DNA of 34,763 bases. It comes from an uncultured Gammaproteobacteria bacterium (GTDB lineage Bacteria; Pseudomonadota; Gammaproteobacteria; CAKMZV01). Position 1 is the stretch's first letter. The number at the start of each line of letters is the position of its first letter. Position numbers and translations under genes: made by a program. Below, piece by piece: positions 1-34,763 of this stretch. The stretch is taken from contig CAKMZV010000022.1 in assembly GCA_929200535.1 (NCBI GenBank), positions 1-34,763 of the forward strand, written 5' to 3'. The notes under the pieces were generated by a model. The model saw nothing but the letters and a program-made list of their open reading frames with translations, ran no database searches and was not told the DNA's origin.

Positions 1-20
1 TCCCACGCTCCTGCGTGGGA
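1..20. repeat. GC-rich hairpin repeat at window edge
   Basis: The first 20 bases form a perfect inverted repeat: 8-bp arms TCCCACGC and GCGTGGGA around a TCCT loop. It is much more GC-rich than its surroundings and lies downstream of moaC (minus strand). No T-run follows on either side in view, so I read it as a dispersed intergenic hairpin repeat rather than a proven terminator. It may extend beyond the window. Confidence 0.6.
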
Positions 21-84
21 ACCATTAACCATTGACAATTAACAATTAACCATTAATAGCTAACCATTAATAACTAACAATCCA
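21..84. repeat. Degenerate AT-rich tandem repeat
   Basis: This stretch consists of imperfect copies of a 7 to 10-base unit, AACCATTAA or AACAATTAA, repeated about seven times between the edge hairpin and the moaC stop codon. It contains no gene. Repeat copy number may vary between strains; function unknown. Confidence 0.55.
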
Positions 85-597
85 TTAAGAGCTCGTCGCT
101 AAGAATTCGCCGCTTTTTCCACCTGTTTTGTAGCATAAGTGTGTATCGGTGATTTGCATGCCTCGGTCGTAGGATTTGCACATATCATAGATCGTTAGTG
201 CTGCTATTGAGGTGGCTGTGAGTGCTTCCATTTCAATGCCTGTTTTATCGGTGGTTTTGCAGGTGGTTTCGATGGTTATAATGCCGAGTTCGTCATTTTT
301 ATTTGTTTGTAGGTTAATTTCAATTCCTTCAAGGGCAATTGGATGGCACATCGGGATAAGTTCGGCAGTTTTTTTGGCAGCCATAATACCAGCAATACGG
401 GCACAACTTAGCACATCGCCTTTTTTTATTTTGTCTTCTAATACCAGTTGTAAAGTGGCTTTTTGCATTATCACTTTTGCTTGGGCAATGGCGACTCTTG
501 CGGTGATTTTTTTATTGGCAATATCGACCATATGAGCTTCTCCGTGTTGGTTAATATGGCTTAATTTTATTTCTGTCGAATTAGTTTTTCTATTCAT
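85..597 (-). CDS. moaC: Cyclic pyranopterin monophosphate synthase MoaC
   Basis: MoaC converts the MoaA product (3',8-cyclo-7,8-dihydro-GTP) into cyclic pyranopterin monophosphate, the first stable intermediate of molybdenum cofactor synthesis, in the cytoplasm. The 170-residue protein is slightly longer than the usual ~160. Visible family motifs are MCHPI at residues 83-87 (His85), the GIEMEALTA segment with Glu122 and Glu124, and YDMCK with Asp138 and Lys141, all matching the known active site. The start is ATG. It is the last gene of a minus-strand unit, 15 bases after moeA and co-directional with mutS. No moaA, moaD or moaE is present, so the rest of the pathway must be elsewhere. Identification is firm. 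Confidence 0.97.
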   Translation of the reverse strand: MNRKTNSTEIKLSHINQHGEAHMVDIANKKITARVAIAQAKVIMQKATLQLVLEDKIKKGDVLSCARIAGIMAAKKTAELIPMCHPIALEGIEINLQTNKNDELGIITIETTCKTTDKTGIEMEALTATSIAALTIYDMCKSYDRGMQITDTHLCYKTGGKSGEFLATSS

Positions 598-612
598 AAT
601 GGAAAAAGGGTT

Positions 613-1827
613 TTAGCGTATAAGTTGTTGAAAAGAGAAGTATTCAACAAGGTCATTAGGTTGTATTGTGGTGTTTGCTGGAATGCTGACTAAGCCATCT
701 GCCCAACGTATTGAGCTGACAATATGTGAGTGTTGTTTATCAAAAATTTCTATTGAGGCTTGTGAGAGTTCTTGATTGCTTGGTAGTACTAAGCGAGCTC
801 TTAGAAAGTCTTGTCTTTCAACAGTTTTGTAGGTGAAGTTGGCTCGAATTTTCCACGGTGAAATATCAATATGTTGTTGATTAGCACCTTGTGCTTTTTG
901 AATAAGAGGGCGTGCAAGTAGTAATAAGGTGCTAAGTGCTGAAACCGGGTTGCCCGGCAGACCAATAAAAGGCGTATCATTTACTTTCCCAAGGGCAATA
1001 GGTTTGCCTGGTTTTATATTCACTCGCCAAGTTGTTAATTCTCCAATCTCTTGCAATACTGGCTTGATATAATCTTTATCTCCAACTGAAACGCCACCCG
1101 TGGTGATGATTATGTCACAAAGTTGAGCTGCTTCTAATAAGGTGCTTTTGGTATCTTCATAGCTATCTTTAATTACTTTAGTAAAAGATATTTCTGCTCC
1201 CCATTGGCTAAGGATGGATTGCAGGCAAGGGCGATTAGAATCAAATATTTTTCCAGCTTCCCATAGGGTTCCCAGAGGGATGATTTCGTCGCCTGTGGCA
1301 AGGAGGGCGATGCGTAGTGGTTGATATGTAGGTAGGGTGCTAATGCCAGCATTTGCTAATAATAATATTTCCGCATAGTTAATACGTTCTCCTTGTGAAA
1401 GGAGTTTGTCGCCTTGTTTAAAATCTTCCCCGATAAAGCGAATAAATTGATTTTTCTCAACTGTTTGATGGAAAGTAATTTTACCGTTTTGTTCTGCGGC
1501 AAGTTCTTGTGGAATAACCGCATTAGCACCTTTGGGAATAATAGCACCGGTAAAGATGCGTGCCGCTTGGTTGTTTATTATTTGTTTAGGCGGTTCTCCA
1601 GCAGCACAAACAACGCTAATTTCAAAGGATTTTTCGGCAGACCAGTCCGTGGCATTAATGGCATAGCCATCCATTGCACTGTTGGGCAATGGAGGCATAG
1701 AAATAGGGGCGTAAATATCGCTCCCAGCAAAGCGGTTGAGTGCTTGATGTAGTTCTGTGTCCTTAACTTGTGATAAGCATTGGCTGGTCTTTTTGATATT
1801 TTCTAAGGCTTGGGTAAATGTGATCAT
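613..1827 (-). CDS. moeA: Molybdopterin molybdenumtransferase MoeA
   Basis: MoeA inserts molybdate into adenylated molybdopterin, the last step of molybdenum cofactor formation. The 404-residue length is normal. The N-terminal MoeA signature [13 protein letters not shown] lies at about residues 45-57. The central MoCF-binding domain shows ALLATGDEI, the [13 protein letters not shown] motif that binds the pterin/nucleotide, and [10 protein letters not shown]; a small C-terminal beta domain follows. The ATG overlaps the mutS TGA in an ATGA junction, which implies translational coupling with mutS, and moaC follows after 15 bases. Pairing of MoeA with MoaC is logical; pairing with MutS is not functionally obvious. 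A one-residue frame overlap and no separate promoter are what I see. Confidence 0.97.
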
Positions 1828-4448
1828 ACCTTAGATTTAATGGATTGGTTAATTTGATAGAGAATGTCAAGGGCTTGGCGCGCTGTTATATTGTCCATAT
1901 CGGGAGCCAGTTCTTTGATTGTTTGTTGGATTTCGAGCATTTTTTTATGTTCATTGGTGAGTTCAGGAGGGGTAGAGGAGGGGGTTGAGTGGGTTGAAGG
2001 GGTTGAGGGAAATAATTCTGTTTGTGTGGGTATAACCCTTGTTTTTATTGGGGTTTTGTTTTCATTAAGAAATAATTGAGCTGTTTGAAGTACTTCAGCA
2101 GGAAGCCCTGCTAATTTAGCCACTTGCAAGCCATAGCTTTGATTGGTTGGTCCTTTTTGTACTTGATAAAGAAAGTGTACTTCACCATTATGTTCAACGG
2201 CTTTAAGGTGAATATTTATTGCTGTTTGATGATTTTTTTCCAACTCAACAAGCTCAAAATAATGCGTAGAAAAAAGCGTAAAGCTTTGCATTTTAATAAG
2301 ATATTCAGCACTGGCAGTAGCAATGGAAAGTCCATCGCCAGTTGAGGTTCCACGTCCTATTTCATCCATCAATACTAAGGATTTATCGGTTGCATTGCGT
2401 AGAATATTAGCTGTTTCGGTCATTTCAACCATAAAGGTTGAGCGTCCTGAAGCTAAATCATCCTGTGCCCCAATGCGTGTGAAGATACGATCGATGATTC
2501 CTATTTTTGCTTCACTTGCAGGCACATAGCTGCCAATATGCGCCAACAAAGTAATCAATGCTATTTGCCGCATATAGGTAGATTTTCCACCCATATTTGG
2601 TCCGGTAATCATTAAAAATTGTGTTTTACTATCGAGTTCAATATCATTGGCACAAAACGATTTATCTTTTAGATGATGCTCCAGTACAACGTGCCTTCCT
2701 TGCTTAATTTGCAAACATTTTTCCTCAACAAGTTGTGGGCAACACCAATTTTTTTCATTTGCAAGTTGTGCAAAACATTGTAATACATCAATTGCTGATA
2801 AAGTCGCACTTAGTTTGAGCAATGATTGACTATATTGTTTAAGTTGAATAACAAGATCTTGGTATAAAGTGCGTTCCAAAGAAAGAAGCCTATGGGATGC
2901 ATCAACCGCTTTTTTTTCAAATGCTTGGAGTTCAGGGGTAGTGTATCGTTGAGCATTTTTAAGGGTTTGTCTTGGCTGATATTCCGCTGGGATTTCCCCC
3001 TTATAACTACCGCTTAATTCAATATAATAGCCGTGCACTTTATTATAGGCAATTTTCAGAGTCGGGTGAGATAAAAGTGTGCGTTGTTGTTCTTGCATCT
3101 TGATAATAAACTCGTCGGCATTGTCGGTAAGCTCCCTCAATTCATCCAAATCTTCATTATATCTATTGGCAATCATTCCTCCTTCTCTCTCTAAAGCAGG
3201 GAGTTCATCATTAAGGGCTCGAGCTAATAAATCAGTGCATTTTGTATGGCTGTCAATTTTTGGGAGAGTGGTGAAAGTTTGTAATAATTGCTCTAATTTT
3301 GGTAAAGATTGTAAGCATTCACGCAATTTTCCCAAGTCTCTTGGACGAGCACTAAGCAAATTAATCCGTCCTACAATACGTTCAATATCCCCAATGGGTT
3401 TGAGCCATTGTTGCAGGGCCTCACGCTGTGAAGTTTGTTCAATAAGTTCGGTGGTGGCAGCAAGGCGACGATTGATTGCCTTATGATTTCTTTTGGGTGA
3501 GCGAAGCCAATGGCGAATTAAGCGTGCGCCCATTGCCGTAAATGTTTTATCTATTACTGCAATAACCGTATGATCAGAATTGCCAGAGAGGCTATATTCC
3601 AGCTCTAAATTTTTTTGGCATGTTGCATCAAGAATTAAGCGTGATTGTTGCTGTTCAATGCGAATATTTGCAAGATGCTTTAGAGTGTCTTGTTGCGTAT
3701 GTTGGCAATAACGTAAAATTGCCCCTAAATTACTAATAAGAAATGATTTTTGAGTTAGTCCAAAACCATCTAAATTAGCGACTGAAAAATGCTCTAATAA
3801 AAGTTGATGGTTGTTTTTGGGGTCGAACCACCAATCGGTAACAGTGTGGCAGTTTGATAACTCAGCAAAGCGTCGGCGTAAACTTTCAGGAATAATAATC
3901 TCTGCAGGTTGAATGCGTTCGATCTCGGTAAGCACTTGGTTATAGGAATAAACTTCCTGAGCTCGAAAAGTTGTTCCCGAAAGTTCTACCCAAGATAAGC
4001 TAAAACATTCTTGATTTTGGTATTTATGCTGATTTAAACATAAAAGAGTATTCGGTTGACTCCCTTCCATTAAGGCATCGTCGGAAAGTGTTCCCGGAGT
4101 GATAATACGCACAACTTTGCGCTCAACAGGTCCCTTAGAGGAGGCATCTACCTCACCAACCTGCTCACAAATAGCAGCTGATTCTCCAAGTTTAAGGAGC
4201 TTGGCAAGGTAATTTTCAACTGAATGATAAGGAACGCCAGCCATAGGGATTGGCTGATTATCCGTTTTCCCTCGTTGAGTTAGTGTGATATTGAGAAGTT
4301 TGGAGGCATGGATAGCATCATCAAAGAATAGCTCGTAAAAATCCCCCATACGATATAACAAAAGAGTATTGGGATATTCTTTTTTTATCCGTAGATATTG
4401 AGCCATCATTGGCGTGTGGTGACTCAAATCGTGATCGATTATATTCAT
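1824..4448 (-). CDS. mutS: DNA mismatch repair ATPase MutS
   Basis: MutS recognises base mismatches and small loops and, on ATP binding, recruits MutL. The 874-residue length is typical of MutS1. The mismatch-reading Phe-X-Glu motif is in GDFYELF (Phe37, Glu39). The C-terminal ATPase has Walker [10 protein letters not shown] at about 616-624, Walker [17 protein letters not shown] at about 690-705 and the STHYFEL signature. A Ser/Thr/Pro-rich linker (about residues 815-830) encoded by 9-bp repeats precedes a C-terminal helix-turn-helix segment that mediates tetramer formation in E. coli. It starts with ATG 140 bases after rpsT on the same strand and overlaps moeA by four bases. No frameshift seen, so mismatch repair looks intact at this locus. 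Confidence 0.98.
1981..2007. repeat. 9-bp tandem repeat inside mutS linker
   Basis: Three near-identical 9-bp units (GGGGTTGAG, TGGGTTGAA, GGGGTTGAG on the plus strand) lie inside mutS. On the coding strand they give Ser-Thr-Pro/His triplets in the flexible linker before the C-terminal domain. The unit is a multiple of three, so copy changes would keep the frame. Confidence 0.6.
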
Positions 4449-4491
4449 TTTGCCATGATACTAATAGAAGGGTTAGAGAGACTATATCAAG

Positions 4492-4519
4492 CCTATAAAA
4501 TGAATCGTTAAGTATTCAA
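4492..4519 (-). promoter_or_regulatory. Candidate mutS promoter
   Basis: On the minus strand, TTGAAT (4514-4519) and TATAGG (4492-4497) are separated by 16 bases, about 45 bases before the mutS ATG. This is a sigma70-like pair read by eye. mutS could also be reached by read-through from rpsT. Confidence 0.3.
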
Positions 4520-4588
4520 TAATTTAGATATTGTTATTTTTAAGGTGATGATATAAATAAAATTGTTTCAAAATAAATTTAGTATATA

Positions 4589-4885
4589 CTAATTCGTTTC
4601 TGATTTTTTTTCAGAATTGGCAGTAGTAAGATTTTTTAAACGAGTATTTAAACGGCTAATATCTCTTTGAGATTTGTTTGCTTTAAAAACTCCTTTACGG
4701 GCAGCTTTAGCAATTTGAGACTGTGCTTCTTTAAAGCAAGTTATTGCTAATTCAGTATTTTTTTCTTCGATTGCCAAATCGGTTTTTTTAATGCAAGTAC
4801 GAACTTTAGAACGAATTTGCATATTCTGGATACGATTACTAACGGCTTGGCGAGCACGTTTTTTAGCGGATTTAATATTTGCCAT
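4589..4885 (-). CDS. rpsT: 30S ribosomal protein bS20
   Basis: bS20 binds 16S rRNA early in assembly of the small subunit. The 98-residue sequence has the standard N-terminus MANIKSAKKRARQ, a very basic all-helical composition and the conserved KAARKGVFKANKSQRDISRLN region. It is about ten residues longer than E. coli S20, with an extra polar C-terminus rich in Ser, Glu and Lys. The ATG start agrees with the family start. It stands alone upstream of mutS, with a 140-base gap, and has its own likely promoter region next to a repeat element. Confidence 0.97.
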   Translation of the reverse strand: MANIKSAKKRARQAVSNRIQNMQIRSKVRTCIKKTDLAIEEKNTELAITCFKEAQSQIAKAARKGVFKANKSQRDISRLNTRLKNLTTANSEKKSETN

Positions 4886-4930
4886 ACATTAAGATAGTTA
4901 GGTGAAATTGTTAAAATCTAAGCAATTTGC

Positions 4931-4960
4931 CGTATAAAAGAGCAACGACAAAAGCCACAA
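4931..4960 (-). promoter_or_regulatory. Candidate rpsT promoter (proximal)
   Basis: On the minus strand, TTGTGG (4955-4960) and TATACG (4931-4936) are separated by 18 bases, about 45 bases before the rpsT ATG. This is a moderate sigma70 match. A second possible promoter lies just upstream and overlaps the repeat element. Confidence 0.3.
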
Positions 4961-4972
4961 AATAATCAATCA

Positions 4973-5000
4973 ATTATAACATAAGGTAAGACCGTTGCAA
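4973..5000 (-). promoter_or_regulatory. Candidate hybrid promoter using repeat-element end
   Basis: On the minus strand a perfect TATAAT (4973-4978) lies 16 bases downstream of TTGCAA (4995-5000). The -35-like hexamer is part of the terminal inverted repeat of the adjacent element, so the element end would point a promoter at rpsT. Read by eye only. Confidence 0.3.
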
Positions 5001-5160
5001 AATGCAAAAAAAACGAGAAAAAAGTAAAAAATCTTCCTTGACTTCATTGCCAAACTTGATAGTACAATCAAGTATTATCTTCGTTTGACGCTTCGCCAAG
5101 AAGAATTTTTTCTCTTTTTCTCTTTTTTTCTTTCGCTCTTTTGCATTTTGCAACGGTCTC
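4989..5160. mobile_element. MITE-like inverted-repeat element, 172 bp (type B, long)
   Basis: The element begins AGACCGTTGCAAAATGC and ends GCATTTTGCAACGGTCTC, so its ends are mirror images apart from one missing terminal G on the left. It is flanked on both sides by the same hexamer AAGGTA (4983-4988 and 5161-5166), as expected for a target-site duplication. Inside are A-rich and T-rich arms and no credible coding sequence. A shorter relative with the same first 37 bases lies near 34259. The GAGACC-type ends resemble IS5-family termini from memory; the transposase that moved it is not in the window. Confidence 0.75.
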
Positions 5161-5266
5161 AAGGTAACGGTAAACCTTAGGGAAAGCAAGTGAGCATACA
5201 AATTATGAAAAAGAATTACGAAAAAGTTTTAGTAATTGTCTCTTTAGGGCATAAAATTAGTGCGCT

Positions 5267-5355
5267 CGGTTTTTGGGAAGGCACAGTTCGCGCAGTGAGC
5301 TCCGTTCGCTACGCTCACTATGCCCACTGCACGAACTGTGCCTTCCCAAAAACCG
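5267..5355. repeat. Large perfect-armed palindrome (cruciform/hairpin)
   Basis: Arms of 31 bases (5267-5297 and 5325-5355) are complementary with a single mismatch (C5291 against A5331). An alternative inner hairpin AGTGAGC/GCTCACT (5294-5300, 5313-5319) overlaps the arm tips and the loop. The element is far more GC-rich than its surroundings and sits between the 172-bp repeat and the zeta-toxin fragment. It could be a dispersed intergenic repeat or act as a strong hairpin when transcribed. No coding role. Confidence 0.8.
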
Positions 5356-5377
5356 CAAAATCGAGGATAAAAAAAAG

Positions 5378-5428
5378 GAGGGTGTGAAGTTTCAACTTTG
5401 CTGAGGGGTGGGAACTTTTAACTTTGCT
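5378..5428. repeat. Two tandem 25/26-bp repeats
   Basis: Unit 1 (5378-5402) and unit 2 (5403-5428) abut exactly. Both follow the pattern GAGGG(G)TG-N-GAA-N-TTT-N-AACTTTGCT. The zeta-toxin fragment loses family similarity where these repeats begin, so they may mark the end of an inserted or deleted segment. Confidence 0.65.
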
Positions 5429-5700
5429 CTGACAATGGTTTTTTTATAATTTTTACTTGATAGGGTTGTCTCTAAAGCAAAAGTTTGATTGAGGGTGATT
5501 AGTTCTTGAATTCTCAGCAACATAATTTTACCTGCTTTAAAAGCCATACTCGCTGGATTAAATGGTGATAAGCCTCTGGCTATTTCATCGGCATTAATGA
5601 ACTCTTTGCAATCCAATATGTTAGGTAAGATGTTATAACTTGCGGTTGTTTTTCCAGCTCCATTACAACCTGCGATAATGTACAACTTTTTTCGTTTCAT
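5392..5700 (-). pseudogene. Truncated zeta-toxin-family kinase
   Basis: The N-terminus MKRKKLYIIAGCNGAGKTT is a P-loop (Walker A GCNGAGKT) typical of the zeta-toxin/UDP-N-acetylglucosamine kinase-like family. It is followed by FINADEIARGLSPF (substrate-binding Asp-Glu) and FALETTLSSKNY. Family members are usually about 190-200 residues; this one keeps about 87 recognisable residues, then runs into tandem repeats and stops at 102. The lid region and its conserved arginines are missing, so it is probably inactive. I chose the ATG at 5700 over the one at 5715 because MKRKKLYIIAG is the family-like start. It follows ilvA after 38 bases on the same strand. No antitoxin-like partner is visible next to it. 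Confidence 0.75.
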
Positions 5701-5738
5701 TATATGCAGTCTCAACTCAAAGTAATATTGAATATAAG

Positions 5739-7289
5739 TTATAAGGTTGATAAAAATAGACGGTAGGAGGGATTGTTGGTTTCTTCAACGGCAGTTTTAT
5801 CCCAGTTGTTTATGAGAGTTTCAAATTCTTGTTTTTCATTGGGTGGTATTTCTAATCCAACAAGCACCCGTCCGTAGGCGGCTCCGTGGTTGCGGTAGTG
5901 GAATAGGCTAATGTTCCATTGGTGTGAGATGAGGCTAAGAAAGTCTAATAGGGCACCTGGTCTTTCGGGAAAGGTGAAGCGATAAAGACATTCGTTGGTG
6001 GCTTTGGTAGTACGTCCGCCGACCATATGGCGGATATGATTTTTGGAGAGTTCGTCTTGGCTTAAATCAGTAATGGAGTAGTTATTTTTTGCTAATTCAT
6101 CAATGAGGTTTTGTTTATTTTTTTTTGCACTTAAGTGCATCCCAACAAAAATATGGGCAGTATTTTCATCGAAATAGCGGTAGTTAAATTCACTGATGGA
6201 AGTTTTGCCGAGAATACGACAAAATTGTAAAAAACTACCCGGCTTTTCTGGGATGGTAACAGCAAGAAGAATTTCACGGTTTTCTCCTGCTTCTGAACGT
6301 TCAACGACGTGTTGGAGGCGACTAAAATTTAGATTTGCTCCGCTTTGGATGGTTACGAGTTTTTTATTTTTAATGCCATCACGTTGAACTTTTTTCTTTA
6401 GACCAGCTAACGCTAACGATCCTGAAGGTTCGGTAACTGTGCGAGTGGCTTCAAAGGAGTCTTTGATGGCGGCACATATCTCATCTGTGGTGACGGTAAT
6501 AATATCATCAACAACGCCTTTGTGTTGGAGAATATCCCAATTTTTCTTGCCAACTTGTCTTACCGCAACGCCATCGGCAAAAAGTCCTACGTGCTTTAGG
6601 GTAATTCTTTTATTGGCTTCTATGGAGCGTGTAAGGCAGGCGGAATCCTCAGGCTCAACGCCGATGATTTTTATTTCAGGAGCAATTTCTTTGATAAAAG
6701 CCGCTATTCCAGCAATAAGTCCACCGCCACCAACAGGAATAAAAATCATATCGGGGAACCCTTCTTTGCTTTGGCGTAAAATTTCCATTGCTATGGTCCC
6801 TTGTCCAGAGATAACAAGCTCATCATCAAATGGAGGGATTAAAATACGCTGTTCTTGCTCGGCGATTTGTTGTGCTTTAAGAAAAGCCTCTTCAAAGTTA
6901 TCTCCATATGAAATAACAGTTGCTTTAAGGTCTTTGACCGCATCCGATTTGATGCTTGGGGTGGTGATTGGCATCACTATTTTTGCTGAAATATTGAGCT
7001 TTTGGGCGGCAAGAGCAACGCCTTGGGCGTGATTTCCGGCACTGACTGCTACGACTCCCTGTGTGCGTTGTTGTTCGCTTAGGGCGTGAATTTTATTGTA
7101 TGCTCCACGGCATTTAAAGGAGAAGATAGGTTGGGTATCTTCACGTTTAATCAGCACCGTGTTGCCTAACACTCGGCTGAGCTTAGGGGCAAAATCTAAA
7201 GAGGTTTCAACCGCAACATCGTAAACAGATGAGCGTAAAATCTGTTGGACGTAGGCGTTGAAATCAGGTTTTTTTTCGTGTGTTGTCAT
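5739..7289 (-). CDS. ilvA: Threonine ammonia-lyase, biosynthetic (IlvA)
   Basis: This PLP enzyme deaminates threonine to 2-oxobutanoate, the committed step towards isoleucine. At 516 residues it is the long, biosynthetic, allosteric form. The catalytic domain shows the PLP lysine in SFKCRGAYNK (Lys59), the SAGNHAQG loop and the phosphate-binding GGGGLIAGIA. The C-terminal third (from about residue 335) contains two ACT-like regulatory subdomains, each opening with a FPERPG- or IPEKPG-type motif, the site of isoleucine feedback in characterised homologues. The ATG is 10 bases after the acuI stop, so the two are probably cotranscribed. No other branched-chain gene is nearby. Confidence 0.97.
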   Translation of the reverse strand: MTTHEKKPDFNAYVQQILRSSVYDVAVETSLDFAPKLSRVLGNTVLIKREDTQPIFSFKCRGAYNKIHALSEQQRTQGVVAVSAGNHAQGVALAAQKLNISAKIVMPITTPSIKSDAVKDLKATVISYGDNFEEAFLKAQQIAEQEQRILIPPFDDELVISGQGTIAMEILRQSKEGFPDMIFIPVGGGGLIAGIAAFIKEIAPEIKIIGVEPEDSACLTRSIEANKRITLKHVGLFADGVAVRQVGKKNWDILQHKGVVDDIITVTTDEICAAIKDSFEATRTVTEPSGSLALAGLKKKVQRDGIKNKKLVTIQSGANLNFSRLQHVVERSEAGENREILLAVTIPEKPGSFLQFCRILGKTSISEFNYRYFDENTAHIFVGMHLSAKKNKQNLIDELAKNNYSITDLSQDELSKNHIRHMVGGRTTKATNECLYRFTFPERPGALLDFLSLISHQWNISLFHYRNHGAAYGRVLVGLEIPPNEKQEFETLINNWDKTAVEETNNPSYRLFLSTL

Positions 7290-7299
7290 TAGCTAAGGG

Positions 7300-8289
7300 T
7301 TAGAGTTTAACGGTAACTCTACCCTGGATTTCTCCTTGTAGAATTTGCGTGCAGGTATTAGCAATTTCTGTTAGAGAGATATTGGAATGGTGGATGAGTT
7401 TGTATTGTGCTTCGGTGATGTTTTTTCCTATGAGTTGCCAAATGGCTGCTCTTTGTTTGGTCGGATACATTACCGAATCAATCCCGCGTAAGGAGACTCC
7501 ACGCAGGATAAATGGCATTACGGTTGTGGAGAGTTTAAATCCACCAGCAAGCCCACAGGCAGCAATAACTCCTCCGTAATTCATTTCGGCAAGCATTCTT
7601 GATAATACCTTATTGCCTACGGTATCAATTCCAGCTGCCCAGCGACTTTTCTCTAAGGGGCGTGAATCAGCACTGCCATCTTCACGAGAAATAATTTTTT
7701 TTGCACCGAGTTGGGTGAGATAATCTTGTGAGCTTGATCGGCTGATTGCATAAACCGAGTATCCCATATTAGCAAGGAGGGCAACGGCAAAACTACCAAC
7801 ACCACCAGAGGCACCGCTAATAATAATATCGCCATCTTCTGGTTTAACACCAGCATCGAGAATTTCTTGTACGCATAGCCCAGCGGTAAATCCAGCCGTG
7901 CCTATGATCATTGATTGTTGTGCACTGATGAGTTCGGCAGGTAATGGCACTAACCATTTTGCTTTGACTTGTGCGTATTCGGCGTAGCCTCCCCAGTGTC
8001 TTTCACCAACTCCCCAGCCAGTGAGGATAACTTGGTCGCCGGTTTGCCAATTTTCATCACTGCTGGTAATAACTTCACCAACAAAGTCTATGCCTGTCAC
8101 AAATGGGAATTGGTTAACAATTTTCCCAGTGCCAGTAACCGCCAAGGCATCTTTATAGTTTATGCCAGAATAGTTCACCTTGACTAATACTTCCCCCTCA
8201 GGTAAATCAGATTGGTTAATGGTTTTAACATTGGCTTGGGTTTTTTCATCTACTTGATTTAAGAGTAGGGCGTTAAAGGTTGTATCCAT
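7300..8289 (-). CDS. acuI: Acrylyl-CoA reductase family oxidoreductase (AcuI/YhdH)
   Basis: This medium-chain dehydrogenase/reductase uses NADPH to reduce acrylyl-CoA-type enoyl thioesters in characterised homologues. The 329 residues match the family length. The N-terminal GroES-like domain contains YSGINYKDALAVTG and GIDFVGEV; the Rossmann domain has the ASGGVGSFAVALL nucleotide-binding loop; no structural zinc cysteines are seen, which fits the quinone-reductase-like branch. A sigma70-like promoter lies about 77 bases upstream, and ilvA follows after 10 bases. The metabolic link to IlvA (propionyl-CoA side products of 2-oxobutanoate) is inference. Substrate in this organism is not proven by sequence. 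Confidence 0.93.
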   Translation of the reverse strand: MDTTFNALLLNQVDEKTQANVKTINQSDLPEGEVLVKVNYSGINYKDALAVTGTGKIVNQFPFVTGIDFVGEVITSSDENWQTGDQVILTGWGVGERHWGGYAEYAQVKAKWLVPLPAELISAQQSMIIGTAGFTAGLCVQEILDAGVKPEDGDIIISGASGGVGSFAVALLANMGYSVYAISRSSSQDYLTQLGAKKIISREDGSADSRPLEKSRWAAGIDTVGNKVLSRMLAEMNYGGVIAACGLAGGFKLSTTVMPFILRGVSLRGIDSVMYPTKQRAAIWQLIGKNITEAQYKLIHHSNISLTEIANTCTQILQGEIQGRVTVKL

Positions 8290-8365
8290 ATTGGTGTATT
8301 TTTACGAAAAATTAAAAAGTGGTTTAATTTATGTGTGGTAGAGATGACCACCATTAAACACACAA

Positions 8366-8394
8366 ATTATACATTGTTTTTGTTTTATGGTAAA
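8366..8394 (-). promoter_or_regulatory. Candidate acuI-ilvA promoter
   Basis: On the minus strand, TTTACC (8389-8394) and a perfect TATAAT (8366-8371) are separated by 17 bases. The ATG of acuI lies 77 bases downstream. The good spacing and perfect -10 make this one of the better promoter calls in the window. Confidence 0.5.
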
Positions 8395-8441
8395 TGTTTT
8401 TGTGGTACAATTACTCATTACCTTGCTTTATTAGGGAGTTA

Positions 8442-8471
8442 TTGATAGGGGCATATTAAGGCTCTTATTTA
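8442..8471 (+). promoter_or_regulatory. Candidate promoter for tRNA-Trp and secE block
   Basis: TTGATA (8442-8447) and TATTTA (8466-8471) are separated by 18 bases, putting the start of transcription near 8478 and giving a leader of about 37 bases before the tRNA. The -10 is imperfect. A farther TACAAT at 8406-8411 is an alternative. Confidence 0.4.
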
Positions 8472-8514
8472 AATAAATTTACTGTAGGCAGATATAGGCA
8501 GAATGGTTGGTTTT

Positions 8515-8591
8515 AGGGGTGTAGCTCCAATTGGTAGAGCAGCGGATTCCAAATCCGCGTGTTGGGGGTTCGAATCCCTCCATCCCTGCCA
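8515..8591 (+). tRNA. tRNA-Trp (anticodon CCA)
   Basis: All four arms can be drawn. The acceptor AGGGGTG pairs with CATCCCT, the D arm is GCTC/GAGC, the anticodon stem is GCGGA/TCCGC with loop TTCCAAA (anticodon CCA at 8549-8551), and the T arm is GGGGG/CCCTC with loop TTCGAAT. The discriminator is G, and the 3' CCA is encoded. This tRNA sits upstream of secE, as in many Gammaproteobacteria. Between it and secE (8592-8793) I see only AT-rich leader with a small TACTC/GAGTA hairpin at 8605-8620. Confidence 0.98.
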
Positions 8592-8793
8592 TGAAAGTGT
8601 TTTTTACTCGATAGTGAGTATTGTGTAAAACGAAGCTTTAGGTAAGCACGGTTACGGGAGGAAGTCTTTATTTTATTCATATGAGAATGATGTAAATAGG
8701 TGCTTTTAGTGCATCTTTTGAGTTGGTCTTATGGGAAATGAATAAGTTAAAGTATTTTTTAAATAAAAGGTTTTATAAGTTCAAAATTTATCA

Positions 8794-9174
8794 ATGAGTC
8801 AAGATAATTCGTCCGCTGAGTCTTCTGTTAAAAATAACAAATATTATGTAATGCTCTCCTTGCTTGTTATGGGGGCGGGTATTGTGCTTTATTATGCAAC
8901 TGAACATTCGTTTTCGTCTATTTGGCGGATTCTTGGTTTGGTTGGTGTTGGAGTTATTTCGCTTGTCATTATTTACCTATCAGAACTTGGTAAGCGTGCC
9001 CTAAATTTTATCGGCGGGGCTCGTACTGAAGTTCTTAAAGTGATTTGGCCGACACGTCAAGAAACAATTCAAATGTCTTTGATTGTTATTGTGGCAGTTT
9101 TTGTGATTGGGTTGTTTTTGTGGTTAGTGGATACTTTATTTTTATGGTTGGTTGAGTATTTGATCAACTTATAG
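8794..9174 (+). CDS. secE: Preprotein translocase subunit SecE
   Basis: SecE clamps the SecY channel in the inner membrane and is essential for Sec-dependent export. The 126-residue protein has the long, three-helix proteobacterial form: hydrophobic segments at about residues 17-36, 41-63 and 94-124. The conserved amphipathic stretch EVLKVIWPTRQET at about 80-92 immediately precedes the last helix. The ATG start gives a short polar, Ser/Asn-rich N-terminus. nusG follows after 54 bases, the usual arrangement, and tRNA-Trp precedes it. Confidence 0.96.
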   Translation: MSQDNSSAESSVKNNKYYVMLSLLVMGAGIVLYYATEHSFSSIWRILGLVGVGVISLVIIYLSELGKRALNFIGGARTEVLKVIWPTRQETIQMSLIVIVAVFVIGLFLWLVDTLFLWLVEYLINL

Positions 9175-9228
9175 TTCTCCATCCTCATTTTTATATTTAA
9201 TTTTCGATTTTAAGGGGTTGATTTTTTT

Positions 9229-9762
9229 ATGGCTAAACAATGGTATGTTGTGCGAGCTTACTCGGGGTATGAAAAGCAAGTTAAAAGAATGTTGGAAGAG
9301 CAAATTGATTTGGCTGAAATGAAGGATAGTTTTGACAATATTTTGGTACCTTCTGAAGAAGTTATTGAAATTCGTGATGGTAAAAAACGCACCAGTGAGC
9401 GTTGTTTCTTCCCAGGATATGTGTTGGTAGAGATGGATATGAGTGAGGAGACTTGGCATTTAGTGCGTCATTCACCTAAGGTGATGGGTTTTATCGGTGG
9501 TAATTCGTATCCACCAACCCCTATACAGAAAAAAGAAGTTGATGAAATTTTATCGCGCGTTATTGAGGGTGAAGAAAATCCACGACCTAAAATTGCTTAC
9601 CAGCTTAACGAGGTTGTGCGTGTGATTGACGGTCCTTTCAATGAGTTTGAAGCTGTTGTAGAAAGTGTGGATTATGAGAAGAGTAGCTTGGATGTGTCGG
9701 TTGTGATATTTGGGCGTTCTACTCGTGTGGTGCTTGAGTTTGATCAAGTGCAAAAAATATAG
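9229..9762 (+). CDS. nusG: Transcription termination/antitermination factor NusG
   Basis: NusG binds RNA polymerase beta' clamp helices, suppresses pausing, and couples polymerase to Rho or to the ribosome. The 177 residues contain the NGN domain (WYVVRAYSGYEKQV at the start, CFFPGYVLVEMDM in the middle) and a C-terminal KOW domain with VRVIDGPFNEFEAVVESVD. Length and order are canonical. An AAGGGG sequence upstream of the ATG is a plausible, distant ribosome-binding site. It lies between secE and the structured rplK leader. Confidence 0.98.
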   Translation: MAKQWYVVRAYSGYEKQVKRMLEEQIDLAEMKDSFDNILVPSEEVIEIRDGKKRTSERCFFPGYVLVEMDMSEETWHLVRHSPKVMGFIGGNSYPPTPIQKKEVDEILSRVIEGEENPRPKIAYQLNEVVRVIDGPFNEFEAVVESVDYEKSSLDVSVVIFGRSTRVVLEFDQVQKI

Positions 9763-9775
9763 AACAAACTAAGTT

Positions 9776-9909
9776 TAAAACGTTAGCTTTGTTTCTATCA
9801 GGGAGCTAGGAGAGTATTGCAAAATAACACTAGCGTTTTACCTAAGACTGTTTCTATTTAATAGAGGTAGTCCTATTGCCTTAATACCTTGTTGTACTGG
9901 GTATTGGGG
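9776..9909 (+). promoter_or_regulatory. Structured rplK leader, candidate L1 operator
   Basis: Three consecutive hairpins fill the nusG-rplK gap. The first pairs 9776-9786 with 9830-9840 (11 bp, one G-U). The second is 9846-9872, a 12-bp stem with three G-U pairs and a three-base loop. The third pairs 9879-9888 with 9900-9909, with two G-U pairs. None has a T-run. In E. coli, protein L1 represses the L11-L1 mRNA by binding near the L11 start, so this is a reasonable place for such a site; the exact L1 motif is not recognised. Confidence 0.45.
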
Positions 9910-9932
9910 ATTTGTATATTAAGGATATAAAA

Positions 9933-10376
9933 ATGGCAAAAGAAGTTTCGGGTTTATTAAAATTGCAAGTTCCTGCGGGTGCTGCAAATCCAAGTCCTCC
10001 AGTGGGACCTGCTTTGGGTCAGCATGGGGTGAACATTATGGACTTTTGTAAGGCATTCAATGACCAAACTAAGGATGTTGAGAAGAATTTGCCTTTACCA
10101 GTTGTTATTACTGTTTATAAGGACAAAAGTTTTGATTTTGTAGTCAAGACGCCTCCAGCAAGCGTTTTGATTAAGAAGGCTTTAGGATTAGCTAAAGGCT
10201 CTGGAGAACCAAACCGTAATAAAGTTGGCACAATCACGCAAGCTCAATTACAAGAAATAGCAGAAGCTAAAATGGCTGATTTAAACGCTAATGATATTGA
10301 AGCAGCTAAGCTTATTATTGCAGGTTCTGCAGTGAGTATGGGCATAATAGTGGAGGGGCAAGATGAGCAAGGTTAG
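9933..10376 (+). CDS. rplK: 50S ribosomal protein uL11
   Basis: L11 shapes the GTPase-associated centre of 23S rRNA and is needed for the stringent response. I start it at the ATG at 9933 ([16 protein letters not shown]), the family start, rather than seven codons upstream; this gives 147 residues against about 142 in E. coli. The proline-rich [24 protein letters not shown] region of the N-terminal domain and the C-terminal RNA-binding domain ([21 protein letters not shown]) are plain. Its last 14 bases overlap the start of rplA; an SD-like GGAGGGG for rplA lies inside it. Confidence 0.97.
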
Positions 10377-11052
10377 TAAAAGACATAAAGCAAATTTAAG
10401 CCAAGTTGATGTAGATAAACTCTATCCTGTTACTGAAGCCTTAGAATTGCTGAAAAAAATTAGCTCAGCTAAGTTTGTTGAATCGATTGAAATAGCGGTT
10501 AATTTGGGTATCGATTCTCGTAAATCAGATCAAGTAGTACGTGGCTCAACAGCATTACCTCATGGTACTGGAAAAACAGTTAATGTTGCTGTTTTTGCAC
10601 AAGGTGACCAAGCTACTGAAGCCCAACAAGCCGGTGCTGATAAAGTGGGGTGGGAAGATTTGGTAGAAGATATGAAGAAGGGCGAACTTAATTATGATGT
10701 GGTTATTGCCACACCAGATGCGATGCCTATGGTAGGTAAGTTAGGGCAAGTGCTTGGTCCTAAGGGTTTAATGCCTAATCCAAAAGTAGGTACAGTTTCG
10801 GCAGATATTGCTAATGCTGTTGCCAGTTTTAAAGCCGGAAAAGTTAGATATCGTGCTGATAAAGGCGGTGTCGTCCATACTTCAGTTGGCAAGGTTGATT
10901 TTGAAATTCCTGCCTTGGTAGAAAATATTCAAGTGTTGATGGCTGATTTGCGTAAGCAAAATCCAGCATCTGCAAAAGGAGTTTATTTAAAGAAAGTAAC
11001 GCTTTCTTCAACAATGGGTCCTGGGGTAGGGATTGATATAAGCACTCTCTAA
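10363..11052 (+). CDS. rplA: 50S ribosomal protein uL1
   Basis: L1 forms the mobile stalk that moves tRNA out of the E site, and in E. coli also represses its own operon. The 229 residues match the family, including [14 protein letters not shown] and the signature [15 protein letters not shown]. The ATG overlaps the end of rplK by 14 bases and is preceded by GGAGGGG at a good distance, so translation is probably coupled. The stop codon lies inside the stem of an intrinsic terminator, which separates rplKA from rplJL. Confidence 0.98.
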
Positions 11053-11082
11053 GTTTTCAATTCTTAGTGAGTGTGTTTTTTT
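11043..11082 (+). terminator. Intrinsic terminator overlapping the rplA stop codon
   Basis: Arms CACTC-T-CTAAG (11043-11053) and CTTAG-T-GAGTG (11063-11073) pair with one T/T mismatch around a 9-base loop and are followed by TG and seven T residues. The rplA TAA is within the left arm, so translating ribosomes could modulate the hairpin. Confidence 0.75.
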
Positions 11083-11114
11083 ATAGGTAAGTATTGCTAT
11101 AAAAGTTACAGAAT

Positions 11115-11230
11115 TCTCTTTTTTAAAGAGATTGTTGGTGGTCAGCTGGCACGTTGATCATCAAAGATCGTGGGTGCTTTTTTTATGAGCTTAATTTCCT
11201 GCGTAGATGGGCGATGATTTTTTTCATCGC
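11115..11230 (+). promoter_or_regulatory. rplJ leader (L10-type autoregulatory leader) with internal terminator
   Basis: The rplA-rplJ gap (11053-11479, 427 bases) has no gene. Its first part is structured: a TCTCTTT/AAAGAGA hairpin (11115-11131), a GGTGCTTTTTTT stretch, and the sequence CTTAATTTCCTGCGTAGATGG (11190-11210, the key part being CCTGCGTAGA), which closely resembles the conserved core of the E. coli L10 leader. Directly after it comes GCGATGA/TCATCGC (11211-11217, 11224-11230) followed by ATTTTTA, a terminator-like hairpin. I infer L10-L12 feedback and possible attenuation. The rest up to rplJ (11240-11479) is AT-rich with no recognised element except TTGACA at 11405-11410, lacking a good -10. 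Confidence 0.55.
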
Positions 11231-11479
11231 ATTTTTAGGGGTACCTCTATGATTATGGCACGATGTAAAAAAATGAAGCATTGTCCCTGATGAGGTTAAA
11301 AAGTGAATGATAGCTTGTCTATTGCGACCTTTAATGCAAAAAATGTTTTTACTCTTGGTAAGGTAGGTAATTTAATCCTTAGAGTAATTTTTTGGATGGT
11401 TTGCTTGACAGTGGTGATTTTTTTCATTTTTTACAGTTCATAGTTGATAGGTGTATCTATAAACATAATGGAGTTATCT

Positions 11480-12007
11480 ATGGCCTTAAATCGTTCAGAA
11501 AAAGAGCATATCATAGCAGAAGTTGCCACCGAGGCAAAAGATGCAATTGGTATGTTGATCGCTGAATACAGCGGTATGACGGTTCAGCAGATGACAGCAT
11601 TACGTAGCCAAGCTGCCGAAACAAATGTTTCCATGAGAGTCGTGAAAAACACATTGGCTCGGCGAGCTTTAGAGGGAACGTCACATTCTTGCTTAATTGA
11701 TGCATTGAATGGTCCGTTATTATTGGCTTTTGCCAAGGAAGGACCAGGCGATGCGGCAAAAGTTTTTGCTGCGACTGCTAAAACCACTCCTACTTTGAAA
11801 GTGACAGGGCTTTCTTTAGGAGCTGAGTTAATTGATGGTAGTCAGTTAAAAATGGTGGCAAGTTTGCCGACTCGTGACGAGGCTTTATCTCAGTTGATGG
11901 GTACAATGCAGGCGCCAATTACTAAATTGGCACAAACATTGAATTCTATTCCGAGTAAGTTGGTTCGTACTGTTGATGCTGTTCGTGTTTCTAAAGAAGC
12001 AGCATAA
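11480..12007 (+). CDS. rplJ: 50S ribosomal protein uL10
   Basis: L10 anchors the L7/L12 dimers to the ribosomal stalk and in E. coli is the translational repressor of its own mRNA together with L12. I start at the ATG at 11480 (MALNRSEKEHIIAEV), the family start, with GGAG (11470-11473) at a good distance; the upstream in-frame ATGs give a non-conserved extension. The 175 residues include the rRNA-binding N-terminal domain and a C-terminal helix ending VDAVRVSKEAA that carries L12. A long leader precedes it and rplL follows after 193 bases. Confidence 0.97.
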   Translation: MALNRSEKEHIIAEVATEAKDAIGMLIAEYSGMTVQQMTALRSQAAETNVSMRVVKNTLARRALEGTSHSCLIDALNGPLLLAFAKEGPGDAAKVFAATAKTTPTLKVTGLSLGAELIDGSQLKMVASLPTRDEALSQLMGTMQAPITKLAQTLNSIPSKLVRTVDAVRVSKEAA

Positions 12008-12106
12008 AGTAATCACTATCTTTATTAATTATGAAATAATGAGAAAAAGATAAAAAACAATTCTTGGTTTGGCAAAAAAAGTGAATAACAGTGAATTTTA
12101 TAATCG

Positions 12107-12124
12107 CTTTTTGTGTGCAAAAAG
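12107..12124 (+). other. Small hairpin in the rplJ-rplL gap
   Basis: CTTTTTG (12107-12113) and CAAAAAG (12118-12124) form a 7-bp stem with a four-base loop in the 193-base rplJ-rplL spacer. A TATAAT lies just upstream at 12099-12104 without a convincing -35. It could be a processing or translational-control element; nothing else stands out in the spacer. Confidence 0.3.
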
Positions 12125-12200
12125 AGTTTTTACTTTTTTCATAGTTTATTAGTTAAATGATAAGTGTGTAATCCTTTTTAAAATTTTATTGGAGTAAAAA

Positions 12201-12581
12201 ATGGCAGTAAATAAAGATGATGTTTTAGAAGCTATTTCAACTATGTCGGTAATAGAGATTGTTGATCTTATTCAAGCAATGGAAGAAAAATTTGGTGTTA
12301 CGGCTCAGGCAGCAGTTGCTGTTGCGGCGGCTCCGGCTGCAGGTGGTGATAGCGCCGCTGCAGAAGAAAAAAGCTCTTTTGATGTTGTGCTTAATGATGT
12401 GGGCGCTTCTAAAGTTGGTGTTATTAAAGTTGTTCGTGCAATCACTGGTTTGGGTCTCAAAGAGGCGAAAGACAAAGTGGATGGTGCACCATCAACCATT
12501 AAAGAAGGTGTCTCCAAAGAGGAGGCGGAAGACCTCCTTAAGCAGTTTGAAGAAGCTGGAGCTAAAGCAGAGCTGAAGTAA
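12201..12581 (+). CDS. rplL: 50S ribosomal protein bL12 (L7/L12)
   Basis: L12 dimers form the flexible stalk that recruits and activates translation GTPases. The 126 residues show the N-terminal dimerisation domain ([19 protein letters not shown]), an Ala/Gly-rich hinge ([15 protein letters not shown]) and the globular C-terminal domain with [21 protein letters not shown], the GTPase-contact helix. A GGAG ribosome-binding site sits 7 bases before the ATG. It is followed by two hairpins before rpoB. Confidence 0.98.
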
Positions 12582-12600
12582 GTTCTTTGCTAAAAATTAA

Positions 12601-12631
12601 AAATCAAGCAGAGTTTTTTTCTACTTGATTT
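12601..12631 (+). other. First hairpin of the rplL-rpoB spacer
   Basis: AAATCAAG-C-AGA (12601-12612) pairs with TCT-A-CTTGATTT (12620-12631), one mismatch, with a T-rich loop. It directly follows rplL, and no T-run follows the stem. In E. coli this spacer carries an attenuator and an RNase III site that set the ribosomal protein to polymerase ratio; a similar role here is inference. Confidence 0.5.
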
Positions 12632-12640
12632 GAAAATTAT

Positions 12641-12681
12641 CCGTCGGTGAGTATGTTTTTTGAATACTTACCGACGGTTTT
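12641..12681 (+). terminator. rplL-rpoB attenuator-like hairpin
   Basis: CCGTCGGTGAGTAT (12641-12654) pairs with ATACTTACCGACGG (12664-12677) as a 14-bp stem with one G-U pair and a 9-base loop, followed by TTTTA. It is the strongest hairpin in the spacer and ends 33 bases before rpoB. The short T-run suggests partial rather than complete termination. Confidence 0.6.
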
Positions 12682-12714
12682 ATCACTCAATGTCAAAAAA
12701 GATTTAGCTAAAAA

Positions 12715-15700
12715 ATGGCCATTACATTCACAGAAAAAAAACGCATTCGTAAAAATTATGGTATTGCTGAAAAAACGCTTGATATACCATATTTACTTGA
12801 GTTGCAAAAAAAATCCTATGCGACTTTTTTGCAAGAAGGTAATGGTGATGTAGAACGGGAGAATACCGGATTACAAGCGGCATTAACTTCTATTTTTCCA
12901 ATTAGAGGGACAGCGGAGAATGCTTTTTTAGAGTTTGTTCATTATCGGACAGAAGCTCCTGAATATACGATTGAAGAGTGCCGTCAAAGAGGGCTAAGCT
13001 ATAGTGTGCCCGTTTATATTAAACTGAAATTACATCTTTTAGATAAAGAAAAGGGCGGTAAAAATAAGCCAATTGTCATCAAAGAAACCAAAGAAGAAGA
13101 GGTTTTTGTTGGTGATATTCCGAAAATGACAGAAAATGGTACATTTGTCGTTAATGGTACCGAACGGGTGGTGGTATCTCAGTTACATCGTTCACCAGGT
13201 GTAATATTTAGTCATGATAAGGGGAAAATTCATTCTTCACAAAAAGTTTTATTTAATGCGCGTATTATTCCTTATCGCGGTTCATGGTTAGATTTTGAGT
13301 TTGATCATCATGATATTTTATATGCACGTATTGATCGTCATAGAAAGTTCTATGTAACTACCCTGTTGCATGCGATGGGCTTAGATGATGAACAAATTTT
13401 AAAAACTTTTTTTGAATTTCATCAATTTAAATTTGAGAAGAAAGGGCTTAAAGTTGCGTTTGTAGCGGAATACTTTAAAGGTGAACGGGTTGATTTTGAC
13501 ATTCTTGTGAATGGTCAAACTATTGTTAGTCAAGGTAGTATGATTAACCAAGGACATATTAAAAAATTAGCTGAAGAGAAAGTTACTTATATTACAGTGC
13601 CTAAGAGTTATGCTGTTGGGCGAGTAACTGCCAAAAATATTGTTGATAAAGAGGGTGAAATATTATTGGCTGCTAATGAGGTTATCACTGAGGAGTTGGC
13701 AGAAAAATTTTGTGAATTAGGCGTAGGTCAAGTCCCCGTTTTATATACCGATGAATCAAGTTCAGGTGCGTATATTTCTGAAACATTACGTTTAGATACA
13801 TCTACCAATACCTCTTCGGCACAAATAGAAATTTACCGAATGATTCGTCCAGGTGAACCACCGACGGCAGAATCCGCTAAGAAACTGTTTAGAGACGCTT
13901 TATTTTTTGACGAGACACGCTACAATCTTTCTGATGTTGGGCGTATGAAGTTGAATAGACGTTTGCGTCGGAAGAAAGACACCGGTGAAAATGTTTTGTC
14001 ATCAGAGGATATTATCGATGTGTTGCTTGAAATTATTGCCATTCAAAATGGAAAAAGCTATGTTGATGACGTGGATACGCTTGCTAACCGTCGTGTTAAA
14101 GCGGTCGGTGAATTAACGGCTAACGCTTGTCGTATGGGCTTGGCAAGAGTAGAGAGAGTGGTCAGAGAACGCCTAAATCAGGCAGAGTTAGAAAATTGGA
14201 TGCCTAAAGATTTGATTAATCCAAAACCAGTGACTGGGGCAATTCGTGAATTTTTTGGTTCAAGTCAATTATCACAATTTATGGATCAGGTAAATCCATT
14301 GTCTGAGGTAACACATAAAAGACGTATTTCCGCCTTAGGTCCAGGTGGTTTAACGCGTGATCGAGCAGGTTTTGAAGTGCGAGATGTACATCCAACTCAC
14401 TATGGGCGTTTATGTCCAATTGAGACTCCTGAGGGTCCGAATATCGGTTTGATGAACTCCTTGGCTATCTATGCTCGTGTTAATAAATATGGTTTCTTAG
14501 AAACTCCATACAGAAAAGTTAAGAATAGGAAAGTCTCTAAAGATATTGTTTATGTTTCAGCTATCGATGAAGGGGATTATCATATTGCTCAGGCAAATGC
14601 TGAAATTAAAAATGATAAGTTAGTAGATGATATTTTGCCTTGTCGTTTTCATTCTGAGAATTTAATGATGTCTGCAGATGAGATTGAGTTAATGGATATT
14701 TCTCCAAAACAGATTGTATCGGTAGCGGCTTCTTTGGTACCTTTCTTGGAGCATGATGATGCTAACCGAGCTTTGATGGGTTCAAATATGCAACGTCAAG
14801 CTGTTCCAATGCTTCGTGCAAATAAACCTTTGGTAGGTACGGGAATGGAGCATACGGTAGCTGTCGATTCAGGCACTGTTGTCGTTGCTAATCGTGGTGG
14901 CGAAGTGGAATCAGTAGATGCTTCCAGAGTGGTAATTAAAGTGAATAAAGATGAAATTCAAGATGAAGATATAGGGGTTGATATCTATAGCTTGAGAAAA
15001 TATTCACGTTCTAATCAAGATACCTGTATTAATCAAAAACCTATTGTTAAGGTTGGAGACAGTCTTAAAAAAGGCGATGTGATTGCAGATGGTTCTGCTT
15101 CAGATCTTGGCGAATTAGCTCTTGGGCAAAATATGCGCGTCGCATTTATGCCGTGGAATGGGTACAACTTTGAGGATTCAATTTTAATCTCTGAAAAAGT
15201 ATTGCGTGATGAAACGTACACAACAATTCATATAAAAGAATTGACCTGTATGGCTCGCTCAACTAAGTTAGGAGATGAAGAGATTTCTGCGGATATTCCT
15301 AATCTTTCTGAGTCGATGTTAGCACACCTTGATGATTGTGGTATTGTACATATTGGTGCTGAAGTAAAGTCTGGCGATATATTAGTTGGTCGTGTTACGC
15401 CAAAAGGTGAAACTCAACTATCTCCAGAAGAAAAATTACTGCGGGCTATTTTTGGTGAAAAAGCCTTAGATGTGAAAGACACTTCTTTGCGTATGCCATC
15501 CAGTACTGAAGGTACTGTTGTGAATGTGGAAATTTTCACTCGTCAAGGGCTTGATAAAGATGAGCGTGCATTGTCGATTGAGAGATCTGAGTTAGAAAAA
15601 GTACGTAAGGATTTGGATGATCAATATGCCATTTTTGAATCTAATGTTGTGGCTCGTGTTAGTGAATACATCATCGGCAAAAAAGGTAAGGGTGGGATTT

Positions 15701-16794
15701 TGGGTAACAAAGTCATAGATGCTTCAATGTTAAAAGAATTAAAAAATGAAGAAATTCTTAAGCAGCGTTGTGATGATAAAACAGTCAACCATTATATCGA
15801 GCAGGTAGTCTTGCAGTTAGAGGCTCTTAAAATGGAGTTGGATGGTCAGTTCAAAAACAAAGAAGATAAATATAAGCGTGGTGATCAATTATCGCCTGGT
15901 GTTTTGAAGATGGTTAAAGTCTATGTTGCGGTCAAAAGTTGTATTGCTCCTGGCGATAAAATGGCAGGAAGACATGGGAATAAGGGTGTGGTATCGCGTA
16001 TTTGCCCAGTGGAAGATATGCCTTATGATGAGCATGGACGCCCGGTAGATGTTGTCCTTAATCCTCTTGGGGTGCCATCGCGTATGAACGTTGGGCAAAT
16101 TTTAGAAATTCATCTTGGTTTGGCTGCGTATGGTTTAGGCGAGAAAATTAACAAAATGGTTCGTGAACAAACCAGTCGAGAAATGTTAAAAGAGTTTGTT
16201 GGAAAAATTTATGCGACGGATAAAAAACAGCTTAAATATATCGACAAAATGAGCAATCGTGATTTTGATGAGTTAGTAGGCAATCTTAAGCAAGGCGTGC
16301 CTATGGCAACTCCTGTATTTGATGGTGCATCAGAACAACAAGTTAAGGATTTATTACGTTTGGCTGATTTACCAGAATCAGGGCAATTGAAATTATTTGA
16401 TGGGCAGACGGGTGATGTTTTTGATCGTCCAGTGACTGTAGGTTATATGTATATGCTCAAACTTAATCATTTAATTGATGATAAAATGCATGCTCGTTCA
16501 ACTGGATCGTATAGCTTGGTGACTCAACAGCCGCTTGGTGGTAAAGCTCAATTTGGTGGGCAACGTTTTGGTGAGATGGAGGTATGGGCATTAGAAGCTT
16601 ATGGAGCCGCTTATACCTTACAAGAAATGCTTACGGTGAAATCGGATGATCTTACTGGGCGCACTCAAACGTATAAAAATATTATTGACGGTGTACAGAA
16701 AATGACATCACAAACCCCTGAATCTTTAAGCGTATTGGTTAAGGAAATTCGTTCGCTTGGGTTGAATATTGAAATGGAAGGCGATAACGAATAA
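12715..16794 (+). CDS. rpoB: RNA polymerase beta subunit
   Basis: RpoB forms half of the RNA polymerase active-site cleft. The 1359-residue length is normal for Gammaproteobacteria. Recognisable regions are the N-terminus [12 protein letters not shown], the fork/rifampicin region [17 protein letters not shown]...[25 protein letters not shown], and the C-terminal [22 protein letters not shown] clamp segment. In the rifampicin region the residues equivalent to E. coli D516, H526, S531 and L533 are unchanged; the position of N518 is Val. The A-rich upstream AAAAAATGG lacks a clear SD. rpoC follows after an unusually long 229-base gap that contains a repeat element. Confidence 0.99.
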
Positions 16795-16826
16795 AAGAAT
16801 TACAAAGCGTGTATAAGTATTAGATT

Positions 16827-16985
16827 GAGACCGTTGCACAAAAGATATGACAAGTAAAAAAGTAAAAAATCGCCCTGATTTTCGTTGTGAAATTTGCAAA
16901 GACGGACGTATTTGCTACATTTCACGCCTCAATCAGAACGATTTTTTATCTTTTTTCTTTTGCCATACTTTTATGCAAAGGTCTC
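16827..16985. mobile_element. MITE-like element, 159 bp (type A), between rpoB and rpoC
   Basis: The element starts GAGACCGTTGCACAAAAG and ends CTTTTATGCAAAGGTCTC. Long, imperfect inverted arms run inward through AAAAAATCG...CTGATT...GTGAAAT to a short unpaired centre, so the whole unit could fold as one long hairpin. A second copy of exactly the same length lies in the other orientation at 34375-34533 and differs at about ten positions. It has no coding sequence. Flanks AGATT and CGATT are similar but not identical, so a target duplication is uncertain. Confidence 0.8.
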
Positions 16986-17023
16986 CGATTATTTAAATTA
17001 TTACTATTGAGAATCCCAACATT

Positions 17024-20000
17024 ATGAAAGAAATGTTAAATATGCTCAAAAAGAAAAGTTTTGAGCAAAATTTTAGTCAAGTTCGAATTGGTTTGTCATC
17101 CTCTGAGAGAATTCGTTCTTGGTCTCATGGTGAAGTTAAAAAGCCAGAAACTATTAACTATCGTACCTTTAAGCCAGAAAGGGATGGATTATTTTGCTCT
17201 AAAATATTCGGTCCTATGAAGGATTTTGAGTGTCAGTGTGGTAAGTGTCGTGGGATTAAGTATCGTGGCGTGGTATGTGAGAAGTGTGGCGTTGAAGTGA
17301 CGAATACTAAAGTTCGTCGTGAGCGTATGGGGCATATTGATTTAGCTGCTCCTGTAGCACATATTTGGTTTTTAAAATCATTGCCATCGAGAATTGGTTT
17401 AATGTTAGATAAGACTCTGAAAGAAGTTGAGATTATTTTATACTATGAGGCTTATGTTGTCATTGACCCTCATATGACTCCTTTAAAACAAGGGCAAATT
17501 CTGCGTGAAGAAGATTATCTTAAAATGCAAGAAGAGCATGGCGATGCATTTGAGGCAGATATGGGTGCAGAAGCTATTTATAAAATGCTTAAATCAATTG
17601 ATCTGCCTAATGAAGCGAAAAAACTTGAAGAAGAATTAGAAGCGTGCAGCTCTGAAGCTCGGAGTAAAAAATTAGCAAAGAGATTACGTTTAATACAGTC
17701 TTTTATTGCTTCGGAGAATCGTCCAGAATGGATGATTATGAATGTATTACCTGTATTGCCACCAGAATTACGTCCTTTGGTGCCATTGGAAGGTGGGCGT
17801 TTTGCCACTTCAGATTTAAATGATTTATATCGTCGTGTTATTAACCGTAATAACCGTCTTAAACGCTTACTGGAATTAGGTGCTCCAGATATTATTATCC
17901 GCAATGAAAAAAGAATGTTGCAAGATTCTGTAGATTCTTTAATGGATAATGGTCGTCGTGGTCGTGCTGCAATGAGCAATAAGCGTCCACTTAAACCACT
18001 TGCGGAAATGATTAAAGGCAAGCAAGGGCGTTTTCGTCAGAATTTATTAGGTAAACGAGTTGATTACTCTGGACGTTCGGTTATTGTGGTTGGTCCAAGT
18101 TTGCGTTTGCACCAGTGTGGCTTGCCCAAGCAGATGGCTTTAGAACTATTTAAACCTTTTGTGTTTAGCTACCTCATTCGTAACGATCATGCTCCAACAG
18201 TTAAGTTAGCAAAAAAAATGGTAGAAGCTCAAGAGCCTATCGTATGGGATGCTTTGGATGTGATGATTCGTCAGCATCCAGTGCTTCTGAACCGTGCTCC
18301 AACATTGCACCGTCTTGGCATTCAGGCTTTTGAGCCTATTTTGATTGAAGGTAAAGCGATTCAGCTTCATCCATTAGTATGCTCGGCATTTAATGCGGAT
18401 TTTGATGGAGATCAAATGGCTGTACATATTCCCCTATCTATTGAGGCACAAACAGAAGCAAGAGTATTGATGATGTCCACCAATAACTTACTTTCTCCTG
18501 CTAATGGAGAACCAATTATTGCCCCATCACAGGATGTTGTATTAGGTCTTTACTATATGACAAGAATGCGCAACCCTGAAGAAAAACCAAAAACGTTTTT
18601 TGCTCATTGGAAAGAGGTAGAATGCTTGTATCAAACGAAAAAAATCGATTTGCATACAGCTATCGCTTTACGTGTTGAGCATGTTGTTGGTGTGGACGAA
18701 GAAGGTAATGAGCAAAAAGAATACTCACGCCAAATAACCACAGTGGGACGTGCATTACTTTGGTCAATCGTGCCAAATCAGATCGATTTTGAGTTGGTCA
18801 ACTGTGATATGACGAAGAAAAACATTTCTCGTTTATTAAATGCTTGCTATCGTGAATTAGGGCAAAAAACGAGTGTGGTTTTAGCTGATCAGCTAATGTA
18901 TATGGGCTTTAAATACTCTACTCGCTCAGGCATATCATTTTGTTCAAATGATATGTTAATTCCAGAAATTAAGCAGGATGTTCTGGGTAAAGCTGATGAG
19001 CAAGTTAAAGCGATTGGTAGCCAATTTGCCAGTGGTTTGCTTACTGAAGGTGAGCGTTATAACAAAGTTATTGACGTGTGGACACGTGCTAATGAGCAAG
19101 TGACTAAAGCAATGGTCGATACGATTGAAACTGAAATGATTGAAGATGGAGAAGGCAAATCTGTTCGAGTTCCTTCATTCAACTCAATCTATATGATGGC
19201 AGACTCCGGCGCAAGGGGCTCGATGGCACAATTAAGACAACTGGCAGGAATGCGTGGTTTGATGGCAAAACCTGATGGTTCTATTATTGAAACGCCGATT
19301 ACTGCAAACTTTCGTGAAGGTCTTAACGTATTGCAGTATTTTATTTCTACTCATGGTGCTCGTAAAGGTCTTGCCGATACTGCACTCAAGACAGCAAATT
19401 CAGGTTATTTAACACGTCGTCTTGTGGACGTTGCTCAAGATGTGGTTATTAATGATGGTTCAGGGAGTGAAGATCCGGGTATTACTAAAGTTGCTCTGAT
19501 TGAAGGTAGTGATGTTGTTGAGCCATTACGTGATAGAGTATTAGGTCGTGTTGCTGCTGTTGATGTGGTTAATTCATCAGGCAAAGTACTTATCAAAAAG
19601 AATGAATTATTTGATGAAAAAAATGTTCATTTACTTGACGAGAATGGTATTGAATTTGTTCGGGTTCGCTCGCCAATTACGGATACCGTGCTATACGGGT
19701 TATCACGCCTAAGTTATGGTCGTGATTTGGCAAGAGGGCATTTGATTAATATTGGTGAAGCTGTCGGTATTATTGCAGCACAATCTATTGGTGAACCAGG
19801 AACACAATTAACAATGCGTACTTTCCACGTTGGTGGTGCCGCAAGTCGTGTTACAGCCGAATCTTCGGTACAGGTAAAAAGTTCGGGTACTGTACGCCTT
19901 CATAACCATCGCTTAATCAAGAATGAAAAAGGATTAGACATTGTTATCTCACGTTCAGCCGAACTTTCGGTTTTAGATGAACGTGGTCAAGAAAAAGAAC

Positions 20001-21265
20001 GCTATAAAATCCCTTATGGTTCTGCATTATCTGTTTCTGAGAAAGATACGATTAAAGCGGGGCAAGAGGTAGTAACTTGGGATCCACATACTCATCCAAT
20101 GATTACTGAAGTGGGTGGTAAAGTGAGTTTCTTCAACTTTATTGAGGGAACAACTATCGAAACACGTACGGATGCAATTACTGGCTTGAATACCATTGTA
20201 GTCAAAGGTAGTAAAGACTTAAGCAATAAAGAACAAACTCGTCCGGTGATTAAAATGTTTGACGAGAAAGGACAAGAAGTTTGTTTTGCTGGAACAAAAA
20301 CACCAGCAACTTACGTTCTCCCTGGTGATGCAATTGTTGATGTGAGCGATGGTGAAGCAATTAAATCAGGGCATATTATTGCTCGTATCCCGCAAGAAAC
20401 ATCTAAGACTGGAGATATTACCGGTGGTCTTCCTCGTGTGGTTGATTTATTTGAAGCACGTGTTCCTAAAGATGCAAGTATTCTTGCCGAAGAAACTGGC
20501 ATTATTTCACTTGGTAAAAATACTAAAGGTAAGAACCGCTTACTGATTACTGATGCGAAGCAAAAAGAGACTGAAATTTTAGTTCCTAAATGGCGTCAAA
20601 TCAATGTATTTGAAGGTGAGAAAATTGAAAAAGGCGATGTCATTGTTGATGGTGCACCGAATCCTCACGATATTCTTAGATTACTTGGTGTTGAGGCATT
20701 AGCAGAATACATTATTAATGAAGTGCAAAGTGTTTATCGTTTACAAGGTGTGAAGATTAATGATATTCACATTGAGGTTATTATTCGTCAGATGTTGCGT
20801 AAAGTTGAAGTGATTGATGGTGGGGATAGTCGCTATGTTACTGGTGAGCAAGTTGATCATCACACTATCCTCAAATGCAATCAAGAACTTGAGCAAGAAG
20901 GTAAAAAACAAGCTGAGTTTAGACGTCTTTTATTAGGTATTACTAAAGCCTCTTTGGCAACAGAATCCTTTATTTCGGCTGCTTCTTTCCAAGAAACAAC
21001 TAAGATTCTCACAGAAGCTGCAGTGAACGGTAAGATTGATCCACTTAAAGGCTTGAAAGAAAATGTTATTGTTGGCCGTCTTATTCCATCAGGAACAGGT
21101 TTAAAATCCTATGGTGCACGCATAAAAGCCGCTGAACAGCGTATGTTAGACAAAGAACAAGAATTATCTGATGCCTTAAATGAAGCTGAAAAAGAAAATG
21201 CACAAGACGTAATATCTTCTGAGGATTCAGGAACTGATACTACTGTAGAGAATGCAGTAGAATAA
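17024..21265 (+). CDS. rpoC: RNA polymerase beta' subunit, second zinc site missing
   Basis: RpoC carries the catalytic Mg site and the DNA clamp. The 1413 residues start like E. coli RpoC ([20 protein letters not shown]). The first zinc site is intact: Cys70, Cys72, Cys85, Cys88. The catalytic [12 protein letters not shown], the bridge-helix region and [37 protein letters not shown] are present. The second zinc site is not: positions equivalent to E. coli C814, C888, C895 and C898 are Ser813, Asp887, Ser894 and Ser897, in the same frame, without gaps. The C-terminus is a polar, acidic tail. Translation probably starts at the ATG at 17024, with no clear SD. The 229-base upstream spacer holds a type A element. 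Confidence 0.99.
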
Positions 21266-21332
21266 AAGGAGTCATTGCGAAGAAACTTTGTTTGGTAAGT
21301 ATCGTAAATTTTTTCGCTCCCCTAAATGACAA

Positions 21333-21364
21333 GGAGTAGAGCAGGTAATTTCTACTCCCATTTT
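21333..21364 (+). terminator. Candidate terminator after rpoC
   Basis: GGAGTAGA (21333-21340) pairs perfectly with TCTACTCC (21351-21358) around a 10-base loop and is followed by CATTTTA. The T-run is short, so termination may be partial. It lies in the 130-base gap between rpoC and bamD. Confidence 0.5.
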
Positions 21365-21395
21365 ATATAAAGATCTCTTTTAAATAGATATTTCA

Positions 21396-22124
21396 ATGAA
21401 AAATATCATTATTCTTGGCTTATCTTTGTTGCTTCTATCATGTGCGACTTTAAATCGTGATGGTTGGCAAGCCAAGCAATACTACGATGAGGGTAGAGAA
21501 TTAATAAACTCAGGATCATATACCATTGGTATTGAGACGCTCAATGAGATGCAAACCAAGTTTTCCTATGGGATTTATACAGAATATGCTTGGTTAGAAA
21601 AATCTTATGCGTATTTGCAGTCTGATTCTCCCTCTTTAGCACAAATTGAAATTAACGAATTTTTGCGTAATTACCCTCATCATTCTCAAGCGGGCTATGC
21701 TTTTTTTATGCTAGCTTTTAGTGAAGAGGCTAAATTTAGGGATTTACTCCATCGCTACGCCAATGACCCAGCAAAATCTCATGCGGATTCCATTAAGCAA
21801 GCCTTGTTATACTATCAACAATTTGTTAGACGATTCCCACAAAATAAGCACGCACCTTATGCTCGAAAAGCCATTGTTGAACTCACCAACTTATTAGCAA
21901 AACACGAAATTTTTATTGCCCAAAGTTACAAGAAATTATTTGCTTGGGTGGCAATGATAAAAAGAGCAGAGTATGTATTAAAACAATATCCAAAATCTAA
22001 TTATACAGATGATGCATTATTGTTAATACGTGATGGCTATAAGCAATTGGGACTTCCTAAGATTGCAAAAGAGGTTGAAGTCCACTATCAAAAAAAGAAG
22101 AAAAATAGCCAAAACCAATTATGA
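21396..22124 (+). CDS. bamD: Outer membrane assembly lipoprotein BamD
   Basis: BamD is the essential lipoprotein of the BAM complex that folds beta-barrel proteins into the outer membrane. The 242 residues begin with a lipoprotein signal, hydrophobic ILGLSLLLLSC with Cys16 as the lipidated residue. The mature part is helical with TPR-like repeats: YDEGRELINSGSYTIGIETLNEM, YAWLEKSYAYLQ, and ALLYYQQFVRRFPQNKHAPYARKAI, all hallmarks of BamD/ComL. The last four bases overlap the next gene (ATGA), implying coupling. The C-terminus is Lys-rich. Confidence 0.95.
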   Translation: MKNIIILGLSLLLLSCATLNRDGWQAKQYYDEGRELINSGSYTIGIETLNEMQTKFSYGIYTEYAWLEKSYAYLQSDSPSLAQIEINEFLRNYPHHSQAGYAFFMLAFSEEAKFRDLLHRYANDPAKSHADSIKQALLYYQQFVRRFPQNKHAPYARKAIVELTNLLAKHEIFIAQSYKKLFAWVAMIKRAEYVLKQYPKSNYTDDALLLIRDGYKQLGLPKIAKEVEVHYQKKKKNSQNQL

Positions 22125-22738
22125 TGAAATTGATTACCACCAATACTTCTCCTTTTGGGCGTAAAATTCGCATTCTTATGCAGCTATTAGAGCTTCAAGA
22201 AGGTAAAGATTACACGATTGATAAAATTGTTCCACGCTTACGCCCAGTTGAATTAGTACAACACAATGTACTTGCAAGAATCCCCACCTTAGTGCTTGAA
22301 GATGGTTCTGCAATTATTGATAGCCAGTTAATCAGAGAATATCTATTAGCTCACTACAGCACATCAGCAGGAAATGCGTTAATCCCAAGCGACCCAGCAA
22401 AAGTTTGGGAGGTAAAAAACCTTGCTGAAATTGCTCAAGGGTTAATGGAATGTACAATTGACCTTCTATTAGAAGGACGACGCCCAGAGCAATATCAATA
22501 CCCTGAATGGTCACAATTAATGCAACAAGATATGAGACGTACTATTGCCTACTGTGAGGAAAATGCCGTTCCTGAAGAGGGGATGAATTTATACTCACTA
22601 ACACTTATTTGTGCCTTAGATTTTATTGATTTTCGCATCCCAAACTTTAATTGGAAAAAAGACTGCTCTCGGTTATCAGCTTGGCATTCAAGCATTTCTC
22701 AACTTTCTTGTATTAAAAACACATATCCAACGGAATAA
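22121..22738 (+). CDS. Glutathione S-transferase family protein
   Basis: The 205-residue protein has the two-domain GST fold. The N-terminal thioredoxin-like part reads MKLITTNTSPFGRKIRILM, with the cis-Pro stretch LARIPTLVLEDGSAIIDSQLI; the Asp-Ser pair normally binds the glutathione gamma-glutamyl group. An all-helical C-terminal half follows. No CPYC-type cysteine is seen at the N-terminus, so a Ser-type or non-catalytic role is possible. Its start overlaps the bamD stop by four bases; ATG at 22124 is an alternative. Substrate unknown. The 184-base gap after it holds only the truA promoter candidate. Confidence 0.85.
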   Translation: MMKLITTNTSPFGRKIRILMQLLELQEGKDYTIDKIVPRLRPVELVQHNVLARIPTLVLEDGSAIIDSQLIREYLLAHYSTSAGNALIPSDPAKVWEVKNLAEIAQGLMECTIDLLLEGRRPEQYQYPEWSQLMQQDMRRTIAYCEENAVPEEGMNLYSLTLICALDFIDFRIPNFNWKKDCSRLSAWHSSISQLSCIKNTYPTE

Positions 22739-22881
22739 GTATTTGAGCTCGTGAATACTCGAAACGATTGGGGGTGGAAAAACGTAGATTTTACCCTAAT
22801 GGATTTTGAAATAAAATTCGCAGGCAAATTCTTTTGAGAATATTGCCGATGCCCAGAGACATTCTGAAAATGGCAGCACGA

Positions 22882-22911
22882 TTGGTAAAATTGTTGTCAA
22901 AATGATATGAT
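22882..22911 (+). promoter_or_regulatory. Candidate truA promoter close to the start codon
   Basis: TTGGTA (22882-22887) and TATGAT (22906-22911) are separated by 18 bases. The -10 lies only 11 bases before the truA ATG (22923), so the transcript would have a leader of about five bases. Confidence 0.45.
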
Positions 22912-22922
22912 GCATCAAATTA

Positions 22923-23690
22923 ATGGGTATAGTACGCTATTGTGCAAAACTTGAATATCTTGGCACCAATTATTTTGGGTGGCAAAGGCAGCCTCATAGT
23001 GAGCCTACCATTCAAACTATTGTGCAAAATGCTTTGAGTCAAGTGGCTCATCATCCAGTGTCTGTTATTTGTAGCGGACGCACAGATAGGGGCGTACACG
23101 CCAAAGGGCAAATTATCCATTTTGATTCTTCAGCAGAACGCACTATAAAAAATTGGGTTGATGGTGTCAATAGTTTATTACCAGATGATATAAGTGTGCA
23201 GTTTGTTCATTTGGTAGATAAAGATTTTCACGCAAGATACAGTGCTTGCGAGCGTACTTATCAATATGTAATTCTTAATCAATTACAACCCTCGGCTTTA
23301 TTTGCTAATCGTGCTTGTCATATTAGCCAACCATTAGATATAGAGGCGATGAAGCAGGCATCGCAATGTCTTATTGGTACGTATGATTTTAGTGCTTTTA
23401 GGGCATCGGGCTGTCAGGCAAAATCACCAATTAAAACGATGAAAAACATTGTGATTGAGCGTCAAGAAAATATTATCACCTTTGATTTTAAAGCAAATGC
23501 CTACTTATACCATATGATTCGCAATATTTGTGGCGCACTTGTGGCGATTGGTCAGCACAAGCACCCCCCTGAATGGTTATCAATGATTTTGCAAAATAAA
23601 AATCGGTGTTTAGCACCACCTATGTTACCTGCGTGTGGTTTGTACTTAACTCAAATTAATTATCCTGATATATTTAAAATTCCTCAGTAG
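22923..23690 (+). CDS. truA: tRNA pseudouridine(38-40) synthase TruA
   Basis: TruA isomerises uridines 38 to 40 in the anticodon stem-loop of tRNAs. The 255 residues show the family start (KLEYLGTNYFGWQRQ), the catalytic aspartate in CSGRTDRGVHAKGQ (Asp55), the Arg/Tyr motif ERTYQYVILN, and the C-terminal FLYH-like AYLYHMIRNICGALVAIG. The start at 22923 has no SD and follows closely on a -10-like box. It ends 60 bases before the next gene, in which a solo element end is found. Confidence 0.97.
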   Translation: MGIVRYCAKLEYLGTNYFGWQRQPHSEPTIQTIVQNALSQVAHHPVSVICSGRTDRGVHAKGQIIHFDSSAERTIKNWVDGVNSLLPDDISVQFVHLVDKDFHARYSACERTYQYVILNQLQPSALFANRACHISQPLDIEAMKQASQCLIGTYDFSAFRASGCQAKSPIKTMKNIVIERQENIITFDFKANAYLYHMIRNICGALVAIGQHKHPPEWLSMILQNKNRCLAPPMLPACGLYLTQINYPDIFKIPQ

Positions 23691-23694
23691 ATGA

Positions 23695-23707
23695 ATGCAA
23701 AGGTCTC
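23695..23707. repeat. Solo end of the GAGACC element family
   Basis: ATGCAAAGGTCTC, five bases after the truA stop, is identical to the right end of the 159-bp elements. No matching left end is nearby. It may be the scar of a deleted element. Confidence 0.45.
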
Positions 23708-23750
23708 AGTATATATCAAGGTAAAATTATAACTATAATTATTTTTTAAA

Positions 23751-24704
23751 ATGTTAGAACCCTTTCAAATTACTACCAATAGTTGGTGCATAGATACGGG
23801 CTACTTGAAACCCAAATATACCGCGGCTTATTTATTAATTGATGAGCAAATTGCTCTTGTTGATTGTGGGGTTAATGATTCTGCTGAGCCTATTCTACGA
23901 CAACTTCAACAAATTGGCATTGCCCCAGAGCAGATAACAGCTCTATGTTTAACCCATGCACATTTAGATCATTCTGGAGGAGCAGGACTTTTAATCGATA
24001 AACTTCCTAATGCGACAGTTTATGCGCATAAAGATACAATTCGCCATTTAGTAAACCCTGAAAACTTAGAAAAAGGGGCGCGTATGGTTTATGGAGATGC
24101 GTTTTTTAATCAAACGTATGGAAAGATTTACCCATTGGATATTAATCGTACTCAGATATTGGATGATAATCAAAGTCTTTCGCTTGGCAAAAAAACGATG
24201 ACAGCAATATACACCCCAGGACATGCTTGGCACCATCATGCTTTTTATTGTGAGCAAGAAAGTATTATTTTTGCAGGCGATGCATTTGGGTTATCATTTA
24301 CTACTGAGGAGAATATGAATACTCCAAATTTATATTTACCCAGCACACCGCCTAGTCAGTTTGCACCTCAAGAGATGATTGACTCGTATCATCGAATTAT
24401 TAACATAGAGGCTGATTGTGTTTGTGTGACGCACTATGGTCAAGTTAAAGACACTAAAAAAGCTTTGTTGATATTGAGTGATTTGATAGAAAAACTTGTA
24501 GATTTATTTATAAATCATCATCATCTTAGTGATGAGGACTTAAGTCATAGATGGGTAAACTTATGTATTCAACAATTATCTTCATTGAAAATGTCCAATC
24601 TTCAGTTATGGGAAAAAATTATGAACGCTATGCAGAAAGAAGCACAACTTAACATTAGTGGTTTACGACACTGGGTAAATAAAAATATGCTTACGACGAA
24701 TTGA
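23751..24704 (+). CDS. Metallo-beta-lactamase-fold hydrolase
   Basis: The 317-residue protein has the complete metal-binding set of the superfamily: THAHLDHSGG (His69, His71, Asp73, His74), a further His in TPGHAWHH (about 155), Asp in FAGDAFG (about 175), and His in CVTHYGQ (about 225). A helical C-terminal domain of about 80 residues follows, as in the glyoxalase II/RNase-like MBL branch. Its substrate cannot be told from sequence. It starts just after a TATAAT (23734-23739), with a short A-rich leader. It is flanked by truA and a secreted thioredoxin fusion; no operon relation is certain. Confidence 0.85.
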   Translation: MLEPFQITTNSWCIDTGYLKPKYTAAYLLIDEQIALVDCGVNDSAEPILRQLQQIGIAPEQITALCLTHAHLDHSGGAGLLIDKLPNATVYAHKDTIRHLVNPENLEKGARMVYGDAFFNQTYGKIYPLDINRTQILDDNQSLSLGKKTMTAIYTPGHAWHHHAFYCEQESIIFAGDAFGLSFTTEENMNTPNLYLPSTPPSQFAPQEMIDSYHRIINIEADCVCVTHYGQVKDTKKALLILSDLIEKLVDLFINHHHLSDEDLSHRWVNLCIQQLSSLKMSNLQLWEKIMNAMQKEAQLNISGLRHWVNKNMLTTN

Positions 24705-24747
24705 TGATGAGTTGTGTAAAAATGAACTTGAGGTAACCTAAAAATTT

Positions 24748-26040
24748 ATGATTAATAGATATTTGAACAATATGTTGAAATTTTATCGATTTTTCCTAAC
24801 ATTTTTCTTGCTGATGAGCTATGGGCAAGCGGTTAATGCACTTACTATTAATTTAAAAATTAATGATACTTTTGCTAAAGCAAATATTTTTGAAAGTGCG
24901 GGTAACGAGCTACTACTATGGTTCCCCTCAGAATATGGCAATCAAGGGGAGTATCGCAATATAGCGAAAAAAATTAGTCAATTTGGTGTAGAAGTTTGGA
25001 TTATTGATATGTTTGCTATGAATTATTTATCCCCTTCGCCAAATTCAATCAGGCAGATTTCTGAATTTCAAATTAGTGAAGTCATTAATCAAGTGATACG
25101 ATATTCATCCAAACGAGTGTGGCTATTTAGTAGTGAAAGAGGGGCACAATTAGCCCTTAGAGGCTTATACGAATGGCAGAAAAAAAATCCTGAGAACAAT
25201 GATGTGTTAGGAGGTGCAGTGTTACTCAATCCAAATTTATTTTATGGCTTTCCACCAACCGGTTTAAATCCTGATTTTTTACCAATCACCTCCGTGATAA
25301 ATAAGCCTGTTGCTATTTTACAATCACGTTTATCAAAAAAATATTATTATATTGATGAACTTGTTTCCCAGTTAAAAACAGGAGGAGCTAAAGTTAAAAT
25401 GCAGATTATTCCCAAAGTAAGAGAAAGATTTCATTTTAGGAGATACTCCGAAGATATAGAAGATTTAACTCGCAAAAAACATCTTCATTCTTTGATATTA
25501 CGTGGAATTAGAGATATTACTCCATTGGCTAAGAATATTAAGCCAAACTTGAACTTACCAAGAGTAAAGGCACTTCCTAACATAGGAATTCCTCTTGACT
25601 TGGTTCCTCTTGCAAACCCTAAAAAACTTGATGATTTTGTGCTTAGAGACAGTAAGCATAAATTTTGGGATACGAGCAAACTGCGCGGGAATGTACTTTT
25701 ACTCTCTTTCTGGCCTGAGTGGTGCAACTCTTGCCGATACCAATTAAAAAAACTACAAGAGTTTAAGAATCTGACTAAAAGCAATGACTTTCAATTGCTC
25801 TCTATCTATTTTGATGGAACTCGCGGCGGTATTAAAAAATTAATTAAGCGATATAAAACCACTTTTCCAATTTTGCGTGGCAATATTGAATTGATTAAAC
25901 AATTGAATCTAAGAGAGTTTCCAAGTACATTGATTATTGATAAAAAAGGAAAAATTCGTTATGCAATGTATGGCAGTGTTAGAAGCTGGAATGCCGATAA
26001 TTTTAAGAAAATTATCAGTAACTTACAAAGAGAGAAGTAG
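24748..26040 (+). CDS. Secreted hydrolase-like / thioredoxin fusion protein
   Basis: The 430-residue protein has a signal peptide (hydrophobic RFFLTFFLLMSYGQAVNA, likely cut after Ala31), so it should be periplasmic; the in-frame ATG at 24772 gives a shorter, more normal signal. Residues about 45-235 resemble an alpha/beta-hydrolase: a beta-loop WFPSEYG, VEVWIIDMF, and RVWLFSSERGAQLAL at the nucleophile elbow. There the catalytic Ser would be Glu130, so this part looks inactive. From about 290 a TlpA/ResA-type thioredoxin domain follows, with FWPEWCNSC (Cys326, Cys329) and a cis-Pro in REFPSTLII. I infer a periplasmic disulfide reductase with a substrate-binding N-terminal domain. Confidence 0.75.
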   Translation: MINRYLNNMLKFYRFFLTFFLLMSYGQAVNALTINLKINDTFAKANIFESAGNELLLWFPSEYGNQGEYRNIAKKISQFGVEVWIIDMFAMNYLSPSPNSIRQISEFQISEVINQVIRYSSKRVWLFSSERGAQLALRGLYEWQKKNPENNDVLGGAVLLNPNLFYGFPPTGLNPDFLPITSVINKPVAILQSRLSKKYYYIDELVSQLKTGGAKVKMQIIPKVRERFHFRRYSEDIEDLTRKKHLHSLILRGIRDITPLAKNIKPNLNLPRVKALPNIGIPLDLVPLANPKKLDDFVLRDSKHKFWDTSKLRGNVLLLSFWPEWCNSCRYQLKKLQEFKNLTKSNDFQLLSIYFDGTRGGIKKLIKRYKTTFPILRGNIELIKQLNLREFPSTLIIDKKGKIRYAMYGSVRSWNADNFKKIISNLQREK

Positions 26041-26055
26041 AGTAACCTAAATATT

Positions 26056-26076
26056 GAGACCTTTACAAAAGGTCTC
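26056..26076. terminator. Bidirectional hairpin made from fused GAGACC ends
   Basis: GAGACCTTT and AAAGGTCTC form a perfect 9-bp stem with an ACA loop. It sits 15 bases after the thioredoxin-fusion stop and 3 bases beyond the stop of the 57-aa minus-strand ORF, between two convergent genes. T-rich sequence on the right is short. The arms are the same as the ends of the repeat elements, so it may be a minimal remnant reused as a terminator. Confidence 0.55.
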
Positions 26077-26079
26077 ATA

Positions 26080-26253
26080 TTATTTCGGCGGTATATTTTT
26101 TTGCAATTGTTGATTTTTTTCTTGGAAAAAAGCGTGTATTTTTGAGAGATCATCAAGATTTTCACAAGATAGGCGATAAGAACTTAATAGTTTTTCTCTA
26201 ATTTCTTTTTGTTGAATAACGCTTTTTGTTGAAGGTGGTCTCTTGGTTTTCAT
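26080..26253 (-). CDS. Small 57-aa protein paired with the PIN protein
   Basis: This short ORF starts with ATG at 26253 and encodes 57 residues beginning MKTKRPPSTKSVIQQKEIRE. It is polar, basic and Gln/Lys-rich, and predicted mostly helical. It begins 13 bases after the PIN gene stop on the same strand, so the two are probably cotranscribed. The pattern of an IREKL...-type helix followed by a short polar helix resembles small partners found beside PIN proteins of this type, which makes an antitoxin role attractive but unproven. It ends 3 bases from the hairpin at 26056-26076. No clear SD precedes it. Confidence 0.5.
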   Translation of the reverse strand: MKTKRPPSTKSVIQQKEIREKLLSSYRLSCENLDDLSKIHAFFQEKNQQLQKNIPPK

Positions 26254-26266
26254 TGTTTTTATAAAC

Positions 26267-26737
26267 TTAGAATATCATTGCGGGTGTGCAAATTTCTATA
26301 TGTGAATAACCAAGAAGTTTATTAATTCCATTAATTTTTTTGATAGTATCGAGATTTGCGAGTCCTTGATAGTCCCAACTGATAATGTAATCACATCTGT
26401 TTGATGAAACAACTCCAATATTCATTGCTGTTAGAAAATCTTTTGGTGCTACGATGCCAGATTCAACATAAGTTTTTGCAAGTTTGAATACCTCGTCTTT
26501 TATGTCAAATATAACGAGGTTAGGAAGTGATTTTTGCCAGTATTTTTGTGAAATATCAGCGACAGGTGAAACTGCGGCTTCTATTTCCTGCCAAGTAATG
26601 CTAGAAACAGCACCAATAAAATATTCTTCGAATAATTTGGAAAAAAAATACCGACTATACCTTTTTGTTTCCTCCTCTTTTACAGCAAAAAACACATTGC
26701 TATCAATATAATAGGTTGGGACAGATTGGTGATTCAT
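26267..26737 (-). CDS. PIN-domain protein, probable VapC-like toxin
   Basis: I start at the ATG at 26737 (156 residues); a TTG just before it is possible. The N-terminal YYIDSNVFFAV motif carries the first acidic residue (Asp12), later acidic residues are in SSITWQEIEAAV and APKDFLTAM, and DYIISWDYQGLAN supplies the last. The C-terminus INKLLGYSHIEICTPAMIF is typical of a PIN subfamily found in small toxin-antitoxin pairs. PIN domains are Mg-dependent ribonucleases; the target is unknown. It is divergent from purM across a 63-base gap in which -10-like boxes of both strands overlap (26771-26778), and is followed by a 57-aa ORF. An island of two minus-strand genes among plus-strand genes suggests insertion. 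Confidence 0.75.
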   Translation of the reverse strand: MNHQSVPTYYIDSNVFFAVKEEETKRYSRYFFSKLFEEYFIGAVSSITWQEIEAAVSPVADISQKYWQKSLPNLVIFDIKDEVFKLAKTYVESGIVAPKDFLTAMNIGVVSSNRCDYIISWDYQGLANLDTIKKINGINKLLGYSHIEICTPAMIF

Positions 26738-26800
26738 CAATTGTTATAAATTAAATGTATTTTTAAGATAATTATACTATCTAAAATAATTAAGAATTTT

Positions 26801-28117
26801 ATGAAAATTATAATATTAGGTTCTGGTCAAGCAGAATATGAAATAGCCCAACTTGCTAATCAAAAGTTATTTATTGAAGCTATTTTTGCAGTACCTGGGA
26901 ATGCAGACACAGCAAGATTAAAAAAAGTTCGCAATGTGGCAATTAGTATGCACGACAACACCAATATACAACAATTTATGGAAGATGAAAAAATTCATCT
27001 TTGTATTACTGATGCGGCTTCAAGCAAAGCCCTTTTTGAGCAAGAGGGTGAGAGTGAGGCAGCTATTCCGCCTTCATCTTTATCACCATCGGATGATAAT
27101 TCCATAAGCTATGCCCAAAGCGGTGTCAGTATTGATGAGGGTAACTCCTTTGTGGATCGCATCAAACCTTTAGTCAAAAGTACGTATAGAAAAGAGGCAT
27201 TAAGCTCCATCGGTGGTTTTAGCGGTGCCTTTAAAATACCCAAAACCTACAAAGACCCCCTACTTATTGCCGCTACTGATGGCGTAGGTACCAAGCTAAA
27301 AATTGCCATTGAATTACAACAACATCATAGTATCGGTATTGATTTAGTGGCTATGTGTGTCAATGATCTTATTGTATGCGGTGCTGAACCATTGTTTTTT
27401 TTGGACTATTATGCGACGGCAAAATTAGATAGCAATATTGCCACTGAGGTTATTGCAGGGATATGTGAAGGCTGCAAACTCGCAGGTTGCTCTTTAATTG
27501 GTGGTGAAACGGCAGAAATGCCAGGAATGTACCAAGCTAATGACTATGATCTTGCTGGTTTTAGTGTTGGGGTAGTTGAGAATAATGAAGTGCTTGATGG
27601 CTCAAATATTAATGTAGGCGATTGCGTTCTTGCTTTACCCTCAAGTGGCATTCATTCTAATGGTTATTCGTTGGTACGTGCTGTTTTGGAGCATGCAAAA
27701 CCTTCTTTACAACAAGCTATTGGTGAAAAAACCTTAGCACAATGGTTACTAACGCCAACCACCATTTATGTTAAAGACATTCTTGATTTGAAAAAAAATA
27801 TACCAATAAAAGGATTAGCGCATATTACGGGTGGTGGTTTGGTTGAAAATATACCACGAGTGCTACCGGCGAATGTTGCTGTACAAATTAATTCAAATAG
27901 CTGGCAAGTTCCCGCAATATTTCAATGGTTACAACAACAAGGCAATATTGAAGAGCAAGAAATGTGGCGGGTATTTAATATGGGCATTGGTATGGTGATA
28001 ATTCTTTCTGCTGAATATCAACAACAAGCACTACAGCAGCTAAAGGAATGTGGAGCTTTTGTGATTGGTAATGTAATTGAAAAGGACAATCTATCTGAGC
28101 AATGTATCATTAGTTAG
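26801..28117 (+). CDS. purM: Phosphoribosylformylglycinamidine cyclo-ligase with PurD-like N-terminal extension
   Basis: PurM closes the imidazole ring to make aminoimidazole ribotide in purine synthesis. Residues 101-438 are a full PurM: SISYAQSGVSIDEGN, TDGVGTKLKIA, GIDLVAMCVNDL, GGETAEMPGMY, HSNGYSLVR, ITGGGLVENIPRVLP. Residues 1 to about 80 are not PurM; they resemble the N-terminal domain of PurD: MKIIILGSG, FAVPGNADTA, VRNVAISMHD, IHLCITD. The PurD phosphate loop GGREHA is altered to GQAEYE and the domain is truncated, followed by a Ser/Pro/Glu linker. The only ATGs are in the extension, none near the PurM start, so the fusion is probably made. purN follows after two bases. Confidence 0.93.
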   Translation: MKIIILGSGQAEYEIAQLANQKLFIEAIFAVPGNADTARLKKVRNVAISMHDNTNIQQFMEDEKIHLCITDAASSKALFEQEGESEAAIPPSSLSPSDDNSISYAQSGVSIDEGNSFVDRIKPLVKSTYRKEALSSIGGFSGAFKIPKTYKDPLLIAATDGVGTKLKIAIELQQHHSIGIDLVAMCVNDLIVCGAEPLFFLDYYATAKLDSNIATEVIAGICEGCKLAGCSLIGGETAEMPGMYQANDYDLAGFSVGVVENNEVLDGSNINVGDCVLALPSSGIHSNGYSLVRAVLEHAKPSLQQAIGEKTLAQWLLTPTTIYVKDILDLKKNIPIKGLAHITGGGLVENIPRVLPANVAVQINSNSWQVPAIFQWLQQQGNIEEQEMWRVFNMGIGMVIILSAEYQQQALQQLKECGAFVIGNVIEKDNLSEQCIIS

Positions 28118-28119
28118 AA

Positions 28120-28707
28120 ATGGACAGAGCATTGAAAATAGCCATCCTTATTTCAGGTAGGGGGAGCAATATGGCTGCACTCATTGAGAACTTAAAAATG
28201 CACCCTAAGGTGAAATTTTGCTGTGTTGTTAGTGATAACTCTCAAGCATTAGGTATTCCAAAGGCTAAAAAAATGCAAATACCTACCTGTGTTATTGATG
28301 GGAATTTATGTAGCAATCAATATGTATTTGAAGAAAAATTAGATACCTATTTACAAACCCACCAACCAAATTTAATTTTATTGGCTGGGTTTATGCGTTT
28401 ACTTTCAGCAAAGTTCGTGGCAAAATATAAAGGGAAGATTTTAAACATTCATCCCTCTTTATTGCCTAAGTACCCTGGGTTAAACACACATCAGCGGGCT
28501 TTAGAAAATAATGATAAAGAAGTTGGTGCAACTGTGCACTGGGTAGATGAGAAAATGGATAATGGAGAAATTATGGCTCAGTGTCGTATTAAAGTAAAAC
28601 CGCAAGATACAGCACAAACACTATCTCAGCGATTATTACCCTATGAGCACCAACTGTATATTGATTGCGTAAGGAAACTATTGAATCAAATCAGGGATAC
28701 CGTATAA
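28120..28707 (+). CDS. purN: Phosphoribosylglycinamide formyltransferase PurN
   Basis: PurN uses 10-formyl-tetrahydrofolate to formylate GAR, the third purine step. The 195 residues show the phosphate loop ISGRGSN (12-17), the catalytic set Asn109 and His111 in LNIHPSLLP, and Asp147 in HWVDEKMDNG. Length is slightly short but normal. The ATG is two bases after the purM stop, so translation is coupled. A 35-base gap separates it from aroA. Confidence 0.97.
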   Translation: MDRALKIAILISGRGSNMAALIENLKMHPKVKFCCVVSDNSQALGIPKAKKMQIPTCVIDGNLCSNQYVFEEKLDTYLQTHQPNLILLAGFMRLLSAKFVAKYKGKILNIHPSLLPKYPGLNTHQRALENNDKEVGATVHWVDEKMDNGEIMAQCRIKVKPQDTAQTLSQRLLPYEHQLYIDCVRKLLNQIRDTV

Positions 28708-28742
28708 TTTGACTTATTGAACTATGAGAATTTAAAAAAATA

Positions 28743-30056
28743 ATGAGTAAACATTTCGTTATTGAATCTGGTGGGAAATTAAGAGGGGAGATTAAGATTC
28801 CTGGAGATAAGTCCATCTCCCATCGTGCCATAATGCTTGCCTCTATAGCACAAGGCAATAGCCAAATAAACGGCTTATTGCGTAGTGGGGATGTGTTATG
28901 CACTTTAGCGGCTATGCGGGCAATAGGCGTGCATATTGAAGAAGGCACTGACGGTGCACTCTTAGTGCACGGAACTCAAAGTTACAGAACCCCTTTAGAG
29001 CCTATTTATGTAGGTAATTCAGGGACGGCAATGCGTTTATTAGTTGGTCTCTTTGCAGGTTTAAATATCTCTGCTAAATTCTATGGAGATGAATCATTAT
29101 CCACTCGCCCAATGAAGCGAGTTACGGACCCTCTTTGCAGTATGGGATTTATAGTCAAGTCCTCAGAGGGTACAGCACCTTTAATTATCGAATCTCAAAA
29201 TCAAATAGAAGACCTAAATGATTTCAATTACTCGATGCCAATTTCAAGTGCACAAGTAAAGTCGTGTATATTATTGGCATCTCTATTTTCTCAGACACGC
29301 ACAACAATTAGTGAGCCCTTTAAGAGTCGTAACCACACTGAATTGATGTTCAAAGATTTTGGTGCAGACATACGTGTCAAAGGCAATGAAGTGACCTTAG
29401 TCGGAGGGAAAAAATTATTAGCACACGATGTGCAAGTACCCTCGGATATTTCATCAGCCTCTTTTTTTATGGTTGCAGCCAGCATTATTCCTGATTCTGA
29501 TATTACGATGAAACGCGTGGGCATCAACTCAACTCGTGATGGCATTATACATTTACTCAAAAAAATGGGTGCTGATATTTCAATTGAAAATAAAAGGCAT
29601 TGTGGCAGTGAAATAGTAGCTGATATTCGAGTACGTTCTGCACCATTAAATGGCATTATGATTGAGAATCAATATATTTCTTTGGCTATTGATGAATTTC
29701 CTATTTTATTTGTTGCAGCAGCTTGTGCCAAAGGGAAAACAAAATTGCGTAATGCCTCTGAGCTACGTACAAAAGAAAGCGACCGCATTGCGATTATGGC
29801 ACAAGCTTTACAGAAAATGAACATTAAGACCACCGAATATGAAGATGGAATTGACATTATAGGAGGGACATTAAAACCAACCGATCAAATCTTAGATAGT
29901 CATAATGATCACCGCATTGCTATGTCTCTATCTGTAGCGGCAATGGCAATGAAATCAGGTAGTCTAAAGTTAAGCGGTGTTGAAACGGTGGCATCATCTT
30001 TCCCTAATTTTCACACTAATATGCATAATGCTGGGATGAAAATCACACTTCAATGA
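28743..30056 (+). CDS. aroA: 3-phosphoshikimate 1-carboxyvinyltransferase, class II (AroA)
   Basis: AroA joins shikimate-3-phosphate and phosphoenolpyruvate to give EPSP, the penultimate step before chorismate. The 437 residues have the two-domain inside-out barrel. Four motifs mark class II rather than the usual gammaproteobacterial class I: GDKSISHR at 21-28, SAQVK at 167-171, RNHTE at about 195-199, and NSTR at about 260. RTKESDRIA lies further on. Class II enzymes are known to be less sensitive to glyphosate; here that is inference. The last four bases overlap cmk (ATGA). Confidence 0.96.
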   Translation: MSKHFVIESGGKLRGEIKIPGDKSISHRAIMLASIAQGNSQINGLLRSGDVLCTLAAMRAIGVHIEEGTDGALLVHGTQSYRTPLEPIYVGNSGTAMRLLVGLFAGLNISAKFYGDESLSTRPMKRVTDPLCSMGFIVKSSEGTAPLIIESQNQIEDLNDFNYSMPISSAQVKSCILLASLFSQTRTTISEPFKSRNHTELMFKDFGADIRVKGNEVTLVGGKKLLAHDVQVPSDISSASFFMVAASIIPDSDITMKRVGINSTRDGIIHLLKKMGADISIENKRHCGSEIVADIRVRSAPLNGIMIENQYISLAIDEFPILFVAAACAKGKTKLRNASELRTKESDRIAIMAQALQKMNIKTTEYEDGIDIIGGTLKPTDQILDSHNDHRIAMSLSVAAMAMKSGSLKLSGVETVASSFPNFHTNMHNAGMKITLQ

Positions 30057-30748
30057 GTGAATTCGTTGTACCTGTTCTTACAATTGACGGTCCAAGTGGC
30101 TCAGGAAAGGGAGTTACTTCCTCTTTGGTAGCACAAAATTTAAATTGGCATTTATTAGATAGTGGTAGTATTTATCGTGCTATTGCTTGGTTAGTTGATA
30201 GTGTGCCAAATACGTCAGACTTATTAGGTAATGAACAAGCCCTATCAGAATTTGTGCAAGCCGATACAAAGAATTTTTTTTTTAAAAATTCCCAAATTTT
30301 GTACAATCAAAAAGATATTACCGCGCAAATTCGCACCGATAAAATTAGCCTTCTAACCTCAAAAATTGCCGCCTTGAATGGAATTCGACAGGCTGTTTTA
30401 TCCTTGCAAAGAAGCTTTGCTCAGAAACCTGGGCTTGTTGCTGATGGGCGTGATATGGGTTCGGTAGTTTTTCCTGATGCTCAATACAAAATTTTTCTCA
30501 CTACCAATGCCCAAGTGCGTGCCCAAAGACGCTATCAACAACTAAATGAAAGTGATCCAACTGTGATTTATGAAGAAGTCTATCAGGCACTAATTCAGCG
30601 TGATCAACAAGATGAAAATCGCACAATCTCTCCCTTAAAAGTACCTGCAGGTGCTACCGTGATAGACAATAGTAACTTATCGATTAAACAAGTAGTAACT
30701 CAAATCATTAATATAGTGAAACCGACTACCATAAAAACCTATACTTAA
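30053..30748 (+). CDS. cmk: Cytidylate kinase Cmk
   Basis: Cmk phosphorylates CMP and dCMP. The 231 residues begin with the P-loop GPSGSGKG at about 13-20, followed by HLLDSGSIYRA, DGRDMGSVVFPDA (substrate-binding Asp-Arg), and the lid LIQRDQQDENRTISPL with TVIDNSNLSI at the end. The ATG overlaps aroA by four bases, and aroA-cmk is a widespread proteobacterial pair, normally followed by rpsA. Here a membrane thioredoxin follows instead, after 15 bases. Confidence 0.96.
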   Translation: MSEFVVPVLTIDGPSGSGKGVTSSLVAQNLNWHLLDSGSIYRAIAWLVDSVPNTSDLLGNEQALSEFVQADTKNFFFKNSQILYNQKDITAQIRTDKISLLTSKIAALNGIRQAVLSLQRSFAQKPGLVADGRDMGSVVFPDAQYKIFLTTNAQVRAQRRYQQLNESDPTVIYEEVYQALIQRDQQDENRTISPLKVPAGATVIDNSNLSIKQVVTQIINIVKPTTIKTYT

Positions 30749-30763
30749 TTAACCAAAAACGCG

Positions 30764-31273
30764 ATGCAAGACGATACAAACCCCCCGTATTCTTTTAAAA
30801 AATTCTTCAAAACATTGACAACCTATGGGTCAATCATTTTAGTGGCACTGATTTTTATGAGTTGGCTTCAAACAGACCGTGATTCTCTATCGCAGTTAGA
30901 TTTTAAAGCCTTACAAAAAACCCATCCTCAACTTAATGATGAACCGGTAGTATTAAGATTTGTAGCCACTTGGTGTAAGATATGTAGCTTTGAGAATGAC
31001 AATGTAGAGCGGGCTAATATGCTTGCAGCGGTGAATACAATTAATGTGGTGGTTGGCTCCTCTATTGAAGAAGGATTAGCTTATTTGAAAAAGCATAACT
31101 TAGACAGTAAGCACTCAATTATTGATAGTCAAGGGAATTTATTTCGTCAATTTGGAGGAAAAGCAGTTCCGTTAACGGTATTTATTGGTGCGGATCAAAA
31201 AGTGCATCATCTCACCTTAGGATATACATCAACTTTAGGGCTAATTATGCGTCATTGGTTGAGTAAGCTTTAA
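30764..31273 (+). CDS. Membrane-anchored thioredoxin-like protein (ScsD/TlpA type)
   Basis: The 169-residue protein has one membrane segment at about residues 21-35 (GSIILVALIFMSWL), then a thioredoxin-fold domain facing the periplasm by the usual topology rule. The redox motif is TWCKIC (Cys71, Cys74), with the cis-Pro in GKAVPLTVFI near 136. It resembles ScsD and TlpA-like proteins, which reduce disulfides in the periplasm; the partner is not known. It follows cmk closely and precedes trkA by 14 bases. Confidence 0.8.
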   Translation: MQDDTNPPYSFKKFFKTLTTYGSIILVALIFMSWLQTDRDSLSQLDFKALQKTHPQLNDEPVVLRFVATWCKICSFENDNVERANMLAAVNTINVVVGSSIEEGLAYLKKHNLDSKHSIIDSQGNLFRQFGGKAVPLTVFIGADQKVHHLTLGYTSTLGLIMRHWLSKL

Positions 31274-31287
31274 AATTTACGTTAAAT

Positions 31288-32655
31288 ATGAATATTATTA
31301 TTTTAGGTGCAGGTAGAGTTGGTTCAGTACTCGCGGAGCATTTGAATACAGAAGAGGGGAATAATATCACGGTTGTTGACAATAACCGTGAAAAATTAGA
31401 CATGCTTCTCAATCAAATTGATGTGCAAACGGTTTTGGGCGAAGCCTCTTACCCACGCACATTGCTTGAGGCGGGTTGTGAAACATGTGATCTTCTTATC
31501 GCTGTTTCAAAGATGGATGAGATGAATCTTCTTTCCTGTAAAATAGCGAATAAAATCAACCCATCAGCTACCAAAGTTTGCCGTGTACGTTCCCAAGAAT
31601 ATTGGGACTGTCGGCAAATGTTAGACACCGATAGCCATGGTAAAAATACAATTGATAGCTTTATTAGCCCACAACGCTTAGTAACGCGTTATATTGAAAG
31701 ATTATTAGAAACTCCAGGGGCACTGCAATCAGTTCCTTTTGCCGATGGGTTATTGCGTCTGATTGTTGTGCAAGCACGTCAAGGAGGCTTATTAGTTGGC
31801 AAAAAAATAATGGAAATTAAGCAACACTTACCACCGAATATGGATGCTCGAATTGTTGCCATATACCGCAAAGATGCTTCAATTACTCCCGATGGTGCTG
31901 TGGTAATTGAAGATGGAGATGAAATTTCTTTTATTGCAGAGACAAAACACATTAGCAAAATTATGGGTGAGCTTAGAAAGAGCGAACAACCATATAAAAA
32001 AATCACCATTGCAGGTGGTGGGCTAATAGGCTATCGCCTCGCTCAAGCCTTAGAGAAAAAATCTTGTGCAGTAAAACTTTTAGAAAGAAACAAAAGTCGC
32101 TTAGAAGCCATCAATCAATTTTTACCCAATACAGTGATGCTGTGGGGCGATGCCACAAATCCTAAGCTACTATTAGACGAACACATCAATGATTCAGATG
32201 CATTTATTGCGGTGACTAACTCAGATGAATGCAATATTTTAAGTAGTATGCTTGCCAAATCTTTTAAAACTAAAAAAGTAATGACTCTGGTTAATCGTCC
32301 AGAATATGTTTCACTCTTAGAAAATAGTCAAATTGATGTGGCAATCTCACCCGATTTAATAACGATTAGCAGTATTCTTAGATACGTTCGCAGTGATGCT
32401 GCCATGGCTCACTCCTTACGTAAGGGTGCTGCTGAAGCTTTAGAGGTCGTCATTCCGGCAAAATCTAAGGTAGTGGGCAAACGTTTGGATGAGATAGACC
32501 TTGCTACTGGGATTACTATTGGAGCTTTAATTCGTAAACAAAAATGTATTATTGCACATCGTTATGTGGTATTTGAAAAAGACGATCACGTGATTATTTT
32601 TGTCAATAAGAGAAAACTTAGCAAAGCAGTCAAGAAGCTTTTTGGGACAGTTTAA
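31288..32655 (+). CDS. trkA: Trk system potassium uptake protein TrkA
   Basis: TrkA is the cytoplasmic, nucleotide-binding regulatory ring of the Trk potassium transporter. The 455 residues contain two tandem RCK units. Each begins with a Rossmann motif (MNIIILGAGRVGSVLAEHL at 1-19; KKITIAGGGLIGYRLAQAL at about 236-254) that binds NAD(H), followed by a C-terminal small domain. The length is typical. It starts 14 bases after the thioredoxin gene and is followed by trkH after five bases, so the pair is likely coordinately made. Confidence 0.97.
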   Translation: MNIIILGAGRVGSVLAEHLNTEEGNNITVVDNNREKLDMLLNQIDVQTVLGEASYPRTLLEAGCETCDLLIAVSKMDEMNLLSCKIANKINPSATKVCRVRSQEYWDCRQMLDTDSHGKNTIDSFISPQRLVTRYIERLLETPGALQSVPFADGLLRLIVVQARQGGLLVGKKIMEIKQHLPPNMDARIVAIYRKDASITPDGAVVIEDGDEISFIAETKHISKIMGELRKSEQPYKKITIAGGGLIGYRLAQALEKKSCAVKLLERNKSRLEAINQFLPNTVMLWGDATNPKLLLDEHINDSDAFIAVTNSDECNILSSMLAKSFKTKKVMTLVNRPEYVSLLENSQIDVAISPDLITISSILRYVRSDAAMAHSLRKGAAEALEVVIPAKSKVVGKRLDEIDLATGITIGALIRKQKCIIAHRYVVFEKDDHVIIFVNKRKLSKAVKKLFGTV

Positions 32656-32660
32656 CAATT

Positions 32661-34154
32661 ATGGACTTTAGAGCAATCAACTCAATTCTTGGTCGCCTCT
32701 TGATGGTTTATAGTTTATCGCTAATTCCACCCATTCTTATTAGCATATTTGATGTTGGATCACGCAATGAACTGTACGCCTTTATTGCCACTTTCTTGCA
32801 ATCGATGCTATTTGGTGGCTTGCTCTATGGGTTGAGCTATTACAAAAAAAAGCCGGGGGTGCCACGTATTAAAGAAGGCTTCTTAATTGTCGTTCTTTAT
32901 TGGGTAGTTATTGGTGTTGTCGGCTCTCTTCCTTTTATTTTATCAACAGAATTAGGACCAAAAATAAGCCTTAGTGAGGCTCTTTTTGAATCTTTTTCTG
33001 GAATCACAACGACCGGTGCAACAGTACTTCAAGATATTGATAGTCTATCTTACGCACTCAAATACTACCGCCAACAACTTCAGTGGATTGGCGGGATGGG
33101 AATTGTTGTTCTTGCGGTTGCTGTTTTGCCAACGCTCGGAGTTGGTGGTATGCAGCTTTACAAAGCCGAAATTGCTGGTCCATTCAAAACCAACAAATTA
33201 GCTCCAAGAATATCTACTGCCGCTCGCCGATTATGGTATATCTATCTTTTATTAACCATACTGTGCTTTTTTGGCTACTTTATTGCTGGGATGAGTTTTT
33301 TTGATGCACTTGTACATAGTTTTTCGACTATTGCCATTGGGGGATTTTCTCCCTATGATGCCAGCATAGGGCACTTTAACAGCATCAACATTGAAATTGT
33401 TGCCATTATTTTTATGATACTTGCTGGGATTAACTTTGCACTACACTTTAGTCTTTTTCATTACACCCCCAAAACTTTTAAAATACGATTCTCTCCATCG
33501 GGTTATTTTAAGGAAATTGAGAGTCGCCTATATTTTGTTTTTCTTTTTTTGGTTTGTCTATTGACCCTACTTATGCTCTACTCACAAGACTATTATGAAA
33601 CCCATAGTGAGCTTTTTCGGCACGGTATTTTTCAAGCCATCTCCATTGCCACCACCACCGGATTTACCAACAGTGACTGGGCAGTCTGGCCCATAGGTTT
33701 ACCTTTATTACTGGTTTTTTGTAGTTTTATTGGTGGTTGCTCTGGGTCAACCGCAGGGGGGATGAAAATTATTCGTTTCGTGATGATTTTTAAGCAAGGA
33801 ATGCGAGAAGTTTTATACCTTATTCACCCGAATGCAATTCGCTCTGTGATTATCAACAAACGTCCAGTCAGTGAGCGTGTTATTAGTGGCGTATGGGGAT
33901 TTTTTGCAATTTATTTATTTATTTTCTGCATACTACTACTTTTGCTATCCTTAACAGGAGTACAACCGCTCACCGCCTTTAGTGCCCTCGCCGCCTGCAT
34001 CAACAACTTAGGACCAGGGCTGCAAGACGTAAGTCAAAATTACCAATCACTATCTGATATAAGCAAACTTATTCTTAGCTTTGCAATGCTCATCGGACGT
34101 TTAGAATTTTACACACTACTGGTTATCCTATCGCCTGCCTTTTGGCGCACATAG
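32661..34154 (+). CDS. trkH: Trk potassium transporter membrane subunit TrkH
   Basis: TrkH is the potassium-conducting inner-membrane subunit gated by TrkA. The 497 residues are strongly hydrophobic with about ten helices. The four pore-loop motifs of the family are visible: SGITTTGATV, STIAIGGFSPYD, SIATTTGFTN and CINNLGPGL, with GGCSGSTAGGMKI in the intramembrane-loop region. Length is typical. It begins five bases after trkA. No clear terminator follows; the 414 bases to the next gene are filled by two repeat elements. Confidence 0.97.
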   Translation: MDFRAINSILGRLLMVYSLSLIPPILISIFDVGSRNELYAFIATFLQSMLFGGLLYGLSYYKKKPGVPRIKEGFLIVVLYWVVIGVVGSLPFILSTELGPKISLSEALFESFSGITTTGATVLQDIDSLSYALKYYRQQLQWIGGMGIVVLAVAVLPTLGVGGMQLYKAEIAGPFKTNKLAPRISTAARRLWYIYLLLTILCFFGYFIAGMSFFDALVHSFSTIAIGGFSPYDASIGHFNSINIEIVAIIFMILAGINFALHFSLFHYTPKTFKIRFSPSGYFKEIESRLYFVFLFLVCLLTLLMLYSQDYYETHSELFRHGIFQAISIATTTGFTNSDWAVWPIGLPLLLVFCSFIGGCSGSTAGGMKIIRFVMIFKQGMREVLYLIHPNAIRSVIINKRPVSERVISGVWGFFAIYLFIFCILLLLLSLTGVQPLTAFSALAACINNLGPGLQDVSQNYQSLSDISKLILSFAMLIGRLEFYTLLVILSPAFWRT

Positions 34155-34258
34155 CAAAAGGGATTTTTTCCTACAAATGCACTTTTTTTTCTGTAAGCAC
34201 TATTCCTACTCAAAATATCCTGTACGCAGACAATTAAATGTATAATTGTACTGATGTT

Positions 34259-34344
34259 GAGACAGTTGCAAAATGCAAAAAAAACGAGAAAAAAGTAAAA
34301 ATTTTTCTCTTTTTTCTTTCGCCTCCTTGCATTTTGCAACGCTC
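34259..34344. mobile_element. MITE-like element, 86 bp (type B, short)
   Basis: It begins GAGACAGTTGCAAAATGC and ends TTGCATTTTGCAACGCTC. Its left 37 bases from GTTGCAAAATGC match the long 172-bp element near 4989 exactly; the middle is deleted. At 86 bp it is half the length of the long form. No coding potential. Confidence 0.7.
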
Positions 34345-34374
34345 TTATGTTGCTTTAAAGGTCATACAAAGAAT

Positions 34375-34533
34375 GAGACCTTTGCATAAAAGTATGGTAA
34401 AAGAAAAAAGATAAAAAATTGTTCTGATTGAGGCGTGAAATGAAGCTAATACGTCCGTCTTCGCAAATTTCACAACGATAATCAGAGCGATTTTTTGCTT
34501 TTTTACTTATCATATCTTTTGTGCAAAGGTCTC
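34375..34533. mobile_element. MITE-like element, 159 bp (type A), near the lipoprotein gene
   Basis: The second 159-bp copy, inverted relative to the one at 16827-16985. It starts GAGACCTTTGCATAAAAG and ends CTTTTGTGCAAAGGTCTC. By eye it differs from the other copy at about ten of 159 positions, so it is about 94% identical. It lies 35 bases before the next gene. The space between the two elements (34345-34374) holds nothing I recognise. Confidence 0.8.
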
Positions 34534-34568
34534 ACAATTTATTTATAAAACAAAATTTATCTTAAACT

Positions 34569-34763
34569 ATGAAATTCTCCTCTCTTCTATCATTTTTAAA
34601 AATTCTCATTATTGCCTTATGTTTACCGCTGATGGTGGCTTGTGGTAGCAATGGTAGCAGCATTGGTGACGTTAGCAAGATCATTAGCGATGATGATGGC
34701 GATGGCAGTGGCGATGGCAGTGGCGATGGCAGTGGCGATGGCAGTGGCGATGGCAGTGGCGAT
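34569..34763 (+). CDS. Lipoprotein with Gly-Asp-Gly-Ser repeats (cut by window end)
   Basis: The ATG at 34569 opens a reading frame that runs to the window end (65 codons, incomplete). It has a lipoprotein signal: MKFSSLLSFLKILIIALCLP then LMVACGSN, with the lipidated residue at Cys25. After a short GSSIGDVSKIISDDD stretch come repeats of Gly-Asp-Gly-Ser, which could bind calcium in the manner of other Asp/Gly-rich repeats (inference). The rest is not visible, so function is unknown. A type A element lies just upstream and no SD is evident. Confidence 0.7.
   Translation, partial: MKFSSLLSFLKILIIALCLPLMVACGSNGSSIGDVSKIISDDDGDGSGDGSGDGSGDGSGDGSGD
34698..34763. repeat. 12-bp in-frame tandem repeat in lipoprotein gene
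   Basis: Five full and one half perfect copies of GGCGATGGCAGT run to the window end. Each unit encodes Gly-Asp-Gly-Ser, so copy changes keep the frame and alter protein length. The array probably continues beyond the window. Confidence 0.9.

Follow-up and report, generated by a model that had tools for sequence, protein, structure and literature searches.

The window analysed here, a stretch of 34,763 nucleotides from an uncultured gammaproteobacterium, contains a single open reading frame in which a PurD-like front, hereafter the stub, is joined to purM (Table 1). purN follows as a gene of its own, its ATG at 28120 lying two bases past the purM stop. A sequence-only reading of this DNA had described this arrangement; its account of the sequence proved accurate, and the observation is confirmed. 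An Rfam search of positions 26000-28800 returned no match, and Shine-Dalgarno-like motifs are very few before the start codons of most genes in the window. Divergent from purM lies an ORF of 157 aa (26267-26740, minus strand) that looks PIN/VapC-like by eye and has no Pfam match at 1e-3; it and a small ORF lying upstream on that side may form a toxin-antitoxin pair beside the fusion point.

Table 1. Features of the fusion ORF and the adjoining purN (positions in the window)
Feature	Position	Strand	Length	Basis
Fusion ORF, purM with PurD-like front	26801-28117	+	438 aa	
ATG, most likely translation start of the fusion and hence of PurM	26801..26803	+		Start-codon scan
GARS_N (PurD N-domain) fragment, loop GGREH -> GQAEY	26801..27010	+	residues 1-70	PF02844, 38.9 bits; gamma PurD HMM; predicted fold
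Linker without detectable PurD homology	27011..27100	+	residues 71-100	Shuffle test; HMM; six-frame search; low pLDDT
Complete PurM (phosphoribosylformylglycinamidine cyclo-ligase) domain and stop	27101..28117	+		TIGR00878, 452.6 bits
purN, GAR formyltransferase, separate ORF	28120..28707	+		PF00551, 7.7e-56

Several searches tie the stub to PurD. Scanned within residues 1-106, residues 1-70 match the Pfam family GARS_N (PF02844) at 38.9 bits (1.6e-9; cut-off 29.5 bits), a score that falls to 35.7 bits when the whole 438-aa protein is scanned; positions 1-68 of the 100 in the model are aligned, giving a match that is over the cut-off and truncated. Sequence matches in the PDB include E. coli PurD (1GSO) and the GARS part of human GART (2QK4), each at 1e-8, and a home-made HMM of gammaproteobacterial PurDs scores the stub at 51 bits, with the match ending at residue 70. 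The likeness to the PurD N-domain proposed for residues 1-80 thus holds as homology and is shorter than proposed: the match stops sharply at residue 70, and the domain is indeed cut short ahead of the linker, its second half missing. The altered phosphate loop was likewise borne out, GGREHA being invariant in 37 native PurDs and reading GQAEYE in the stub. The strands and the PGNxDTA / N45 positions are kept, and the alignment to PurD runs for 70 residues without indels. Over the same columns, the stub shares a mean identity of 34% with native PurDs, which share 60% among themselves (lowest pair 43%). A domain search found neither the GARS_A (ATP-grasp) nor the GARS_C (C-terminal) domain in the fusion ORF, and the fusion protein scores 33 bits against the PurD model TIGR00877, for which the cut-off is 288. 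Compared with GAR synthetase (TIGR00877; GARS_N, GARS_A, GARS_C), the fusion is homologous to gamma-type PurD over that enzyme's first 70 residues but has neither the remainder of the N domain, nor the ATP-grasp or C domain, nor the GGREH loop; because the latter two domains are absent and the loop reads GQAEY, the stub cannot be a GAR synthetase.

The losses in the stub were compared with a simulation of neutral drift that started from native PurDs and ran, in the codon usage of the host, until mean identity had fallen to that of the stub. Among the invariant non-hydrophobic columns, 11 of 20 are lost and 9 kept, and the simulation keeps 9.5 +/- 1.6; 14 of the 17 core hydrophobics are kept (simulation 14.0 +/- 1.5). 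These losses fit neutral drift, and selection on the ligand site or the core was not seen in this test of modest power. The GC3 of the stub, 0.19 against about 0.29 in neighbouring genes (over 70 codons only), is compatible with drifting DNA. When PurD relatives were supplied, AlphaFold gave residues 1-70 the fold of a PurD N-domain (pLDDT 94-98; rmsd to 1GSO 1.6), whereas with PurM rows only, a model that holds no alignment for the stub part, the stub was unfolded (pLDDT 34-47). Neither prediction is a sign of function.

The linker carries no PurD signal that we could detect. Across residues 70-103, 87% of shuffles score equally well and the HMM is also negative, and a six-frame search of DNA 27000-27110 against PurDs gave nothing significant. 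The final ~12 linker residues (PPSSLSPSDDNS) recall the N-tails of ordinary PurMs, which are short and S/P/D-rich, and the linker is predicted with low pLDDT (52-58). An internal deletion within PurD, suggested by a resemblance of residues 71-90 (SKALFEQ...AIP) to a later part of PurD (SKAF...IPTA), was ruled out by shuffles and the HMM. A search for a repeat or a moved gene as the source yielded one candidate, a stretch of 22 bp at 27016-27037 that differs at one position from part of this genome's apaH (C2:89346) and lies in another frame; we take it as a probable chance match, the alternative being a tiny templated insert. A terminator-like hairpin at 27016 was dismissed, the region folding no better than shuffles.

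Downstream of the linker, residues 102-427 match the PurM model TIGR00878 at 452.6 bits (cut-off 236.35), and every invariant PurM column is intact in an alignment of 22 sequences (our own and 21 relatives). Because these conserved positions are intact, we infer that the PurM part works normally. Like a bacterial PurM (TIGR00878 / AIRS and AIRS_C), the protein is complete over residues 101-438, but it has about 100 extra N-terminal residues. Inspected relatives start their PurM about 4-18 residues ahead of the conserved Tyr; in our ORF, the nearest start is 44 residues from it. In-frame canonical starts occur at residues 1, 46, 50 and 60 (ATG 26801, GTG 26936, ATG 26948 and ATG 26978), and a scan for ATG, GTG and TTG found none in the 43 codons preceding the conserved start of PurM. 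Translation from near residue 100, which would speak against a fusion, has no canonical start to use: none lies between M60 and the PurM core, and the next one, GTG 27152 at residue 118, is already inside that core. With no canonical start nearby, PurM can be made only if translation passes through the stub, or at least through its end, unless a rare ATT or ATA codon serves as start; translation of the stub is thus almost certain.

PurM might instead start non-canonically or by re-initiation near residues 89-118 (ATT 27065, ATA 27104 or GTG 27152), the upstream PurD-like frame then being a separate remnant or a leader. By our own reading, G-rich purine stretches precede ATT 27065 and GTG 27152, and PurM would be of normal length with a start near residue 89 or 102. 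However, ATT and ATA are very rare as start codons, and a start at GTG 27152 would remove the highly conserved YxxxGVxIxxGN segment of PurM. The reading frame is open all the way from ATG 26801, and the Shine-Dalgarno signal is generally slight before genes of the window. We regard such a start as improbable.

The genome (1.97 Mb, 100% complete, 0.1% contaminated, a draft of 50 contigs) carries one complete PurD, and a search for a complete purD elsewhere, as the sequence-only reading had proposed, located it on contig C5 beside adk (G000:C5:61.7-63.1 kb; L001:1495-2832). This PurD is genuine, with 315 bits against TIGR00877 and all three domains, and has only about 26-27% identity to common gamma PurD. 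Its only close counterparts across 369 class genomes are the PurDs of G224, G096 and G107 (48-57%), and the four group together in the PurD tree (100/100, branch 2.94), far from the common gamma clade. Against 36 native gamma PurDs the stub reaches 54.2 bits, but against the clade of the C5 PurD only 7.5 bits, which rules it out as a duplicate of the genome's own gene. Judged by these scores and the tree, the stub belongs with the ordinary PurDs of gammaproteobacteria and the C5 PurD with a remote, rare type. A full gamma PurD query (E up to 10) found no further native purD pieces in the genome except a weak match to the ATP-grasp region on contig C25. purD is the neighbour of purH in about half of the gamma loci examined; in this genome, the gene two bases behind purH is an FtsB-like ORF (named by reading the sequence), and no purD is there. 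Additionally, the matched PurD stretch of G096 (L070) contains one in-frame TAG, near its 3' end.

In our class survey, where this genome is the sole member of its order, the fusion protein found matches in 334 of the 369 genomes, its own included. The class is taken as Gammaproteobacteria on the strength of gene content and of the PurD and PurM relatives. None of the matches listed for the 368 other class genomes, a listing of the stronger-scoring PurMs, carries the stub, all of them starting at a query residue of at least 76, and the fusion does not recur among these PurM matches as a family in more than one lineage. G096, G224 and G107, the carriers of the remote-type PurD, have an ordinary PurM without the stub, and phrase searches of the literature found no report of a PurM with a PurD stub. 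The fusion is probably lineage-specific.

The order of PurD part, PurM and PurN recalls animal GART, the GARS-AIRS-GARFT trifunctional protein, and the parallel drawn earlier stands for gene order. It does not extend to a deeper likeness: the fusion is without a functional GARS, PurN is its own ORF and the stub is of the bacterial gamma type, which makes the resemblance superficial. A partial bacterial parallel to GART exists in G058, a 1.4-Mb genome of the class, in which a full-length PurD-PurM fusion (L118:4609-6891) is followed by purN (6902-7489) and purH (7490-8992). As in our fusion, PurD is N-terminal to PurM and purN comes next, but the PurD is complete and of another PurD subclade. 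A profile of the G058 and G091 PurDs scores the stub at only 20 bits, against 54 for common gamma PurD, which disfavours an origin from a G058-like full fusion; the G058 PurD subtype is not an evident source. Since this fusion and a purD-purM-purN string in G091 exist, adjacency of PurD, PurM and PurN does arise in the class. In genomes of family f49 (L074:517-2826, L075, L076), ORFs of ~770 aa between purM and purN fuse a front that reads as PurC-like to a divergent PurD.

We consider it likely that the stub is a relic, namely what is left of the gamma-type purD that the lineage first had, and that this gene was replaced by the remote-type PurD, its 5' end being joined in frame to purM and kept for its start codon. 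PurD function would have passed to the C5 gene through transfer and replacement of the native one, and a deletion or rearrangement would have placed the first 70 codons of native purD in frame with the front of purM, at the cost of the start codon that purM once had; the type and order of these events are our reconstruction. The stub, without a catalytic domain, would then drift as a passenger tail and would survive because PurM needs its start codon, PurM and probably a coupled PurN being translated from the old purD ATG. The in-frame fusion of an N-terminal fragment, the lack of a usable PurM start, the missing catalytic domains, the lost invariants with their drift-like divergence and a complete PurD of another clade elsewhere all argue for a relic. 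The sequence-only reading had suggested a relic of a PurD-PurM fusion; a relic is supported, and a full fusion in this lineage may or may not have preceded it. Two points weigh against a relic: the 70 indel-free residues are more orderly than much old neutral sequence, and native purD is often beside purH in relatives, whereas its 5' end here lies at purM.

The stub might alternatively have been repurposed, a half-Rossmann unit that docks PurM to PurF, PurD or PurN, or that senses a nucleotide or phosphoribosyl compound to regulate PurM. The PurD-like core predicted for residues 1-70 and the retained strands and PGNxDTA / N45 positions are consistent with this, and weak mutual interactions among E. 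coli PurD, PurM, PurN, PurT and PurK (PMC12583656) count for docking. However, the pattern of losses is that of neutral drift, the ligand loop is gone along with the second half of the domain, no other PurM among the survey matches listed has a stub, and the fold disappears from the AlphaFold model that has no PurD rows. We found no positive evidence for the regulatory domain that had been suggested, and think repurposing unlikely. That the stub is kept specifically as a docking or ligand-sensing module that links PurM either with the remote-type PurD or with the supply of purines seems slightly less likely again. That two unrelated loci were joined artificially, in assembly or sequencing, is very improbable. 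The genome is a draft of many contigs and the junction is known from one genome, but this 100% complete, scarcely contaminated assembly has no complete native purD matching the stub, the stub has diverged as a fragment, and chance would have had to place the join in frame and precisely where PurM starts.

In summary, the finding is probably an unusual fossil fusion and, on present evidence, neither a new enzyme nor a GART-like protein. As a relic, it may record a step of enzyme replacement in progress, in which a core-pathway gene, once displaced, left its translation start on another enzyme of the pathway. Such fossils illustrate accidental routes to N-terminal extensions and possibly to multifunctional enzymes, and advise caution in that gene-fusion ('Rosetta stone') signals need not imply functional coupling.
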